The notes below the pieces were generated by a model. It had not been told where the DNA came from, did not search any database, and saw only the letters and a program-made list of their open reading frames with translations. 64,000 nt of DNA from Spartobacteria bacterium (lineage in GTDB: Bacteria; Verrucomicrobiota; Verrucomicrobiia; Chthoniobacterales; UBA10450), in NCBI GenBank assembly GCA_003167555.1, contig PMSN01000023.1, forward strand, positions 1 through 64,000. The letters are read 5' to 3'. Both the position numbers and the translations under genes were made by a program. Positions 1 to 64,000 of this stretch are shown here, piece after piece. How positions within the stretch are numbered: the stretch's first letter is position 1; the number at the start of each line of letters is the position of its first letter.

Positions 1-201
1 CGGATAATCTCTTGTTATCCTTCAAAGCGCAACTTCGCAAGTCCGCTCGCCTTTCGGGTGGGCTTGGTCAGATTGGGTTTCGGTCTCCGCGGTGCTCCAG
101 CCTGCGTGAGTTCCGGCTCGCAGTGACATTAGTGGAACAGCGAGCGACGCTTTCTTCTCGATGCTAATCCGCAGAAGCGATATGAAGCCTTCTGAGATCC
201 G

Positions 202-870
202 ATGCGTGCGTCTGAACAATTTGTGGAGCGCTATTACACGGACGACCTTGCCGAGCAGGAGAGTCCCGAGAGCAAGTGGGCGGCGCAATGGGCGAAGGAG
301 GTAAGAGGTTCTTGCGTTCTTAACGCCGCTTGCGGGCCGCAGCTATTCAATGACGCTCTGGCCTTTGCGGAAACTCCACGCCATCTTGTCGGTATCGATG
401 CGAACGCGACCAACATTGAATTTCTTAAGGAGTCGGAACTTCCCGATATCCTCAAGGCCAAGAAGTTTCTGGCCGAGCATGACGTCAATGTGCACTTGCT
501 CCTTAACGATGTCCGCGAACACAATCCGGCTTTACGGAGGCACTTTGATACTGTCTATGTTTCAGGTCTGATTGGGAGCTTCGACGAGGCAGATACGCGC
601 GCGACTCTTCGAATGCTTTCTGCCTACTTAAAGCCTGGCGGTCGCCTGGTGATTGTGAGCTGGGCTGAGGATTACCTCAGCAAGGCTAAATTAGAGGAGC
701 GGCGGCGATATCACTGGTATGAGAGACGTGATTTTTCCCCCACGGACATTCATAAACTGCTCCGCGTCGAAGGTTTTGAAGTTCTGAAACACGACGCTTA
801 TCGCCCCGACAATCCGCGGGAATATGAATGGGGGTTGATCTACGGAATCGTAGCTAATAAGCCCACGTAA
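202..870 (+). CDS. Class I SAM-dependent methyltransferase
   Basis: The 222-residue protein has a Rossmann-type methyltransferase layout. A SAM-binding motif I variant (VLNAACGPQ) lies near residue 40, an acidic residue ends strand 2 (GIDANATN, near residue 66), and a post-motif region reads LKPGGRLVIVSWAEDYL near residue 150. The nearest upstream ATG (182) is out of frame, so the start at 202 is kept. It is probably cytosolic; the substrate cannot be told. The N-terminal RASEQFVERYYTDD resembles small-molecule methyltransferases more than DNA methylases, and no DPPY or similar DNA-methylase motif is seen. It lies inside the element, convergent with the coupling-protein gene, so it is probably cargo. 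Confidence 0.75.
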   Translation: MRASEQFVERYYTDDLAEQESPESKWAAQWAKEVRGSCVLNAACGPQLFNDALAFAETPRHLVGIDANATNIEFLKESELPDILKAKKFLAEHDVNVHLLLNDVREHNPALRRHFDTVYVSGLIGSFDEADTRATLRMLSAYLKPGGRLVIVSWAEDYLSKAKLEERRRYHWYERRDFSPTDIHKLLRVEGFEVLKHDAYRPDNPREYEWGLIYGIVANKPT

Positions 871-912
871 GAACGCGGCCCGTCTCTGAGATCGTGGTTT
901 CGCCGCTGTAGC

Positions 913-2322
913 TTAGCGAAACCACGAGCAGACTTCTCCGGTCGGCTCAAGCGGCGCCAACAAATAGCGACGGTGACCGCGCTCGCAATGAACAACGACG
1001 GCGGTGTGTTTTGAAAGGTTTCGCAGTTGGTACGGCTTGATCTTGTGCTCTTCCTGGTCGGAATAATTTCGCGACATCTGGCCGCCGTTGTAGCCCCACG
1101 ACTTCTTGATCACGCGGTTTTTGCCGAGGAAATCAGCACTCTCGACCGCGCCTTCTTCATCGGCCGCTTTGAAAATCATGCGGTTACGGAGATTGAGGGT
1201 GAAGACGCGAGATTTTTCCCGCCCCAGCGGTGGGACGAACGATGTTGAGGATTGCGCGGCCGCGACAACCGTCGCTTGCGCTTCGCGAATCACGTCGATG
1301 CAGTTGTAATCGCTCATTCCGTCTTCACTTGCCGAGACGAAACGCTGCGCTTCATCCGCCCACAGGATGATCAAGTTATCACGCCGGCGCTCCTCTGCGG
1401 GTTTATCGAAGCGACGAAGCGCGTGCGTGTAGAAGAGCATCTTCAGAAATGTGTTCACGTAGCGCCGCTCAAGTTGGAATTTCTGCGGCATCGCGACGCA
1501 GATGATCTTGCCGCGATCGATGTCGGCAAAATCGAATGTGTTGCCGGCAGGGCAGAATACCTCCGCGATGTCCGGTGTCATGAATGCCTGCAAGTAGTTT
1601 GCGATTGTTTCTTTCACACCGCCGATTTGTTCCGGAGGCTGAGAAAGGAAACGATTGGCGAAATGCTCGGCGAGTTCGCGGCGACGGGCCGTTTGGTGAC
1701 TCGAAGCGAGGTCGGTCATCGCTTCGTCGAGGTCGCCTTGATCGAGCAGCAGGTGATAAGCGTTTTCCAGCGTCACGTCAGCTCCGATCTCGCGGAGCGT
1801 TTCTAATGCGGCGGCGATGTGAATCTGGGCCTGGCTCTTAAAGAAACCTTTGTCACCCGCCTGCCCGAGTGACCCCGCGGTATCCACGACAGCTTTGGCA
1901 AAAGTGTTGTACGGAATGGTGCGGTCGGACGTGAGATTGTATGTGTGCTTCGGTTGCCAATGGAGACCGGCGTCTTCCGGTCTGACTTGCAGAAGGATGA
2001 GATCGTCTTCACGTCCAAAGTGCCGTGCCATCTCCGAAAGCGTTTCCCAATATATGCCTTTGTCGTCGATGCAGAGCCCACCCCATGTCGGCTCGTTGCG
2101 GAAGACCTGGAACAGGAGAGGCGTGATACCTGATCGTGTTTTTCCTGAACCTGTATCGCCCGTGATGAGCCAGCCGCGGCAAAAGTCTGCGCGCGTCCAC
2201 TTGAAACCAGCGAGCCGAACAACCGCTCGATGCTTGTGCCCTCGAGAGAGATGAGAGATCAGAGTGACGATCGCCGTCAGCCAAAAAACGCCCACAGCGG
2301 CGAACCCGAAAGTCGCACTCAT
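913..2322 (-). CDS. VirD4/TraG-like type IV coupling ATPase
   Basis: The 469-residue protein has one N-terminal membrane segment (residues ~5-23), a Walker A motif GDTGSGKTRS near residue 55, and a Walker B-like strand LIILWADEAQRF near residue 320. Coupling proteins dock the relaxase-DNA complex to the secretion channel at the inner membrane and pump DNA with ATP. At 469 residues it is shorter than classic TraD/VirD4 and has a single membrane helix instead of two. It is the last gene of a minus-strand operon with 4-bp overlaps (ATGA type) to the two genes upstream. The divergent relaxase 1.6 kb away supports a conjugative role. An HerA/FtsK-like ATPase of another kind is the alternative. Confidence 0.8.
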   Translation of the reverse strand: MSATFGFAAVGVFWLTAIVTLISHLSRGHKHRAVVRLAGFKWTRADFCRGWLITGDTGSGKTRSGITPLLFQVFRNEPTWGGLCIDDKGIYWETLSEMARHFGREDDLILLQVRPEDAGLHWQPKHTYNLTSDRTIPYNTFAKAVVDTAGSLGQAGDKGFFKSQAQIHIAAALETLREIGADVTLENAYHLLLDQGDLDEAMTDLASSHQTARRRELAEHFANRFLSQPPEQIGGVKETIANYLQAFMTPDIAEVFCPAGNTFDFADIDRGKIICVAMPQKFQLERRYVNTFLKMLFYTHALRRFDKPAEERRRDNLIILWADEAQRFVSASEDGMSDYNCIDVIREAQATVVAAAQSSTSFVPPLGREKSRVFTLNLRNRMIFKAADEEGAVESADFLGKNRVIKKSWGYNGGQMSRNYSDQEEHKIKPYQLRNLSKHTAVVVHCERGHRRYLLAPLEPTGEVCSWFR

Positions 2323-2675
2323 ATGGAACGGCCGATGAGCACGCCGGCAACTGCCGCCAATGCGATCATTACAAGAAGCGTCGCCAAACGGACACGATTT
2401 AGTCGTTCGACATTCTGCCCAAAGCGGCGCAGCTCGCCGACGAGATCAGATGCTTGGGTGATGAACGATTTTGATCGTCGGTCGAGCAGTTCGATCGTGC
2501 CGCGAAAATCTTCGAAGCTTGGAATGGCGGAGTCCTGGCTGTTGTCAGTATGACGCGCGTGTTGGAGATACACGCGGACCAGCCCCAGCGCGGCGATCAT
2601 CGGATCGCCATCGGCGATGTGATGCTTGCGCTGCCACTCGCCGATTGCGCGTTCTAGTGGGTCATCGGCGTTCAC
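2319..2675 (-). CDS. Small membrane-anchored protein of the mobilization operon
   Basis: This is a 118-residue protein I do not recognise. Residues ~1-90 are charged and helical (IELLDRRSKSFITQASD), likely a coiled coil, and the last ~22 residues (LLVMIALAAVAGVLIG) form a single transmembrane helix. It overlaps the ParA-like gene by 4 bp upstream and the coupling ATPase by 4 bp downstream, so the three are translationally coupled. Inference: a tail-anchored partner of the coupling protein, possibly supplying the membrane contact that the single-helix ATPase lacks. Confidence 0.65.
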   Translation of the reverse strand: MNADDPLERAIGEWQRKHHIADGDPMIAALGLVRVYLQHARHTDNSQDSAIPSFEDFRGTIELLDRRSKSFITQASDLVGELRRFGQNVERLNRVRLATLLVMIALAAVAGVLIGRSI

Positions 2676-3391
2676 GCGGCGAATCTCTCGGCAGCCTGCG
2701 GATCAGTGAGAAGCAGATCAGCGGCGCGATACAGTTGCCGGTAGAAGCGCATCTGCCACGTCTTGAGCCGCTGCCGGTCGAGCAAGTTGAACGCGGGATG
2801 CGCCAACGCCGGAGTGACTGGTGTGTTGTGCTCGTTCAGGGCGGTGACGAGCCAATCGTACATGCGCGGCATCGAGATCTCGCGCGCGTGCAATACATCA
2901 ACAACGTGCCGCCGCGTTTTGCTGCCGTCGTAAATCTTGAACGTGTCGCTGTGCGCTTCGTTCTTCACCACGACCCAGCCGCAGCCATCATGTAGCGCGT
3001 CCGACAATGTTCGCAGTTGCTCAACGCTGTCGGCCTCGTGATTGATCGGACAGATGACGGTTAGCCGCGCGTCCAGTGAACGCAGCACCTCCGCCAAACC
3101 AACCTCATCGAAGAAATCGATGAACAGGTCGGTGGAAGCCGCGCGGCAGTCGATCACGAGCAGATCGGAGGTTTCCGCAGTGGTGAAGACACGATCAATT
3201 TCGCGCCGATGTTCGAGGTTGATGAATTCCGCCTCCGGGTGGAAGCGCTTCAGCGTCGAGTTCTCGTGGTCGCTGTCGATCGCGCAATGAGCGATCCCGC
3301 AATCTTTCAGATACTGCACAAAGTTTGTGGCGAAGAAGCTCTTTCCGACTCCGCCTTTGCCGTTGATGACGAGGTTGATTTGTTTGTTCAT
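2672..3391 (-). CDS. ParA/MinD-like P-loop ATPase of the mobilization operon
   Basis: The 239-residue protein begins with a deviant Walker A motif, NGKGGVGKSFFATN (residues ~10-23), with the signature lysine of the ParA/MinD/SIMIBI class. Walker A' is in the DSDHENS region and a Walker B-like strand is LLVIDCRAAS. Such ATPases position DNA, plasmids or conjugation machinery (VirC1-like). The stop codon overlaps the start of the next gene by 4 bp. A 134-residue HTH-like gene lies just upstream on the same strand. In this context a VirC1-like role at the transfer origin is as likely as partition, since no ParB gene is visible. Confidence 0.75.
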   Translation of the reverse strand: MNKQINLVINGKGGVGKSFFATNFVQYLKDCGIAHCAIDSDHENSTLKRFHPEAEFINLEHRREIDRVFTTAETSDLLVIDCRAASTDLFIDFFDEVGLAEVLRSLDARLTVICPINHEADSVEQLRTLSDALHDGCGWVVVKNEAHSDTFKIYDGSKTRRHVVDVLHAREISMPRMYDWLVTALNEHNTPVTPALAHPAFNLLDRQRLKTWQMRFYRQLYRAADLLLTDPQAAERFAA

Positions 3392-3406
3392 GTGATGGTG
3401 CAGTGA

Positions 3407-3811
3407 TCAGAGGGTGCGCGGATCGGCGACGCGCGGTCCGCGTGTGCGGGAACGCTCCGCTGGCGGTTCGGTGTGCGGGAGTGGCGCCGGTGATGGTGCA
3501 GGCGGTGACGGGTCCGCCACAACCGGGCCGGCCGCGCGCCGACGGCCGGATCGTCTCGGTTGTCGCTGCGGTATGTGGTCGCCATTCACTTCGGCGAGGA
3601 ATCGCGCGATCGTGTCGGTTCCGACCGACACGTCCACAGTGGCAAGCAATTCGCGGATGAGCCGGAGCGACGCGCCCTTTTGCCGCAGCTCGACGATGCC
3701 ATCCTTGAGCGGCATGAGTTTTGCGTGACGCGTCGATGGCGGCGGCGTGAATGTGCGCGCAGCCTCGTTGAAACGTTGCGTGCGCGCTGCGATGTCGGCG
3801 GTTTCGCTCAT
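3407..3811 (-). CDS. Small predicted DNA-binding protein with proline-rich tail
   Basis: The protein is 134 residues long. Residues ~32-75 (LKDGIVELRQKGASLRLIRE then TIARFLAEV) look like a helix-turn-helix of the kind found in short plasmid accessory proteins. The C-terminal half (PSPPAPSPAPLPHTEPPAER) is low-complexity and rich in Pro, Arg and Ala, probably disordered. It is the first gene of the minus-strand mobilization operon, 15 bp upstream of the ParA-like gene. It faces the relaxase gene across a gap with two perfect inverted repeats. It could be an autoregulator or a relaxosome accessory factor that binds those repeats; this is inference from position. Confidence 0.6.
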   Translation of the reverse strand: MSETADIAARTQRFNEAARTFTPPPSTRHAKLMPLKDGIVELRQKGASLRLIRELLATVDVSVGTDTIARFLAEVNGDHIPQRQPRRSGRRRAAGPVVADPSPPAPSPAPLPHTEPPAERSRTRGPRVADPRTL

Positions 3812-3846
3812 GGTTGCGGGAGCGGGTTAGCGACGAGCCGAAAATT

Positions 3847-3908
3847 CCTTAGCTGTGCTAAGGGGTAGGGCGTCCCTTCTAAAAACTTACGGTGCATTGC
3901 TGCACCGT
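3847..3908. promoter_or_regulatory. Two perfect inverted repeats between divergent mobilization genes; candidate oriT or operator
   Basis: Inverted repeat 1 is CCTTAG-CTGTG-CTAAGG at 3847-3863. Inverted repeat 2 is ACGGTGCA-TTGC-TGCACCGT at 3889-3908. Both lie in the 147-bp gap between the minus-strand mobilization operon and the relaxase gene. Transfer origins of MOBF systems usually sit beside the relaxase gene and contain hairpins near the nick site. The same gap must also hold the two divergent promoters, so one or both repeats could be operators instead. Confidence 0.5.
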
Positions 3909-3958
3909 TTTCTCAGATAGCCTGCTGATCGCGGCTCTCAGATCGGAGCAAGAGCCTG

Positions 3959-6805
3959 ATGAGTGGGTGCTATTTCGGTGGTGTGCTTTCGCCGAAAACA
4001 CAGACCAACCTGAAGAACGCGAAGGGATATTTCGAAGAGCATTTAAGCGTCGGTGATTACTATGCTGAGAACGAAAGCGTGCGCGGCGAGTGGTTGGGCA
4101 AAGGTGCTGAACTTCTCGGTTTATCCGGCACAGTCACGAGGGATCAATTCCTGGCGCTTTGCGAGAATCAGCATCCGGCGTCGCGTGAGCTCTTAACACA
4201 GAGACGAAACACAACTCGAAAGGACACTGCCGGTGAAGTGGCGAATCGCCGCGTATTTTACGACTTCACGATTTCACCACCGAAATCCGTTTCAATCGCC
4301 GCACTGGTAGGAGGCGATCAACGCATCGTCGCGGCGCATAACGATGCGGTGAAAGTTGCGCTGAAAGAATTGGAGCAATTCGCAGCTGCTCGTGTCCGAT
4401 CCAAAAAGAGCAATTCGGATCGAAGGACAAGCAACATCGTCGCGGCTCTGTTTCAGCACGACGCTTCACGCGCGCTCGATCCGCACCTGCATACGCATTG
4501 CATCATCTTCAACGCGACGCACGACGATCGGGAAGGTTGCTGGAAAGCGCTGCAGAATTATGAAATGCTCGGCGCGCAGAAATACGCGGAGAACGTGTAT
4601 TATCACGAGCTCGCGCGTGCGTTGCGTGGCTACGGTTACACGATCATCAATGCCGCTCGGGGTGATTTTGAGATTGCGGAGGTCAGTCGTGAACTTTGTG
4701 AGCGCTTTTCGAAACGGCATCGCGAGATCGATGAAAAGACGCGTGCATTTCTCGCGTCGCATCCGGACAAGCAAACCGGAAATAAAAACGCGATTCGCGA
4801 GCACATCGCACACAAGGATCGCGCTCGCAAAATGCCCGACGTTGGTTCGCAACAACTTCGGCGATTTTGGGCAGAGCAGCTTACTACAGACGACTCCTTA
4901 TCTTTGCATCCGACGCGACAACGGAATGCATCACCCGAGCCTTTCACCTCGGCGGCCGAAGCGGTGACTTGGGCAGAAAGGCATTTGTTCGAGAGACGCT
5001 CGGTCGTGCGCCTACACGAGCTTTGGCGTCATGCTTTGGAAGCCGCGCGCGGCGGCTCGCTTTCGTTGGCGGATATTAAGAAAGAAACCATGTCGCGCGT
5101 TTATCTGCGCGACGGAAGCGACAAGGTTGCGCATCGGGATGTGCTCGCGCGTGAATGGGAGATTGTGCAAGCGGCCCGGGATGGAATCGGCCGACATACT
5201 CCGCTCGCGACCATTATTGGTAACAGCGGACTTGCTGAGGATCAGCATCGGGCGCTCGATGCGATTTTGAAATCCACGAGCTTCATCACGCTATTCCGCG
5301 GCGGTGCAGGCACGGGGAAGAGTTTTGTCCTGCGAGCTGTTCAACAAGCCATCGATCGTAGCAATCGCTCATCGGTCCTGCTTGCGCCACAACGCCAGCA
5401 AGTCATTGATCTCGCGCGGGACGGTCTTACGCAAACACAGACGGTCAGGGAATGTCTGCAACGGCGCGATTTAGCGGAACGCGCAGTCGTCATTGTTGAT
5501 GAAGCCGGCCAGATCGACGGAAGACAGTTGCTTGATCTGATTCGTTTCGTTCGGGACCGCAACGGCCGATTGATTTTGTGCGGCGACACGCGACAGCACG
5601 GACCCGTGGAAGCTTCGGATGCTTTGCGTGCAATCGAACGCTACTCCGGTTTGCGTGCCGCAGAGCTGAATCAAATTCGCCGACAAGAACCGAAACGCGG
5701 ACGAACCGCCGCGGAGCGGAAGCAGATTCGAGATTATCGCGAGGCCGTAAAAGCGGCAGCTGCCGGAGAAGTTGGGCGTTCGTTTGAAAAATTGGCGAAG
5801 CTTGGAGCGGTGGTCGAATGCGGCCTTGGGGAGCAGGTTACGCGGCTCTGCGACGGTTATCTCGATATCGCCGGGCGCAACGAATCTGCCATTGTCGTGT
5901 CACAAACACGCGCTGAGGTGCGCGAGATTAACGATGCCATTCGTGAACGACTTCGCGAGCGCTGCCTGCTCGCAGGCAACGAGACGAAAGTCATGGCGCT
6001 GGAGCAAGTAGACCTCACGTCGGCGCAGAAACTGGATGCCAGACATTATCCAGCCGATTGCGTGCTCGTGTTCAATCGGGACTTGAGCGGCTGCGTCCGA
6101 GGCGAACGCGGAAAGTTGATTGGAATAACTGCAAAGCGTTTGGCTCTCGAAGTTAATGGAAAGGTGCGACATATCCCGCTCACACACCTCGATCACATCA
6201 ACGTCTGCCGGGAACGCGCGCTTTCTCTTTCTCCAGGCGATCGGCTCCAACTGAAAGCGAACAGCATAAGTGCGGATGGTCGCAAACTCGCGAATGGCGA
6301 AATCGTCAGCGTCGCGCAGATCAAATCGACCGGAGCGATTCGGTTAGCGGATGGTCGCGTCCTTCCTCCGCACTATCGACAATTTCTTCGCGGCTACGCA
6401 GTCACATCGTACGGATCGCAGGGAAAAACTGTCGATCATGTGTTGTTTTCTGATTCCGCCATTCGCGCTGCGACGAACTCGCAGCAGTGGTATGTCACGA
6501 TTTCGCGAGGCCGAAAGAGCATCCAAATTTTCACGCCTGATAAAGATCAGCTCCGGTATGCCATAATTCGCAGCGGCGAGCGTGAACTTGCGCTCGATCT
6601 TCTTTCCGCTCGCGCTCGACGATATGGCGTGCGCCAGCAAGTTCTTCGTTCCGTGCGCCGCGGACGCGAATTCGCGCGTCGAATCGCTCATGTAGCGATG
6701 CGCTCATGGACGGCCGCGTTCATCAAATCGCATCTGAAACCGACGAATGAAATCAGAAACCAACAGGCGAACCGTGTCGTCCGCGCCGGCGTGCTGGCAG
6801 CGTGA
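3959..6805 (+). CDS. TrwC/TraI-type (MOBF) conjugative relaxase-helicase
   Basis: The 948-residue protein has an N-terminal relaxase domain (residues ~1-300). It has paired tyrosines in VGDYYAEN (near residue 36) and the three-histidine metal motif DPHLHTHCIIFN near residue 177. The C-terminal part is a RecD2/TraI-like superfamily 1 helicase with Walker A GGAGTGKSF (near residue 448), Walker B VVIVDEAGQ and the late motif YAVTSYGSQGKTVDH. Such proteins nick oriT, stay linked to the 5' end and unwind the transferred strand. A GTG at 3983 gives MLSPKTQTNLKNAK, the usual family beginning, and may be the true start. The gene lies opposite the mobilization operon. The downstream small gene starts inside its last codons. 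Confidence 0.92.
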   Translation: MSGCYFGGVLSPKTQTNLKNAKGYFEEHLSVGDYYAENESVRGEWLGKGAELLGLSGTVTRDQFLALCENQHPASRELLTQRRNTTRKDTAGEVANRRVFYDFTISPPKSVSIAALVGGDQRIVAAHNDAVKVALKELEQFAAARVRSKKSNSDRRTSNIVAALFQHDASRALDPHLHTHCIIFNATHDDREGCWKALQNYEMLGAQKYAENVYYHELARALRGYGYTIINAARGDFEIAEVSRELCERFSKRHREIDEKTRAFLASHPDKQTGNKNAIREHIAHKDRARKMPDVGSQQLRRFWAEQLTTDDSLSLHPTRQRNASPEPFTSAAEAVTWAERHLFERRSVVRLHELWRHALEAARGGSLSLADIKKETMSRVYLRDGSDKVAHRDVLAREWEIVQAARDGIGRHTPLATIIGNSGLAEDQHRALDAILKSTSFITLFRGGAGTGKSFVLRAVQQAIDRSNRSSVLLAPQRQQVIDLARDGLTQTQTVRECLQRRDLAERAVVIVDEAGQIDGRQLLDLIRFVRDRNGRLILCGDTRQHGPVEASDALRAIERYSGLRAAELNQIRRQEPKRGRTAAERKQIRDYREAVKAAAAGEVGRSFEKLAKLGAVVECGLGEQVTRLCDGYLDIAGRNESAIVVSQTRAEVREINDAIRERLRERCLLAGNETKVMALEQVDLTSAQKLDARHYPADCVLVFNRDLSGCVRGERGKLIGITAKRLALEVNGKVRHIPLTHLDHINVCRERALSLSPGDRLQLKANSISADGRKLANGEIVSVAQIKSTGAIRLADGRVLPPHYRQFLRGYAVTSYGSQGKTVDHVLFSDSAIRAATNSQQWYVTISRGRKSIQIFTPDKDQLRYAIIRSGERELALDLLSARARRYGVRQQVLRSVRRGREFARRIAHVAMRSWTAAFIKSHLKPTNEIRNQQANRVVRAGVLAA

Positions 6806-7094
6806 AGCGCCGTGCGCTTGCCTGCGCATTGAGACATCGCCGCGGGAATCGCATTTGTTTCCCTACCAACATCTCGTCACAGCATCGCTTAGTCAGAGCG
6901 ACCAAGCGGAAACGCTGCGCCTCACGTTCTCGTTACACGATGTCGAGATTGAGGGACGCAATCTTCGCGCGCTGCTTCTGGCCATTCAGGAATTCGCGGT
7001 GAAATGCGTGCGAGTTATGCCAGAGCGTTATCATCAACTGGAGGCTGGCGAGAACGGTGTGATATCACGCATTCGCATCGAAGAGGCGAAGTAA
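6747..7094 (+). CDS. Small protein overlapping the relaxase 3' end; tail duplicated at 12030
   Basis: The ORF encodes 115 residues of unknown function. It starts within the last 59 bp of the relaxase gene in another frame, which suggests translational coupling. The convincing part is residues ~33-115 (LFPYQHLVTASLSQSDQAET, later VMPERYHQLEAGENG). This looks like a compact alpha/beta domain with no signal peptide or membrane segment. The last ~25 codons recur, 83% identical in DNA, at 12030-12122 after the cargo operon. That shows the sequence was under protein-level conservation and marks the point where the cargo entered. ATG 6747 is the only ATG that keeps the whole domain. Confidence 0.65.
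   Translation: MKSETNRRTVSSAPACWQREAPCACLRIETSPRESHLFPYQHLVTASLSQSDQAETLRLTFSLHDVEIEGRNLRALLLAIQEFAVKCVRVMPERYHQLEAGENGVISRIRIEEAK
7021..7090 (+). repeat. Left copy of the direct repeat bounding the cargo operon
   Basis: These 70 bp match 12040-12109 with 58 identities and no gaps by my hand alignment. Both copies encode a MPERYxQLExGENGV-like segment in frame. The distance between copies is 5019 bp and exactly encloses the four cargo genes. Confidence 0.85.
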
Positions 7095-7312
7095 TTGCGC
7101 CAAAGTGCCGGGAGACGCACCGGCAAACACCCCAATACCTTAAACTAATATGGCAGGGGCTTCGGGATACAATGCAGAGGATGGTCGGGTCCAAATAGGC
7201 TCGTTTGACCGAACTCACCGAGCGCACTCACGTCAATTGTAAGATAAGGCGCAATCCGCAATATGCGCCAACGCGTCTTGACATCGTTCGCGGAGAATCC
7301 AAGTCTTGGGCC
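7095..7312. other. Leader region of the cargo operon, no gene seen
   Basis: These 218 bases hold no convincing reading frame of their own. A frame open from a TTG at 7205 continues into the phosphorylase-like gene, but its first 36 codons do not look like protein sequence of that family. The promoter of the cargo operon should be here; I cannot pick -35/-10 boxes with confidence. Confidence 0.4.
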
Positions 7313-8788
7313 ATGAAGCAAAAATTCGATCTGGGAGAGTTCGTAATTAAGTACGATCCGGTCGCCCCCGACCCCCGATTTTTCGAGACAGCGACGGAGA
7401 TGCGCTCGGCGAGCACGGCAACGCTATGGCCGCAGCCGGTGCCATGGCCGCCCGGAACCGCGCCGGTAGCAGACCCCCCGGCGACGAGCCCACATCCTAC
7501 GGACCCGCTACCGCAAGTAGATGTCCTGCTCGTGACGTGGACGGCCGGTGAAGCGCGGGCTCTGGCGGAATTGTTCACTCCCGGCGCGCAGCTTGAGCAA
7601 TGGAGCAAATACGATCACAATCTGGAATCGTTCATTCCCAAAGTAACCGGCAAGAAAGCGCCATTTAATGATCCCAAGCTTGCACTTTACTATCATCACC
7701 TGGGCCTTTACAACTTTTGCCGGATTGGCGCGGTCCGTGTGTTGTGTTTCAAGTCGGGCCTGCACTTTGCATATGATGGCCCGGCTATTCCCGTTGCGGA
7801 TCTCTGGAACCAGATTCTCGACGAGACCAAGGCTAGGCTGGTCATCACCACGGGCACTGGAGGCGGGATTGGAGCGAACGTTGATCTTGGAGATGCCGTT
7901 ATCGCGAGTGACACGGTTTTCGACTGCACTGACCCGTCCAAATTCGGCAATGCCCCTTTTAAGAACGCGAGTTATGCGGCTAGCGCGCTCCCGCAGAATC
8001 CGGTCGCCGATGTAACACCGGCTATGATGCAGCCCAACGCCGCGGTTTTGGCGGGGGCCCGCAAACTTCCCGCCCCCTTGCAGTTTCTTTACGCTGGATC
8101 GCCGGTCGCGGCGAGTCCCAAGATCGTCACCACCGACACCTTTGCTTACGATGACACGAGCAACGCCGCCGGGTTGCAGGGGCTGGGCAACGTTTGCGAT
8201 ATGGGCGACGCGGTACTGGGAATGGTCATGTCTGGCCGCCAAGCTGCGCCTACCTGGACGGCGATCCGAAACGTGTCCGATCCGCAAATGGACGGCAATC
8301 TTCCGCAGCCAGCACGTGACCAGGATGCGCGGGCCATCTATGTGAAGTATCAAATGATTACCACAGTTAGTAGTGTGCTTGCAGGCTGGGGCATCATTCG
8401 CAAGACCGCTCCGGCTGGGGCGCCGATCGCCCAGGTTGCCGCGGCGGTTCGCATGCTCGTTGCCCGCCCTCGGCTGGTTCCCCAGCGCACGCCGTCCGAT
8501 GTGCTCATGGAGGTGGTCGCCGGACGCGGGCTTAGCAGTCAAGATGCCACCAAAGCTGAGGTGCCGAGGCCTACGCTCGACCGACTCAACGGAGAGCTTA
8601 AGTCGGTCAATGTTTCTTTGTCGGACAGCGATGTTACTTATCGGCTTCTAAAGTACACCGATGAACTCAATGCGCCGCATGTCCTCTATCTGGCGCAGGT
8701 GAGCTTGGAGGATCCCGAAGCCTTCCGAGGGAGTTATCTCCTCGAGGGATGTGAGCTGGTCGCTAAGCGCGAGTACGTTTCGAGTTAA
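7313..8788 (+). CDS. Nucleoside phosphorylase-fold protein (MTA/SAH nucleosidase superfamily), cargo gene 1
   Basis: ATG 7313 gives 491 residues. The core has the features of the PNP/UDP phosphorylase superfamily. There is a central strand and glycine turn LVITTGTGGGIGANVDLGDA (near residue 180), an acidic/Met segment CDMGDAVLGMVMSG (near residue 300) where nucleosidases have their ME-type ribose-binding motif, and a late strand AIRNVSDPQ as in the VR-x-SD motif. A ~65-residue Pro-rich lead and a ~115-residue C-terminal extension are extra compared with the ~240-residue enzymes. Known members cleave N-glycosidic bonds of nucleosides, and related domains also serve as effectors in bacterial immunity proteins. 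First gene of a four-gene operon. Substrate unknown. Confidence 0.7.
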   Translation: MKQKFDLGEFVIKYDPVAPDPRFFETATEMRSASTATLWPQPVPWPPGTAPVADPPATSPHPTDPLPQVDVLLVTWTAGEARALAELFTPGAQLEQWSKYDHNLESFIPKVTGKKAPFNDPKLALYYHHLGLYNFCRIGAVRVLCFKSGLHFAYDGPAIPVADLWNQILDETKARLVITTGTGGGIGANVDLGDAVIASDTVFDCTDPSKFGNAPFKNASYAASALPQNPVADVTPAMMQPNAAVLAGARKLPAPLQFLYAGSPVAASPKIVTTDTFAYDDTSNAAGLQGLGNVCDMGDAVLGMVMSGRQAAPTWTAIRNVSDPQMDGNLPQPARDQDARAIYVKYQMITTVSSVLAGWGIIRKTAPAGAPIAQVAAAVRMLVARPRLVPQRTPSDVLMEVVAGRGLSSQDATKAEVPRPTLDRLNGELKSVNVSLSDSDVTYRLLKYTDELNAPHVLYLAQVSLEDPEAFRGSYLLEGCELVAKREYVSS

Positions 8789-8863
8789 CCGTGTCCACTG
8801 CACGAAGCCGGTTTCCCGAGTGAGGGAACGAGATCCCAGTTTTGGAAAAGCGGACGAACTAGT

Positions 8864-9796
8864 ATGAATGACAATGTTTATCTCTACAGCGTCAACGCCG
8901 GTACACCGCCGCAGTTGGCGCTGGATCACCTAGCGGCCATCCCGGTTGCCGGACTTTTTAAGGGGAGTTACACGGCATTTGCCGTCCTCACCTTTGGAGA
9001 CGCGACCTATGTGGCAGGCTATGCGAAGGCCGATGGTAACCTAGATTTCTACCGCTTCTCTGAAGGGGCGCCGTGGCTCGATTACGCCGCCGGCACTACC
9101 GTCGGAGCGGGATGGGATCAGATTGATTTTCTTTCCCTGGCCAACACGCCGTATGCCCTGCTTTACCGAAGCGACAATGGCAACTTTGTCTTTGTGTCGG
9201 TGACTGAGCGATTGGATGCGGGATCGCGCTACGCGTACTCCCGGAGGCATGCTCCCGCAGCCACCAAGGGCTTTAGCATGGTAAAGCCCTTCGTACTGGG
9301 CGGCGGGATCGTGATAATGGCCTACTCGTACGATTCCGGTGCAATGTGCATGTATGGCTTGAGCGCGGTGGCCAGCTCACCGTCGGGGGTCGCGCCGCTC
9401 CTCGTTCGCGTTCTGGAAGATTTTACTTGGGCGAAGGGTTGGACGCGTTTTGCTTTCTTCCAGCTCGGGGCCGGGAACTTTTTTTTGAAGACCAATGTGC
9501 TGTACCCGAACGTGAACATCGACCATGTCCGGGACGACCCGGCGACGGGAACGTCGGAGATCGCCACGAACATGGATCTGCCTGACGCGATGCAATTGCA
9601 GATCGTCGCCCCTTTTAAGCGTGACAACGGTGACCCACATTTCCTGGCTTACCGAGGCGACGGCGCGACGAATCTTTACCGGATCCATAGCGATTGCCAA
9701 GGGTGGACAAAATTAGGTGCCACGAACCTCCCGGTAGCGGCCACCACGATCCTGTTTCCGAGTACGACTGCTGGCCAACGGTGCCTGGTCATTTGA
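8864..9796 (+). CDS. Predicted beta-propeller (lectin-like) protein, cargo gene 2
   Basis: The 310-residue protein has no signal peptide. It shows degenerate ~45-55-residue repeats with a recurring pattern of aromatic-hydrophobic strand, short turn, then Y/L-Y-R and a D/N-G-N step. Examples are KADGNLDFYRFSEGAPW, ALLYRSDNGNFVFVSV, MAYSYDSGAMCMYGL and FLAYRGDGATNLYRI. Such repeats are typical of five- to seven-bladed propellers of the fucose-binding or tectonin-like lectin type. The gene begins 75 bp after cargo gene 1 and ends 11 bp before the flavoprotein gene, so it is probably co-transcribed. A binding or scaffold role for the neighbouring oxidoreductase is inference. Confidence 0.6.
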   Translation: MNDNVYLYSVNAGTPPQLALDHLAAIPVAGLFKGSYTAFAVLTFGDATYVAGYAKADGNLDFYRFSEGAPWLDYAAGTTVGAGWDQIDFLSLANTPYALLYRSDNGNFVFVSVTERLDAGSRYAYSRRHAPAATKGFSMVKPFVLGGGIVIMAYSYDSGAMCMYGLSAVASSPSGVAPLLVRVLEDFTWAKGWTRFAFFQLGAGNFFLKTNVLYPNVNIDHVRDDPATGTSEIATNMDLPDAMQLQIVAPFKRDNGDPHFLAYRGDGATNLYRIHSDCQGWTKLGATNLPVAATTILFPSTTAGQRCLVI

Positions 9797-9807
9797 ACGT
9801 CCATAAT

Positions 9808-11247
9808 ATGGACGGCCCGATCATTTCATCCCTTGCCACGCCGCTGGCCGCCATCGCGACTGAGTCTGCTAGGCAACCGCTCGATGCGGTCGTGATTGGC
9901 GCAGGCAGTGCGGGCATTACGACGGCACGGACATTAGTGGAACAAGGCAAGCGCGTGGGGCTGATCGAGACCGGTCCCCTCGGCCTGCTCACCCATATTC
10001 AGAGCACGGACTTGAGGTTTGACCCGAATCTTGTCCGGACAGTCCAGCAGGGATTCCAATACAGTCCACTCAGCGCGGATGGATCGCCATTCGGTGCATT
10101 GATTGCGTGCGTCGGCGGGCGGGGAATGTTTTGGAACGGCGCGGCGCCGAGATTCAAAGCCGCCGATTTTGATGGGTGGCCATTTGGCCTTGGCGACCTT
10201 GAGCCTTACTACACTTGGGCGGAGGGGCAATTCCGCGTCACCCGGGCGTATGGGAATGGCCGCTTGGGCCAGGAGGTTTGCCGGCGACTCCGGGACAAGG
10301 GGATTCCCGCCGAGCCTGGACCATTCGCTGTGGACGATCATTACACCGCCGATGGTTGGCTCGCAGGCACGATTGGCAATTCGCTGGCGCCGCTGCTGCG
10401 GACCACGCTACTCACGTCGCCCACTCGGCAATTGGTCTTGGCGGTACGCAGCTTTGCCGCGAAAGTGCTGCTTGAGCAAGGACATGTTCGAGGCGTTCAA
10501 GCCATCGATCTTGAGACTGGCACCTCTTACGAATTATTCGCGCGGTCTGTAGTCCTCGCCGGAGGAGCGTTTGAATCGGTTAGGCTCGCTATGGCCTCGG
10601 GGGTGCCCGATCCCAATGGGCTCATCGGTCGCTTTATATCCGATCATATCTTTATTCGTGCATATTATCCTATCGATGATGGTCTTTACGACCCGGCTCA
10701 ACCGGAAGTTGCCGTGACATGGGTTCCCGCGGGGGATGGACGCCAGTATCAACTCGAAATCCACCTGCCGGCGGACAATCTTTTTCTCCTCAAGGAATCG
10801 ACTGTTTGGAAGCCGGATACGAGTGCCTACTATGCCGCGATGGTAAGGAGTTTTGCTCCGGTTCAACCGAGGCGCGATAACTATCTTGAGTTACTGCCCG
10901 GAAACGCGCCTGGAAAATTCCGAGTGCACCTGAGTCTGGATGCCGACGACCAACGTCTTAAGCAAACCCAAATTGCTGCTTTGGAGCAGGTACGAATCGC
11001 CCTCGGTGCACAGTCCGCGCCGATCCAGGAAATGCCCCAAGGGGCGAGCCATCATGAAGCGGGTGGACTGTGTCTTGGAAACGACCCCAAGAGCTCGGTC
11101 GCGGACCCGTTCGGGCGTATTCGTGGTCTTTCGGGACTCCTTGCCTTCGATTCCGCAACCTGGCCCGATGTCTCTCCCGCCAATCCCCACTTGACTATCG
11201 TAGCCGTAGCAAGACGCCAAGCCCTTCAACTAGCATCCGACCTTTAG
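9808..11247 (+). CDS. GMC-family FAD-dependent oxidoreductase, cargo gene 3
   Basis: ATG 9808 gives 479 residues starting MDGPIISSL. An earlier in-frame start at 9694 would overlap gene 2 by 100 bp. The FAD dinucleotide motif VIGAGSAGITTARTL is near residue 30, followed by the acidic ribose contact in VGLIETG. The GGRGMFWNGAAPRF and WPFGLGDLEPYY segments match the GMC/pyranose-oxidase-like pattern. The C-terminal signature includes SHHEAGG and NPHLTIVAVARRQAL, containing the His residues expected at the active site. Known members oxidise alcohols or sugars with O2 or another acceptor. No signal peptide is seen. Tight spacing on both sides (11 and 8 bp) indicates one transcript. Confidence 0.85.
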   Translation: MDGPIISSLATPLAAIATESARQPLDAVVIGAGSAGITTARTLVEQGKRVGLIETGPLGLLTHIQSTDLRFDPNLVRTVQQGFQYSPLSADGSPFGALIACVGGRGMFWNGAAPRFKAADFDGWPFGLGDLEPYYTWAEGQFRVTRAYGNGRLGQEVCRRLRDKGIPAEPGPFAVDDHYTADGWLAGTIGNSLAPLLRTTLLTSPTRQLVLAVRSFAAKVLLEQGHVRGVQAIDLETGTSYELFARSVVLAGGAFESVRLAMASGVPDPNGLIGRFISDHIFIRAYYPIDDGLYDPAQPEVAVTWVPAGDGRQYQLEIHLPADNLFLLKESTVWKPDTSAYYAAMVRSFAPVQPRRDNYLELLPGNAPGKFRVHLSLDADDQRLKQTQIAALEQVRIALGAQSAPIQEMPQGASHHEAGGLCLGNDPKSSVADPFGRIRGLSGLLAFDSATWPDVSPANPHLTIVAVARRQALQLASDL

Positions 11248-11255
11248 GTTTTTCC

Positions 11256-12017
11256 ATGAATTCAAGCACCGTTTCGTACGCTATTCAGGCCGAGGCAATC
11301 CGCGTTTTTTGTGGATTTCGGAATCCTAATCTGAGTGAAGCCCAGTTTTTCACTCAACTCGGTCAAACATTTATGCCGGGCACGCCATATATGCTGCAAC
11401 CTTTGGGGTTGGCAGCTTATCTGCCGGGGGTTCTCTCGAATCCAGCTGCCAACTTGCCGCAGGAGTTTGCCTTGATCTGCTATGCATCGCCGGAAGTGTG
11501 GGACAAAGCCATGCACAGCACATTGCGCGGGCGCGTGTATAACCAGACACATGGCGGGGTCTATGCCATGCCACCTTCTGGAGCGTCGTTCCCGGCATTT
11601 GTCGAAAACCTTCCAGGAACTGCTGTGGATCCGTATTACCTCTTTCAACAGGCAACCGATTGGCAGGTAGGTGGCAGCAAAGTAGCGGTCGCTGGCAAGC
11701 TTAAAGTTGGGCAGAGTGGCGTGGACTTCCGCACAGAGTTGCGTAGCGCGCTACTCAATCAACGTTCAAAACTCGAGGGTGCGGGAATTGGCCAGGTCGT
11801 CACTGTCGCGCGGGATGACTTCGCGGTGATTTGGTTCCACTCTTTAAGCGGCGATCTGCAGCTCGATACAGATTTTCTGTCAGGCGTATTGAGCGTGCCG
11901 ACTGTGCTCGAAAACCAGCGCGTCGTATGCGTGGATGAGCCACCGATCCTCAACATTACCAAGAGCAGCGCGTACAACTTCATTTTTCTGCGCGAATCAA
12001 AATACTTTCTCCGCTAA
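11256..12017 (+). CDS. Unrecognised protein, cargo gene 4
   Basis: ATG 11256 lies 8 bp after the oxidoreductase stop and gives 253 residues. I do not recognise a family. Two halves are visible. Residues ~1-120 have short strands and helices (FALICYASPEVWDKAMHSTL) reminiscent of small alpha/beta-barrel folds. Residues ~125-253 include QVVTVARDDFAVIWFHSL and end in YNFIFLRESKYFLR. There is no signal peptide, membrane helix or obvious catalytic motif. Its position as the last gene of a tightly packed operon suggests it works with the phosphorylase-like protein, the propeller and the flavoprotein. Longer upstream in-frame starts would overlap the oxidoreductase gene and are not needed. Confidence 0.65.
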   Translation: MNSSTVSYAIQAEAIRVFCGFRNPNLSEAQFFTQLGQTFMPGTPYMLQPLGLAAYLPGVLSNPAANLPQEFALICYASPEVWDKAMHSTLRGRVYNQTHGGVYAMPPSGASFPAFVENLPGTAVDPYYLFQQATDWQVGGSKVAVAGKLKVGQSGVDFRTELRSALLNQRSKLEGAGIGQVVTVARDDFAVIWFHSLSGDLQLDTDFLSGVLSVPTVLENQRVVCVDEPPILNITKSSAYNFIFLRESKYFLR

Positions 12018-12029
12018 CTGTAAGCTCGT

Positions 12030-12122
12030 CGAGTGATACCAGAGCGTTATCAGCAACTCGAGAATGGCGAGAACGGTGTTGTATTGCGCATTCACATTCA
12101 AGAGGCGCACTCGACCGAATGA
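12030..12122 (+). pseudogene. Orphan 3' tail of a homologue of the 6747-7094 gene; right copy of the cargo-flanking repeat
   Basis: The frame starting at CGA 12030 reads RVIPERYQQLENGENGVVLR and ends with a TGA at 12120-12122. It matches the C-terminus of the 115-residue gene at 6747 (offset 5019 bp). An in-frame TAA at 12021 lies just upstream and there is no start codon, so it is a gene tail without a body. Divergence is about 17% at DNA level and the last residues differ (HSTE instead of K). The duplication is therefore old, or was made by recombination between related elements. Confidence 0.75.
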
Positions 12123-12165
12123 AAAATTGGTTTGTACGAAACATTCGCGTGATTATTATCCTGCC

Positions 12166-12510
12166 ATGAAAGCGCTCGCGTGCCCGCACTGCCAAACGCC
12201 AGTTTCGGACGGCGCGCGAGTGTGTTCCGGCTGCGGAGCCGAAGTCGTGCGCGGCGCCACACGCCGAGAACGTTTTTTCACGGGCGCAGTTTTCGCTGTC
12301 GCAGCGTTCCTCATTCTAACGGTCGTGCTGCGAATGTTTCAAATCGAACGCGGCTCGCTGTTGCTGCCTTCGCCGAAGTCGGACGGAGCGCTCTTCATTT
12401 TTCTCGGTTTAATCGGACTGCTGGTTTTCGCTTACATCATCGGTAAGCGCGTCGCGCATTTTCTTCGTCGCTCTCAGGTCCGCTTCTACCGCGTCTATCG
12501 ACATCAATAG
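12166..12510 (+). CDS. Zinc-ribbon membrane protein of the element
   Basis: ATG 12166 gives 114 residues. An N-terminal zinc ribbon has two CxxC knuckles (ACPHCQTP near residue 6 and VCSGCGAE near residue 20). Two transmembrane helices follow at ~41-60 (AVFAVAAFLILTVVLRM) and ~78-95 (LFIFLGLIGLLVFAYIIG), and the tail is basic. The domain layout resembles zinc-ribbon domain membrane proteins of unknown function. An in-frame extension to 12064 would run into the duplicated gene tail and is rejected. Before the cargo inserted, this gene probably followed the 6747 gene directly. Confidence 0.65.
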   Translation: MKALACPHCQTPVSDGARVCSGCGAEVVRGATRRERFFTGAVFAVAAFLILTVVLRMFQIERGSLLLPSPKSDGALFIFLGLIGLLVFAYIIGKRVAHFLRRSQVRFYRVYRHQ

Positions 12511-12582
12511 CGACAAGGTTCGCAACGTTTAGCTCCGCGTACGGCGCACCGGAAGGTCGCTTGCGCTCCATAATGGCGTTGA

Positions 12583-12795
12583 ATGAAGTACTCGCAGCTC
12601 AGACGCGGTCTTTCACCTGAGGAGGCAGCCGCGTACGTGGGCAGCAAAGAATTGTTACGCCAATTTGAACTGGCGAAATGGCTAAGGCCCTTCGTTCGAG
12701 GCAATCGGCTCACGAGGTTCGACATTCGCGATTTGGATGGTTGCATTGATCGTTTGAAAGCGGGCGAACTGCTTCCAAATGCCAGAGCGGCGTGA
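12583..12795 (+). CDS. Excisionase-like MerR/HTH protein
   Basis: The 70-residue protein has a winged-helix excisionase layout: LSPEEAAAYVGSKELLRQFE forms the recognition HTH, followed by a short wing (FVRGNRLTRFDIRDLDGCID). Such proteins usually control excision direction with a tyrosine integrase. The stop codon is immediately adjacent to the stop of the convergent integrase gene (12795/12796), which supports a functional pair. It could also act as a plain DNA-binding repressor. Confidence 0.65.
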   Translation: MKYSQLRRGLSPEEAAAYVGSKELLRQFELAKWLRPFVRGNRLTRFDIRDLDGCIDRLKAGELLPNARAA

Positions 12796-13818
12796 CTACA
12801 CGCGGAAAGCTTTCATGATCTCGCGATCATCCGGCCGTAATTTCGCATAGTGCCGTTGCACGACACGAACGTCGTCCCCGAGCCAGGTTGCTATTCTGTA
12901 GATGTCGATCCCCTTACTCGCGCAAATCGATGCAAAGGAATGGCGCATGACATGCGGGGTGAGCCAGGGAACTCCTTCCGCCTTCATGAATTCGGAAAAC
13001 GCGCGCCGAAAATCGAACCGGTAGCGATGTGTTCCGTGCGTCACATCCGGCTGCAAAACGTAGGGTGAACGCAAACCGTATCGTTTAAGAAATTCAGCGA
13101 ATTGGTCCGTCAACGGAACAGTCCGCGCGTCTCGATCCTTCGGTCGAAAAGTTGCAGTTGCGCGAATTTCAACGGTGCGCCCCGGAAGATTAAACCATTC
13201 GGGCACAGCCTCCACGATTTCCAGCTTGCGCATCCCGGCGTGGAAACCGCAGAACAAGACGTAGCGAAGGTCGTCGTTCGGCGCATTTTCGATCAGTCTT
13301 TGTGCGAGATCAAAATCGGCAAATCGGGTTCTTCCTTTTCGATCGATCCGGTCGAGCTGGACATCGAGCACCGGATTGCGCCGACACAGATTTTCCTTCA
13401 CGCACCAATTGAAGAACGAACGCAGCGTGAACATATAACTTTCCGCTGTGCTTGGAGCGATGCGTGCCTTTGCCGCGTTGTAGAAAGCCTTGCACTGGTA
13501 GCCGGTCACATTGGTCGGCGGAATGTTCTTCACGCTATCCGCAAACAGATTGAGACAAGATCGTTTGCTTTCCGCGCTCATCTTGCTGTAGCGGTTCGTC
13601 TCGTATTTGTGCTTTAGGAACCGCTCGGCTTCAGCGCGAAAAGACTGCGCCGGTTGCAACTCCGGCGCATCCATGATTTCCCGCGCACGTTGGACCGCTT
13701 CAACGTAATCGCGCGTCTCAAGCGAAACCATACTCCGGCGTCCGTTTACCTGCTTCGCGAACCAATAAATATCGCCACGCAAATAAAGGCCCTTGATCCT
13801 GCCCTTGAGCATGCGCAC
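12796..13818 (-). CDS. Tyrosine recombinase (integrase)
   Basis: The 340-residue protein has an arm-binding/SAM-like N-terminal half (residues ~50-150, including PSTAESYMFTLRSFFNWCVK). The C-terminal catalytic domain shows Arg I in HAGMRKLEI, HVMRHSFAS (HxxR) and the nucleophilic Tyr in VQRHYAKL. The position usually held by a second His or Trp reads LGDDVR, so Asp replaces it; this is seen in some subfamilies. It lies about 1 kb from the tRNA-derived attachment fragment. The expected function is site-specific integration into the 3' end of tRNA-Val(GAC). It is convergent with the excisionase-like gene. Confidence 0.88.
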   Translation of the reverse strand: MRMLKGRIKGLYLRGDIYWFAKQVNGRRSMVSLETRDYVEAVQRAREIMDAPELQPAQSFRAEAERFLKHKYETNRYSKMSAESKRSCLNLFADSVKNIPPTNVTGYQCKAFYNAAKARIAPSTAESYMFTLRSFFNWCVKENLCRRNPVLDVQLDRIDRKGRTRFADFDLAQRLIENAPNDDLRYVLFCGFHAGMRKLEIVEAVPEWFNLPGRTVEIRATATFRPKDRDARTVPLTDQFAEFLKRYGLRSPYVLQPDVTHGTHRYRFDFRRAFSEFMKAEGVPWLTPHVMRHSFASICASKGIDIYRIATWLGDDVRVVQRHYAKLRPDDREIMKAFRV

Positions 13819-13972
13819 ATGCTCGGTCAGTGGCGCGAGTCAACCGCTCCAGATCAGGAGCAGCGAAGCGAATCTCCGGGTACCGCCGAGATCGCGACAA
13901 ATTTCGAGCAAGGAGTTGCGCGCTTGCGCCTGTCTTATTTCCGCATAAACCTCAGTAGGCCACTTCGCACAT

Positions 13973-14683
13973 ATGTCTGATATCGCCCAACAAATCGAGC
14001 ATCTTCGTCTCGCAGAGTTGCAGTTTCGCTTGGCTTCAGCGGTCCGCCTCGCCTCGACATTCAAAACACAACCGCGCGACCTTCCGATTGAATGGTCGCA
14101 TGGGAAACACAGCGTACGATACGACGAGATTGCGCTTTCGGAAGATGACGCTGATTACGCTGCGCGGAGCCTGCATCGCTCGGCGACATTTCTAATGGCC
14201 GTTGCCATGAAGGACGCGATTCGGGTGGCGGTTCACGACCCGAAGACAGACAGCGATGCTGATGTGCGCTCTGCGTATCAGATTGCGCGGTTGATTCGGA
14301 ATGCTTTCGCGCACTCGCCTTTTGACCCTGTGTGGTCCATTGACCTTGATTGTCGCGACCGAGTGTTTGCAGTGCGTGACCTTATCAGACTGGACACTAC
14401 CGGATTGCATGACCAACGTTTCGACTGGCGTAATTATGGCGGGCCACTCGCTTTGCTTCGTCTTTCGCAGTTTGTGCGGGCCGAGATTCTCAGAGACGCA
14501 GAACCGCCGTCACCGGTGATTCCAATGCCCCGGAAAGTGTATATGCAGCAGGGTGACCTGATTCTCATGAAGGTGGATGAGATTCCTGCAGATGCAGTGC
14601 CGGTCGAGATCGAGCGGCTTCCTGACGGTGGTTTACCTCTAGGAGGAGGACATGTTCTTTATCCTGCAGGCAAGTCGAAATGA
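13973..14683 (+). CDS. Hypothetical protein with a possible HEPN RNase motif, between integrase and attachment site
   Basis: The 236-residue protein is mostly helical in residues 1-150. RLIRNAFAHSPFDPVW near residue 105 contains R-N-x3-H, the Rx4H pattern of HEPN-superfamily ribonucleases. It follows a long helix (RSLHRSATFLMAVAMKDAIR) as in that fold. Residues ~170-236 form a separate, Pro/Gly-rich region (MQQGDLILMKVDEIPADAVP), probably beta-stranded. The slot between integrase and att site is a usual place for toxin, defence or other cargo genes. The motif is short, so a non-enzymatic HEPN-like or unrelated helical protein is possible. Confidence 0.5.
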   Translation: MSDIAQQIEHLRLAELQFRLASAVRLASTFKTQPRDLPIEWSHGKHSVRYDEIALSEDDADYAARSLHRSATFLMAVAMKDAIRVAVHDPKTDSDADVRSAYQIARLIRNAFAHSPFDPVWSIDLDCRDRVFAVRDLIRLDTTGLHDQRFDWRNYGGPLALLRLSQFVRAEILRDAEPPSPVIPMPRKVYMQQGDLILMKVDEIPADAVPVEIERLPDGGLPLGGGHVLYPAGKSK

Positions 14684-14706
14684 TGGTGATTTTTCGCCCG
14701 ATTGAT

Positions 14707-14726
14707 TGTAACATTTTACTGTAACA
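14707..14726. repeat. Direct TGTAACA pair near the attachment site
   Basis: TGTAACA occurs at 14707-14713 and again at 14720-14726, 13 bp apart and about 85 bp inside the tRNA-derived end. Short direct repeats at such distance are typical arm-type binding sites of tyrosine integrases; here this is inference from position only. Confidence 0.35.
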
Positions 14727-14809
14727 CTTTGCGCGTTTTCATGGGTTCGCATGGCTTCATATGGAGTTGCCCACGAGGTAAGAAATTGCTCACGGAGGCT
14801 CTGAGCATG

Positions 14810-14854
14810 TTGACACGGTAGGGGTCACTGGTTCGAACCCAGTATCGCGCACCA
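14810..14854 (+). other. attR: 3' fragment of a tRNA-Val(GAC) gene
   Basis: The sequence reads as the 3' part of a tRNA: anticodon loop TTGACAC (anticodon GAC), 3' anticodon stem GGTAG, variable loop GGGTC, T arm ACTGG-TTCGAAC-CCAGT, 3' acceptor strand ATCGCGC, discriminator A and encoded CCA. Upstream of the loop there is no CTACC partner and no D arm or 5' acceptor strand (GCGCGAT), so it is not a complete gene. This is the expected junction left by integration into a tRNA 3' end. The reverse strand translates to the well-known spurious GFEPVTPTV peptide. Confidence 0.85.
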
Positions 14855-14943
14855 TCCCCGGCTCTCGCGATTCGGTGACGCCGCAGTAGCCGCCGCCGAC
14901 AATCTTCTCGACAAAATCACGCGAGGAATCAGACCCTGTCCCG

Positions 14944-16332
14944 ATGATCGCCCCAAATGGCGCACGCGCTCGTGCAGGTTGGCTGGCCCTGGCGAAAGTC
15001 TTCGCGGCGCTGGCGTTGTTTGCAACGCAAGGTTGCAATAGGTCCCGCCAGGACGCGCATAGCCGCGAAGTCGCGGATCGCGTGCGGACGGAATTTCTGC
15101 ACGCCTGGAATAACTATGAGCGCTATGCCTGGGGACACGACGCGCTAAAGCCGTTGAGCAAAACGCACCACGATTGGTATGGGCAGTCGCTCCTCATGAC
15201 GCCGGTCGACGCACTCGACACGCTTATTCTGATGAAGCTTGATCCCGAGGCGGACAAGGCGCGGGTTCTTATCACGAGCGAGCTTTCTTTCGACCGCGAT
15301 ATTTACGTCAAGAACTTCGAGATAACGATCCGGCTGCTCGGCGGCTTGCTTTCGGGCTATCAACTCACCGGGGACAAGCGTCTCCTGGGCTTGGCGGAAG
15401 ACTTGGGCAACAGACTCCTTCCCGCTTTCAACTCGCCGACCGGACTTCCTTACGTCTACGTCAATCTTCGCACCGGCCAGGTGCGCGATCCCCTGTCGAA
15501 TCCGGCTGAAACCGGCACGCTCCTCCTCGAGTTCGGCACGCTGAGTAAGCTGACAAGCGAGCCAGTTTTCTACGAGAAAGCGAAACGGGCACTGGTCGAG
15601 ACCTACAAGCGTCGCTCGCCGCTGGGTCTCGTGGGATCGAGCATCAACGTTGAGACCGGCGCGTGGACCGATAACGACAGTCACATCAGCGGCGGAATCG
15701 ATTCTTACTACGAATACCTCTGGAAGTGCTGGCTCTTGTTCGGCGACAAAGATTGCCTCGAGATGTGGAACGCGAGCATCCCCGCCATCAACAAATACCT
15801 CGCCGACGACAGCGGCAGCGGCCTTTGGTACGGCCACGCCGATATGCTGACGGGCAAGCGCACAGAAACCACCTACGGCGCACTCGACGCATTCTTCCCG
15901 GCGGTGCTCGCACTTTCCGGCGACCTGCCCCGCGCGCGCCGGTTGCAAGCGTCCTCCTTCAAGATGTGGAACCTGCACGGGATCGAGCCTGAAGTGATCG
16001 ATTACAAGACGATGCGCGTCATCGCGAAGACCTATCACCTGCGACCGGAGATTATTGAATCGACCTACTACCTCTATCACTACACAAAGGACCGGGAGTA
16101 TCGGCAGATGGGCGAGACGATCTTCAATGACTTCGTCAAATATTGCCGCACGGACGCCGGTTACGCGGCGCTTTCCGACATCGTCACCAAAGAACAGCGC
16201 GACGAGATGGAGAGCTTCGCCCTCGCCGAGACGTTCAAATACTTCTACCTCCTCTTCGCGCCGCCGGAGACACTGGAGTTCGACAAGATTGTTTTTAACA
16301 CGGAAGCGCATCCGCTTCGCCGCACCTGGTAA
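14944..16332 (+). CDS. GH47 alpha-1,2-mannosidase, predicted lipoprotein
   Basis: The 462-residue protein has an N-terminal signal with a lipobox-like cysteine (FATQGC, Cys ~31). Class I mannosidase signatures follow in order: VDALDTLILM, AETGTLLLEFGTLSKLT, GIDSYYEYLWK, LRPEIIESTYYLY, and the calcium-binding Thr motif NTEAHPL near the C-terminus. GH47 enzymes remove alpha-1,2-linked mannose with inversion and need Ca2+. The family is mostly eukaryotic but has bacterial members. The gene is the first of a co-directional series with GH92, a sugar permease and a ROK kinase (5-bp gap, then a 4-bp overlap, then a 3-bp gap). The tRNA-derived element end lies 90 bp upstream, so integration may have changed its promoter. 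Confidence 0.9.
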   Translation: MIAPNGARARAGWLALAKVFAALALFATQGCNRSRQDAHSREVADRVRTEFLHAWNNYERYAWGHDALKPLSKTHHDWYGQSLLMTPVDALDTLILMKLDPEADKARVLITSELSFDRDIYVKNFEITIRLLGGLLSGYQLTGDKRLLGLAEDLGNRLLPAFNSPTGLPYVYVNLRTGQVRDPLSNPAETGTLLLEFGTLSKLTSEPVFYEKAKRALVETYKRRSPLGLVGSSINVETGAWTDNDSHISGGIDSYYEYLWKCWLLFGDKDCLEMWNASIPAINKYLADDSGSGLWYGHADMLTGKRTETTYGALDAFFPAVLALSGDLPRARRLQASSFKMWNLHGIEPEVIDYKTMRVIAKTYHLRPEIIESTYYLYHYTKDREYRQMGETIFNDFVKYCRTDAGYAALSDIVTKEQRDEMESFALAETFKYFYLLFAPPETLEFDKIVFNTEAHPLRRTW

Positions 16333-16336
16333 CGCT

Positions 16337-18625
16337 GTGCAGAAGACCACCTGCCTGCTCCTTGCGCTCGGTTCGCTGGCGTCCCTGGGAGCAACTGCCT
16401 TTGGCGCTCCTGCCTTCGCGAGCGATCAAACTCGCTTGGCGGATTTCGTCCGTCCTTTCGTCGGGACACAAGGAGAAGGTAATACCTATCCCGGACCTTC
16501 CGCGCCCTTTGGCATGATTCAGATAGGTCCGGATACCGAGAAGGAGCTCTGGGAAACGGCGTCGGGGTATGAGTATTCTGATCCGACCATCCTGGGTTTC
16601 AGTCTGACCCATCTTACCGGCACCGGGATCCCTGACCTGGGCGATTTCCTTTTCGTTCCGCAAACCGGAGAGCCGAGGCTTGTTTCCGGGGCGAAGAACG
16701 ATCCAGACTCCGGTTATCAATCACGCTACTCGCACGAGGAGGAAACAGCTTCCGCCGGCTATTACAAAGTGAAACTACAAAAATCGGGCGTGACGGTCGA
16801 GCTTACCGCTGGGGACCGCGCCGGGATGATGCGGATGATTTTCCCGGCCAGTGACAACGCGTCGATTTTGACTGATCTCAGTCATGTTCTAACGGGCAAG
16901 AAATGGAAGGTGGTTTGGTCTCGCGTTCGAATCGAGAATAGCTCCACTGTCACAGGCTTCCATCTCGTGAACGGCTGGGCGAAGGAACGATACCTCTACT
17001 TCGCGGCCCGCTACTCGCGACCTTTCGACAAGGCAGAGATCATGAGTGACGGCAAGCCGGTTATCTACAATACCTACCGGTTTCGCAGCGACCGGGAAGC
17101 CGCTGGAACCAACCTTCAATTCCTGGCGCACTACAAGACGGGAGAGAAGCAAGCGATTGTCATCAAGGTAGCCGTCTCAGCCATCAGCGCGGAGAACGCC
17201 CTTAAGAATCTCGATGCGGAGATCCCTGACTGGAACTTCGAGAAGGTGCGGAATCAGACGCGGTCAAAATGGAACAAAGAACTGGCTCGGATCGAGATCG
17301 ACGGTTCGCGCGAGGAAAAGGAAACTTTCTATACCTCGCTCTACCACGCCTTCCTTGCCCCGAACCTTTACCAGGACGTCACCGGCGAATACCGAGGGCT
17401 CGACCAGAATACCCACGCAGCCAAAGACTTTACCAACTACACGATCTTCTCCCTTTGGGACACCTATCGCGCGACGCATCCGCTCTTCGCGTTAATCCAA
17501 GCGCCGCGCGATGCCGACATGATCAATTCGATGCTGGCTCATTACGACCAAAGTGTGGAGCACATGCTCCCAATCTGGTCGCTCCAGGCGAACGAAACCT
17601 GGTGCATGGTCGGGTATCACGCGGTGCCGGTGATCGTGGACGCCTACCTGAAAGGCGTGAAAGGATTCGATCGCGACCGCGCCTATGATGCGATCAAGAC
17701 AACCGCGCTGAATCCCCATTACGACAACGTGGCCACCTACGCCAAGTTGGGCTGGGTCCCGTTCGACAAGGAGAACGAGTCGGTCTCCAAGACGCTGGAA
17801 TATGCCTATGACGATTACTGCATCGCGCAAATGGCAAAGGCACTTGGCAAGCGGGAGGACTACGCCATCTTTTCGAAGCGCGCCGCTAGTTACAAGAACC
17901 TGTTCGATCCATCGGTGGGTTTAATGCGCGGCAAAGACTCGCAGGGACGTTGGCATTCGCCTTTCAACGCGCACTTTTACGATGAGACCGCCGGAGTGAA
18001 CGATTTCACCGAGGGAACAAGCTGGCAGTATTCCTGGTATGTGCCACACGACGTGCCCGGTCTCATAAAGTTAATGGGCGGCAAGGAGAAGTTCGCTGGC
18101 AAACTGGATGAGCTATTCACGTTCAAGGAGGCGGACCAAAGCAAGGGCGTCTCCGATATTCAGGGACGGATCGGAGAGTATTGGCATGGCAACGAGCCAA
18201 GTCATCATGTGATCTATCTCTACTCCTATGCCGGCCAGCCTTGGAAAGCGGCAGAGCGTTTGCACGAAGTCGTCACCACCCAATATGGAAACAAGCCGAA
18301 TTCACTCAGCGGCAACGACGACTGCGGCCAGATGTCGGCTTGGTATATCTTCACCTGCCTCGGTTTCTATCCCGTTTGTCCCGCCAGCGATTACTATGTG
18401 ATCGGCGCGCCCCAACTGAAGAAAGCTGCGCTTCATCTCTCGAATGGAAAGACGTTCACCATGACCGCGAACAATCTGTCGGCTGCTAACATCTACGTTC
18501 AATCGGTGCAGGTGAACGGCAAGGACCTCGACAACCCTTTTCTTCCCTACAGCGAGTTGAAGAATGGCGGCACACTCACTTTCAACATGGGACCTAAACC
18601 AAGCCAGTGGGGGACGAAGCCGTGA
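16337..18625 (+). CDS. GH92 alpha-mannosidase (secreted)
   Basis: A GTG at 16337, 4 bp after the GH47 stop, gives 762 residues with a good signal peptide (KTTCLLLALGSLASLGATAF, cleavage near AFA-SD). Longer in-frame starts overlap GH47 and lack sense. GH92 hallmarks are FVRPFVGTQGEGNTYPGPS near the mature N-terminus, SLWDTYRATHPLF, FTEGTSWQYSWYVPHD (general acid Glu), and GNDDCGQMSAWYIFTCLGFY containing the paired aspartates of the catalytic base. Family members are Ca2+-dependent inverting exo-mannosidases of the outer membrane or periplasm. With GH47 this indicates trimming of alpha-mannans or high-mannose N-glycans from fungi, plants or animals. Its stop overlaps the permease start (GTGA). 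Confidence 0.92.
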   Translation: MQKTTCLLLALGSLASLGATAFGAPAFASDQTRLADFVRPFVGTQGEGNTYPGPSAPFGMIQIGPDTEKELWETASGYEYSDPTILGFSLTHLTGTGIPDLGDFLFVPQTGEPRLVSGAKNDPDSGYQSRYSHEEETASAGYYKVKLQKSGVTVELTAGDRAGMMRMIFPASDNASILTDLSHVLTGKKWKVVWSRVRIENSSTVTGFHLVNGWAKERYLYFAARYSRPFDKAEIMSDGKPVIYNTYRFRSDREAAGTNLQFLAHYKTGEKQAIVIKVAVSAISAENALKNLDAEIPDWNFEKVRNQTRSKWNKELARIEIDGSREEKETFYTSLYHAFLAPNLYQDVTGEYRGLDQNTHAAKDFTNYTIFSLWDTYRATHPLFALIQAPRDADMINSMLAHYDQSVEHMLPIWSLQANETWCMVGYHAVPVIVDAYLKGVKGFDRDRAYDAIKTTALNPHYDNVATYAKLGWVPFDKENESVSKTLEYAYDDYCIAQMAKALGKREDYAIFSKRAASYKNLFDPSVGLMRGKDSQGRWHSPFNAHFYDETAGVNDFTEGTSWQYSWYVPHDVPGLIKLMGGKEKFAGKLDELFTFKEADQSKGVSDIQGRIGEYWHGNEPSHHVIYLYSYAGQPWKAAERLHEVVTTQYGNKPNSLSGNDDCGQMSAWYIFTCLGFYPVCPASDYYVIGAPQLKKAALHLSNGKTFTMTANNLSAANIYVQSVQVNGKDLDNPFLPYSELKNGGTLTFNMGPKPSQWGTKP

Positions 18626-20034
18626 ATTCCCGAGTAGAAATGCAAGAAACGTTCACGACCCAAGCAAGCAGCGGCCAGACCTATCGCGGACCGTTCGCGA
18701 TCATGACCGTCCTCTTTTTCATGTGGGGGTTCATGACTGTCTTCAACGATATTCTCATTCCGCGATTCAAGGATGCTTTCAGGCTGGATTACTTCCACGC
18801 GATGCTCGTCCAGTTCGCGTTCTTCGGCGCTTACTTCATCGGTTCGCTGCTCTACTTTGGCATCTCGGTCGCGATTGGCGATCCGATCGCGCGTCTTGGC
18901 TACAAGAACGGCATCGTCATCGGACTCATGATTTCAGCCCTGGGAAGCGCACTCTTCTGGCCGGCGGCGACGTCCCTCTCTTATCTGCTGTTTCTTATCG
19001 CGCTCTTCGTTGTCGGCTTGGGCTTCGCCATGTTGCAGATCGCGGCGAATCCTTACGTCACGATCCTCGGGCCGGAACGCACCGCCTCGAGCCGGCTTAA
19101 CCTTGCTCAGGCTTTTAACTCACTCGGAACGACGCTGGGACCGTTGGTCGGCGGTTATCTGATCTTCCAATACTTCGCCCGCACTGGCGCGCATGGAACG
19201 GAGTCAGTCAAGGTCCCCTACCTGGCCTTCTGCATCGTCTTCGCCGTTCTCGCGGCGATTTTCTTCTTCGTTAATCTTCCCCACGTCGGCGAAGGAAGAA
19301 TCGAGCCTGGCTTTGCCGCGCTGAAGTTTCCTCATGTAGCTCTGGGAGCGCTCGCCATCTTCCTCTATGTCGGCGGCGAAGTCTCGGTCGGTAGTTCTAT
19401 CATTAACTTTCTCGGCCAGCCGAATGTCGCGGGTCTGACCCAACTGCAAGCCAGCGGGTATGTTTCCCTCTTCTGGGGAGGCATGCTCACTGGACGTTTC
19501 ATGGGCGCGGTGGAATTGAGCGACCTGGCGCCGGGCCGGAAGCGGCTCTTACTCGGCGCGATCCCGATCGCCGCGTGTCTACTCCTCGGAACGATCCGCG
19601 GTTGGTCGATCGTCCTCACGTATCTGCCGTTCGTCGCGCTCTGTTGGATCTTGTTTCAACTTGGACGATCATTGGCGGCGCGCACCCTCATGATTTTTTC
19701 ACTGAGCGTCGTCGCGCTGCTTGTGATCGCGATCGTTGCCGGCGGGAAGCTGGCCATGTGGTGTGTGGTGGGCGCGGGTCTCTTCACCTCGATCGGCTGG
19801 TCGAACACCTTCTCGCTCGCGATTGAAGGTGTCGGCATCTACAAAAGCCAGGCGTCATCCCTTCTCGTCATGGCAATCCTGGGCGGCGCCATTCTTCCTC
19901 CCCTCCAGGGATACATCGCCGACCGTTACAACCTTCAAGTCTCTTACATCGTTCCGGTGATCGCTTACGCCTATGTCGCCTTCTACGGCTGGAAGGGACA
20001 CAAGGTCGGACGCCGCGCTGCCGCCAGTGAGTAA
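18622..20034 (+). CDS. FucP/GluP-type MFS sugar:H+ symporter
   Basis: GTG 18622 overlaps the GH92 stop by 4 bp and gives 470 residues; an ATG at 18640 is also possible. About 12 membrane helices are visible. The sequence begins with the FHS-family pattern FAIMTVLFFMWGFMTVFNDI and contains LGFAMLQIAANPYVTILGP and LNLAQAFNSLGTTLGPL, which are characteristic of L-fucose and glucose/galactose permeases. In this operon the likely cargo is mannose or a short manno-oligosaccharide released by GH47/GH92. It acts in the inner membrane. Confidence 0.9.
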   Translation: MNSRVEMQETFTTQASSGQTYRGPFAIMTVLFFMWGFMTVFNDILIPRFKDAFRLDYFHAMLVQFAFFGAYFIGSLLYFGISVAIGDPIARLGYKNGIVIGLMISALGSALFWPAATSLSYLLFLIALFVVGLGFAMLQIAANPYVTILGPERTASSRLNLAQAFNSLGTTLGPLVGGYLIFQYFARTGAHGTESVKVPYLAFCIVFAVLAAIFFFVNLPHVGEGRIEPGFAALKFPHVALGALAIFLYVGGEVSVGSSIINFLGQPNVAGLTQLQASGYVSLFWGGMLTGRFMGAVELSDLAPGRKRLLLGAIPIAACLLLGTIRGWSIVLTYLPFVALCWILFQLGRSLAARTLMIFSLSVVALLVIAIVAGGKLAMWCVVGAGLFTSIGWSNTFSLAIEGVGIYKSQASSLLVMAILGGAILPPLQGYIADRYNLQVSYIVPVIAYAYVAFYGWKGHKVGRRAAASE

Positions 20035-20037
20035 CTC

Positions 20038-21150
20038 GTGATCGCTGATTACTCGACTGATCCGCGCATTGTTCTGACCCTCGACGGAGGCGGCACTAAC
20101 TTTCGCTTTACGGCCACGCAAGGAAATCGCCCGATCGTAGAGACCGTTGTCCTGCCTTCATGCGGCGATAATCTGGAACGCTGTCTCGCGAACATTGTCG
20201 AAGGATTCACCCGGGTGAAGGAGCAATGTCCGCAACCGCCGGCAGCGATCAGCTTCGCCTTCCCAGGTCCGGCCGATTATCCGAACGGCGTCATAGGAGA
20301 CTTACAACATCTCCCCGCCTTTCGCGGCGGCGTTGCCCTCGGGCCGATGCTGGAAGATCGCTTCGGTCTGCCGGTCTTCATCAACAACGACGGCGACCTC
20401 TTTGTTTATGGGGAAGCTATTGCCGGTCTTCTTCCCTACGTGAACGGGTTGCTGGAGAAAGCCGGGAACCCGAAACGCTACAAGAACCTTTTCGGCGTAA
20501 CACTCGGCACCGGCTTCGGCGGCGGCATTGTCCGCGATGGCGAACTCTTCCTCGGCGACAACTCGTTAGGCGCAGAAATTTGGCTACTGCGCAACAAGCT
20601 CAATCCACAAACCAGGGTGGAGGAGGTCGCGGGGATTCGTGGCGTCCGCCGGTTTTATGCAGAGAAGGCAGGTATCCCATTTGAAAGGTCGCCTGAGCCT
20701 AGAGTGATCTTCGCGATTGGACGCGGCGAACACCCGGGCGACAAAGCGGCTGCTCTCGAGGCGTTCCGGAAGCTGGGCGAAGTTGTTGGCGACGCCATGG
20801 GCCAGGCTTTGACGATTGTAGACGGCCTCGCCGTAGTCGGCGGCGGTTTGTCCGGCGCGTGGCCGCTTTTTTCGCAGGCACTCATGACCGAGTTAAACAG
20901 CACCTATGCGGACGCGAACGAGAGCAGCGTCCGTCGGTTGATCCCCGTGGCATTCAATCTCGAAGACGCGGAGAAGCTGCGAAACTTTCTCCAACCGACA
21001 ATTCGCGACATCGCGGTGCCCGGCAGCTCGCGCACCGCAAAATACGACGCCTCTCCGCGGCTCGGCGTAGGTCTCTCGCGACTCGGCACCAGCGAAGCCG
21101 TCGCGATCGGTGCGTATTGCTTTGCGCTGCGGAAGCTAGACGCGAACTGA
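20038..21150 (+). CDS. ROK-family sugar kinase (probable hexose/mannose kinase)
   Basis: A GTG at 20038, 3 bp after the permease stop, gives 370 residues. The phosphate-binding loop is LTLDGGGTNFRFTA (residues ~12-25), the catalytic Asp lies in FINNDGDLFVYGEA, and the second ATP motif is FGVTLGTGFGGGIV. The usual ROK zinc motif (CxCGxxGC) and its nearby GH dipeptide are absent; the segment reads LGAEIWLLRNK instead. It therefore belongs to a zinc-free branch and is longer than the ~300-residue family average. The operon position suggests phosphorylation of imported mannose; glucose or fructose cannot be excluded. Confidence 0.85.
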   Translation: MIADYSTDPRIVLTLDGGGTNFRFTATQGNRPIVETVVLPSCGDNLERCLANIVEGFTRVKEQCPQPPAAISFAFPGPADYPNGVIGDLQHLPAFRGGVALGPMLEDRFGLPVFINNDGDLFVYGEAIAGLLPYVNGLLEKAGNPKRYKNLFGVTLGTGFGGGIVRDGELFLGDNSLGAEIWLLRNKLNPQTRVEEVAGIRGVRRFYAEKAGIPFERSPEPRVIFAIGRGEHPGDKAAALEAFRKLGEVVGDAMGQALTIVDGLAVVGGGLSGAWPLFSQALMTELNSTYADANESSVRRLIPVAFNLEDAEKLRNFLQPTIRDIAVPGSSRTAKYDASPRLGVGLSRLGTSEAVAIGAYCFALRKLDAN

Positions 21151-21157
21151 CAATGAA

Positions 21158-21198
21158 GGACGATTTCCAAATCGTCCCCCAGCGGTTTTGAAACCGCT
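21158..21198. terminator. Paired perfect hairpins after the mannosidase operon (repeat family copy 1)
   Basis: GACGATTT-CC-AAATCGTC (21159-21176) is followed after 4 bp by AGCGGTTT-TG-AAACCGCT (21181-21198). Both stems are perfect. A similar tandem pair follows treY at 31686-31731. The pair can act as a terminator for the mannosidase operon, but the recurrence suggests a dispersed palindromic element. Confidence 0.6.
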
Positions 21199-21233
21199 CA
21201 TTTCCCGCTTCACGGTCGCGGAGCCGGCGTCCG

Positions 21234-22385
21234 CTAAACGACCTCCGGTTCGCTCGGAAAACTCATGTTGGCGGGCGCATAATGAGTAGAACTATATGCA
21301 TCACATGCGGCTGTTTCCCAACTGAAATCCCCTTGAAGGGCCAGAGGTTCTCGTCGCGGGGGAAGTTGCATATCCTTCAATAAACATTGCAGCATGACGG
21401 AGATACTCACTGCCTCAGACCATCCCTGTTTATCAGTCAAAGCCACATAAGATTGAGGACTTGCCAAACGGCGCGAAGTATAACGACACAATGTCGAGGA
21501 GTAAATTGGCTCTCTCAGAGGGCTGACATCTGCTAGTTCGATTGCATAGACATTGTCACAACCTTTGACGTAGGAATCATAGTAATCAAATTCGCAACCG
21601 ATACTCTTAGAAAACCTATGCCAGATTTCCTGTGGTGACCCTTTGTGGACATCTGCGATATGTGCTTGCCCAAGTAAAGCGCCGGTCGGCTCCGAAGCAT
21701 AGAACACGGCTCTTTGACCTTTCCAAGTTTTCGAAAATCGGCGACGGATCTCGATCGTTTTTGAACCGTCCATTATTAGGTGGCCAAATCGGGGTTGGAT
21801 TGAAAACAAAACGCCACCCTCCATCTCTGTTCCAGACAGCGAAAACCGTTTCGCTATTTTCGGCAGCTTCCTCAAAGCAGATGACCAAACGTATGAAAAC
21901 AACGTTCTTGCCGATAGTTCTTCGTTAAATAAACGATATTGCCTCGGCGCCCGTTGTACATCAGTAAAGCCAAAGCTTCGGAAGAATTGACTTTTGTCGT
22001 CCCAAAGGCTTCTCGGAAACGTTACATGAATTGATTTTGCACAGGAACGCGCTTCTAAGGCAACTAACGACAACAAGACTTCTCCGATTCCTGTTTGCTG
22101 CAGATCCTCTCGAACATTGATGTGGCAAAGTTTCGTATCGACTCCGAGCTTTACGATCACAGCCGCCGCAGGGACTTGATTTAGATATCCGACATAAGCC
22201 CTTCGGGAACCAGATAGCAGCCCCTGAACTACCTGTTTGTCGAACCATCGATCGATGCCGGGATACAGGTCGTCTTTTTGACTAACGATGGTTCGAAGGT
22301 TCAAGAGATGATCCGAAAGTCCCGCTGCATCACGGTCATGGATACGGGCAATTTGAAAATCGTTCTTAGGATTCAGTTTTTCCAT
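21234..22385 (-). CDS. GNAT acetyltransferase-ASCH domain fusion
   Basis: ATG 22385 gives 383 residues. An earlier in-frame ATG at 22454 would overlap the upstream gene by 82 bp. Residues ~1-150 resemble a GNAT fold: acetyl-CoA loop NVREDLQQTGIGEVLLSLVA, then RSFGFTDVQRAPRQYRLF. Residues ~195-290 resemble an ASCH/PUA-like domain: LFSIQPRFGHLIMDGSKTIE, then IRRRFSKTWKGQRAVFYA. ASCH domains bind RNA or modified nucleotides; GNAT domains acetylate amines. The gene overlaps its upstream neighbour, a dCTP-deaminase-family protein, by 13 bp, so they are co-translated. Both look more AT-rich than the flanking genes, which suggests acquisition. A joint nucleotide-modifying or defence function is inference. 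Confidence 0.7.
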   Translation of the reverse strand: MEKLNPKNDFQIARIHDRDAAGLSDHLLNLRTIVSQKDDLYPGIDRWFDKQVVQGLLSGSRRAYVGYLNQVPAAAVIVKLGVDTKLCHINVREDLQQTGIGEVLLSLVALEARSCAKSIHVTFPRSLWDDKSQFFRSFGFTDVQRAPRQYRLFNEELSARTLFSYVWSSALRKLPKIAKRFSLSGTEMEGGVLFSIQPRFGHLIMDGSKTIEIRRRFSKTWKGQRAVFYASEPTGALLGQAHIADVHKGSPQEIWHRFSKSIGCEFDYYDSYVKGCDNVYAIELADVSPLREPIYSSTLCRYTSRRLASPQSYVALTDKQGWSEAVSISVMLQCLLKDMQLPPRREPLALQGDFSWETAACDAYSSTHYAPANMSFPSEPEVV

Positions 22386-23563
22386 TGTCCAAAGAATTTC
22401 GACAATTCGAGACTCTGGTTTTCGTAGGGACTTGTGCTTTTCTCTTTCGGGCATTCTGGGTCATCAGACATGCGATAATATTCAAGCCTCGCTAACTTTT
22501 CCTTATGACCAAGCACTGTCGGCAAATCGTGCCCTCGTACTTCGAAAATGAGAGGAGTCCCCTCTTCTTGATCCTGCCGATTTGTCCCGAACCAAGGATG
22601 CACAAATCCTGCGTAGTGTATTCTCATCTCACCGATTGTCTCGTCGCTCGGCTTACAGTACACCGCCACTCCAGCAGGCAAACGGAGTCTTTCGTCTGAT
22701 TTTAGGATATAGAAACGACCATGTTCGATTGGTAGAAACCAATCGCGATTTTCGACTCCCTTATCAGCTTTAACTCGCTCCCAGTACCCGACTGGAGCTG
22801 GCTTGTCAGCTTCGTCCATATCCCATAGCGAAACTGGTTTACGCGTGGATTGCTTTGCCTTTCCCTCGGCACCTTCCACGTCTGCGCGGAATGCAGAAAT
22901 TTCGTCCTTTTGCTCTGGGGATAGGCTGAGGCTTAGCACGCCATCGGCATGCTCGCGTTCTCCTTGAACTCGTAGGGTCGACTCCACAATGTCATTACCT
23001 TTAATAAGACAACTCTCAGGCGTCCCAAAAAACAATCGGAGCTGCGAGAGCGCTATATCAGGTTTAACCAAGACTCGGAATGTTATTGGCGTTACTTCAA
23101 GAAACAACTTCCCACTCCCATCCCGTTCCAATTGTTCGGCAGTAAATCCCTCATACTGGTCCATCCCTTCCACAATTAACCGGGTTAGCACATCCACTCG
23201 CCCAACCGAACTCCTACCGGTAGCGTGGCCATGAAAGCGTTTCGCCCTGCGAAACTCCTTGTCGAATTCTAATTGAAGTTTAAAGACGTACGTCGTGCGA
23301 GTTTGCAGTTCGATCGGATTCTGGAATCCGATAGGCTTGGCATAACCCGATCGGTTAAGAAAATATTCATAGTCTGCTCCGAAGGGTTTCACGGCTCCAT
23401 TTAACATTTGCCATGCTTCAGGCGCCAATCGCAGATTGATTGCAGAGAGATCGATATCAGATGAGGTAGAATCCATATATAACAAATAACGCTTTGCGAT
23501 TAGTTCGCGGACCTGCTTGTTCGACAAGACGCCCGGAACCCAGCTGTTCCAAAGGTTACTCAC
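22373..23563 (-). CDS. Two-domain dCTP deaminase-family protein
   Basis: The 396-residue protein has two tandem dUTPase/Dcd-like beta domains, as in the fused deaminases of some Proteobacteria. Domain 1 carries the serine motif ATGRSSVGRVDVLTRLI (near residue 115) where Dcd/dUTPase contact the triphosphate. Domain 2 carries IGEMRIHYAGFVHPWFG and ends LGHKEKLARLEYYRM. Fused enzymes deaminate dCTP to dUTP, which lowers dCTP, and dCTP deaminases are also known anti-phage effectors. As I recall the family, the second-domain segment usually reads DPGFG, so HPWFG here may change activity. It is the first gene of the AT-richer pair. Confidence 0.75.
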   Translation of the reverse strand: MSNLWNSWVPGVLSNKQVRELIAKRYLLYMDSTSSDIDLSAINLRLAPEAWQMLNGAVKPFGADYEYFLNRSGYAKPIGFQNPIELQTRTTYVFKLQLEFDKEFRRAKRFHGHATGRSSVGRVDVLTRLIVEGMDQYEGFTAEQLERDGSGKLFLEVTPITFRVLVKPDIALSQLRLFFGTPESCLIKGNDIVESTLRVQGEREHADGVLSLSLSPEQKDEISAFRADVEGAEGKAKQSTRKPVSLWDMDEADKPAPVGYWERVKADKGVENRDWFLPIEHGRFYILKSDERLRLPAGVAVYCKPSDETIGEMRIHYAGFVHPWFGTNRQDQEEGTPLIFEVRGHDLPTVLGHKEKLARLEYYRMSDDPECPKEKSTSPYENQSLELSKFFGQWKN

Positions 23564-23660
23564 AGGGCTGGTTTCTCAATTTTCTTCGAGGATTCGTTGG
23601 CATGATAACAGGTGCGTCAATGGCATCAAGGAATTGAATGGCGGAAAATGGGAAACCATC

Positions 23661-25466
23661 CTACGCCGCGATGCGTTCAGGAGCGACGGCAGTCGGGGAG
23701 GTGGGTGGACGGGCGGATTTTGTGCTGCGATAGCGCCAGATCGCGAACGCGACGAAGAGTAGATCGGCGATCACGAAGCTTGCGACATATGTTTCGCCAC
23801 CGATGCCGAAGCCGTAGCTGTGCAGGCCTTTTCCGAGGACGAAGTTTACGCCATACCACGCCATCAAGACCGCGAGGAAACAAACGACGCTCGCCACGAC
23901 CAAACCGAATTGGGTCCACCAGCCGGCGAGGCGGCCGTGCAAGGTCAGGATGTAACAAAGTAACGCGATGAGGGCCCAGGTTTCCTTCGGGTCCCAGCCC
24001 CAGAAGCGGCCCCAGGAATAATTTGCCCAGACGCCGCCGAGGATCGTGCCGGCCGCGAGCAGGATCACGCCAAGCTGAAGCACGCGATAGAGCCAGAAAT
24101 GCATCGGTTGATCGGCGCGCGCCGAAACCGGATTGCGCGCGTAACGGAAAAGCAGGATGTGCCCGAAGCCCATCGCGAGCGCGAAGGCGGCGTAGCTAAG
24201 CGTGATGGTGAGCACGTGGATCGTGAGCCAGAAATTGTCGCGCAAGACCGGGACGAGCGGGTCGATGCTCGACGGCATGGCGATCGGCATTTGATGAACG
24301 AGGAGGAGCGCCACGAGCGAGACCGGGAGTGCGGCCAGAAGGTAAACCGGGGTGCGATAACGCGCGAAAAAGATCATCCCGAAAAACGAAACGGCGAATG
24401 AGACCCAGATGATCGACTCATACATGTTCGTCACCGGCGGCCGGCCCCCGATCAGGCAGCGCATCGCGATTCCGCTCGCGTGAAAAAGAAGACCGGCGAT
24501 TGCCACAACGATTCCGATCGTTTGCAGGATCCCGCGTGCAGGTGGATTGAGCGCTCCGTCGCTCGATGTTTTTAATGGTGGCCCAAATCTCTCGCTATCG
24601 CCCGCGGAGCGGCCGATCCACCGGCGGCTAAGCATGTGCGCGATCGCCAGTAGAAGAAGCGCGAACCCATAGCACAAGGCCGCGCGGTAGAATCCGTCCC
24701 AGTGGTTGTAGAAATATTCGAGGCGCAGTTGCGATTCCGCCGGGTAAATCTTCGGGCTTAGCTTGCGCAATTCATCGCGCAGTTCGTTCGCGGCGCGGCT
24801 GAATTTGAAGGCGTCGCCATCGCGGTAGGCCGTGCCCAGCGTCTGCAACTGCGTCTGCGCCGCCGCGAACTGCGTCTCATTGTAGTAGCGCCCAAAATCC
24901 GGCGGGACCAGCCACGGGTCCGTCGTTTTCTCCGGCGCCGGGACGAGCAGGAAGACGCTCCCATCCATCACGTGCGCAAAGAGCGCCAGTCGTTCGCTCA
25001 CGCTCATCACTTCGCTTTGGAGGCGGTCGAGCGGTTTCTCCGCTTTGCGGAGCGCGTGCGCCTCGCCCGCGAGCCGGTTCAACTCCGGCAGCGCCGCCAG
25101 TTGCGCGAAGGAAAATCTTCGCTGCGTCGGATCGAGTCCGAGCTTCTCCTTCAATTGGCCTAGCGAGACGAGCACCATCGGTTCGTCCTTCCAATTATGG
25201 GTGTCGATCGAGGCGGAGAGGATGAAATCGTTCGCCTGCCAGTTCCTTCCGCGCGTGTCGGTGTAACTCGAGCGGCCCGTGATCTTGATGAGCGTCTCGC
25301 GCGCGAACGTGTCGACCGGCTTCCGCCTTCCGCCATCCTGGATCGCGAGCAAGCCCCATTGTTTGAAATCGAGCGAGGACGAATCCGCCGCCGCCATGTC
25401 GGACTGCGCGAAGCTGACTCCGTTGAGCAGCAGGCCGATCGCGAGGATGAAAAATCGTGAGCGCAT
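23661..25466 (-). CDS. ccsA: CcsA/ResC-like cytochrome c biogenesis protein with N-terminal extension
   Basis: The 601-residue protein starts at 25466 with a signal peptide (FFILAIGLLLNGVSFAQ); a longer start at 25520 adds nothing recognisable. Residues ~20-260 form a periplasmic region. After a membrane helix near residue 255, the C-terminal ~290 residues hold about eight transmembrane helices with the WWD-like haem-handling motif WGRFWGWDPKETWALIALL (near residue 500) and flanking histidines. CcsA, with ResB, moves haem across the membrane and attaches it to apocytochromes c (system II). No ResB gene is next to it here. The extended N-terminus is common in non-proteobacterial versions. Confidence 0.88.
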   Translation of the reverse strand: MRSRFFILAIGLLLNGVSFAQSDMAAADSSSLDFKQWGLLAIQDGGRRKPVDTFARETLIKITGRSSYTDTRGRNWQANDFILSASIDTHNWKDEPMVLVSLGQLKEKLGLDPTQRRFSFAQLAALPELNRLAGEAHALRKAEKPLDRLQSEVMSVSERLALFAHVMDGSVFLLVPAPEKTTDPWLVPPDFGRYYNETQFAAAQTQLQTLGTAYRDGDAFKFSRAANELRDELRKLSPKIYPAESQLRLEYFYNHWDGFYRAALCYGFALLLLAIAHMLSRRWIGRSAGDSERFGPPLKTSSDGALNPPARGILQTIGIVVAIAGLLFHASGIAMRCLIGGRPPVTNMYESIIWVSFAVSFFGMIFFARYRTPVYLLAALPVSLVALLLVHQMPIAMPSSIDPLVPVLRDNFWLTIHVLTITLSYAAFALAMGFGHILLFRYARNPVSARADQPMHFWLYRVLQLGVILLAAGTILGGVWANYSWGRFWGWDPKETWALIALLCYILTLHGRLAGWWTQFGLVVASVVCFLAVLMAWYGVNFVLGKGLHSYGFGIGGETYVASFVIADLLFVAFAIWRYRSTKSARPPTSPTAVAPERIAA

Positions 25467-25533
25467 TTGGAAGGGGCGATCAATGTAGCCTCCGGCCCGC
25501 GCTGCTGTCGAGCGGAGCATTGTCCGGCCGGAC

Positions 25534-26421
25534 TTAATACCGCTCGACCTTGATCCCGCGTTTCGCCAGCTGCACCTGGAGGCTGTCCGGCCCGGCGAGG
25601 TGCGCGGCGCCGACTGCGATCTGGCGCACGCCCGGGCGTTTCAAGATCTCGGCGATTTTCCCGGCCCAGCGGACGTTGCGTTGCACGACAAGTTTGTCGT
25701 AGAGCGCGGGCGACTTTGTTTTTAGCTCGTCCACCAGGATATGGCCGATAGTCTCCGTGTCGCCGGCGAGCCAGGCAGTGGCCAATTTATCGAGCAACGC
25801 CAATCCTTTCTCAGCGTCGTCGAGACTTTCTTCCAGGAACGCGATCTGATCGGTCTCGGGAAGGTCAGCCAGGAACCGGACCTGCTCCTCCGCGGTTTCG
25901 AATCCGAAAATCTTGTCGCCCTCCTTTTCCGCCTGCGTCTTGAGAATCCGATCCACCCCGGCGTTCGGATCGTAGCCGGCCTTTTGCAATGGCAGCACGG
26001 CGAATATGAGACCAGCCGTCCAGGGTCTCATCGGCTCGAGAACGGCGAGCGGAAGATTGTACGACGCGGCGACCTTGGTCAGCTTCTCCTTCTGCGCGGC
26101 GTTCAATTTGCCGGAGAGCGGGTTCTCACGATCGAATCCGTATTTCTGCATGACGGGGAGGAGATTCGCCTGGTTATCCGCATCGGCGATTTCCAGCCAA
26201 AGCTCGGTGCTTTCGCCGACCGTTTTTTTCACCTTGGCCGCATCCCACTCCATGTCGTGCCGGAGGAGATGGAGCGTGCCGATCAGATAAATCGTGGAAT
26301 CTTTATCTTTGATCACCCACATCGCGGGCTCGGCCCGCGCCGCGGCGGCGAAGAGGAAGAACGCGGCGGCGGCGAGGCTGCACCGCCATCGGGCGTGGCA
26401 ATAGTGGAGGGATTTGTTCAT
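25534..26421 (-). CDS. TraB/GumN family protein, exported
   Basis: ATG 26421 gives 295 residues with a signal peptide (LAAAAFFLFAAAARA). The mature part begins with AMWVIKDKDSTIYLIGTLHL, containing the GTxH motif of the family. It has the mid-protein GFETAEEQVRFLADLP element and ends with IAVGAAHLAGPDSLQVQLAK, the second conserved GxxHL segment. The two motifs are thought to form a metal site in a Tiki-like protease fold; the function in most bacteria is unproven. It is transcribed divergently from the PTS IIA gene, and the 155-bp gap must hold both promoters. Confidence 0.85.
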   Translation of the reverse strand: MNKSLHYCHARWRCSLAAAAFFLFAAAARAEPAMWVIKDKDSTIYLIGTLHLLRHDMEWDAAKVKKTVGESTELWLEIADADNQANLLPVMQKYGFDRENPLSGKLNAAQKEKLTKVAASYNLPLAVLEPMRPWTAGLIFAVLPLQKAGYDPNAGVDRILKTQAEKEGDKIFGFETAEEQVRFLADLPETDQIAFLEESLDDAEKGLALLDKLATAWLAGDTETIGHILVDELKTKSPALYDKLVVQRNVRWAGKIAEILKRPGVRQIAVGAAHLAGPDSLQVQLAKRGIKVERY

Positions 26422-26576
26422 GGAAATTCCTGAGCAAAGGTTCCGGCGATTCATTCAGGCGGGCAAGGGCGGATCACGTGAACCGGGCTGAGCAATCGCC
26501 TCTTAACGTTTTCGCGTTTCCGCCTTGTCATCCCAAACCCGCACGTTAAGCTTTCGCCCCCAACCGGGAATTTCGC

Positions 26577-27041
26577 ATGTCCTTGGCCAGCCTACTCACC
26601 GCCGAGCAAATCATTCCCGAGATGAAAGCGACGGAACGTTGGGCCGCCATCGTCGAGCTGATCGATCTCCTCGTCGCCCAGGGGAAAATCAAGCCGCCGG
26701 ACCGCGAAAGCATTCTCGCCTCGCTCAAGCAGCGCGAGGAAACGATGAGCACCGGGATCGGCTTCGGCATCGCCATTCCACACGCCTCGTCCGATCGGAT
26801 CGAAGAGGTGGTCGCGTCGTTCGGACGCTCGTCAGCGGGGATCGAGTTCGACGCGCTCGATAACGCGCCGGTGAAATTCGTCGTGCTTTTCATCGTGCCG
26901 AAAAGTCAATTCCAGACGCACCTGCGCACGCTCGCTTCCATCGCGAAATTTCTAAACGACCGGAGCGTCCGCGAAAGTCTGGCCAGTGCAAAATCGGCGG
27001 ACGAAATTCTCGCGATCTTCCAAGAGCGCGCGCAAAAATAG
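26577..27041 (+). CDS. PTS EIIA (fructose/nitrogen type) domain protein
   Basis: The 154-residue single-domain protein has the phosphorylatable histidine in GFGIAIPHASSDRI (near residue 66) and VVLFIVPKSQFQTHLRTL downstream, as in PtsN/FruA IIA domains. No EIIB or EIIC genes are close, so a regulatory (PtsN-like) role is more likely than sugar transport. It ends 13 bp before argS and probably shares its transcript. Confidence 0.85.
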   Translation: MSLASLLTAEQIIPEMKATERWAAIVELIDLLVAQGKIKPPDRESILASLKQREETMSTGIGFGIAIPHASSDRIEEVVASFGRSSAGIEFDALDNAPVKFVVLFIVPKSQFQTHLRTLASIAKFLNDRSVRESLASAKSADEILAIFQERAQK

Positions 27042-27054
27042 AGGCGGCGCGGGG

Positions 27055-28761
27055 ATGGAAACGTTTCAGGCGCTGCTCGCGCGGAAGCTGGCGGAAGCGC
27101 TCGCCGCCGCTGATCTCCCGCCGACGGGCTCGGTCACGCCGGCGACGGATGCGCGCTTCGGCGATTATCAAAGCAACGCCGCGCTCGTCCTGGCGAAACA
27201 ACGCGGGGAAAATCCAGCGGCGGTGGCGGAGAAAATTCTCGCGCATCTCAAGGTCGGCGAATGGTGCGAGGCCCCGACAATCGCCGGGGCCGGCTTCATC
27301 AACTTCACGCTCCGGACGGAGATCGTCGCGGCCAGGACGGCTGATCTGTTGCAGGACGAACGGCTCGGCGTGGAAAAGGTCGCACCGCCAAAACGAATCG
27401 TGATCGATTTCGGTTCGCCGAATGTGGCGAAGCCGATGCACGTCGGCCACATTCGCAGCACCGTGCTGGGCGATGCGCTCGCGCGGATCGCGTCGTTCCT
27501 TGGCCACGATGTCGTGCGCGACAATCACATCGGCGATTGGGGCACCCAATTCGGGATGGTGATTTACGGCTGGAAAAATCTGCTCGAGCGCGCCGCCCTT
27601 GAGCGCGATCCGATCGCGGAGCTGGTCCGCATTTACAAAGGCGCGAACGATCGCGCTACCGCCGACCCCGCCGTGCGCGAGGCGTGCCGGCAGGAACTGG
27701 TGAAATTGCAGGCGGGCGATGCCGAAAATTTCGGCATCTGGAAAGAATGCGTGGCGCTTTCGCTCCGTGAATTCGAGGCCGCCTACAAAATTCTCGATGT
27801 CCATTACGACATCCAGCGCGGCGAAAGTTTCTACAACGACCGGCTCGCAGATGTGGTCGAGCGTTTGCTGAAATCGGGTCTGGCGGAAATCAGCGAGGGC
27901 GCGGTCTGTGTTTTCTTTCGCGATATCCCGGAGCTGGCGGACAAGCCGTGCATCACCCGGAAGCGCGACGGCGGTTACAACTACGCGACGACCGACATCG
28001 CGACGGTCGATTACCGCATCCAGGATCTGAAGGCAGATACGGTCTGGATCGTGACCGGCGCGCCGCAGCAATTGCATTTCCGGCAGATTTTCGAGATCGC
28101 GCGGCGCGAAGGTTACACGGCGGATTTCCGCCACATCACGCACGGCAGTATTCTCGGCGACGACCGGAAGCTGATGAAAACGCGGTCGGGCGACAACGTC
28201 GCGTTGCGTGACGTGCTCGATGAAGCGGTCGTGCGCGCGAGGAAAATCGTGGACGAAAAAAATCCGGAATTGCCGGACTCCGAGCGAGGGGACGTGGCGA
28301 AGATCATCGGCATCGGCGCGGTGAAGTACGCCGATCTCTCGCAGTACCGGATGACCGATTACATTTTTTCGTGGGATCGGATGTTGTCTTTCCAAGGCAA
28401 CACAGCGCCCTATTTGCAAAACGCCTACGTCCGCATCCGGTCGATTTTCCGGAAGGCGGGCGAAGAATTTGTCCCGGCGAAAACTCTGACGCTGACCGCG
28501 CCAGAGGAAAAAAATCTGGCGACGCGGCTTTGTCAGTTCGGCGAGGTGGTGCCGACGGTGTTGAACGATTTTCGGCCGAACATTCTGGCCAATTACCTTT
28601 ACGAATTGGCCAACAGCTTCCACGCGTTTTACGAAGCGTGCCCCGTCTTGAAATCGGAAGAGCCGTCACGGAGCTCGCGTCTCGCGCTCTGCGAGCTGTC
28701 GGCGCGCGTGCTTGCGAAAGGGCTCGATCTGCTCGGAATCAAGGTCCCAGAGAAGATGTAG
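27055..28761 (+). CDS. argS: Arginyl-tRNA synthetase
   Basis: ATG 27055 gives 568 residues; an upstream in-frame extension overlaps the PTS gene. Class I signatures are SPNVAKPMHVGHIRSTVLGD (HIGH motif) and DNHIGDWGTQFGMVIYG. The KMSKS loop is degenerate, LMKTRSGDNV, as is normal for many ArgRS. The C-terminal anticodon-binding domain includes FQGNTAPYLQNAYVRIRSIF, and the N-terminal ArgRS-specific domain has FGDYQSNAALVLAK. It charges tRNA-Arg in the cytosol. It is a complete, single-copy housekeeping gene here. Confidence 0.96.
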   Translation: METFQALLARKLAEALAAADLPPTGSVTPATDARFGDYQSNAALVLAKQRGENPAAVAEKILAHLKVGEWCEAPTIAGAGFINFTLRTEIVAARTADLLQDERLGVEKVAPPKRIVIDFGSPNVAKPMHVGHIRSTVLGDALARIASFLGHDVVRDNHIGDWGTQFGMVIYGWKNLLERAALERDPIAELVRIYKGANDRATADPAVREACRQELVKLQAGDAENFGIWKECVALSLREFEAAYKILDVHYDIQRGESFYNDRLADVVERLLKSGLAEISEGAVCVFFRDIPELADKPCITRKRDGGYNYATTDIATVDYRIQDLKADTVWIVTGAPQQLHFRQIFEIARREGYTADFRHITHGSILGDDRKLMKTRSGDNVALRDVLDEAVVRARKIVDEKNPELPDSERGDVAKIIGIGAVKYADLSQYRMTDYIFSWDRMLSFQGNTAPYLQNAYVRIRSIFRKAGEEFVPAKTLTLTAPEEKNLATRLCQFGEVVPTVLNDFRPNILANYLYELANSFHAFYEACPVLKSEEPSRSSRLALCELSARVLAKGLDLLGIKVPEKM

Positions 28762-28772
28762 CGAGAACTCTT

Positions 28773-28829
28773 GCTCATGATCTTGATCCTACTCCTGATC
28801 GTTTTTGGATTAGGATCATGAGTATGAGC
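28773..28829. terminator. Imperfect inverted repeat between argS and treY
   Basis: The outer arms GCTCAT...GATCCT (28773-28790) and AGGATC...ATGAGC (28812-28829) pair as two 6-bp blocks around a 6-nt internal loop; the centre contains TTTTT. It could terminate argS transcription. Confidence is low because the stem is interrupted. Confidence 0.35.
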
Positions 28830-28837
28830 AGGAGCGA

Positions 28838-31696
28838 ATGAGACATCCGCGCATCCCCACTTCGACTTACCGGTTGCAATTCAACCGGCAGTTCACGTTT
28901 GCCCAGGCGCGGGAGATCGTGCCGTATCTCGACGCGCTCGGCATCAGCGATTGCTATGCGTCGCCGTATTTCCAGGCGCGCGCGGACAGCCTCCACGGTT
29001 ACGACATTACCGATCACAACAAGCTCAATCCCGCCATCGGCTCCCGGGCCGATTACGACGCGTGGGTCGAGGCGTTGCACGCGCGCGGCCTGGGGCAAAT
29101 TCTGGATTTCGTCCCGAACCACATGGGCATCGGCGAGCCGCTCAATCAGTGGTGGATGGACGTGCTCGAAAATGGCCCGAGCTCGATTTACGCTCCTTAC
29201 TTCGACATCGAATGGCACCCGCTCAAGGCCGATCTCCACGAGAAGGTGCTCCTGCCTATTCTCGGCGATCAATACGGACGCGTCCTCGAGCGCGGCGAAT
29301 TGAAACTGCGCTTCGAAGCGGGCGTCTTTTTCGTTTCTTATTACGAACACCAGTTGCCGATCGCGCCGGGGACGTACCGCCACATTCTCGAGGTGGCACT
29401 GGGAAAGCTGACGAAGTTCAAAGACGAAGATTTCTACGCGGAACTGCAAAGCATCATCACCGCGCTCGAATATCTTCCGCGACGGACCGAGACCGACTCC
29501 GACCGCATCCGGGAACGGACCCGCGAAAAAGAAATCATCAAACGCCGGCTCGAACGGCGTTGCACCGAGGCGCCGCAAGTGCAGGAAGCGATCGAGCAGG
29601 CCGTCGCGCAAATCAACGGCACGCCGGGCGATGGGAAAAGTTTCGACGCGCTCGACGAACTTCTAAACGCGCAATCTTATCGGCTCGCCTTCTGGCGGGT
29701 CGCGGCCGAGGAAATCAATTACCGCCGCTTTTTCGACGTCAACGATTTGGCCGCGATCCGGATGGAATTGCCCGAAGTCTTCGACGCGACCCACGGATTA
29801 TTGCTCGAACTCGTGCAGACGGGCGCGGTCACCGGTCTACGGATCGATCATCCGGACGGTCTCTATTTGCCGGCGGAATATTTTGGGAAATTGCAACGCG
29901 CCGCCGCGACGACGCTCGCCACCCAGTTGCCGCAAGACGGTCGCGCGATCTATCTGGTCCTCGAGAAAATTCTCTCCGGCAACGAAACGTTGCGGAACGA
30001 CTGGCCCATCCACGGCACGACCGGATACAAATTCGGCCGGTTGCTTACATCGCTTCTCGTCGACGCGTCGTCGGAACAAAGCATCACGAAAACATTTCAC
30101 CGCTTCATCGGGCACTCGATGCATTTCGGTCATCTTGTTTACGCGAAGAAGCGGCTCGTGATGCGGTTGTCTCTCGCGAATGAAGTCAATGTTCTCGGGA
30201 ACATGCTCGACCGGCTCTCGGAGAAGAACCGCTGGTATCGCGATTTCACGCTCGACGCGCTGGCTCGCGCGGTCCGCGAAACGATCGCCTGCTTTCCCGT
30301 CTACCGGACGTATGTCGCGCCCGGCCAACCCGTGAGCGAGGCCGACCGCGACGTGATCGAGCGCGCCGTCACGACGGCACGGCGGCGCAACCCGGCGATC
30401 GAAGATTCGGTCTTCGGCTTTCTGCAAGACATTCTCCTTCTCCGTTTTCCGGAAAACCTCGACGACGAAGCGCGCGCCGAGCATGCGCATTTCGTTTTGA
30501 AATTTCAGCAGTGCACCGGCCCCATCATGGCGAAGGGACTCGAGGACACTGCCTTCTACATTTACAACCGGCTCGCCGCGCTGAACGAAGTGGGCGGGGA
30601 ACCGCAGCAATTCGGCACCAGCGTGGATGCGTTTCACGAGCGCAACGCCGAGCGTCAGCGCGACTGGCCCGCGACGCTGCTTGCCACTTCGACACACGAC
30701 ACGAAGCGGAGCGAAGATGTGCGCGCGCGGATGGTCGCCATTTCCGAATTGCCCCAGCTTTGGCGGAGCAGTCTGCAACGCTGGCGCGTCATCAATCGGC
30801 GGTGGAAGCGCAAGATCGATGAGGCCGACGCGCCGGACGGGAACGAGGAATATCTGCTTTACCAGACGTTGCTCGGGACGTGGCCGATCGAGCCCGGCGG
30901 CGCGGCGGCGCAAAGGGTCGATCAGGAATATCGCGAGCGCATCCAGGCCTACATGGCGAAGGCGCTCAAGGAAGCGAAGATCAACACGAGCTGGATTCAG
31001 CCTAACGAGAAGTGGGATACCGCCATGCAGGATTTCGTCGCGCGGATCCTTGATCCTTCGCCGAAGAATAAATTCGTGCCGAGCTTCATTCCGGTGGCGG
31101 AGGAAATCGCGCGGCTCGGCGCGATCAACTCGTTGGCGCAGGTGGCGTTGAAACTGACCCTGCCGGGCGTGCCGGACATTTATCAAGGGAATGAGATTTG
31201 GGATTTCAGCCTGGTCGATCCGGATAACCGGCGGCCGGTGGATTATCAGAAGCGCCGCGAGATGCTCGAAGGACTCGGGACCGTTGTCCCGGAAGAGTTG
31301 CTCCAAACCTGGCCGGACGGGCGGATCAAATTATTTCTCACGCAACGGCTGCTGCGATTTCGGCGCGAGCACCCGGACTTGTTTCGACAGGGAAACTATT
31401 TGCCGTTGACCGTGACTGGACCTTTCGCTGAATCTTGCGTCGCCTTTGCGCGAGTGCATGAGAATGAGTGGATCGTTGTCCTCGTGCCGCGGCTTTCCGC
31501 ACGCGTCGGTTTTCCGCCGATCGGCGACAAGTGGAAGGAGACCGCGGTGGACTTGCCGGAATCGTTGCCGCGAGAAGGCGCGAGAGAATTGTTTACCGGC
31601 CGCGATCTGCGAACGGACGGCGCTGGAATACAAATTTCCGAGGCGATGGCGAAATTGCCCTTCGCCGTTTATGCAAACCAAGGAGGGGCGATTTAG
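28838..31696 (+). CDS. treY: Malto-oligosyltrehalose synthase (GH13)
   Basis: The 952-residue protein starts with RIPTSTYRLQFNRQFTFAQA, typical of TreY. GH13 regions are QILDFVPNHMGIG (region I), VTGLRIDHPDGL (nucleophile Asp, region II), IYLVLEKIL (general acid Glu, region III) and ATSTHDTKRSEDVRAR (region IV). TreY isomerises the reducing-end glucose of maltodextrin to an alpha,alpha-1,1 linkage, and TreZ then releases trehalose. No treZ or treX gene lies beside it in this window. Full length for the family (~700-950), with insertions between the barrel strands. Confidence 0.95.
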   Translation: MRHPRIPTSTYRLQFNRQFTFAQAREIVPYLDALGISDCYASPYFQARADSLHGYDITDHNKLNPAIGSRADYDAWVEALHARGLGQILDFVPNHMGIGEPLNQWWMDVLENGPSSIYAPYFDIEWHPLKADLHEKVLLPILGDQYGRVLERGELKLRFEAGVFFVSYYEHQLPIAPGTYRHILEVALGKLTKFKDEDFYAELQSIITALEYLPRRTETDSDRIRERTREKEIIKRRLERRCTEAPQVQEAIEQAVAQINGTPGDGKSFDALDELLNAQSYRLAFWRVAAEEINYRRFFDVNDLAAIRMELPEVFDATHGLLLELVQTGAVTGLRIDHPDGLYLPAEYFGKLQRAAATTLATQLPQDGRAIYLVLEKILSGNETLRNDWPIHGTTGYKFGRLLTSLLVDASSEQSITKTFHRFIGHSMHFGHLVYAKKRLVMRLSLANEVNVLGNMLDRLSEKNRWYRDFTLDALARAVRETIACFPVYRTYVAPGQPVSEADRDVIERAVTTARRRNPAIEDSVFGFLQDILLLRFPENLDDEARAEHAHFVLKFQQCTGPIMAKGLEDTAFYIYNRLAALNEVGGEPQQFGTSVDAFHERNAERQRDWPATLLATSTHDTKRSEDVRARMVAISELPQLWRSSLQRWRVINRRWKRKIDEADAPDGNEEYLLYQTLLGTWPIEPGGAAAQRVDQEYRERIQAYMAKALKEAKINTSWIQPNEKWDTAMQDFVARILDPSPKNKFVPSFIPVAEEIARLGAINSLAQVALKLTLPGVPDIYQGNEIWDFSLVDPDNRRPVDYQKRREMLEGLGTVVPEELLQTWPDGRIKLFLTQRLLRFRREHPDLFRQGNYLPLTVTGPFAESCVAFARVHENEWIVVLVPRLSARVGFPPIGDKWKETAVDLPESLPREGARELFTGRDLRTDGAGIQISEAMAKLPFAVYANQGGAI

Positions 31697-31731
31697 AATC
31701 GCCCTCTTAAGACGGCGGTTTCAAACCGCCG
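31686..31731. terminator. Paired hairpins after treY (repeat family copy 2)
   Basis: GGGCGATT-TAG-AATCGCCC (31686-31704) is followed by GGCGGTTT-C-AAACCGCC (31714-31730). The second stem can be extended by one C-G pair. The order and cores (CGATT, then GCGGTTT) match the pair at 21158-21198. It lies between the treY stop (31696, inside the first hairpin) and the convergent membrane protease gene, so it may serve as a terminator. Confidence 0.6.
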
Positions 31732-31753
31732 CTCCTTGTCTGAGAGACCGCCG

Positions 31754-32545
31754 CTACAAGGAAGTCACCCAACGCGCGAACTTGTCGGCGTTCATGAAAA
31801 AATCCCGACCCAAATCGGCAAACGTGATCTGCGACGACGCCAGCACGAGCATCACGCTGAGCAAAAGCAGGTTCAGCAGGTAAATCACCACGAGCGAAAA
31901 GAACGTGCCGTGATCGGTCAGGTCCGTTTGTTTTTTCGGAATCATCCAGCAGGTAAACGTGAAGTGGAACGCCCAGGTCGCTCCGATCAAGCCGTAGAGA
32001 AACCGGCCGTACGGTTGCACGTAGAAAAATAAACTGAGCACGCCGTAGGTCGCGATGACCAGGATGCTGTAGAGCGGGAAAAAATACGGCGCGAGCGCGA
32101 TCCAGAAATTGTTCCGATCCGTCACGATGTGCCCGCCTTCACGCGCGACGCGGAACCGGCTGACGCGGCCGCCCATGAGCAGGACCCAAAACGCGTGGGT
32201 CAGTTCGTGCCCGAAAACATAAACCAGCATCGGCCGTGGCAAGCCGAAGAATGCGATCAGCCACAGGACCGCGCCTAACGAAAAGAACCAGAATTCCTCG
32301 CCGGCCCAGAGGCGTTGCGTGACGGTCGCACGCGCGAAAACGGTAAAGAACGTCTGGGTCAGGATCGCGCAAAGCGGCAAAAGGAAAATCGCGACGACGA
32401 ATTTCAGCCAGCGCGTCGGGATCGTCCAAGGATCGCCCGCGCTCCGGCGATGCAGTGCTAGCGTCGCGTACGACGCGACATTTCTTCGCCGGCCCGCGCG
32501 GCGGCGGCCGTGATGCAAGGTGGTTCGTCGTTTCTTCGCTGCCAA
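31754..32545 (-). CDS. M50-like membrane metalloprotease domain protein
   Basis: The 263-residue integral membrane protein has a basic N-terminus (KKRRTTLHHGRRRAGRRR) and about five to six transmembrane helices. A zinc-binding HELTH motif lies in YVFGHELTHAFWVLLMGGRV, inside a membrane segment near residue 108, as in site-2 protease-like M50 enzymes. I do not see a clear second NPDG-type ligand motif, and the FWIALAPYFFPLYS segment may replace it. It could be an active intramembrane protease or an inactive relative. A monocistronic gene with dispersed repeats upstream. Confidence 0.65.
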   Translation of the reverse strand: MAAKKRRTTLHHGRRRAGRRRNVASYATLALHRRSAGDPWTIPTRWLKFVVAIFLLPLCAILTQTFFTVFARATVTQRLWAGEEFWFFSLGAVLWLIAFFGLPRPMLVYVFGHELTHAFWVLLMGGRVSRFRVAREGGHIVTDRNNFWIALAPYFFPLYSILVIATYGVLSLFFYVQPYGRFLYGLIGATWAFHFTFTCWMIPKKQTDLTDHGTFFSLVVIYLLNLLLLSVMLVLASSQITFADLGRDFFMNADKFARWVTSL

Positions 32546-32548
32546 AGT

Positions 32549-32579
32549 TATCCGCAGATTACGCAGATTGACGCAGATG
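32549..32579. repeat. GCAGATTxxC-type short tandem repeat
   Basis: GCAGATTAC, GCAGATTGAC and GCAGAT occur in tandem. Similar intergenic strings with a CGCAGATTA core are common in environmental genomes. No gene content. Confidence 0.5.
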
Positions 32580-32600
32580 AGAGAAGGAAATCAGGTCGAG

Positions 32601-32687
32601 CTTGTCATCCCGAGCGAAGTCGAGGGACCCCGTGGATGCATCGAACGTGTCGCGGCGGGGTCCCTCGACTTCGCTCGGGATGACAAG
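32601..32687. repeat. Long palindromic dispersed repeat (CTTGTCATCCCGAG... family), copy 1
   Basis: The two arms start CTTGTCATCCCGAGCGAAG and end with its reverse complement at 32687. They can pair over about 35 bp around a ~17-nt centre. A second copy is at 35997-36087. No ORF or transposase is inside, so it is a non-autonomous palindromic element of REP or MITE type. Confidence 0.8.
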
Positions 32688-32705
32688 CAGGAACGAACGC
32701 GAACT

Positions 32706-33263
32706 CTACGCGCGGCCCATATACGCGCCGGTGCGCGTATCGATCTTGATCGTCTCGCCTTCCTGAATGAAGAGCGGCACGTTGACGCTTTTGCCGGTTT
32801 CAAGAATCGCGGGCTTCGTCACGTTCGAAGCCGTGTCGCCACGCAAACCCTCCGGCGCTTCCACCACTTTGAGCTGCACCGATGATGGCAGCTCCACCTG
32901 CACCGCTTTGCCCTCGGCGTAGAGCACCTGCACCGGCAAATTTTCCACGAGAAAATCCTTCGCGTCGCCGAGGAGATTGTCCTGCAGTGTCACCGTGTCG
33001 AAGGTCTCCGGGTCCATGAAATGGTAGCCGTTGTTGTCCTTGTAACTGAACTCGAGCGTCGTGCGATTGATGTCGACCAGCTCGATTTTGTCGGTGGAAC
33101 CGAAGCGCACATCGGCACTCTTTCCCGTGTTTATATAGCGGATGATCGCCTGAACGAACGCGCGCAAATTTCCCGGCGTCCGATGTTGCACATCGAGGAC
33201 AATGGCGGTGTTGCCATTGTACTTAATCGCCATTCCCTTCCGAAGATCGTTTGCGGCAGCCAT
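32706..33263 (-). CDS. efp: Elongation factor P
   Basis: The 185-residue protein has three EF-P beta domains: domain I (DLRKGMAIKYNGNTAIVLDV), domain II, and the C-terminal OB signature GDTASNVTKPAILETGKSVN followed by VPLFIQEGETIKIDTRTGAY. EF-P rescues ribosomes stalled at polyproline stretches. The domain I loop that carries the modified Lys34 in E. coli (PGKGQ) reads TPGNLRAF, so Asn stands at the lysine position and Arg two residues later. I expect neither EpmA-type lysylation nor rhamnosylation at the usual spot. Confidence 0.95.
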   Translation of the reverse strand: MAAANDLRKGMAIKYNGNTAIVLDVQHRTPGNLRAFVQAIIRYINTGKSADVRFGSTDKIELVDINRTTLEFSYKDNNGYHFMDPETFDTVTLQDNLLGDAKDFLVENLPVQVLYAEGKAVQVELPSSVQLKVVEAPEGLRGDTASNVTKPAILETGKSVNVPLFIQEGETIKIDTRTGAYMGRA

Positions 33264-33318
33264 TGGTGGGAAAGGTTGATAGTTGATGGTTGATGGTTTT
33301 TCAAGGGGGCGACGAAAT

Positions 33319-33401
33319 CAGACAGGATTTACGGGATTAACAGGATGAAGAGCGGGGAAGATGTCTTCTCTTCAATCCAAAAAATCCTGTTAATCCTGTC
33401 T
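33319..33401. repeat. Inverted pair of ACAGGATTAACAGGAT-type repeats
   Basis: The left arm (33319-33347) reads CAGACAGGATTT...GGGATTAACAGGAT. The right arm (33382-33401) reads AATCCTGTTAATCCTGTCT, the reverse complement family. They flank ~35 bp of unique sequence between kdsD and efp. Possibly also a transcription stop for kdsD. Confidence 0.6.
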
Positions 33402-33403
33402 CA

Positions 33404-34375
33404 TTACAAAAGCTTGAGCTTCGTCAGGTCCTGCGAATCGATCATGCCGACGGGCGCTTGCTGATCGTCGACCACGATGAGGTCGTCGATCCGGTGGCGC
33501 TCGAGCAAGTTCAACACTTCCACGGCGAGCTTGTCTTGATGGACCGTGACGGGATTGAGCGTCATCAAATCGCCCACGAGACGTTCGGCGATTTTTGTGT
33601 CGGACTGGAAGTGACGGACGAAATCTCCGTGGGTGAAAATCCCGAGGAGGTGTCCGTTTTCATCGGCCACGACGGCGGCGCCGGCGCGCACTTCGGTCAT
33701 CGCCTTCAAGACGGAATGGATGGACGCATCGGGCGCGACCATGGCGAGCGCATTGCGCGGGCGCATGATTTGGTGCACGCGCAGGAGCAGGCTGCGCCCG
33801 ATCATTCCGGCCGGATGGAACCGGGCAAAATCCTCTTTCTGGAAACCGCGCGCTTCGAGGAGGACCATCGCGAGCGCGTCGCCCAGCGCGAGCATGACCG
33901 TGGTGCTGGACGTGGGCGCGAGATTCAGCGGACACGCTTCCTGCTCGATGTTCACATCGAGAAAGACGTGGGAATTCTGCGCGAGACTCGAATTCCCATC
34001 GCCGCAGACCGCGATGATCTTCACCTGAAATCGCGCGATCGCCGGCAGGATTCGCAACATCTCCTCCGTCTCGCCGCTGGCGCTCAAGGCGAGGATGACA
34101 TCGCCATCCGCGACCATGCCGAGGTCGCCATGGAGTGCGTTCAGGGAATCGAGCACGACCGCGGGCGAACCCGTGCTGGTGAGAGTCGAGGCGATTTTCT
34201 TCCCGATGTGCCCCGATTTTCCCACGCCGAGGACAACCACTTTCCCGCGGGCTTCGACCGCCTCCTTGATCAGATCGACCGCGCGCGAGAAATCTTTACC
34301 CAGCCGCTCACGCAGCCGTTGCAGCTCGAAAATCTCGATGTCGAGAACGCGTCTCGCTTTTTCCAGGTAGTCCAT
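33404..34375 (-). CDS. kdsD: Arabinose-5-phosphate isomerase (SIS + two CBS domains)
   Basis: The 323-residue protein has an N-terminal SIS domain (VVVLGVGKSGHIGKKIASTL, then VILALSASGETEEML) followed by HPAGMIGRSLLLRV, close to the HPGG-type KdsD motif. Two CBS modules follow (AMVAPDASIHSVLKAMTEV and MTLNPVTVHQDKLAVEVL). KdsD interconverts ribulose-5-phosphate and arabinose-5-phosphate in the first step of the Kdo branch of lipopolysaccharide synthesis. Its presence implies an LPS-type outer membrane. GutQ is the close alternative, but without a glucitol operon KdsD is preferred. Confidence 0.92.
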   Translation of the reverse strand: MDYLEKARRVLDIEIFELQRLRERLGKDFSRAVDLIKEAVEARGKVVVLGVGKSGHIGKKIASTLTSTGSPAVVLDSLNALHGDLGMVADGDVILALSASGETEEMLRILPAIARFQVKIIAVCGDGNSSLAQNSHVFLDVNIEQEACPLNLAPTSSTTVMLALGDALAMVLLEARGFQKEDFARFHPAGMIGRSLLLRVHQIMRPRNALAMVAPDASIHSVLKAMTEVRAGAAVVADENGHLLGIFTHGDFVRHFQSDTKIAERLVGDLMTLNPVTVHQDKLAVEVLNLLERHRIDDLIVVDDQQAPVGMIDSQDLTKLKLL

Positions 34376-34517
34376 CGCCCCCTGATTGTGCGCCGGGGCG
34401 TCCGGCCGGGCAAGAATTCATGAAACCAATTAGCGAATTCGCAATTCAATCATTGAGGGAATGAAGAAAACCTGCTTTTCAATGCGTGAGCTGATTCAAT
34501 CGCCGCCGCCTTAACCT

Positions 34518-34817
34518 ATGAAAACCTGCCTGCTTGTTTGCCTCTTCATCGCCGCCGCGTTTCCGGCCGGCGCCGAAACCTACACCGTCCGCGCCCCGCG
34601 CGATAAATCGAAGCCGCGCCAAACGCCAAAGGCGCCCGTTTCCCAGAAAGTGGAAGTTACGGGCGTGATCCCGCGGGCAGTCCGCGGCGGCAATTTCCTG
34701 CAAATGTTCAACCCGAAAGCGCCCCGCAAATACGGCACCTCGCAGGAAGCCATCACGTACGATCAAAACGATCCGGCGAAGTGGAAGGGCATTAAATTTT
34801 TTGAGTTTCGATTTTGA
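34518..34817 (+). CDS. Small exported protein of unknown function
   Basis: The 99-residue protein has a clear signal peptide (MKTCLLVCLFIAAAFPAGAE). The mature part is basic (APRDKSKPRQTPKAPVSQKV) and ends GIKFFEFRF. No family is recognised. Its TGA overlaps the TTG start of the downstream glycosyltransferase by 4 bp, so the two are probably coupled; a link to cell-surface glycans is only contextual. Confidence 0.6.
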   Translation: MKTCLLVCLFIAAAFPAGAETYTVRAPRDKSKPRQTPKAPVSQKVEVTGVIPRAVRGGNFLQMFNPKAPRKYGTSQEAITYDQNDPAKWKGIKFFEFRF

Positions 34818-36022
34818 CGCCCGCCCCTGACCGTTCCGCGCCGGCGGCGGACCGGCCGGCGGTCGCCTGTTATTGCGCGACATTTCTCAAGCCGGAGATG
34901 CTGCACATCTACCGGCAGATCACCTCGCTCACGCGCGTGCGGCCGTTCGTGATCGCGCAGAAACGCGAGGAGGCGGAGCGCTATCCGTTCGACGCAGTGA
35001 CAGTGATCGGCAAACCGGCCACTCATTTTCTGCGGCGAATTTGGTTCAAGCAAATCCGCGACAAGCCCTGGCAGATTTCGCGGCGAGAACTTAACGCGCT
35101 CATTCGCGTGCTGGAAAACGAAGGCGCGCGGCTTCTCCACATTTATTTCGGGCATATCGCGGTCCATCTCCTGCCTCTCATTCGCGCGTGGGGAAAACCG
35201 TCGGTCGTTTCGTTTCATGGCGCCGATGTCATGGTCGATCTGGAGAAGCCGGCTTATCGCGAGGCGACGAAGCAGATGCTCGAGGCGGTGCGGCTCGTCC
35301 TCGTCCGCTCGGAATCGCTCGGGCGCGCGCTGGTTGAGATCGGCTGCGCGCCGGAAAAGATTCGCGTGCAGCGCACAGGAATACCGATCGAGGAGATTCC
35401 TTTTCGGGAGCGCGTCTGGCCGGGTGATGGCGCGTGGAAATTCGTGCAGGCGTGCCGGTTGATTGAGAAGAAAGGATTGCGGACAAGCTTGCTCGCCTTC
35501 GCAAAATTCACCGGTACTCACCCGCAATCGACTTTCACGATTGCCGGCGAAGGACCGCTCCGCGCGGGACTGGAAGATCAGGCGCGCGCGCTCGGGATTG
35601 GCGACAAAGTTTCGTTCGCCGGATTCGTTTCGCAAAACGAGCTGCGCGAACTTTTCTATCGTTCGCATATTTTTCTTCATCCGAGCGAGCGCGGCGCCGA
35701 TGGCAACCAGGAGGGCGTTCCCAATTCCATGTTGGAAGCAATGGCGAGCGGATTGCCGGTCTTTGCGACCGAGCACGGCGGAATTCCTGAAGCGATCAAG
35801 AATGGGCAGAGCGGGATTCTCGTCAGCGAGGGCAACGGCGACGCGCTCGCCCGCGCACTCTTGAACGCCGCCGAAAATCCTCGCGCGCTGACAACGATCG
35901 CGCGCGACGGCGCATCGGCGGTTCGGGAGAAGTTCGAGCAAAGCGCACAGACTCGAAAACTCGAGGACTATTATTTGGAAGCGATCGGCCATGCCCGTCA
36001 TCCCGAGCGGAGCGAAGCGTAG
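34814..36022 (+). CDS. GT4-family glycosyltransferase (colanic-acid WcaL-like)
   Basis: The 402-residue GT-B protein starts at a TTG overlapping the upstream stop. HIYFGHIAVHLLPLIRAW and VVSFHGADVMV lie in the acceptor domain. The donor domain has FVQACRLIEKKG and the EX7E-type motif EHGGIPEAIKNGQSGILVSE near residue 315. Such enzymes transfer sugars from nucleotide sugars in exopolysaccharide or LPS synthesis, at the cytosolic face. The last residues (ARHPERSEA) and the stop codon at 36022 come from a palindromic repeat that begins at 35997, so the native C-terminus has been replaced. Confidence 0.85.
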   Translation: MTPAPDRSAPAADRPAVACYCATFLKPEMLHIYRQITSLTRVRPFVIAQKREEAERYPFDAVTVIGKPATHFLRRIWFKQIRDKPWQISRRELNALIRVLENEGARLLHIYFGHIAVHLLPLIRAWGKPSVVSFHGADVMVDLEKPAYREATKQMLEAVRLVLVRSESLGRALVEIGCAPEKIRVQRTGIPIEEIPFRERVWPGDGAWKFVQACRLIEKKGLRTSLLAFAKFTGTHPQSTFTIAGEGPLRAGLEDQARALGIGDKVSFAGFVSQNELRELFYRSHIFLHPSERGADGNQEGVPNSMLEAMASGLPVFATEHGGIPEAIKNGQSGILVSEGNGDALARALLNAAENPRALTTIARDGASAVREKFEQSAQTRKLEDYYLEAIGHARHPERSEA

Positions 36023-36087
36023 TCGAGGGACCCCGTGGAACGTCGCTCGATCTACAACGGGGTCCCTCGACTTCGCTCGGGATGACG
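35997..36087. repeat. Long palindromic dispersed repeat, copy 2
   Basis: The left arm is GTCATCCCGAGCGGAGCGAA..., and the right arm ends ...TTCGCTCGGGATGAC at 36087. It has the same family and core (GAGGGACCCCGT) as 32601-32687; this copy has a few extra bases (GCGTA) in the left arm. It overlaps the last 26 bp of the glycosyltransferase gene and separates it from a convergent gene. Confidence 0.8.
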
Positions 36088-36094
36088 GCTGCGG

Positions 36095-37120
36095 TTACCG
36101 GAAGAATTTCTCCAACTGTTGGGCCACGACGCCGAAGCTGAGGAGTGGAGAAGCGATGTTTTCGATCGCGGCGACACCTTGCTCATAGGATTTCCGATCG
36201 CGGAGCAGGCGCGATGCAATCCGCCGGATCTCTTCGATCGATCGCGCGAAGCCGCAGCTGTCGGGAAACGCGAGACGATCGATGGCGCCATTTCCGCCGA
36301 CGTACGGAATCCGGCAGAGCAACGCATCGCCGGCGACCTGTCCAGGCACGAAACTCGTGTCGAGTTGGAGGACAATCTTGTGCTTCGCCACTTCTCTCAA
36401 GTAATCCGGATAAGCGAGCTTGCGATTGAGGACGCGCAGCTTCTCCGCGGCAAATCCGATTCCTGCCAGAAGTCGCGCGCCTTTGCGGCCGTCATAGTTG
36501 AAGACCGTGACCAGTGCGCCGGTCTCATTGCTCAGGCTGCGCGCGAGAAGCAAGGCGCCGAGATGATTGCGCGAGAGCACATCCCACTCGCGCGTGCCGA
36601 TGAAGATTCCCGAACGCTCCTCGATCGGGCGCGAAAAATCCCAGCGCGAATCTTCAATCGGATATGGCGTCGGGATGAAAGCGACTCGCTCGCTGCCGCG
36701 GATCGCTCGATAAAAATCCGCCGTTTCCGGCGTCGGCGCGATGCAACCGTCCGCGCGTTTCACGACCTGCGTGAAACGGGCGAGCTTCGCCGGATCGCGC
36801 AACTGTTCTGCGATCTGATGCAATCCCGTTTCCTTTAACGAAACAGCGACGACGCGCCCCTCGTTTTGCAGCGCGGTCAGCGCGCGCTCCGACGCCCGAA
36901 AATCGCCGCGGAGTAACAGCAACACCGGCGTGCCCTCCGCGCTCGCGGATTTCGTTTCGCGATGAAAACTTCCGCGCGTGCACGCGGCGTAGGCGTGGAA
37001 ACTAATCGGCGCATGTAGTTGCGCCGTCTCGCCGGCGCCATCGGAGAAATGTTGTTCGGGATCCCGGCCCCCGGGATTGAGAACCGTCAGACGGAAGTGG
37101 GCGTGATTCGGCTCCGTCAT
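36095..37120 (-). CDS. Glycosyltransferase-like protein (GT-B fold)
   Basis: The 341-residue protein has a GT-B type C-terminal half: SGIFIGTREWDVLSRNHLGA, ALVTVFNYDGRKGARLL, then LDTSFVPGQVAGDALLCRIP and YVGGNGAIDRLAFPDSCGFA. These resemble the donor-binding side of GT1/GT4 enzymes. The N-terminal half is less typical. No signal peptide or membrane helix is seen. It starts 12 bp after the stop of the PBP1A gene on the same strand and may be co-transcribed. Exact sugar and acceptor are unknown. Confidence 0.6.
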   Translation of the reverse strand: MTEPNHAHFRLTVLNPGGRDPEQHFSDGAGETAQLHAPISFHAYAACTRGSFHRETKSASAEGTPVLLLLRGDFRASERALTALQNEGRVVAVSLKETGLHQIAEQLRDPAKLARFTQVVKRADGCIAPTPETADFYRAIRGSERVAFIPTPYPIEDSRWDFSRPIEERSGIFIGTREWDVLSRNHLGALLLARSLSNETGALVTVFNYDGRKGARLLAGIGFAAEKLRVLNRKLAYPDYLREVAKHKIVLQLDTSFVPGQVAGDALLCRIPYVGGNGAIDRLAFPDSCGFARSIEEIRRIASRLLRDRKSYEQGVAAIENIASPLLSFGVVAQQLEKFFR

Positions 37121-37132
37121 TTCGAATGCGCG

Positions 37133-39772
37133 CTAATCGCCCAGATCCGCCGGCGGCGGAGGCGTGGGCTTTATGATTTGTTCGCTCGGAATTTCATCCG
37201 AGGGATGAACGGGCTGGGCGCGACGAATTTCTTTCGGTGCCGGCGTCGGGGAATTGACTGGCTCCGCTCGCAAAACGGGCTTGCTCGGATCGGGGCCAAC
37301 CGGCTCCGCTTTCAAAACCGGTTTCGTCGGATCGGGCACGACCGGCTCCGCTTTCATCACCGGTTTCGTTGGATCAGGCAGACCGTTCTCCTCCGCCGCG
37401 CTCGCCGGTTTTTCGGTTTCCGGTTTTTCTTTTTCCGGAGGCTTTGGTTTCACGGTCGAATTCACTGCGTTATACGGATCGTTCTCCGCGAGAAGGACTG
37501 GGCCTTGCACCGCGATCGGCGAGACCTGCGTCGGGTCCACGGCGAGCGACGCGCGCGGGAATCCCGAGGCCGGCAAATCGCGCACGAGCCGCACGCGCGC
37601 TTCGCCATGCACATTGCAGGGCTCAGTCGGCATCTGCGCGGCCGTCGCGATCTCCATGTAAGTCGTGCGATGGCGCACGATGTTACCGTCGGCCGACTTC
37701 ACCTGGTCGTAACACTTGTCCGTCGCGAGCAACCCGGACTTCGTGCAAATCTCGACCTTTTCCATTCCGGCCGGCTGTAAAATTTCGCGCGGCGGATAAC
37801 TTTCGCTCGCCGCGTTCATGACATCGACCCAGATCGGCAGCGCGACTTCGCTGCCGAATGCGCCGCGATAAATTTTCTGCGGCTTATCGAATCCGGCCCA
37901 GACCGCGCACGTGATCGAATTGTCGTAGCCGGCGAAGAGCGCGTCAGTGAAATCATAGGCCGTCCCGGTCTTGCCCGCCGCCGGGAATTTTTTCAGGCCG
38001 AATTTTTCTCGCGCGGCGTGCCCTGTCCCTGTTTCGAGCGCGTCGACGAGACAGGAATGAACTTCATAAGCGGTCTCCGGTTTGATCACGGTCTGACGCG
38101 CTTTCTCCTGCGGCGCCTGCCAGACGATGGTGCCATCTTTCTCTTCGATGCGATCAAGAATGTGCGGCGTGCTCGCGCGCCAGCCGCCATTCGGAAAAAT
38201 CGTGTAAGCGAGCGCGAGTTCTCCGAGTGTGATTTCGCTGCTGCCAAGAAACGTGGCCGGGAACGGCCGCAGGGGCGAATGAATCCCGGCCGCGCGGCAA
38301 AGTTGAAGGACCGGGTCGACTCCCACCGTCATGCCGATGCGGACCGTGGCGCCGTTCTTCGATTTCGCCAGCGCCTGCCGCGCCGTCATCGGTCCTTCGT
38401 AGCGGTTCTCCTCCGACTCGGGTCCCCATTCGCCGAGAATGCCGGTCGTGCCGCCGATCATGACCGCACGATTATCGAGCGCCGAATCTTCCACGAGCGA
38501 GCCAGGGAAGAGGCCGTTCTCGAACGCGGCCGCGTAAACGAACGGCTTGATCGCGGTGCCGGCCGGGCGCCGGGCTTGAAGCGCGCGATCGTATTGGTTG
38601 TGCTCGAAATCGCGGCCGCCGACGAGGACGAGGATGCCGGCGCTTTGATTATCGAGTGCGATGAGAGCGCCCTGCAAGTAATCGGGGGGCACGATCACAG
38701 TCGGCACCGCGAGCTGTTTCGCGTTGCGATAGCGCGTCGCGAACGCTTCATAAGTCGGATGATTGTAACCGGGATGCTGCTCGACCTCGGCAAGATGTTT
38801 CTTCAACGACTCCTCGGCCACCTTCTGCAACTCCGCGTCGATCGTCGTGTGAATCCGGTAGCCTTCGTTCATCGCGCGATCCCAGCCGACCGCGGCGATG
38901 ACCTGCTGGCGGATGTAATCCACCGCGTAGGTCTGCCCCTGCGCATTTTGCCGATTGCCGATGACGATCTCTTCCGCCTGCGCAGTGTCGCATCGCTCGC
39001 GCGAGATGAATCCGAGATCACGCATCCGCATCAGCGCGGCGTTGCGCGCCTCGCGCGAGGCCGCCTTGTCACCCCACGGCGAAAGTTTGTTCGGACTCTT
39101 GATCAAACCGGCGAGCGTGGCGCATTCCGTGAGCGTCATGTCGCGCGCCGGTTTTCCGAAATAGCCGCGCGCCGCCGCCTCCGCCCCGTACAATCCGCCG
39201 CCGAAGTAGATCCGGTTCAGATACAACTCCATGATTTTTTGTTTGCCGAAGCGCTCCTCGATCCGGCGTGAGAGAAAAATTTCGAGCAGCTTGCGCCGGA
39301 AGGTTTTTTCCTTGAGCGCGAAACTGTTCCGCGCGAGCTGCTGCGTGATTGTGCTCGCCCCCTGCCGCACATGGCCGGCGGTAAAATTCTTCAACGCCGC
39401 GCGCAGGATGCCGGAAAGATCGTAGCCGCCGTGCTGATAAAACTTGTTGTCCTCGACCGCGACGGCCGCGTTGACCAAATCGCGCGGCAACTGCTCGTAG
39501 GGCACGGTCTCGCGATTCTCGACATAAATCTGGCCAAAGATTTTGTCGTTCCGGTCCAGAATCACGCTGGCCGATTCCATTTGCTCGAGTTTCGAAAGAT
39601 CGAAGGTCTCGGCTTCCGCGCTGAGCGCCTTGGCCAGATAAGAAAAATAAATCCCGAACCCGAGGAGAGCGACGAGCGCGCCGCCGATCGGGACGTAGAA
39701 TTTCGGTTTGGTAAACCAGCGGCGACGATGGAAGTAATCGACCGAGGGTCGCGAAAGGTAGGAGACTGGCAT
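37133..39772 (-). CDS. Class A penicillin-binding protein (PBP1A-like) with Thr in the SxxK motif and a repeat tail
   Basis: ATG 39772 gives 879 residues; a further start at 39826 adds 18 unlikely residues. The order is a membrane anchor (VPIGGALVALLGFGIYFSYL, ~30-50), then the GT51 glycosyltransferase (VAVEDNKFYQHGGYDLSG, RQGASTITQQLARN, LYLNRIYFGGGLYGAEAAAR), then the transpeptidase. The expected SxxK reads GTAIKPF (38546-38557 encode TAIK), so the catalytic Ser is Thr. SKN and AAGKTGTAYD are intact. The tail has three 14-residue repeats (PDPTKPVLKAEPV type) and a Pro/Lys-rich end. It polymerises and cross-links peptidoglycan. Confidence 0.92.
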   Translation of the reverse strand: MPVSYLSRPSVDYFHRRRWFTKPKFYVPIGGALVALLGFGIYFSYLAKALSAEAETFDLSKLEQMESASVILDRNDKIFGQIYVENRETVPYEQLPRDLVNAAVAVEDNKFYQHGGYDLSGILRAALKNFTAGHVRQGASTITQQLARNSFALKEKTFRRKLLEIFLSRRIEERFGKQKIMELYLNRIYFGGGLYGAEAAARGYFGKPARDMTLTECATLAGLIKSPNKLSPWGDKAASREARNAALMRMRDLGFISRERCDTAQAEEIVIGNRQNAQGQTYAVDYIRQQVIAAVGWDRAMNEGYRIHTTIDAELQKVAEESLKKHLAEVEQHPGYNHPTYEAFATRYRNAKQLAVPTVIVPPDYLQGALIALDNQSAGILVLVGGRDFEHNQYDRALQARRPAGTAIKPFVYAAAFENGLFPGSLVEDSALDNRAVMIGGTTGILGEWGPESEENRYEGPMTARQALAKSKNGATVRIGMTVGVDPVLQLCRAAGIHSPLRPFPATFLGSSEITLGELALAYTIFPNGGWRASTPHILDRIEEKDGTIVWQAPQEKARQTVIKPETAYEVHSCLVDALETGTGHAAREKFGLKKFPAAGKTGTAYDFTDALFAGYDNSITCAVWAGFDKPQKIYRGAFGSEVALPIWVDVMNAASESYPPREILQPAGMEKVEICTKSGLLATDKCYDQVKSADGNIVRHRTTYMEIATAAQMPTEPCNVHGEARVRLVRDLPASGFPRASLAVDPTQVSPIAVQGPVLLAENDPYNAVNSTVKPKPPEKEKPETEKPASAAEENGLPDPTKPVMKAEPVVPDPTKPVLKAEPVGPDPSKPVLRAEPVNSPTPAPKEIRRAQPVHPSDEIPSEQIIKPTPPPPADLGD
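37254..37379 (-). repeat. Three 42-bp in-frame tandem repeats in the PBP1A tail
   Basis: The segment encodes PDPTKPVMKAEPVV, PDPTKPVLKAEPVG and PDPSKPVLRAEPVN. The repeat unit is 42 bp, in frame, with mostly third-position differences between copies. The Pro/Lys/Glu composition suggests an extended periplasmic linker. Confidence 0.85.
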
Positions 39773-39852
39773 GCGGCGGACCGGTGACTTGGATGTCGCG
39801 CGCAACTTAGGTGCAATTCGAATCAAAATCCAAACTGCAAACGCTCAAATCC

Positions 39853-41004
39853 ATGCCGACCGGTGACCCGGCGCTGATCGACTTCATTCGGGACAGGATC
39901 CGGCGCGACGGGCCGGTGACATTCGAGTGGTTCATGGAGCAGGCGCTCTATCATCCGGTGCATGGCTACTACAGCTCGGGCCGGTGCGCGATTGGGCGAA
40001 AAGGCGATTACTTCACGAATGTGAGCGTGGGGCCGCTTTTCGGCCGCCTGCTCGCGACGCAATTCGCCGAGATGTGGGAGCTGCTCGGTTGCCCCGATGA
40101 TTTTACGATCGTCGAACAAGGCGCGCATCATGGCAATTTCGCGGCGGATGTTCTGGCCGCGTCGCGCGTGAAAGCTCCGGAGTTTTTTTCCGCGGTGCGC
40201 TACTGCGTCATCGAACCGTTTCCGATTTTGCAGCAGCGGCAGGCCGAAACGCTTTGCGCTTTTCGTGACAAGGTGACGTGGGAGAAATCGCTGAACGATC
40301 TCGATCCATTTCGCGGCGTCCATTTCTCGAACGAATTGCTGGATGCGATGCCGGTGCATTTGCTCGCTCGCACAGAAGGAGACGACGATTGGAGGCAGCG
40401 CTGCGTGGTAGAATCCGGTAACGGATTTGTTTTCGCGACGAGACCCATTACAGATGAGCGTCTTCGCCAGCAGGTGCAAAAAATTCCCCGACACGAACCC
40501 GGCGATTACGAGACTGAGGTAAATCTCGCGGCGCAGGAATGGATCGAGAACGTCTCCCGCAAACTGATTCGCGGATACGTGCTGACGGTCGATTACGGCT
40601 ATTCTCGAGACGAATTTTACGCGCCAGAAAGAACGCGCGGAACGCTGCAATGCCGGGCGCAACATCGCGCGGTCGCTTCGCCCCTGGAGCAAATCGGACA
40701 GGCCGACATCACCGCCCATGTCGATTGGACCAGCGTGGCGGAGCGCGCGGAAGAATGCGGGCTGAGTGTGCACGGATTCGCCGATCAACATCACTTCATC
40801 ACCGGATTACTCTCGCATTTGGCGCGGCATGAGGCCGCGGAGGAAACCGAGCCGAGCACTCGCCGCGCGCTTCAGACCCTCCTGCATCCGGAACTTCTCG
40901 GGACAAGGTTTCAGTTTCTTGCGCTGGGAAAAGATACGCCGAGCGACGCGCTCGGCGGATTCGCATTCGCAAGAGACGCACGCAAAGCGCTTGGGCTGCT
41001 GTAG
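39853..41004 (+). CDS. MidA/NDUFAF7-type SAM-dependent methyltransferase
   Basis: ATG 39853 gives 383 residues starting MPTGDPALIDFIRDRIRRDG. Family signatures are FMEQALYHPVHGYYSSG, IGRKGDYFTNVSVGPLFGRL, the SAM region VEQGAHHGNFAADVL, and FSNELLDAMPVHL. Mitochondrial NDUFAF7 methylates an arginine of a complex I subunit; the targets of bacterial members are less clear. The usual GxGxG motif I is GAHHG here. It is divergent from PBP1A (80 bp between starts) and convergent with the outer-membrane gene. Confidence 0.88.
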   Translation: MPTGDPALIDFIRDRIRRDGPVTFEWFMEQALYHPVHGYYSSGRCAIGRKGDYFTNVSVGPLFGRLLATQFAEMWELLGCPDDFTIVEQGAHHGNFAADVLAASRVKAPEFFSAVRYCVIEPFPILQQRQAETLCAFRDKVTWEKSLNDLDPFRGVHFSNELLDAMPVHLLARTEGDDDWRQRCVVESGNGFVFATRPITDERLRQQVQKIPRHEPGDYETEVNLAAQEWIENVSRKLIRGYVLTVDYGYSRDEFYAPERTRGTLQCRAQHRAVASPLEQIGQADITAHVDWTSVAERAEECGLSVHGFADQHHFITGLLSHLARHEAAEETEPSTRRALQTLLHPELLGTRFQFLALGKDTPSDALGGFAFARDARKALGLL

Positions 41005-41013
41005 GCGCGGCAA

Positions 41014-42231
41014 TCAAAAACGGACCGTGAACTGCGCGTAGAGCGCGTGGCCGAAATCGCGCGGCCCGTTCTTTTCGTGCTGAAGGCTGTACTGAATCTT
41101 TAGTTGCGTGTGCGAAGTGAAACGATATCCAGCCGCGATATCGGCGCGCCACAGATCGTGCCCCCAGGGAGCGCTTCCTCCAAATCCATCGGGCACATCG
41201 GCGAAGAACTGCTGGTTCCAGCGGACCGCGCCGAAAAACTGCGGCGTGAATTTGTATTTCCCCTCGAGATACCACGCGAACGTGTCCGCATCGCCGATGC
41301 CCGGGACTTCGAAACGCGCTTCATAAAATTCCGCCCAGAGCTGCAAATGATGCCAGGCAAAGCTGATGTCCTGGCCAAGAACGCGTTGATGATAATCGCC
41401 GATGTCGCTGCCGTTCGGGAGCGTCGCCATCGCCTCGGGCCGGAAATACGCGCCATCGCTCGCGGAAAATCCGAAGTTCCACATTTGGTTTGGCCGAAAC
41501 CCGATGCGGGCGCTGACCGTGGGATTATCGAATCCGGTCTCGGTGGCGTTCCACGATTCCGGCCGCGACGAGAGCGACGCGTTCTTAACTTCCGCCGCGT
41601 AATCAAACTGGCCGATCCGCCCGGCGACAGAAATACCGGTAGCGTAGACCGGTCCCCAGATGACGGGGATGTATTCGTATTTCGCGGCGCGCAAGACGCC
41701 GGTGAAGTAGCCGTAATACGGAGCGCGCTTGTCTTCGAGCGGGGTCACGTTCTCGTAGGGCAGCGGCGCGTTGACGAAGGGATTTTCCCACGAGAGATGA
41801 CGCGGCACCCAGTTTCCCACGACCGTGGCGAACTTGCCCGCCTGCAAAGTGAAACGGCCGTCGTCCCACGGCGTCAGCCGCAGCGCGTATTCATCGAGCC
41901 GGATCTGGGCGCCTTCGTCGCGCGGATCGAAGCCGCGATCGAAACGCGATTGCACGAAAAAATAAACGTGCGGCCCGAGCTGTGAATCGAAGAAGAGGCT
42001 GAGCCGCGGATTGAAGATAGCGTCGCTTTTGCTGAGAATGAGCCCCGGCGCCGGCTGTTGAAAATAATAGCCTTCCAGATCGAGCGTCCCGCTCAGACGG
42101 CCGCGGACGTTATCGTTGAACGCGCTGAACGTGAGCGCCTGGTCGACCCGGTCGAGAAAGTCCTCCGCGCCGGCCCGCGGAATCGCGCAAGCCATGAGGG
42201 CGATGCTGACCACGATTCGAAAAGTTTTCAT
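41014..42231 (-). CDS. Predicted outer-membrane beta-barrel (porin-like)
   Basis: ATG 42231 gives 405 residues with a signal peptide (TFRIVVSIALMACAIPRAGA). The mature part has many alternating amphipathic strands with aromatic girdles (YALRLTPWDDGRFTLQAGKF, FAWYLEGKYKF, DIAAGYRFTSHTQLKIQYSL) and ends ALYAQFTVRF. The terminal Phe is expected for BAM-assembled proteins. Family unknown to me, but the layout fits a 14- to 16-stranded porin. The start overlaps the histidine kinase stop by 4 bp, and the cupredoxin gene is upstream in the same operon. It may transport or sense the same ligand. Confidence 0.7.
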   Translation of the reverse strand: MKTFRIVVSIALMACAIPRAGAEDFLDRVDQALTFSAFNDNVRGRLSGTLDLEGYYFQQPAPGLILSKSDAIFNPRLSLFFDSQLGPHVYFFVQSRFDRGFDPRDEGAQIRLDEYALRLTPWDDGRFTLQAGKFATVVGNWVPRHLSWENPFVNAPLPYENVTPLEDKRAPYYGYFTGVLRAAKYEYIPVIWGPVYATGISVAGRIGQFDYAAEVKNASLSSRPESWNATETGFDNPTVSARIGFRPNQMWNFGFSASDGAYFRPEAMATLPNGSDIGDYHQRVLGQDISFAWHHLQLWAEFYEARFEVPGIGDADTFAWYLEGKYKFTPQFFGAVRWNQQFFADVPDGFGGSAPWGHDLWRADIAAGYRFTSHTQLKIQYSLQHEKNGPRDFGHALYAQFTVRF

Positions 42232-44018
42232 GCCGTCTCGCGGGAATCGCGCGCCGGTTGTTCCGCGGCCCGAAAGCGCGCTTCGAATTCGGTCCATCTC
42301 TCGCTCGAAGAAACCAGACGCAGTTCGCCGCCGTGGAGCCGCGTCAATTCGCGCGCCAGATTCAAACCGAGGCCGTGGCCGGGAACGTTCTCGCCCATGG
42401 AACCGCGAGAAAAGCGCTCGAAAATATGTTCCTGCATTTCCCCAGAAATGGGAGGGCCGGAATTTCCCACGGTCAAGAAAACCCAGCCGTCGTCCACTCG
42501 GGCGCTGACGTGGATGCGGCCGCCGGGCTGATTATACTTGCGCGCGTTTTCGAGGAGGTTTTGCAGGATGAGCGAAGTGTATCGTTTTTCGCCGCCAATG
42601 TAGAGCGCGGGCGGCACGTGCACCTTCACCTCGAGACCGAGTGGGTCCGGGAGCGCGCTCAAATCCTCCAGCCATTCTTCGATGAGCGCGGTGAGATTGA
42701 CCGGATTGAATTCAATCTGAAGCCGGCCCGCGTCCATTCGGGAAAGGAGAAGGAGATCGTCGATCACGCCGGTGAGCCGGTAGGTCTGGTGATGAAGCGC
42801 GGAAAGTTCATCGTAAACATCCGGTTCGAAATTATCCCGGCGAAGAAGTCCCTCGAGGCCAACGCGCAAAACCGTCACTGGTGTCTTGAGTTGATGGGAA
42901 GCGTCCGCGGAAAAGCGGGCCGACCGTTGCAGTTCCTCATTGGTGGAAGCGAGCACGGCCTCGACCCGCTTCCGGCGCGCCCGATTTTCCGCCGAATCGA
43001 CCGCGAGTTTTTCGACTGGCGCCGAGAGCCGCGCAGAAATGAAATGACTCGCGACGAAGCCAGCGACCAGCAGCACGGCGCCCGCACCGAGAATCTGCCA
43101 GCGCAAACGCCGCTGCTGCGCGAGCGCTGGTGCAAGCGGGTAAATGCAGACTTCATAGGCCGGCGGGAAAACCGAGCCCGGGTTCAATTGCTTGTAAAAA
43201 AGCAGATGCGGCGCGCCCTCGATTTCAACACGCGAGCTTCGTCCCTTTCCCTGCGGCGCGGCCAACGCGCGCGTCATCTCCCGGTCGATCGCCGCGCGCG
43301 CCGACTCGGGGAGTGCGGGCAAATGCAGCCAGCCATTGAGCCAGATGCCGCTCTTCATTCCGCCGCCCGCCCGTTTCTCCGCCACCTCGACCGGCTTGAA
43401 TCCCACCACCAAAGCCGCGATCACCTCATTCGTTTCCGTGGAAGTAATCGGCAGGGCAATGACTTCGTCGATCAACTCATTTTCGGTGCCGGCCATCCGA
43501 AGCAGGTAACCGATCTGCGATTTCTCCGGCAGGCCTTTCAACGCGAACTGCGATTGTTCGTCCTGCCGGAGAGGACCCACATCGTTCTGATTCGGCGGCG
43601 GCAGGACCGCGCCGTTGCGATCGAGAAAACGATAGAACCTCGCGTGCAATGCATGCGCTTGCTCGTCAGCAGTCGATCCGGCTTGGTCTGCCATCACGTC
43701 GCGCATCTCGTCTTTCGCGCTGGGGTAGAGCAGGTCGAGGGCATTATCTTCCAAGGCGGCGTGAATGCGCGGTTTTTCCACGAGGACGCGGCAACGTTCC
43801 GCCAGCGCCGCATACCGCAGCTCTTCGACGCTGTGCAGCGACGCCAGCTCCGTTTGAAAGTCGTGTTGCAAATCGCGTTCTGCGACGGCCGCGGCGTTGC
43901 GTTCCGCGAGATAAAGTCCGGCCGCGGTGAGTCCGGACACGACGAGCATCATCGCCACGAACAGCTTCGCGCGGAAACTCGCCGCGTCGGATTTTTTCGC
44001 CTCGCGCTCGGAGGTCAC
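42228..44018 (-). CDS. Membrane sensor histidine kinase
   Basis: The 596-residue protein has a TM helix at ~20-38, a ~260-residue periplasmic sensor, and a second TM helix at ~305-325 (LGAGAVLLVAGFVASHFI). A HAMP-like stretch with a coiled coil (NRARRKRVEAVLASTNEELQ) follows. The H box is FSADASHQLKTPVTVLR. The ATPase has the N box NLLENARKYNQPGG, a G1-like WVFLTVGNSGPPIS and the G2 box GHGLGLNLARELTRLHGG. No response regulator gene is adjacent. Overlaps of 4 bp with the cupredoxin gene upstream and the barrel gene downstream indicate one operon; the sensor may monitor an envelope or copper-linked signal. Confidence 0.88.
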   Translation of the reverse strand: MTSEREAKKSDAASFRAKLFVAMMLVVSGLTAAGLYLAERNAAAVAERDLQHDFQTELASLHSVEELRYAALAERCRVLVEKPRIHAALEDNALDLLYPSAKDEMRDVMADQAGSTADEQAHALHARFYRFLDRNGAVLPPPNQNDVGPLRQDEQSQFALKGLPEKSQIGYLLRMAGTENELIDEVIALPITSTETNEVIAALVVGFKPVEVAEKRAGGGMKSGIWLNGWLHLPALPESARAAIDREMTRALAAPQGKGRSSRVEIEGAPHLLFYKQLNPGSVFPPAYEVCIYPLAPALAQQRRLRWQILGAGAVLLVAGFVASHFISARLSAPVEKLAVDSAENRARRKRVEAVLASTNEELQRSARFSADASHQLKTPVTVLRVGLEGLLRRDNFEPDVYDELSALHHQTYRLTGVIDDLLLLSRMDAGRLQIEFNPVNLTALIEEWLEDLSALPDPLGLEVKVHVPPALYIGGEKRYTSLILQNLLENARKYNQPGGRIHVSARVDDGWVFLTVGNSGPPISGEMQEHIFERFSRGSMGENVPGHGLGLNLARELTRLHGGELRLVSSSERWTEFEARFRAAEQPARDSRETA

Positions 44019-44659
44019 GGGAAATCGACGTGGAGCGTCGAGCCGCTTTTCAGTTCCACCGGCCGCTCGCGCGTCGTCCTGCTGTCGACCCAGGCTTTGA
44101 GTGTGTAGCGCCCCGCCGGAAGACCGCTCAGTCGAAAATGTCCGTCAACGTCGGTCGTGACAAAGTGCGGCGTATCGACCACGAGAATGAGCCCGCGCAT
44201 GTGCTCGTGAATGTCGCAACGGAGAGTCACGAGTCCGGCAACATCGAAGACCTGGGACGGGACTGGTTTTTCATCCGGCCGGTAACGGCCGAGATCGAAA
44301 CGCTTCGCGGGCGAGTAGGAAAAGATGTTGTGATAAGTGTCGTCCTCGTTTGGAAATTCCACTCGGGTGCCCACGCGCACCGGCAAAAGCGCCGGGACGA
44401 AAGTAAGATCTTTTTGCGCGACCTGTTTCGTGGCCGGCGCGGCCGTTTTCGGAAACGAACCTTCGAGATAAACGACGGCCAGCGGCGGACTCGTCGCCAG
44501 CACGCCGCCTTTGGTCACGATTTCGTAGCGTTTGTTCACGACCGGCGCCAAATGCGATTTGGGCAACTCGACGCGTCCCTCGATCACGGCCTGCGCGAGA
44601 GCTACCGGCGAGAAGGCGCCAAAAATACAGAGTGAAACAAAAAGAGAACGCACCCTCAT
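44015..44659 (-). CDS. Cupredoxin-like periplasmic protein (methylamine-utilisation type)
   Basis: ATG 44659 gives 214 residues with a signal peptide (RSLFVSLCIFGAFSPVALAQ). The cupredoxin fold carries a type-1 copper set: His in DDTYHNIFSYS (near residue 110), and Cys, His and Met in LRCDIHEHMRG (near residue 145). A C-terminal carboxypeptidase-regulatory-like (Ig) segment follows (GHFRLSGLPAGRYTLKAWVD). Such proteins shuttle electrons or bind copper in the periplasm. First gene of the three-gene operon with the kinase and the barrel. In-frame upstream Met codons at 44710 and 44704 would spoil the signal peptide. Confidence 0.8.
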   Translation of the reverse strand: MRVRSLFVSLCIFGAFSPVALAQAVIEGRVELPKSHLAPVVNKRYEIVTKGGVLATSPPLAVVYLEGSFPKTAAPATKQVAQKDLTFVPALLPVRVGTRVEFPNEDDTYHNIFSYSPAKRFDLGRYRPDEKPVPSQVFDVAGLVTLRCDIHEHMRGLILVVDTPHFVTTDVDGHFRLSGLPAGRYTLKAWVDSRTTRERPVELKSGSTLHVDFP

Positions 44660-44767
44660 AAAATCGCGCCCGCTATCCTCGCCGACCTTGAAGCGAAAAG
44701 CCATCGCCACGGCGGCTCCATCTTCAGGATTAGTTCTCCCAATGCCCCATGCCGTTTCGTTTTGAGT

Positions 44768-45772
44768 TCATGTCAAAACATAACGGCCGGCCTTCTTGGT
44801 TCCGATCCGGTGCACCAGCCCGGCTTTCATCAACGGACGCAATAGATCCAGGGCGCCTTGCTTCGAGACGCCAACTGCGTCCCAGATTTCCCGTGGCGTC
44901 AGTGCCTTATGTTCGCGCAGCAGGTGAAGCAACTGCTCCTGTTTGGGGCGAAGCACCAGCTTTGATTTGCCGGCATGTGCCGTCAGTTTTTGAATCCGGC
45001 TCCAGACTCGTTCCAGGGTCACGCGCAATCCTTCTGCGCTGTACTCGAGCCAGCTCGTCAGCGCCTCCTCGTCCTGCTGCGCCTTCTCCAGCGCGGCGTA
45101 ATAGCGCGGGCGGTCCTCCCAATAAAATTCGTCGATCGAAAAGATGTGGTGATTGTCGAAGCCGCGTCGATACAGTTCCCACAAGCCGAGCATGCGGCCG
45201 GTGCGCCCGTTGCCATCGGCAAAGGGGTGGATCGTTTCAAACTGATGATGGAGGATTGCCGAGCTCAGAACCGGTGAAATCTCCGTCGCATCCCTGTTCC
45301 ACCACGCCAGCAGATCCGACATCATCGGCTGCACCCGTTCCGGCGGCAGCGCGACATAGCTTCCAACCCGGACACGAATCGTTCGATATTGCCCGGCCTT
45401 GCCCTGGTCCATCACTTCACCTGCCATGATGCGATGCAGCTTCAACCCCCGGGCGTGCGTAATCGCGTCTGCCTTCGCGTTTTTTTCCACGAACCGCAGC
45501 CCGGCAAAATAATTCGCTATTTCCCGGCGCGGGCGCTGCGCCGTGGCTGGAATCTCACGCCCATCTTCGATCGCGCGCACTTGTTCCAGGGTTAGTGGGT
45601 TACCTTCGATTGCAGTCGAAGAATGGGCGTTACGAATGCGCGTATCCTTCTGCAACGCCGGAATCCATGGCACCTGGACAGCCGCGGCCAGAATCCGTTC
45701 ACGCAAGGCCGCGACCTTTTCCACCTGCGCCAGGAGGAGGGGCGTGATCGTGTAAAAGGGTTTGTAACTCAC
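44768..45772 (-). CDS. Fic-domain protein with N-terminal inhibitory helix and C-terminal winged helix
   Basis: The 334-residue protein has the class II layout. An inhibitory motif SSTAIEGNPLT (S/TxxxEG/N) lies near residue 52, and the Fic core HHQFETIHPFADGNGRTGRM near residue 176 has all catalytic residues of HPFxxGNGRxxR. The C-terminal wHTH (TPREIWDAVGVSKQGALDLL) ends the protein. Fic proteins transfer AMP or related groups onto target hydroxyls; the inhibitory Glu blocks ATP binding until relieved. The wHTH and the two AGTCAA arrays just upstream suggest autoregulation. No partner antitoxin is needed in this class. Confidence 0.92.
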   Translation of the reverse strand: MSYKPFYTITPLLLAQVEKVAALRERILAAAVQVPWIPALQKDTRIRNAHSSTAIEGNPLTLEQVRAIEDGREIPATAQRPRREIANYFAGLRFVEKNAKADAITHARGLKLHRIMAGEVMDQGKAGQYRTIRVRVGSYVALPPERVQPMMSDLLAWWNRDATEISPVLSSAILHHQFETIHPFADGNGRTGRMLGLWELYRRGFDNHHIFSIDEFYWEDRPRYYAALEKAQQDEEALTSWLEYSAEGLRVTLERVWSRIQKLTAHAGKSKLVLRPKQEQLLHLLREHKALTPREIWDAVGVSKQGALDLLRPLMKAGLVHRIGTKKAGRYVLT

Positions 45773-45777
45773 TGGGA

Positions 45778-45953
45778 GTGAGTCAAGCGTAAGTCAAGTT
45801 ATTAGTCAAGTGCGGCGCGCCCCGGGGCGGGGCCGGAGGAAGTGGGCTTCGCCTCGAACCTAAGGCGAGCCTGCCACGCCTGTCCCGCCGCAGCTTCACG
45901 CGAAGGCGGATTGGCGAAGGTGGGTCAAGCCTAAGTCAATTTTTTAGTCAACC
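45778..45953. promoter_or_regulatory. Two matching arrays of three RGTCAA boxes upstream of fic
   Basis: Array 1 has AGTCAA at 45781, 45792 and 45804. Array 2 has GGTCAA at 45923 and AGTCAA at 45934 and 45946. Both have spacings of exactly 11 and 12 bp, close to a helical turn, and the 34-bp blocks are otherwise similar. They are separated by about 108 bp of GC-rich, repeat-like DNA. Array 1 begins 6 bp before the fic start codon. This looks like a cooperative operator duplicated around an insertion; the binding protein is unknown, possibly Fic itself. Confidence 0.5.
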
Positions 45954-46088
45954 TCGCTGGCATCATCAGACAAGCGTGAGACCAGAGATGAGACAATGCC
46001 CGAACGTTACTGAGCGAGATTCACCAGACGGACCCTTCTATTCTGACCCCACTTTGACACACTGCAGATGAGTTAGGTGTTATGCTGA

Positions 46089-46330
46089 TCAGTAATGAAA
46101 CAACAGAAAAAGCCAGCACGCGATACTGAGAAGTAGTGACAACGCGGATAGAATCAGAGCGATGGTGACTCGTGCGGTAACAACCTGCGCGGCTACTGCG
46201 ACGGCGTGAATACGCTCCGATAGTTCCGTGAATGCGTCCCGCAGTGCCTCGACTGTTTGCTGTAGTTCGTCCTCGACCTTCTCTGCATCCGGGGCCTTCG
46301 GTTTGCCGATCTTTGCTAACCCGCGAAGGC
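46089..46330 (-). pseudogene. Start-less reading frame: coiled coil plus one membrane helix
   Basis: Between a TGA (46089-46091) and the hairpins at 46343, one minus frame reads AKIGKPKAPDAEKVEDELQQ, then TVEALRDAFTELSERIHAVA, then a hydrophobic helix ALILSALSLLLSIACWLFLL. The composition is protein-like, but there is no ATG, GTG or TTG near its beginning, and the frame runs straight into the palindromic sequence. It is probably the 3' part of a small membrane protein gene truncated by a repeat insertion. The stretch 45954-46088 holds nothing I recognise. Confidence 0.45.
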
Positions 46331-46342
46331 CAAAGAATGCGT

Positions 46343-46384
46343 GCGGACAAAGATGTCCGCGAGCCGCACAGGCAACATGCCTGT
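46343..46384. repeat. Tandem hairpins after the ABC permease gene (REP- or terminator-like)
   Basis: GCGGAC-AAAGAT-GTCCGC (46343-46360) and ACAGGC-AACAT-GCCTGT (46368-46384) are perfect six-base stems 7 bp apart. They sit 27 bp beyond the stop of the minus-strand ABC permease gene and cut into the start-less frame. They may terminate transcription, and look like a mobile palindrome. Confidence 0.6.
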
Positions 46385-46411
46385 GTTCCGGCTTTCAGCG
46401 CGCGCTGCGCC

Positions 46412-48910
46412 TCACTCAGTCCGCAGCGCGACCATTGGATTCACGCGCGTCGCGCGGCGGGCGGGGACGAAGCAGGACAATGCGGCTACGAGCGTGAGCA
46501 AGCCGGAAACGACGAGATAAATAAATGGGTCGAGCGGTTTAACCTTGAACAGAATGTTTTGCAGCGCGGTGGCCGCGACTACGCCGAGCAGAAGCGCAGC
46601 CGCGCCGGTGCCGAGGATGAGCCCTATGGCCAGTTGCCACGCGCCTTGTTGCATGACCATCCGGAAAATCCGTTTGGCGTCCGCGCCCAACGCCATCCGT
46701 ATGCCGAATTCCTGGGTGCGCTGGTTCACCGAGAAACTCATCACGCCGTAGAGACCGACCGCCGACAACATGAAGGCGACCGCGCCGAAAATCGTGAACA
46801 ACGTGGCGGTAAGTCGATTAACACCCAGGATTTCATCGTGCAAACGCGCGGGCGTCCCGGCGAAGTAAGTCGGCAAATTGGAATCCAGTTCCGCGATCGC
46901 TTTACCCAGGACCGGGCCCATATTCGCCGCGTTTTGCCCGGCGCGCGGACGAACGACCATCGTGCAGAACTGCGCGGCTGGCGTGGCCGCTAACAATGGA
47001 ACATAGAAGCCAACACTATCCCGCTCCGCATTGAATGGCCCTTGCATCAGCATATCAGGCGCGACACCAACGATCGTGCGCCACGGCTCCGGCTTGGCCG
47101 GATTGAACCGCCGCACCTGGTGACCGAGCGCGCTCTGGTTGCCAAAGTACTTTCGCGCAAAACTCGCGTTCGCGATCGCGACCGGCTGTTTCGCGTCGGA
47201 ATCTTCGATCGTGAAATCCCGGCCTTCGAGGATCTTCAAGCCGAGGGAGCTGAAATAGCCGTCCGAGACTGACTCCGAGTTGCCGCGCGGCCGGTCGCGA
47301 TCGGTCACGTAGGTCTGGCCGTCGACTTCGTACTGGCCGAAGTTCGCAAAAGTCATCCGGAACCGATCGCTCATTGCTGCATTCTCGAAGGCAGGATTGG
47401 CGCGAAGCGATCGCAAGGCGCGGACAAAAAACTGGTGCTTCGCGTCGTCACTCGGGTAGTCGCCTTCCATCAATCCCATGCGCGCGCTATAGACGGCGTT
47501 CTCATCGTAGCCGTAATCCTGCGAGGTCTGGTTCCGAATCGACTTGATCTCCAGCGTTGCGGCAATAAGCAACGCCGCAGTGAGCGCGATCTGACCGATG
47601 ACAAGGACCCGCGTGATCACGTTTACCAGGCGGCTGCTGTTTCCGCGACCGCCTTCTTTCATCATTTCCGCGGCGTTGCCCCGGGCGCTCAGAATCGCGG
47701 GGACGAGCCCGGACAAGAGCGTCGCGAAAAGCACGATGCCGAGAGTAAAAGCGAGGACTTTGCCATCAATGGTGAACTGGACCCAGTAGGGCAACGGGAA
47801 TGGCAGAGCGTTCATCGAGCGGATGAGGAGACTCACGGCCCACTCGGCGAAGAACACACCGACCAGGGCGCCCATCGCGGCAAGGAGGAAACTTTCCGTC
47901 ATCATTTGACGGACCAACCGCCAGCGGGTCGCTCCGAGCGCGCCGCGGATCGCCAGTTCCTTGGCGCGCAAGGCAGCGCGGCCGAACTGCATGTTCATCA
48001 CGTTTACACAGGCAATCACCAGGACAAGAATCACCGCGCCCAGCATTGCGTAAACGATCTGGCGCAGTTGCGGACCAGTGAACGAATTCAGCAACGGCAG
48101 CACGCTGGCCGAAGTCAGGTGCTCATTGGTTTTCGGGTTGTCTTGCGCGAGCCGTTTCGCCAGCGCGGAAAATTCCGCATTCACCTGATCGAGCGAAACC
48201 CCGTCCTTTAACCGTCCCATGACGGCAGGCGCGGAGCCTCCGGCGCGGGCGTCGTCGCGAGGCCGGAGCGGAAACTCGTTATAGAGCGGCACCCAGAGTT
48301 GCTCCGAGATCGGGAACTTAAAGTTTTCGGGCATGACTCCAATGATCGTGGCCGCCTTGCCGTTTATTCGCACCGATTGCCCAACGATGTTCGAGTCGCC
48401 GCCGAAATCGCGTTTCCAAATCTCGTAGCCCAGAATCGTTGTCTTTTCCGCGCCAGGTTTGTTGTCATCGGCGGTAAAGTCGCGGCCCATGATTGGCGAC
48501 ACGCCGACGATCCGAAAAAAATCCTCTGTGACGTATCCGCCGGTGTAGCGCTGCGGGTTGTTTTTGTAGGTAACGTTGATGGTCGATCCGTTCAGATAGC
48601 CAGCCAACAGGGCGAAGGATTGCTGGCCGGCCTTCAAGTCCTCGAAGTCCTGGGCAGCGGGGATGGTGCCATTGCCGAAATTATTTTGCTGTGGCGTGCC
48701 CTGCGGATCAATCAGGCCCACACTCACGAGCTGTTCCGGGTGCGCGAAGGAAAATCCGCGCAGGACAAAGGCATTAACAATGGTGAACTGCGTGGTAACC
48801 CCGGCGATCCCCAGCGCGAGGACCAACACGGCCAGCAAACAGAACGATTTTTCTTTGAAGAGAATCCGCAAACCGACGCGGAAATCCTGGCGAAAGTCAT
48901 CGAGGATCAT
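46412..48910 (-). CDS. Duplicated-type MacB/FtsX ABC permease (orphan permease)
   Basis: The 832-residue protein has two copies of the MacB_PCD-FtsX unit. An N-terminal TM helix (LAVLVLALGIAGVTTQF) is followed by a ~220-residue periplasmic domain (MGRDFTADDNKPGAEKTTIL) and three TM helices with AALRAKELAIRGALGATRWR. The second half repeats the plan and ends with FSVNQRTQEFGIRMALGADA and CFVPARRATRVNPMVALRTE. This is the ADOP layout known from Acidobacteria and Verrucomicrobiota. No ATPase gene is adjacent, so the partner must be elsewhere. Role: mechanotransmission or efflux at the inner membrane; substrate unknown. Confidence 0.9.
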   Translation of the reverse strand: MILDDFRQDFRVGLRILFKEKSFCLLAVLVLALGIAGVTTQFTIVNAFVLRGFSFAHPEQLVSVGLIDPQGTPQQNNFGNGTIPAAQDFEDLKAGQQSFALLAGYLNGSTINVTYKNNPQRYTGGYVTEDFFRIVGVSPIMGRDFTADDNKPGAEKTTILGYEIWKRDFGGDSNIVGQSVRINGKAATIIGVMPENFKFPISEQLWVPLYNEFPLRPRDDARAGGSAPAVMGRLKDGVSLDQVNAEFSALAKRLAQDNPKTNEHLTSASVLPLLNSFTGPQLRQIVYAMLGAVILVLVIACVNVMNMQFGRAALRAKELAIRGALGATRWRLVRQMMTESFLLAAMGALVGVFFAEWAVSLLIRSMNALPFPLPYWVQFTIDGKVLAFTLGIVLFATLLSGLVPAILSARGNAAEMMKEGGRGNSSRLVNVITRVLVIGQIALTAALLIAATLEIKSIRNQTSQDYGYDENAVYSARMGLMEGDYPSDDAKHQFFVRALRSLRANPAFENAAMSDRFRMTFANFGQYEVDGQTYVTDRDRPRGNSESVSDGYFSSLGLKILEGRDFTIEDSDAKQPVAIANASFARKYFGNQSALGHQVRRFNPAKPEPWRTIVGVAPDMLMQGPFNAERDSVGFYVPLLAATPAAQFCTMVVRPRAGQNAANMGPVLGKAIAELDSNLPTYFAGTPARLHDEILGVNRLTATLFTIFGAVAFMLSAVGLYGVMSFSVNQRTQEFGIRMALGADAKRIFRMVMQQGAWQLAIGLILGTGAAALLLGVVAATALQNILFKVKPLDPFIYLVVSGLLTLVAALSCFVPARRATRVNPMVALRTE

Positions 48911-49075
48911 AGTGAGTAGTTGGGTTCGAGTTAGAGACGATGAAGGGCGCTTCGAAAATAAGATGCGGGATGAGGCCGGAATGGATTCAAAAAATGCGAA
49001 GCGGATCGCGTGAATCGTTGGCCCACGCTGAAGAGACGCCGCGAACCCGGCTTTTTGTCTAAGGTCGCCCTTGGA

Positions 49076-50383
49076 CTATTCGATCGCATACAGGTTCCCA
49101 TCGGTGCTCCCGAAATAGACGGTGCCGTTCATCACGAGGGGCGAAGAGAAAATGGCGCCGATATCGAACTGGCGTTCGGTCGCGACCATGGGCGCTTCAC
49201 GCCAGCTCGAGAAAAAATTCAACGGCCCATTGAATTTCCGGTCCGCGGTCAGCACCCAGCCTTTGTTCTGGCGCGAAGTCTCCGTCTGGAAATCCCAGAG
49301 CGGCTCGCCGCTCTTCAGGTCGCGCGCTTGCAGGGTGCCGTTGAGCACGCCGATCAAGACCACGTCGCCCACCACCGACGGCGAGGAAAACATGTAGGCT
49401 TTGTCCTGCATCTTCAGCACGCTTTTGCCCGTGGCCGCATCGACCACGTGATAAAGGCTCGAGTCCGAAGTGGCGAAGACGACCTTGCCTTGGACGACGG
49501 CGGGTGAGGTGATCACCCAGCTCATTTCATTATTGAAGCGCCACTTCTCTTTGCCCGTCGCCGCGTCGAGCGCATACAGATTCGAATCACGGCAACCGAC
49601 GTAGACCACTCCATCGACCACCGCGGCGGAAGATTGAAAACCAACCTGATTGTGGATCAGCGGATCTTCGCCGCCGTGAAAACGCCATTTCTCTTTTCCC
49701 GTCGCTGCATCCACCGCATAGAAGAAGCTATCCCAGCTTCCGAAATAAAGGGTGCCATCCGCATACGCCGGTGAAGAATGCACGACATCGCCGGTCTTGA
49801 ATTTCCATTTCAACTCACCGGAAGCGGCATCGAGCGCGTAGAGATTTCCGTCGCCACTTCCGAAATAAACCGCGCCTTGCATGACCACCGGGCTCGACAG
49901 GAAAATGTCGTATTGATCGGCCATCGTCTGGGTCTTCGGCTCGAGGCCGTGAATGCCCTTCGCCTCGAAACGGCGCTCACCGCTCGTGGCGAATTTCCAT
50001 TTTACCGCGCCGGTCTTGGCATTGAGCGCATAAAATTTTCCATCGTAGCTTTCCGCGTACACGATTCCGTTCGCTACTGCGGGAGTGCACGGCACCGGGC
50101 CGCTAGTGGGCCGCTTCCAGATCTGGCGGCCGGTCTCGGCGTCGACCGCGTAGATGTTGCCGTCGTCGCCTCCGAAGTAGAGCACCTTGTCCTGCCCGAC
50201 CGGCGACGACACGATGCGGTTGCCCGTGGGAAATTTCCATTTCACGCGATGGAATTGGCGCGGCGCCGATCCGGCATAGTTGCCGGAATGGGCCGCGTCA
50301 CCGCGGAACATCGACTGTGCCTGCGCGAATCCGGCGGAGAGCAGCAGACTCACCAGCAGGATCGCGAGGCGCGTAATTTTCAT
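49076..50383 (-). CDS. Secreted PQQ-like beta-propeller protein
   Basis: The 435-residue protein has a signal peptide (ITRLAILLVSLLLSAGFAQA). About eight blades repeat the pattern VYVGCRDSNLYALDAATGKE-KWRF, the tryptophan-docking motif of quinoprotein or BamB-like propellers. Repeats occur at ~45-residue intervals from residue 60 to the end (TVYFGSTDGNLYAIE). The Ca2+ and Cys-Cys ligands of PQQ dehydrogenases are not seen, so it is probably a binding propeller rather than a dehydrogenase. It lies 10 bp after the 50394-51104 gene and likely shares its transcript. Confidence 0.85.
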   Translation of the reverse strand: MKITRLAILLVSLLLSAGFAQAQSMFRGDAAHSGNYAGSAPRQFHRVKWKFPTGNRIVSSPVGQDKVLYFGGDDGNIYAVDAETGRQIWKRPTSGPVPCTPAVANGIVYAESYDGKFYALNAKTGAVKWKFATSGERRFEAKGIHGLEPKTQTMADQYDIFLSSPVVMQGAVYFGSGDGNLYALDAASGELKWKFKTGDVVHSSPAYADGTLYFGSWDSFFYAVDAATGKEKWRFHGGEDPLIHNQVGFQSSAAVVDGVVYVGCRDSNLYALDAATGKEKWRFNNEMSWVITSPAVVQGKVVFATSDSSLYHVVDAATGKSVLKMQDKAYMFSSPSVVGDVVLIGVLNGTLQARDLKSGEPLWDFQTETSRQNKGWVLTADRKFNGPLNFFSSWREAPMVATERQFDIGAIFSSPLVMNGTVYFGSTDGNLYAIE

Positions 50384-50393
50384 GTCACGTTCC

Positions 50394-51104
50394 TCACTGC
50401 GCGCGACGCATCACCAGCGGCACTTCGAAAGGACCCTGGACGAGAGTACCGTTGATTTCGCCGGCCTCTTTGCGGAAGCGGCCTTCGTAGGTGATCCCGA
50501 AATCGTCCGACTTGATCGAGAGAAAATCGCCCTCCTGCGTCACAAGGCTCACCGGCACGTTGTTCGTTTTTTTGCCGACAATCACGAACTCGAGCGCGGC
50601 GCCGTCCGCGCCGCGGTTTGCAAACTTCATCGTGATGTGACGCGCGTAACCCATCAGCTCGTAATCCCCTTTCCACTCACCTTCGAGTTCCTGGCTGACC
50701 GCGGTGTTTCGCGGCGGCAGCTCCACCTGCGGCGGTCCGGTTTTTTCCAAAACGAAAGGCGCGCTGTTTCCGCCCTGCATAAAATCTCCGGCGAGATGGC
50801 CGTCCCCGGAAAGATGCGCTTTGAATTTTGCCAGCCCGACGCGTTCGTTTCCGAGCGCGCCTTTAATAGCGAACGACAGCTCGGAATCCTTCACCGCGAT
50901 GTCGGTCAGCGGCGCGCCTTTCACAGAAAATCCGGGAACGACGATCGACCCGACCCAGCCCTTGCCGCCTTCTTCAGACAGGTCGACAACGAGCTTCAAC
51001 TCCGCGCCGGGGATCTGCGCCGAACCTTCCCAGCGGCCCGCGACGCTTCCCGCCGCCTGGCAAAGCGCGACGGAAGCAAAAAAGATTGCGGCGACTAATC
51101 GCAA
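50394..51104 (-). CDS. Secreted protein with two lipocalin-like repeats
   Basis: The 236-residue protein has a signal peptide (RLVAAIFFASVALCQAAG). Two similar halves each begin with a GxWxG-type strand: GRWEGSAQIPGAELKLVVDL near residue 22 and GEWKGDYELMGYARHITMKF near residue 145. Each continues with alternating beta strands. No catalytic motif is visible. It resembles the beta-sandwich segments attached to secreted hydrolases of soil bacteria. Probably co-transcribed with the downstream propeller gene; function unknown. Confidence 0.6.
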   Translation of the reverse strand: MRLVAAIFFASVALCQAAGSVAGRWEGSAQIPGAELKLVVDLSEEGGKGWVGSIVVPGFSVKGAPLTDIAVKDSELSFAIKGALGNERVGLAKFKAHLSGDGHLAGDFMQGGNSAPFVLEKTGPPQVELPPRNTAVSQELEGEWKGDYELMGYARHITMKFANRGADGAALEFVIVGKKTNNVPVSLVTQEGDFLSIKSDDFGITYEGRFRKEAGEINGTLVQGPFEVPLVMRRAQ

Positions 51105-51131
51105 CGGAGTTTTACTGAACTGCGTTGTCGA

Positions 51132-51362
51132 TTAGGCGCGCTGATTCGTGTTCGCGGATTGCGCGACAGACGCGGTGTGCACGGCTATGCTCGTGGGGAC
51201 CACGATCGGTTGATGCGCCACCTGCCAGATCGAAAACACCGCGCTCAGGATGAAGACGAGATAGACCGCGCCTTCAAAGATGCCGCGTTCTTTTTCTTCG
51301 GAACGAACGAGCAACGCATAGGTCGACTCGAAGCCTTCGGCGGAGAGAGTATTGTTTTTCAT
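51132..51362 (-). CDS. Small single-pass membrane protein
   Basis: The 76-residue protein has one membrane helix (GAVYLVFILSAVFSIWQVA, ~31-49) and a polar C-terminus with Ala/Thr/Val-rich sequence. The N-terminus KNNTLSAEGFESTYALLVRS is amphipathic. No family recognised; a start at ATG 51362 and 27-bp spacing to the downstream 50394-51104 gene fit an operon. Confidence 0.5.
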   Translation of the reverse strand: MKNNTLSAEGFESTYALLVRSEEKERGIFEGAVYLVFILSAVFSIWQVAHQPIVVPTSIAVHTASVAQSANTNQRA

Positions 51363-51706
51363 ATGTTTAATTCGGTTGACGATGAACTCTATTGCAAGGC
51401 CCGTGCCACCTCGCGCCGGGGAGTTTTAAGTAATTGATCGGCAGCGGCTTGAAAAACACTGCGCCGTCTAACGACCTGGGCGATTTGTTTCGCCCTCGGG
51501 ATTATTTGTTCCGAATTTGGGACGGGTTTTGCGAATGCAACTTGCGGCCAGCATTAGTCGCTCAGGCGCGAATTTTCCACCTAAGTCCAAGCCCAATCAA
51601 TAACGTCATCCAAAATGGTTTCTTGCCAGTTCAGACCCCGAAGAGTTACAAATGAGCCGGTCTTAGACCAACCAACCCCAACCCCCGCGCCCCAGCGCTA
51701 CAATCC
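51363..51706. other. 344-bp stretch without a convincing gene
   Basis: A 73-codon plus-strand frame (51434-51655) is present but its translation (SGLKNTAPSNDLGDLFRPRD) has no family character or downstream coupling. The region must hold the promoter of the minus-strand operon ending at 49076. I see no strong repeat or RNA structure. Confidence 0.5.
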
Positions 51707-51925
51707 ATGGAATACATCGTTGTAGAAATCAAAGATCAACCCGACCTCGATGCTGAGGTCTTGATCAATCGGCAGTCCAACGGCAGGACTGGCGTGCTAA
51801 TAACGTTAGGCGGGCCTGGCTGGATCCTTGTTTCCGCCAACTGTCCCGGCGCCAAAGAGCAGAAGGTTGAAGTTAAGAACACAACGCCCCGGCACCCGAT
51901 GAATGTAATTATCCCATGCGGATGA
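51707..51925 (+). CDS. Small hypothetical protein
   Basis: The 72-residue protein reads as an alternating beta-strand domain (EYIVVEIKDQPDLDAEVLIN, then RTGVLITLGGPGWILVSANC), acidic then hydrophobic, with no signal peptide. Unknown family. It lies 56 bp upstream of the patatin-like gene on the same strand and could be its co-transcribed partner. Small size keeps confidence low. Confidence 0.45.
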   Translation: MEYIVVEIKDQPDLDAEVLINRQSNGRTGVLITLGGPGWILVSANCPGAKEQKVEVKNTTPRHPMNVIIPCG

Positions 51926-51981
51926 CGGACGGCGGCTTGCGCCGGTCTTTCCAGAAAACTCCGCCTCTCGTTTAATTCAAT

Positions 51982-53400
51982 ATGAAGATCAGCTCCCGGA
52001 GAAAGAAGGTCTTGATTGGGCTGGGGATATTCCTCGCCGTGCTGTTCGGATTTTGGATCGTGCTGCGGGATCGTCCGCCGCGTTACAACCAACCGCTGGC
52101 GGGAAAGAGCAGCACGCCATCGGTCGACGACGCAGCAGTAAGAGGCATGTGGCCGAGCCAAGGGGATCAGGACGACACTACTTTGATGATGGTGGCATTC
52201 TCAGGCGGGGGTTCGAGAGCGGCAGCGGTGGGATGGAAGACGCTGGAGACGTTGAAAAGTATTGCCTACCCGTTTACCGCGGGCGGACGGCAAGTGGAAT
52301 CGAACCTGGCCCATGAGATCGATATGGTGGCAGGCATTTCGGGAGGCAGCTTTGCCGCGGCGGCCTGGTGTCTGTCCGGAGGTGATCTGGCTCCCTTCCA
52401 AAAGCGGTTTGTGGAGCGCGACATCCAAGGCGCCCTCGCGAAGAATCTATTCTCTTGGAAGGGCGTCGTCGCCGCATTTTCCCGGAGGTATGCCCGGATC
52501 AACTTCGCGGCGGAGCTTTATGATGAGGAAGTATATGACCGCAAGACGTTCGCTGATCTGCCCGCGCGCCCGATCCTGCGAATCCATTCCACCGATTTGG
52601 CTTTGGGACGGCGTTTCACGTTTACGCCGGATACCTTTGCCCGTTTGGGTTCTAACTTAAGCAGTTATCCCATCGGTTACGCTTGTGCCGCCTCTTCTGC
52701 GTTCCCCATTCTCCTTACTCCTTTGACTTTGCGTAACTATGGACCGCCTCTCGATCTTTCTCAGGACGTCGAATACGTTCTGGGAAAGGAAAACAAGCGG
52801 ACCGATCTGAATGCGGATTTGCGCACCCAGGCATGGGAATACTACAACAACAAAACCAACGAATACATTCATCTCGCGGATGGCGGACTGGTTGATAACC
52901 AGGGGCTGCAATCGATCCTCGATGAGTTTGATACCAACGGCATCATTAACCGCCGGATCAACTATTCGACCATTCCGCTGAAACGCCTGATCATCGTCAA
53001 TGTGAACGCGGGCGTTGCCGGGGAAAACAAGAGTGGACGCGTCCCTTCGCCGCCAAGTGTAGCGTCAGTAATCGAAAGCAGCATGATCTCGTCGATGGAC
53101 GTCCTTTCCGCCAGACGTTGGATGGATATACGAGATAAGTGTATTGAGCTATTCAAGGCAGCGATCGATCGAGGAGCTAACACGCCGTCGCTTTCCCAAC
53201 TGGAGGAGCCCTACAGAATCGAGGTTAGCTTCCGCAACATTCGCGATCCCGAGCTGCGCCGCCAGGCGATGGCCTTGCCCACGTCCTTTAAGCTAAACTC
53301 GGAACAGTTGGCTCTCATCGACAAGGTTGTGCCCGAGTTAGTGAAGGATGACCCGGAGTTCCAGCGGCTTCAAGCTTCATTAAGACCGAAGGCGCCGTGA
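51982..53400 (+). CDS. Membrane-anchored patatin-like phospholipase
   Basis: The 472-residue protein has an N-terminal anchor (KKVLIGLGIFLAVLFGFWIV, ~8-28). The patatin core follows: oxyanion SGGGSRAAAVGW (near residue 75), nucleophile DMVAGISGGSFAAAAW (GxSxG, near residue 118), and the catalytic Asp in EYIHLADGGLVDNQGLQ (DGG/DG motif, near residue 300). Such enzymes hydrolyse acyl chains of lipids; several are effectors of immune or interbacterial systems, others are housekeeping lipases. It is convergent, with a 35-bp gap, with the nSTAND NTPase gene. A functional link to it is unproven. Confidence 0.85.
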   Translation: MKISSRRKKVLIGLGIFLAVLFGFWIVLRDRPPRYNQPLAGKSSTPSVDDAAVRGMWPSQGDQDDTTLMMVAFSGGGSRAAAVGWKTLETLKSIAYPFTAGGRQVESNLAHEIDMVAGISGGSFAAAAWCLSGGDLAPFQKRFVERDIQGALAKNLFSWKGVVAAFSRRYARINFAAELYDEEVYDRKTFADLPARPILRIHSTDLALGRRFTFTPDTFARLGSNLSSYPIGYACAASSAFPILLTPLTLRNYGPPLDLSQDVEYVLGKENKRTDLNADLRTQAWEYYNNKTNEYIHLADGGLVDNQGLQSILDEFDTNGIINRRINYSTIPLKRLIIVNVNAGVAGENKSGRVPSPPSVASVIESSMISSMDVLSARRWMDIRDKCIELFKAAIDRGANTPSLSQLEEPYRIEVSFRNIRDPELRRQAMALPTSFKLNSEQLALIDKVVPELVKDDPEFQRLQASLRPKAP

Positions 53401-53435
53401 GGCTGCGCGCGCTGCATCCATCCTCCGTCGAGCCG

Positions 53436-56400
53436 CTAAAATGGAGGTGCCAATCGATCCTTGGGCCAATCGAGAATCCATCGCACCATCGCGTTTGCAA
53501 AGGATGCGCCCGGTTTAACTTCCGTGCGAAGCCTTAGCCATTCCGTCGGAGGCACATTCTCCATGGCGCCATTCGCGGCCAGCCGCTTGCCGCCCAAGGC
53601 AGTAAGGACGCCGCAGAGCTCTGGAGTCGACTCAAGGGCGAGAATCTTTTCCGCAGCCCAGAGCTTATCCTGGCTGGGATCGCGATAGGTCGCGCTCTCC
53701 AGGGTGGCCGTATCGAAAACTCGAATTTCTTTGCCGGCGTAGCGGCTTTGAGTCAAAAGAAACCGGCCGGACTTGGAAAAAACCAGATTGTCGCAATCCA
53801 TGGTGCGAGTTTGGTGAAGCCCGCTCTCCAGCGCGACTAGGTGCAGCGCTGCAGGAATCCCTCCGTAACCTTTAACCACGAAGGCCAACCAGTGTTCGTC
53901 GGAGCTGAATAAGATCGAGCCGGGCGTACCTTCAGGTGGCACGGCGAGGACGGTTCGACGGCGCCCTTTGACCTCCCATAATTCCCAACTCTTCTCACCC
54001 TGAAACATAACGTAACGGCGGCTAGGATTTGCCCATCCCGCGATGCTATCCCAGCCGAACTCCGCCCGAGGAGGAATCCCGAGCTTGGCTAAGGCCGCTG
54101 CGTCGAGTGCCTCACCGGCGTGCCCGCGATCACCGAGGGCGCCGAGTGCCTTAAAACGAACGTCTTGGTCTTCAGTCGTCGCCATGTCGGAGCTTGGTTG
54201 AGGAGCAGCCGGAGGATCCGCGAGGTGCCAGAGCTGTAGTTGCCCTTGCGCGTGAGCGGAGATGGCATATCGCCCATCAACCGAAAAATCAGCGACGCGA
54301 AGGTCAGCAAAGAATTCAACAACTCGTGTAAGAGGACCGACGGTTGAATCCAGACGATACAGGCCGGAGCTATCCGGCTTATCTTCGCCAGTATTCAAAC
54401 CGAGCGTCACAAAGCGGCCACCGGGACTAAACCGAACCGATCTGGGAAAGGCAGCGTCCATCCGCAACAGCTGCGCTCGAGCCATTTCGTAACGCTCCAG
54501 GCGCCAAATGGAGACTTGAGACGTGGCGTCCTCGCCATCGTAGGTGACAGCGTGTGTTCCATCGGGAGCGGCCCAAGCTTGGATAACGGCAGACGCGAAA
54601 TATATGGGCGCACCAATTGGCTTGTCCGCCCCATCCACTACCTGGACGATTCCCGGTACGGCGCCAGCCTTGAACTTGGCGCGGTAACGAGGCTTTGACG
54701 AGAATTTGTCAACCACTTCATTGCCTGATACGGGAGCGCCATTTCCAGCATCCCATCGCGCTACAGCTCGTTTCCCCGCCGAGGACGTTTCGAGGATCCG
54801 GCGACCATCGGATGAAAATTCCAAGTTTCCTACAGGACCGAGGTCAGCTACCAGGCTCATCTCATTCGAGTCCGACCGGCCATAAAGACTCCAGTAATGC
54901 TTCTCTCCGGCCCTCGTCTGTTGCGGGCAGTGGATGAGAATTCGAGTCGCATCCGGGCTGAATAAAACGTCGGCGATTTCCTTCTCTAGGTGGACGGGAG
55001 CCGACGCTGGAATTAGCCACGAAGTGTCAAGAGCCGTTGTTAAGATGTCCGCGAGAGCGAGGCGGTTTCCCGGATCATTCTCAAGGGATCGAGCTAGGTA
55101 AGCGATAGCGGCCGCGGGTTCCTGGTTGGCTGAGAGACGGCCAGCCGTTTCCCGATCACTCCGGCTGCGCGCACCTTTGGCATTGTTCGCCTCAATTCGC
55201 GCCATGTTCTGGCCGGTCCAGGCGAAATAGGCGCCGGCCATCGACGCGATCAACAATACCACAGCGATCGCCAGTCCTTTACGCAGACGACCCGCGGCGA
55301 TTTTCTGGACTGCGTTGAGGCGTTGCGCGGCCTCGAGTTCGCGCTGCTGGCGGGCCTGTTCTTCCTGCGCGCGCCGTTCGCGCAGAGCGAGGCTCGCATC
55401 GAGAAACTGCGTTTCCATTTCTGCCAAACCACCAATGACGGTGACAAAGTCGCCCCGCGCGCGCATGTCGAGCGCTTGGGCGAGGCGCGAACCACTGAGG
55501 AGTTCTTCATCGCCGCCGGCATCACCTTCCTGTTGGCGGCGTTGCCAGCGACGGGCATCATCGGCGAGACGGTTCTTGGCGAAGATGACTTGCTTGCCGG
55601 CTTCGATCCAATTCTTCAGCCGGCCCCACGAGGTGAAAAGCGCTTCGTGCGCGACTTCGACCGTCGCATCATCGCCCTCGCGATTGCTCACGAGCAGTTT
55701 CTGATTGATGAGCGCTTGCAGAATTTCCTGCTCCGGCGCCGTGGTGAATATCGCCATCGACGCTCGGCGGCGGACGGGACGCCAGGCCGCGTCGTTCGAA
55801 CCTTCGCCAGCGAGATCGACAAGGCGCAGAAAAATCTGGCGCACGATTTCCTGTTTCGGAGTCGCGGCTTTCGCATCGGTGCCGTCGCCGAACGAGGCGT
55901 AGATTTCATTCGCGCGTTTTTGTAACGCCCCGCGCACGCCGCCCAGTTCGCGATAAGTCTGCGTGTTGAGATGCCGATCGACGAGCCCGTTGTCCCGCGC
56001 CTCCTCCTGCCAGAGCAAATCAAGCGTGTATTGCAGTAACGGCAGCGATCCCGCCTGGCCTTGCACGTCCTTGATGATCTCCTCCACAAGTCCCTGCTCG
56101 AAGACGACGCCATGTCGAGCGGCCGGCTGCTCGATCGCGAGCCGCAGCTCGTCCGCGTGCATGTCCGCGACGAAGTCGATGTTCTTCTCGATGATCTTGG
56201 CGAACTGGGGAAAGGGGCTGAAGCGATCGAGAAAATCGGCGCGCATGGCCAGAACAAGTTTGGTCGAGCTGTTCGGATCCTGTGCGATGGCGACCAGCGC
56301 CGCGATGAAACTCGCGCGCAACTTTTCGTCGCCCACAGTAAAGATTTCCTCAAACTGATCGACGAAAAAGAGCCATTGATCGTCGCCACGCTGCAACTTG

Positions 56401-56918
56401 TGAATGAGGTTGGCCGGCGTCTCCGGTCGCGCGTCTCCCAGCTCGCGGGTTTGCGCCTGATTGAACCCCGCGCCTTGCAGAGCGCTCCGGAGCGACTCGA
56501 ATGGATTCACGTCCGGCACGAAAGTGAAGTAGCGGAACCGCGCACCGATCAATTGCGACAACTGCGGCAGCAGTCCCGCACGCACGACGGACGATTTGCC
56601 GCTGCCCGACGCGCCCAACACCAACAGCACATTGCTTCCGCTCAACTGCGCGAGCTGGCTCTTGATCAATTGATCGCGGCCAAAGAAAAGGTCCTTGTCG
56701 CGATCTTCAAAGCGATCCAGCCCGCGATAGGGCGAAGTGGTGATGAGCGGCCGCTGCGTGATCGCCTCGACCGAAATCTGAATCGTCGTGGTGATCGTGG
56801 TGATCTTGTCGCCACCGACGATGTCGCCGAGCGCACTGAAGCTGACGCTCCCGCCGACATCTCCGATGTGAATGCCGCCGGAATCGGGCGGAGGCTGCGA
56901 TGGGGGAGTTGTTGCCAT
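53436..56918 (-). CDS. nSTAND1 NTPase with WD40-like sensor and N-terminal amyloid-like motif
   Basis: The 1160-residue protein is organised as follows. A Gly/Thr-rich motif lies at residues 15-47 (GIHIGDVGGSVSFSALGDIV, then GGDKITTITTTIQ). The nSTAND1-type core opens with SPYRGLDRFEDRDKDLFFGR (~62-81), Walker A LGASGSGKSSVVRAG (~102) and an acidic Walker B LFFVDQFEEIF (~187). A helical/wHTH region, a coiled coil (~515-545, EEQARQQRELEAAQRLNAVQ) and one membrane-like helix (LAIAVVLLIASMAGAYFAW) follow. The last ~500 residues are WD40-like repeats. STAND NTPases are ligand-triggered scaffolds in signalling and defence. The downstream neighbour in transcription terms (56951-57454) shares the N-terminal motif. 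Confidence 0.88.
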   Translation of the reverse strand: MATTPPSQPPPDSGGIHIGDVGGSVSFSALGDIVGGDKITTITTTIQISVEAITQRPLITTSPYRGLDRFEDRDKDLFFGRDQLIKSQLAQLSGSNVLLVLGASGSGKSSVVRAGLLPQLSQLIGARFRYFTFVPDVNPFESLRSALQGAGFNQAQTRELGDARPETPANLIHKLQRGDDQWLFFVDQFEEIFTVGDEKLRASFIAALVAIAQDPNSSTKLVLAMRADFLDRFSPFPQFAKIIEKNIDFVADMHADELRLAIEQPAARHGVVFEQGLVEEIIKDVQGQAGSLPLLQYTLDLLWQEEARDNGLVDRHLNTQTYRELGGVRGALQKRANEIYASFGDGTDAKAATPKQEIVRQIFLRLVDLAGEGSNDAAWRPVRRRASMAIFTTAPEQEILQALINQKLLVSNREGDDATVEVAHEALFTSWGRLKNWIEAGKQVIFAKNRLADDARRWQRRQQEGDAGGDEELLSGSRLAQALDMRARGDFVTVIGGLAEMETQFLDASLALRERRAQEEQARQQRELEAAQRLNAVQKIAAGRLRKGLAIAVVLLIASMAGAYFAWTGQNMARIEANNAKGARSRSDRETAGRLSANQEPAAAIAYLARSLENDPGNRLALADILTTALDTSWLIPASAPVHLEKEIADVLFSPDATRILIHCPQQTRAGEKHYWSLYGRSDSNEMSLVADLGPVGNLEFSSDGRRILETSSAGKRAVARWDAGNGAPVSGNEVVDKFSSKPRYRAKFKAGAVPGIVQVVDGADKPIGAPIYFASAVIQAWAAPDGTHAVTYDGEDATSQVSIWRLERYEMARAQLLRMDAAFPRSVRFSPGGRFVTLGLNTGEDKPDSSGLYRLDSTVGPLTRVVEFFADLRVADFSVDGRYAISAHAQGQLQLWHLADPPAAPQPSSDMATTEDQDVRFKALGALGDRGHAGEALDAAALAKLGIPPRAEFGWDSIAGWANPSRRYVMFQGEKSWELWEVKGRRRTVLAVPPEGTPGSILFSSDEHWLAFVVKGYGGIPAALHLVALESGLHQTRTMDCDNLVFSKSGRFLLTQSRYAGKEIRVFDTATLESATYRDPSQDKLWAAEKILALESTPELCGVLTALGGKRLAANGAMENVPPTEWLRLRTEVKPGASFANAMVRWILDWPKDRLAPPF

Positions 56919-56950
56919 TTGGCGGCTAATTGGCCGGCGACCGCGCCCGG

Positions 56951-57454
56951 TTAGGGTAACCCAAAAAGATGTCGCGCACTCAGGATGAGCGGTCCGTATT
57001 TCACGGCAAACTTGCCGACGGTCTCCGCAACGTCCCCGGCTTTGCCGGCAAGGCCTTGCAGCTTATCAACGATACCTCCCGCGCGATCCAGCGTTCCTTC
57101 AATCTCGGTCACGATCTTGGCTGGCGCCGGCCCGCCCGGCGGGACCGCGGCTGTTTTCTCTTTCATTTCCTTGAGCGCCTTCACCTGCTGGAGAATCTCG
57201 GAGATGACCTCGTCCTTCTTGTCCTGATCGAGTGACACGCTCGCCTCGATCTCCGCTTTCATCGCCCGCAACCCTTCCCGCAATTGCTCGATCTCGGAAT
57301 GGAACTGCTCCTTCTTCTCTTCGTCGGCGAAGCCTTTCTGGATCGTAGTGGTGGTCGTGGTCGTTTTGTCGCCACCGACGATATCGCCGCCGGCACTCTG
57401 GCTCACATTGCCGCCGATATTACCAAAGTGAAAACCGCCCCCTTCTCCGCTCAT
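56951..57454 (-). CDS. Small helical protein sharing the N-terminal motif of the nSTAND NTPase; candidate partner or effector
   Basis: The protein is 167 residues long. Residues 7-39 (GFHFGNIGGNVSQSAGGDIV, then GGDKTTTTTTTIQ) match residues 15-47 of the NTPase at about 24 of 33 positions without gaps. A charged coiled coil (~45-100, EEKKEQFHSEIEQLREGLRA) and a Pro-rich hinge (PPGGPAPAKIV) follow, then a Gly/Ala-rich helix ending FAVKYGPLILSARHLFGLP. It is transcribed just upstream of the NTPase (32-bp gap). No known catalytic motif is visible. By analogy with motif-sharing receptor/effector pairs it may be recruited by the NTPase; the C-terminal helix could be membrane-active. All of that is inference. 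Confidence 0.7.
   Translation of the reverse strand: MSGEGGGFHFGNIGGNVSQSAGGDIVGGDKTTTTTTTIQKGFADEEKKEQFHSEIEQLREGLRAMKAEIEASVSLDQDKKDEVISEILQQVKALKEMKEKTAAVPPGGPAPAKIVTEIEGTLDRAGGIVDKLQGLAGKAGDVAETVGKFAVKYGPLILSARHLFGLP
57338..57436 (-). repeat. DNA encoding the shared 33-residue motif, copy in the small gene
   Basis: The codons for residues 7-39 of the small protein align without gaps with those for residues 15-47 of the NTPase at 56778-56876. A core around the GDIVGGDK codons is nearly identical in DNA (TTGTCGCCACCGACGAT on the plus strand in both). The similarity stops sharply at both ends, so a domain-sized segment was copied between the two genes. Confidence 0.8.
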
Positions 57455-57653
57455 ATTTTTACTTACCTCGGATAATCGAAATTAGCGGTTCTCGTTCCCG
57501 GGGGTCAATCACAATAGCCGGCGCGGGAGCGCCTCTCTCAAGAACCGGCGGTGCGCGCACGGCGGAAACGCATTCGACAATCTGTTCGCGTCTAAGCTTG
57601 CCTTGCGATCCAACTCCTGACTCAATCGCCATCCAACTCTACGCAAAATCATC

Positions 57654-58706
57654 ATGAAACGCATCATCACCTTCGGCGCCGCTCTCATCGGAATCGCAAT
57701 CTCGACGACCCACGCCAATCTCGATTTGCCCGACGTCAGCCAGCTCGCGGTCAACCGGCAGCGCATCGGTCTGACGGACATCACGATCACTTATCACCGC
57801 CCGCTCGTGAACGGGCGAAAAATTTGGGGCGGGCTCGTTCCACTCGGAGAAGTCTGGCGCGCGGGCGCGAACGAAAACACCACGATCGAATTCAGCGATG
57901 CGGTCTCGGTGGAAGGACAACCGCTCGCGAAAGGGACCTACGGATTGCACATGATCCCGACCGCGGATTCGTGGACGGTGATTTTTTCCAAAATGGCGAG
58001 CGCGTGGGGCAGCTACAGCTATAGCCAGGCGGAAGACGCGCTCCGCGTCACCGTGAAGCCGCGCCCGAACGAGATGGAGGAAGCGCTCGAATACGAGTTC
58101 GAAGACGTGAAACCCACCTCCGCGACAGTGACATTGAAGTGGGAGAAACTCGCCGTGCCGTTCAAGGTCGCGATCAACGATGCCGAAGCGACTCTGGCCA
58201 ACATTCGCATTCAACTACGCGGACGCGCTCAGTACGAATGGCAATCATTGAATCAGGCGGCGCAATTCTGTTTGACCAAGAACATCAACCTCGATGAGGC
58301 GCTGAAGTGGGCCGACGCGTCGATCCAGAACGAGGAACGTTTCGAGAACCTCACGACCAAGGCCGATCTGCTCAAGGCGATGAACAAGCCCGACGAGGCC
58401 AAGAAGGTCCGCGAACAAGCGCTGACGAAGACGACGCCCGTGCAGCTCTATTCCTATGGACGCCGGTTGCAAGCGGACAAGAAAGACGCGGAAGCGATGG
58501 AGATTTTCAAGGACGTCGCGAAACGTTATTCCGATACCGCCTATGGATTCCTGGCGAGCGCGCGGATCAAATCCGCGGCCGGCGATTTTGCCGGAGCAGC
58601 GGAAGACGCGAAGAAAGCGCAAGCGGCCGCCAGTACCGAGCAGCAAAAAAATAGCATCAAGGCGCTGATTGATCGGTTGCAGGCGAAGCAGGACATCAAT
58701 AAATAA
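57654..58706 (+). CDS. DUF2911 domain protein with C-terminal TPR-like helices, secreted
   Basis: The 350-residue protein has a signal peptide (RIITFGAALIGIAISTTHA). DUF2911 occupies ~25-190, with the characteristic ITYHRPLVNGRKIWGGLVPL, WRAGANENTTIEFSD and GLHMIPTADSWTVIFSK segments. Residues ~195-345 form TPR-like helical repeats (LDEALKWADASIQNEERFEN, then FKDVAKRYSDTAYGFLASAR). The function of DUF2911 is unknown; it is common in Bacteroidota and Verrucomicrobiota, in the periplasm or outside. Divergent from the motif-bearing small gene (200-bp gap) and followed by a PIG-L deacetylase. Confidence 0.85.
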   Translation: MKRIITFGAALIGIAISTTHANLDLPDVSQLAVNRQRIGLTDITITYHRPLVNGRKIWGGLVPLGEVWRAGANENTTIEFSDAVSVEGQPLAKGTYGLHMIPTADSWTVIFSKMASAWGSYSYSQAEDALRVTVKPRPNEMEEALEYEFEDVKPTSATVTLKWEKLAVPFKVAINDAEATLANIRIQLRGRAQYEWQSLNQAAQFCLTKNINLDEALKWADASIQNEERFENLTTKADLLKAMNKPDEAKKVREQALTKTTPVQLYSYGRRLQADKKDAEAMEIFKDVAKRYSDTAYGFLASARIKSAAGDFAGAAEDAKKAQAAASTEQQKNSIKALIDRLQAKQDINK

Positions 58707-58769
58707 GCGGCGTTGCTTGCGACGGCCGCAAAGGGGCGGCGCGCTCGCTGGGATTCCATTGCTGCGCCT

Positions 58770-61289
58770 ATGATTTCTTGCATCTCGCGGTTTGTTTGGA
58801 GAACGGTTGCTTTCCTTTTCGTGAGCACAGGCGCCACGCGCGCGGCCGATCTGCCGCCGCGGATGTTTCCGCAGCCGATGAACGCCGCGGAGATTCAGCT
58901 CGCGCTCCAGAAACTGAACGTGCTTGGCCGCGTGCTCTACGTGGCCGCGCATCCTGACGATGAGAACACGAATCTCATCGGGCTTTGGGCGAATGGTTCG
59001 CTTTACGACACCGCCTATCTTTCCGTCACGCGTGGCGATGGTGGGCAGAACCTGATCGGGCCCGAGCTGGGCGAGCGCCTCGGTGTGATCCGCACCCAGG
59101 AACTTCTCGCCGCGCGCCGGCTCGATCATGGCCAGCAATTTTTCACGCGCGCGATCGATTTCGGCTTTTCGAAAAGCGCGGCCGAAACACTGCGCATTTG
59201 GGACCGCGACAAAATTCTTTCCGACATCGTCTGGCAGATTCGCCGCCTCCGGCCGGATGTGGTCGTGACGCGTTTCAGTCCCGAGGACGACAAGACGCAC
59301 GGCCATCACACCGCTTCGGCGATTCTCGCGCGCGAAGCGTTTCAAGCTGCGGGCGATCCGAAAAGTTTTCCGGAACAATTGGCTTTCGTCGAACCTTGGA
59401 GACCGACACGGCTGGTTTGGAACACATCGCCGTTTTTTTTCTCGAATCGAAATCTGCCGTTCGATCCGACCGGCCTCGCCACGATGGAAGCCGGCGGTTT
59501 CAATCCGCTCCTCGGAAAAGCTTTCACCGAAATCGCGGCCGCGAGTCTGAGCATGCACAAGAGCCAGGGTGTCGGCAGCCCGCCGCGGCGCGGCGCGCGC
59601 AAAGAATATTTCAAGGTGCTCGAGGGCGCGCCGATCACGAGCGAATTGTTCGATGGCGTGGACACGCGATGGTCGCGCGTCCCGAAATCGGAAGCGATCG
59701 CGGAGAAGGTGAAGCAACTTCTGGCGACGTTTGTCCCCGCGGACCCGGCGGCGTCGATTCCGAAATTGTTGGACCTGCGCAACGCTCTTCGTCAGGCGGG
59801 TCCGAATGAATGGTTCGTGGCGAAGTGCGGCGAAGTCGATTCCATCATCGCGGCGTGTCTCGGTTTGCACATCGAAAGCTCGACGACGAATGCGGTCGTG
59901 ACCGCCGGGCAGCCATTGCCGATAAAACTCGAAGCGATCAATCGTTCCAAGGTGCCAGTGCAATTGGTCGAGGCACGAACGCCGGTTTCAAACGAGGAGT
60001 TGCGATTCGATTTACCGCTGCCCACTGACCAGTTCGTCGCGAAAGATCTCGCGCCGATGGTGCCGAAGGACGTTACGTGGACGCAGCCGTATTGGCTCCG
60101 AAAACCAGCTGCGCCGGGCACGTTCGCAGTCGATGATCAAAAGCTGATTGGCTTGCCGGAGAACCCGCCTTCGTTTCCGGTGGAAGTCATCTTGCACGTG
60201 GGCGACCAGGATTTGCGCTATCTCGTCGACACGAAATTTCGCACGGTCGATCCCATCGCGGGTGAATTGCGGCAGGCGCTCGTCATCGCGCCGCCGGTCT
60301 TCGCGAACCTGCCGAACCCGGTCTTCGTTTTTGGTGACGACAAACCGAAATCGATTCAGGTGCGCGTGACCGCTTCCACCGGCGCGGTCCATGGCCAACT
60401 CAAACTTGAGGCGCCGAAAGGATGGCGGATTGAGCCGGCGTCTGTTCCGGTGGAGTTGAAGGCGGCTGACGCGGAATTCTTTGCGGGCTTCACTATTCAT
60501 CCGCCGCCGGACGCGAGCGAAGGAACGCTGCGCGCCGCCGTGACGGTTGATGGACGCGACTACTCTTTCGCGCGCGAACGCATTTCCTATCCGCATATCG
60601 GCGTCCACATTTTAATGCCGCCCGCGGAAGCGAAAATCGTGCGCGCCGACATTCGGAAAAAAGGGGAGCTGATCGCTTACATCCCGGGCGCGGGCGACGA
60701 GATTCCGCAAAGCCTCGAGCAAATCGGATACAACGTGAAGACACTCGATGCGGCCGAAATCACCGCCGATAACTTGAAGCGATTCGACGCGGTCGTCCTC
60801 GGCATTCGCGCCTACAACACGCAGGAGCGGATCACGAAGTGGCTGCCGGAGTTGCTCGCTTATGTGCAGGCCGGCGGCGTAGTCGTCGCGCAATACAACA
60901 CGACGGCGGACCTGAAAACGAAAGAGATCGGGCCATTCCCGCTCGAGATTTCGCGCGATCGCGTGACCGATGAAACGGCTGAGATGCGGATTCTCGCGCC
61001 GGACCATCCGATAATGAACACGCCGAACAAAATCACCGCCGAAGATTTCAAAGGCTGGGTGCAGGAGCGCGGACTCTATTTTCCGAACAAATGGGACGCC
61101 GCCTGGACACCGATTTTGTCGTGCAACGATCCCGGCGAAAAACCGCTCGATGGCGGATTGCTCGTGGCCAAATCAGGCAAGGGCTATTTCGTTTACACTG
61201 GCCTCTCGTGGTTCCGGCAGCTGCCCGCCGGCGCTCCCGGGGCCTATCGCCTCTTCGCCAACATGGTCTCGCTCCGCGGCGCGAAATGA
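58770..61289 (+). CDS. PIG-L family deacetylase with large C-terminal region, secreted
   Basis: ATG 58770 gives 839 residues with a signal peptide (FVWRTVAFLFVSTGATRAAD). The PIG-L domain has VLYVAAHPDDENTNLIGLWA (the PHPDDE-type metal motif, near residue 58) and the second metal site KTHGHHTASAIL (near residue 180). Domain end ~300; residues 375-600 look like beta sandwiches, and ~610-839 resemble a class I glutamine-amidotransferase-like or ThuA-like Rossmann fold (IAYIPGAGDEIPQSLEQIGY, VVAQYNTTADLK). PIG-L enzymes remove acetyl groups from N-acetylglucosamine-type sugars. An in-frame TTG at 58713 is less likely. Possible role: scavenging acetylated glycans. Confidence 0.85.
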   Translation: MISCISRFVWRTVAFLFVSTGATRAADLPPRMFPQPMNAAEIQLALQKLNVLGRVLYVAAHPDDENTNLIGLWANGSLYDTAYLSVTRGDGGQNLIGPELGERLGVIRTQELLAARRLDHGQQFFTRAIDFGFSKSAAETLRIWDRDKILSDIVWQIRRLRPDVVVTRFSPEDDKTHGHHTASAILAREAFQAAGDPKSFPEQLAFVEPWRPTRLVWNTSPFFFSNRNLPFDPTGLATMEAGGFNPLLGKAFTEIAAASLSMHKSQGVGSPPRRGARKEYFKVLEGAPITSELFDGVDTRWSRVPKSEAIAEKVKQLLATFVPADPAASIPKLLDLRNALRQAGPNEWFVAKCGEVDSIIAACLGLHIESSTTNAVVTAGQPLPIKLEAINRSKVPVQLVEARTPVSNEELRFDLPLPTDQFVAKDLAPMVPKDVTWTQPYWLRKPAAPGTFAVDDQKLIGLPENPPSFPVEVILHVGDQDLRYLVDTKFRTVDPIAGELRQALVIAPPVFANLPNPVFVFGDDKPKSIQVRVTASTGAVHGQLKLEAPKGWRIEPASVPVELKAADAEFFAGFTIHPPPDASEGTLRAAVTVDGRDYSFARERISYPHIGVHILMPPAEAKIVRADIRKKGELIAYIPGAGDEIPQSLEQIGYNVKTLDAAEITADNLKRFDAVVLGIRAYNTQERITKWLPELLAYVQAGGVVVAQYNTTADLKTKEIGPFPLEISRDRVTDETAEMRILAPDHPIMNTPNKITAEDFKGWVQERGLYFPNKWDAAWTPILSCNDPGEKPLDGGLLVAKSGKGYFVYTGLSWFRQLPAGAPGAYRLFANMVSLRGAK

Positions 61290-61306
61290 AACAAACGAGG
61301 ATTGTC

Positions 61307-61410
61307 TTAGCGCCGGAGGCGCGATGAAATACAGCCTGGAGTGAAGCGCAGCGGAACTCCGGGAAACAGATTCAAAAATGACCAAGCCCCTGACAAGGGG
61401 CGACGGAGAA
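61307..61410. repeat. REP-like element, left flank of the RAYT gene
   Basis: The element starts with a TAGCGCC(G/A)GAGGCGC-type palindrome, then AACTCCGGG-type and AGCCCCTGACAAGGGGC-type hairpins. The same order of elements (CGCC-palindrome, ACAGCC[CT]GGAGT, CCCCTG-CAAGGGG) recurs at 62023-62128. Confidence 0.8.
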
Positions 61411-61420
61411 CCGAGTTGCG

Positions 61421-61867
61421 TTAAAGGTAACGCTCATCAAATGGCAGGCCATGCGCCTTCAACAAAACTTTGAACTCCTCGAGGAATGAAACGCGCCGAT
61501 GATGTTCCTCTTGGTTCTCGATGTAACGATGAACCCTGGACACCTGCGACTCACTTACCGTGAATGCGCCATATCCTTCCTGCGACGCGAATCCTGCGGC
61601 GTCGTTGAATGCTCGCGAAATCCAGCTAGAGGAGTTTGCCTTAATTTCGCCGACGATCTTGGAGATCGCTTTATCCTGCCGCAATTTCGCCAGGATGTGG
61701 ACATGATCCGCCGTTCCGTTAACGACCAGAGCGATTCCTTGTTCGCTGCGAATTGCGCCGCCGAGGTATTGATGAATTCTGGGACGGATTGCTGCGGTCA
61801 GCCACGGCTCGCGGCCCTTTGTCGCAAAGACAATATGATAGAGCAGATTGCAATAGGAGGAACTCAT
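61421..61867 (-). mobile_element. REP-associated tyrosine transposase (RAYT, IS200-like Y1 transposase)
   Basis: The 148-residue protein has the Y1_Tnp fold: LLYHIVFATKGREPWLTAAI at the N-terminus, the HUH-type metal motif GTADHVHILAKL (near residue 55), and the catalytic tyrosine in VHRYIENQEEHH (near residue 115). RAYTs cut and join single-stranded REP hairpins and are thought to spread them. The gene is bracketed by REP elements at 61307-61410 on its 3' side and at 61886-61978 and 62023-62128 on its 5' side, as expected for an autonomous RAYT-REP unit. It appears complete. Confidence 0.92.
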
Positions 61868-61885
61868 CTAGGCGCGTCTTTCCAT

Positions 61886-61978
61886 CGCCCCGTGTCAGGG
61901 CCTTTGTTCTTTTTGCATCATACACCCGGAGTTCCGCTTTGCTCCACTCCGGGCTTTAGCTCCAGCGCACCCTCCGGG
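61886..61978. repeat. REP-like element in inverted orientation, 5' of the RAYT gene
   Basis: CCCCGTGTCAGGG, ACTCCGGGCTTTAGCTCC and CCGGAGT segments appear in opposite order and orientation to 61307-61410. It forms an inverted pair (BIME-like) with 62023-62128. Confidence 0.7.
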
Positions 61979-62022
61979 TTCTGTCAAAGGAACGTGTCGC
62001 TCGCTTGCGTGAGGTTTCAAAG

Positions 62023-62128
62023 TTTTAGCGCCGAAGGCGCGGTGGATTACAGCCCGGAGTGCAGCGCAGCAAACTCCGGGAATAGGTTGCAAATGTTCTC
62101 AAACCCCTGCCAAGGGGTGACGGAGAAT
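62023..62128. repeat. REP-like element, direct copy 5' of the RAYT gene
   Basis: TAGCGCCGAAGGCGC, GATTACAGCCCGGAGT, AACTCCGGGAATAGG and CCCCTGCCAAGGGGTGACGG follow in the same order as in 61307-61410. The region 61868-62169 holds only these elements. Confidence 0.8.
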
Positions 62129-62169
62129 GGGTTCACATCGAACCGCAGGGTACCTGCAGGACATATGAA

Positions 62170-62289
62170 ATGACCGAACACGATCACCCTCCGTTTTTCG
62201 CGACCTGGCGCAAGGCCTATTGGTTCGCCATCGCTCTCTTCGCGCTTGAAGTCGCGTTGCTTTACGCCTTCACTCTGCGGTTTTCGTGA
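62170..62289 (+). CDS. Short membrane protein coupled to the symporter
   Basis: ATG 62170 to TGA 62289 encodes 39 residues: TEHDHPPFFATWRKAYWFAI, then a hydrophobic helix ALFALEVALLYAFTLRFS. Its stop overlaps the GTG start of the symporter (GTGA, 62286-62289), so it is translated with it. This layout resembles the small subunits found with sodium/solute symporters. Too short for most gene callers. Confidence 0.75.
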   Translation: MTEHDHPPFFATWRKAYWFAIALFALEVALLYAFTLRFS

Positions 62290-63983
62290 ACCGGCTCGAT
62301 TACATCGTCCTGCTTGCGACGATCATCGCCATTCCACTCTACGGACTTTGGCGCACCTATGATCACCCAAACCTTCGCCAATATCTCAAGGGCGACGCGA
62401 GCATTCGCTGGGGAACCATCGGCCTTTCCGTTCTCGCAACCCAAGCCGGCCCGATCACTTTCCTCTCCATGCCGGGACAGGCCTACGAAAGCGGGATCGG
62501 ATTCATCCAAAATTATTTCGGCCAACCCTTCGCGCTCGTTGTCGTCTGCGCGATTTTCGTTCCGATTTATCAGCGGCTGAAAGTTTTCACCGCTTACGAA
62601 TATCTCGGCCAGCGCTTCGATCAAAAAACGCGGCTGCTCGGCGCGTTCCTCTTCCTCATCCAACGCGGCATCGCCGCCGGCATCACGATCTACGCGCCCG
62701 CCATTATTCTTTCCGCATTGCTCGGCTGGGACTTGAATCTCACCATCTGGCTCGCGGGCGGATTCGTCATCGCCTACACGGTTGTCGGCGGCACGAAGAT
62801 CGTCAGCCTCACGCAACGCTACCAGATCATGGTCATCCTCATCGGCATGGCTCTGGCCTTCGGCATCGCCGTGCATCGCCTCCCCGATGACTTGTCGTTC
62901 ACGAGCGCGCTCTCCATTGCGGGCAAAATGGGGAAACTCCAGGCGGTCGATTTTTCCCTCGACCCGTCCCGGCGCTACACTTTCTGGTCGGGGATTCTCG
63001 GCGGCTTCTTTCTTTCGCTCTCGTATTTCGGCGCCGACCAATCGCAGGTGCAGCGTTATCTCGCCGGCGGTTCGTTGCGCGCGAGCCGGATCGGTCTGCT
63101 CTTCAACGCGATCGTGAAAGTGCCGATGCAGTTTCTCATCCTGCTCCTCGGCGCGATGGTTTTTCTTTTCTATCAATTCGAAAAACCGCCCATGTTTTTC
63201 AATCAGCCGACGTATCAGCGCGCGATTGAGCGCGGCTACGGCCCGCAACTCACGGTGTTGCAGTCGCAGTTCGACGATGTCTTCGCGCAGAAGCGCGACG
63301 CCATGCACGCGATGTCCGCACCTTCCGCGGAGAATTCGCCGGCCCTCACCGCGCAAGTCCGCGAGCTCGACGCCAAGGCGCGCGGCATTCGCGACGACAC
63401 CAAAAAAATCCTCGAACAGGCCGGTGCGAGTCCGAAGAGCAAGGACTCCGATTACGTTTTCATCACGTTTGTCCTGCATCATTTGCCGCATGGCGTCGTG
63501 GGCCTGCTCGTGGCGGTGATTTTTTGCGCAACGATGTCGGCAACTTCCGCGGTCTTGAACGCACTCGGTTCCACGACCGCCATCGATCTCTACCGCCCGC
63601 TCATCCGGCCGAAGGCAAGCGACCATCACTACGTCGTCGCGACACGATGGCTGACGGCGGCGTGGGGATTGGTGGCTATCGCGGTCGCCTCGTTCGCGAG
63701 CCTGGTCGAAAATCTCATCGAAGCCGGCAACATCCTCGGCTCAGTTTTTTACGGCAGCATTCTCGGGCTTTTCCTGGTCGCGTTCTTCATGCGCAAGGTG
63801 CGCGGCACAGCGGTTTTCTTTGCCGCCGTCATCGCGCAAACGCTCGTGCTCGTTCTCTTCTTCACCTCCAGCATCGGTTATCTTTGGTATAATGTGATCG
63901 GCTGCACGGCGGTGCTGTTGTTTGCCTGGATCCTGCAACTAACGCTCTTCCGGAATACGCAGCCGGCTACCATTCCATCGTGA
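62286..63983 (+). CDS. Sodium/solute symporter (SSS family)
   Basis: GTG 62286 gives 565 residues with about 13 transmembrane helices. SSS-like segments are WGTIGLSVLATQAGPITFLS, IRDDTKKILEQAGASPKS in a long loop near residue 360, and LHHLPHGVVGLLVAVIFCAT near residue 395. The family couples Na+ entry to uptake of sugars, amino acids or carboxylates; the substrate cannot be told. The gene ends 17 bp before the window edge, is complete, and is co-translated with the 39-residue protein upstream. Confidence 0.9.
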   Translation: MNRLDYIVLLATIIAIPLYGLWRTYDHPNLRQYLKGDASIRWGTIGLSVLATQAGPITFLSMPGQAYESGIGFIQNYFGQPFALVVVCAIFVPIYQRLKVFTAYEYLGQRFDQKTRLLGAFLFLIQRGIAAGITIYAPAIILSALLGWDLNLTIWLAGGFVIAYTVVGGTKIVSLTQRYQIMVILIGMALAFGIAVHRLPDDLSFTSALSIAGKMGKLQAVDFSLDPSRRYTFWSGILGGFFLSLSYFGADQSQVQRYLAGGSLRASRIGLLFNAIVKVPMQFLILLLGAMVFLFYQFEKPPMFFNQPTYQRAIERGYGPQLTVLQSQFDDVFAQKRDAMHAMSAPSAENSPALTAQVRELDAKARGIRDDTKKILEQAGASPKSKDSDYVFITFVLHHLPHGVVGLLVAVIFCATMSATSAVLNALGSTTAIDLYRPLIRPKASDHHYVVATRWLTAAWGLVAIAVASFASLVENLIEAGNILGSVFYGSILGLFLVAFFMRKVRGTAVFFAAVIAQTLVLVLFFTSSIGYLWYNVIGCTAVLLFAWILQLTLFRNTQPATIPS

Positions 63984-64000
63984 TGGGCGCGCCGATCATT

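Follow-up and report, generated by a model that had tools for sequence, protein, structure and literature searches.

Two direct-repeat arrays upstream of a class II type fic gene form a conserved candidate operator for the Fic winged helix

What are the two arrays of TTGACT-like boxes that precede a fic gene in a Spartobacteria bacterium, and which protein is likely to read them? The window in which they were noticed, that is, the whole stretch of DNA analysed here, comprises 64,000 nucleotides of contig PMSN01000023.1 (GenBank assembly GCA_003167555.1). On its plus strand, array 1 reads AGTCAA-N5-AGTCAA-N6-AGTCAA and array 2 reads GGTCAA-N5-AGTCAA-N6-AGTCAA. On the strand of fic, each array corresponds to TTGACT-N6-TTGACT-N5-TTGACY, both lie upstream of the gene, and their starts are 142 bp apart (Table 1). 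An initial annotation, made from the letters of the window, had described two arrays of three RGTCAA boxes with identical spacing, a description that proved exact as neither array contains a mismatch. The 11 and 12 bp that it gave as gaps hold in both arrays as start-to-start distances, whereas the gaps themselves measure 5 and 6 bp. Likewise, the segment between the arrays is GC-rich as described but longer than the claimed length of about 108 bp. The first array was rightly placed next to the fic start codon, from which it is separated by 8 bases (GTG, 45770-45772, minus strand).

Table 1. Positions in the window of the two arrays, the fic gene and the parts of Fic discussed in the text.
Feature	Coordinates	Strand	Detail
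Array 1, proximal candidate operator	45781..45809	-	TTGACT AATAAC TTGACT TACGC TTGACT
Array 1 boxes	box 1 45804-45809; box 2 45792-45797; box 3 45781-45786		order on the fic strand
Array 2, distal copy	45923..45951	-	TTGACT AAAAAA TTGACT TAGGC TTGACC
Box starts	45781, 45792, 45804 (array 1); 45923, 45934, 45946 (array 2)	+	
Segment between arrays	45810..45922		113 bp, 73% GC
fic gene	44768..45772	-	334 aa, GTG start; class II type by motif
Fic C-terminal winged helix	44771..44947	-	residues 276-334; Pfam HTH_24 and predicted fold
Fic recognition helix	44825..44863	-	residues 304-316; predicted fold
Asp309 codon	44846-44848	-	linked by co-variation to the base 5' of the boxes

A search of the window for the three-box pattern with up to three mismatches returned two matches, both without any mismatch, where 0.10 were expected from shuffles, and at least two such matches were found in only 2 of 100 shuffled windows. 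Single RGTCAA hexamers showed no enrichment (35 observed, 47.7 expected), indicating that the signal resides in the array rather than in the hexamer. In the 4.2-Mb source genome, the strict triplet is confined to the two window arrays. The genome search that the initial annotation had proposed therefore revealed no further triplet at this spacing, and we rejected a dispersed repeat of the REP or MITE type. A looser two-box pattern matched the same genome three times within the arrays and once elsewhere, against one match for the control. We also rejected the GC-rich segment as a member of a repeat family, its other matches in the genome being weak and short (best E 0.009), and searches by blastn returned no DNA-level relatives on plasmids. 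Finally, a chance origin of the arrays was rejected by the shuffle counts in the window together with the conservation in homologues described below.

The protein encoded behind the arrays matches the Pfam Fic family (E 5e-21). It contains the inhibitory motif STAIEGN and the catalytic motif HPFADGNGRTGR, and judged by these motifs it is a class II type Fic and a putative AMP-transferase. All 101 rows of the family that we aligned, window included, contain a catalytic motif of the form HPFx(D/E)GN(G/K)Rxx(G)R and, N-terminal to it, an inhibitory motif of the form S(S/T)AIEGN, although ten of these rows were chosen by TAIEGN. The C-terminal winged helix claimed by the initial annotation was borne out both by a Pfam HTH_24 match at residues 276-320, which lies just above the cut-off (22.7 bits vs 21.9), and by the predicted fold. 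In the best AlphaFold2 model, the winged helix is predicted to consist of helices at residues 276-288, 293-300 and 304-316 and of wing strands at residues 320-323 and 330-333. This model had a mean pLDDT of 77.6 (59-63 on average for the other four), with values below 50 at residues 31-54, 208-215 and 266-271, so the putative helix of the inhibitory motif is poorly modelled. When the model was compared with known folds, 4rgl was the best match, CbFic2 ranked third and SoFic came further down. The PADLOC SoFic model matches the window Fic with an E-value of 3.8e-56, as judged by E-value and not by PADLOC's own cut-off. In contrast, the score of the protein against the NCBIfam SoFic equivalog NF046030 is 73.7 bits, far below the cut-off of 550.

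We then examined the leaders of related fic genes. A scan of GTDB genomes yielded 194 related loci, of which the best 80, 62-87% identical, were kept. The titles of these 80 relatives, as deposited and in some cases doubtful, name Verrucomicrobia, Lentisphaerae, several proteobacterial classes, Nitrospirae, Acidobacteria and Planctomycetes. Each row received an array score, defined as the best 29-base match to TTGACY-N6-TTGACY-N5-TTGACY at most 90 bases from the start, with a maximum of 18. Among the window and the best 80 of the 194 relatives, 37 of the 81 rows reached the full 18/18 and 79 had 14/18 or more, whereas controls, one inside a gene and one shuffled per row, reached at most 11 and 12, respectively. 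Two rows were without a proper array (L081, score 10; L084, score 12). The consensus of the 73 rows of the Asp class (see below), CTTGACtcATAACTTGACTtATACTTGACT, is made of near-perfect copies of a single unit of 11-12 bp. In a subclade formed by L060 and its kin, the boxes follow an 11-bp period, and L060 itself has six of them.

The second array has a different distribution. A second match scoring at least 15/18 was found in 13 of the 15 rows of the window clade (window and L006-L019) vs 1 of the 66 other rows, and the segment between the arrays measures 16-73 bp in the 12 relatives that have such a second array. Start-to-start distances between paired arrays range from 45 to 142 bp and cluster in helical phase (R = 0.71), a clustering on which we did not rely because the rows share ancestry. 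For L011, L014 and L016, the distal array outscores the proximal one. Judged by these alignments, the proximal array is the family-wide conserved element and the second array is a feature of the window clade. Alignment of the family revealed no relatives in viral contigs, and the matches in phages and plasmids were limited to Fics of less than 60% identity.

Furthermore, we observed that the array is almost exclusive to fic. The strict pattern occurs 14 times in 12 of the 387 genomes of the phylum, vs two matches for the reversed control pattern. Eleven of these sites stand before fic, among them the two of the window genome, one whose fic is cut by the contig end and one whose fic is shortened to 272 aa; a remnant of fic follows one further site (L112), and the last two, L114 and the second site of genome G029, are not followed by fic. 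A fic homologue at E <=1e-40 is present in 18 genomes of the phylum; nine of them have a strict site, and the nine without one include several with altered boxes and some with distant Fics. The truncated fics L099 and L101 were left out of the counts. A relaxed pattern was searched in the whole genomes of 40 loci chosen from the 80, which covered 38 genomes (L067 and L076 left out). This search found 30 sites in 29 of the 38 fic-bearing genomes, nine being without a match, while the control pattern gave none. Of these sites, 29 are located directly before an intact fic and one before a fic fragment reduced to the winged helix; of the 29 genomes in which the site occurs, 28 have a single copy.

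Some of these loci are described here for their own sake. In genome G394, a second copy of the operator (L160, minus strand; base 1501 of the reverse complement) precedes a frame of 107 aa that encodes only the Fic winged helix and no catalytic domain, and the same genome also carries a full fic (L043/L153). G029 (L109/L117) has a second perfect array, oriented like the first, about 430 bp downstream of its fic; no fic follows this copy. At L112, the array is followed by the first codons of fic, which run into letters that, as read by eye, look like the linker in front of the winged helix (bases 1501-1600 of the reverse complement); this locus is probably a decayed, internally deleted fic. The fic behind the perfect array of G206 (L108/L099) has 272 aa and stops before the winged helix; this copy has kept the operator and lost its presumed reader.

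To find out which protein reads the site, we set each operator against each Fic. We analysed co-variation in 91 rows with a score of at least 14 (L081 and L084 dropped) and again in 101 rows after ten additions, which represent 100 distinct proteins since L083 and L091 encode the same one. The ten added rows derive from 30 loci of 43 matches, 19 of which were duplicates and one of which, L202, was without the fic motif; a further 11 matches were left out. When the bases 5' of boxes 2 and 3 were considered jointly in the 91 rows, the top three protein columns after normalisation by entropy were S302, D308 and L310, which belong to the recognition helix or lie at its start. In a ranking by raw mutual information, D308 came first and was followed by the variable non-helix columns H282, S137 and H265. 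This numbering skips the first residue, so D308 is Asp309 of the window protein. Lys occupies this column in nine of the 101 rows. In all nine, boxes 2 and 3 are each preceded by G, which is the case in none of the 92 other rows. Among the 86 Asp rows, 74 have C before both boxes, six have C and G, and six have C and A. A preference of Asp for C and of Lys for G is also in line with common protein-DNA contacts.

The association of Lys308 with G has a Fisher value of 4.8e-13, which ignores relatedness. A careful tree built from only the Fic part places four changes of each trait, and the two change together in 4 of 4 independent pairs on starred branches; with four pairs, too few to reach significance, a two-sided sign test gives p = 0.125. 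A quick tree of the 91 rows also gave four changes per trait, with only two pairs on starred branches. L184 shares TTGTCT boxes with most of the Lys group, yet it carries Asp and C, showing that the change of box word and the link of Asp and Lys with C and G are separable. The initial annotation had pointed to Fic, through its winged helix, as the reader of a cooperative operator in front of its own gene, and this proposal gains support from the conserved site, its near-exclusivity to fic and its co-variation with the recognition helix. On this evidence, the site is very probably read by Fic's own winged helix, and we hold it to be highly likely that Fic binds the arrays.

The position of the arrays suggests what such binding might do. 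In the rows measured (the window, L006-L010, L012, L063, L066, L073 and others), box 3 lies either 5-11 bases (mostly 6-8) or 17-22 bases ahead of the start codon, two classes that are about one repeat unit apart; the window belongs to the short-leader class. Among the 48 long-leader rows (box 3 aligned 17-22 bases ahead of the start, score of at least 15), 38 have a TANNNT motif 16-18 bp after box 2, vs 7% in shuffles. The start codon follows 6-7 bases after this motif in 32 of the 38. One of the 48 rows has a Shine-Dalgarno-like word. From this geometry, box 2 looks like a -35 element of a promoter whose mRNA would start at or near the start codon. No -10 element was evident in 21 short-leader rows, window included, and a promoter scan of positions 45600-46200 predicted none on the fic strand. 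We also found no inverted repeat (8 bases exact or 10 bases with one mismatch, spacer of up to 40) in the 288 bases before the window fic. Since box 2 fits a -35 element in 38 of the 48 long-leader rows, autorepression is the likeliest outcome of binding. Since neither a -10 element nor a fic-strand promoter was found in the window, repression is least secure there.

Hence, we consider it probable, on these comparisons, that the arrays are bound by the winged helix of Fic and mediate negative autoregulation of fic. Three Fic protomers, each occupying one repeat of 11-12 bp (unit CTTGACTNATA), would line up head to tail along the same face of the DNA, and from the spacing of one helical turn we infer that they bind cooperatively. 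The protomer over box 2, the apparent -35 element, would block RNA polymerase, and through the resulting autorepression a potentially toxic AMP-transferase would limit itself to a small pool. Where hsdR, recC or addB closely follows fic, these nuclease genes would come under the same control. The second array of the window clade could reinforce repression or could be a relic of duplication.

Several other explanations were weighed against this one. Given that TTGACT resembles TTGACA, the boxes might be iterated -35 elements for the housekeeping sigma factor and might not be bound by Fic, and the distance from box 2 to TANNNT in the long-leader rows also favours this view. However, boxes 1 and 3 are about as conserved as box 2, keep the fixed N6 and N5 spacing and, in the long-leader class, do not lie at promoter distance; elsewhere in the genomes the triplet hardly occurs, and the base 5' of the boxes tracks a residue of Fic. 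Iterated sigma-factor elements are thus very unlikely to account for the arrays. We find it just as hard to believe that another host transcription factor binds the arrays and controls fic. Spacing by helical turns is typical of many regulators, and Fic was named as the binder from sequence comparisons, but a host factor would be expected to have other targets, whereas the site is single in nearly all site-bearing genomes (28/29) and stays with fic across many phyla, as judged by record names. Nor would co-variation with the recognition helix of Fic be expected of such a factor.

The occurrence of the family in records named from many phyla, the second array that lies downstream of fic in G029 and the solitary or remnant sites L114 and L112 would also suit arrays that are the ends of a fic-carrying mobile element or its attachment sites. 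This origin is extremely unlikely, as fic is not flanked by arrays but has one upstream site in 28 of the 29 site-bearing genomes, and the two narrow classes of distance between box 3 and the start codon fit a promoter function. A last alternative retains Fic as the binder and supposes that it occupies the arrays mainly for inactive storage, positioning or activation instead of self-repression. The activity of CbFic2, a Fic protein of Coxiella burnetii, changes upon DNA binding (PMC10628234), and the window promoter is not recognisable, both of which speak for such a role. Conversely, the overlap of box 2 with the apparent -35 element in most long-leader relatives (38/48) is the geometry of a repressor, and a Fic protein with a helix-turn-helix (HTH) domain, CccR, is an autorepressor (PMC9755527); we regard a role other than self-repression as unlikely.

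Negative autoregulation by Fic, the reading that we prefer, has a precedent in CccR of Yersinia pseudotuberculosis. CccR combines a Fic domain with a C-terminal HTH and represses its own promoter from a site near the -35 and -10 elements; it is also described as a secreted effector (PMC9755527). No other Fic-HTH protein in the literature covered has had a site mapped in its own promoter. The window Fic resembles CccR in joining an N-terminal Fic domain and a C-terminal HTH in one chain, and in having a specific site in its own promoter region, which in our case is a candidate that is conserved, fic-specific and co-varying. The two operators differ, since that of CccR is an inverted repeat with a long spacer, AGATAATCAT-N26-ATGATAATCT (PMC9755527), whereas the window fic is preceded by a direct triplet of another word. 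A parallel to the triplet itself is RptR, the autorepressor of a type I restriction-modification island, which acts on three direct repeats in the promoter and is conserved with its site across bacteria (PMC12255303). Three direct repeats, conservation together with the site and a link to type I restriction are also found in the window Fic family. However, RptR is a helical protein of 79 aa without a catalytic domain and its sites are TAGCTA palindromes (PMC12255303), whereas the candidate reader here is a Fic enzyme and the restriction link is restricted to a minority of relatives.

Other Fic proteins are related in architecture. CbFic2 is a class II Fic whose C-terminal winged helix binds DNA; it was assayed with random DNA and studied as a histone-modifying enzyme, and no promoter site is reported in the sections of the paper available to us (PMC10628234). 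The window Fic is likewise class II with a C-terminal winged helix, and its modelled fold is similar. Sofic is a Fic anti-phage toxin, and the name SoFic designates Shewanella SO_4266 (PMC12249575); like the window Fic, SoFic is a class II Fic with a C-terminal domain. The abstract, outline and discussion of that article mention no binding site of its own for Sofic, and according to a 2023 paper DNA binding by SoFic had not been demonstrated (PMC10628234). Fic-HTH relatives are dimeric in crystals (PMC10628234, PMC9755527), and binding to direct repeats is said to need broken oligomer symmetry; both points count against the preferred reading. Within the open-licence PMC literature, as far as its texts were accessible, we found neither a TTGACT-type array before fic nor direct-repeat autoregulation by Fic. 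Autoregulation by a Fic-HTH protein is known, and a direct-repeat operator kept across phyla would be what this family adds.

In the window, fic stands alone between the gene of a carboxypeptidase-regulatory-domain protein, beyond which a histidine kinase is encoded, and a MacB/FtsX permease gene. Among the 80 relatives, 51 have an ORF of at least 90 codons on the same strand that starts between -25 and +180 bp from the fic stop. The families found in these 51 ORFs, in overlapping sets, include ResIII (11), SWI2/SNF2 (9), HSDR_N (5) and EcoEI_R_C (5), as well as RecC (2) and AddB (2), the remaining ORFs being of mixed type or matching none of the families shown. By these counts, fic has a nuclease or helicase neighbour in a minority of cases. 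The upstream gene is HsdS in L055, L063, L067 and L080, which were chosen by eye for their C-terminal letters, and fic lies between hsdS and hsdR in two plasmid relatives of 28-34% identity. The unit of operator and fic was also seen directly before recC with a gap of 20-21 bp (L073 and L082) and before addB with a gap of 116-121 bp (L022 and L036).

The location of fic directly before hsdR, recC or addB suggests an AMP-transferase that regulates restriction or recombination nucleases, in parallel to what is described for RptR. More broadly, the family could be a portable, self-contained switch that travels across phyla with its own promoter-operator and controls HsdR, RecC or AddB where it precedes them. 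Operator-bound Fic would then be a stored inactive form, and a loss of occupancy, for example upon phage attack or DNA damage, would both derepress the operon and free the enzyme, while a readout of C by Asp and G by Lys would set operator specificity, so that the pair of protein and operator could be recoded by one residue. We regard this broader scheme, taken as a whole, as speculative and rather unlikely. Independently of it, the family constitutes a natural series of about 100 pairs of protein and operator from many bacterial groups, which predicts the bound sequence, a stoichiometry set by three boxes and one residue that sets specificity.

Finally, leaders of more distant Fics, 27-38% identical, were searched for triplets in helical phase. 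A strong one was found in 2 of the 12 rows tested (L172, L174 and L175 left out), consisting of GGCTA repeats in L168 and of ACATAA repeats in L100, and none of 200 shuffles reached either score. The triplet of L165 was marginal (9 of 200 shuffles), and the remaining nine rows tested gave no signal. No closer relatives of L168 were found. Its Fic is 31% identical to that of the window, and the GGCTA repeats follow one another at exact 11-bp steps within about 80 bp upstream of fic, the best triplet scoring 18/18. This arrangement suggests, on the basis of the leader sequence, that L168 may have the same operator geometry written in another word.
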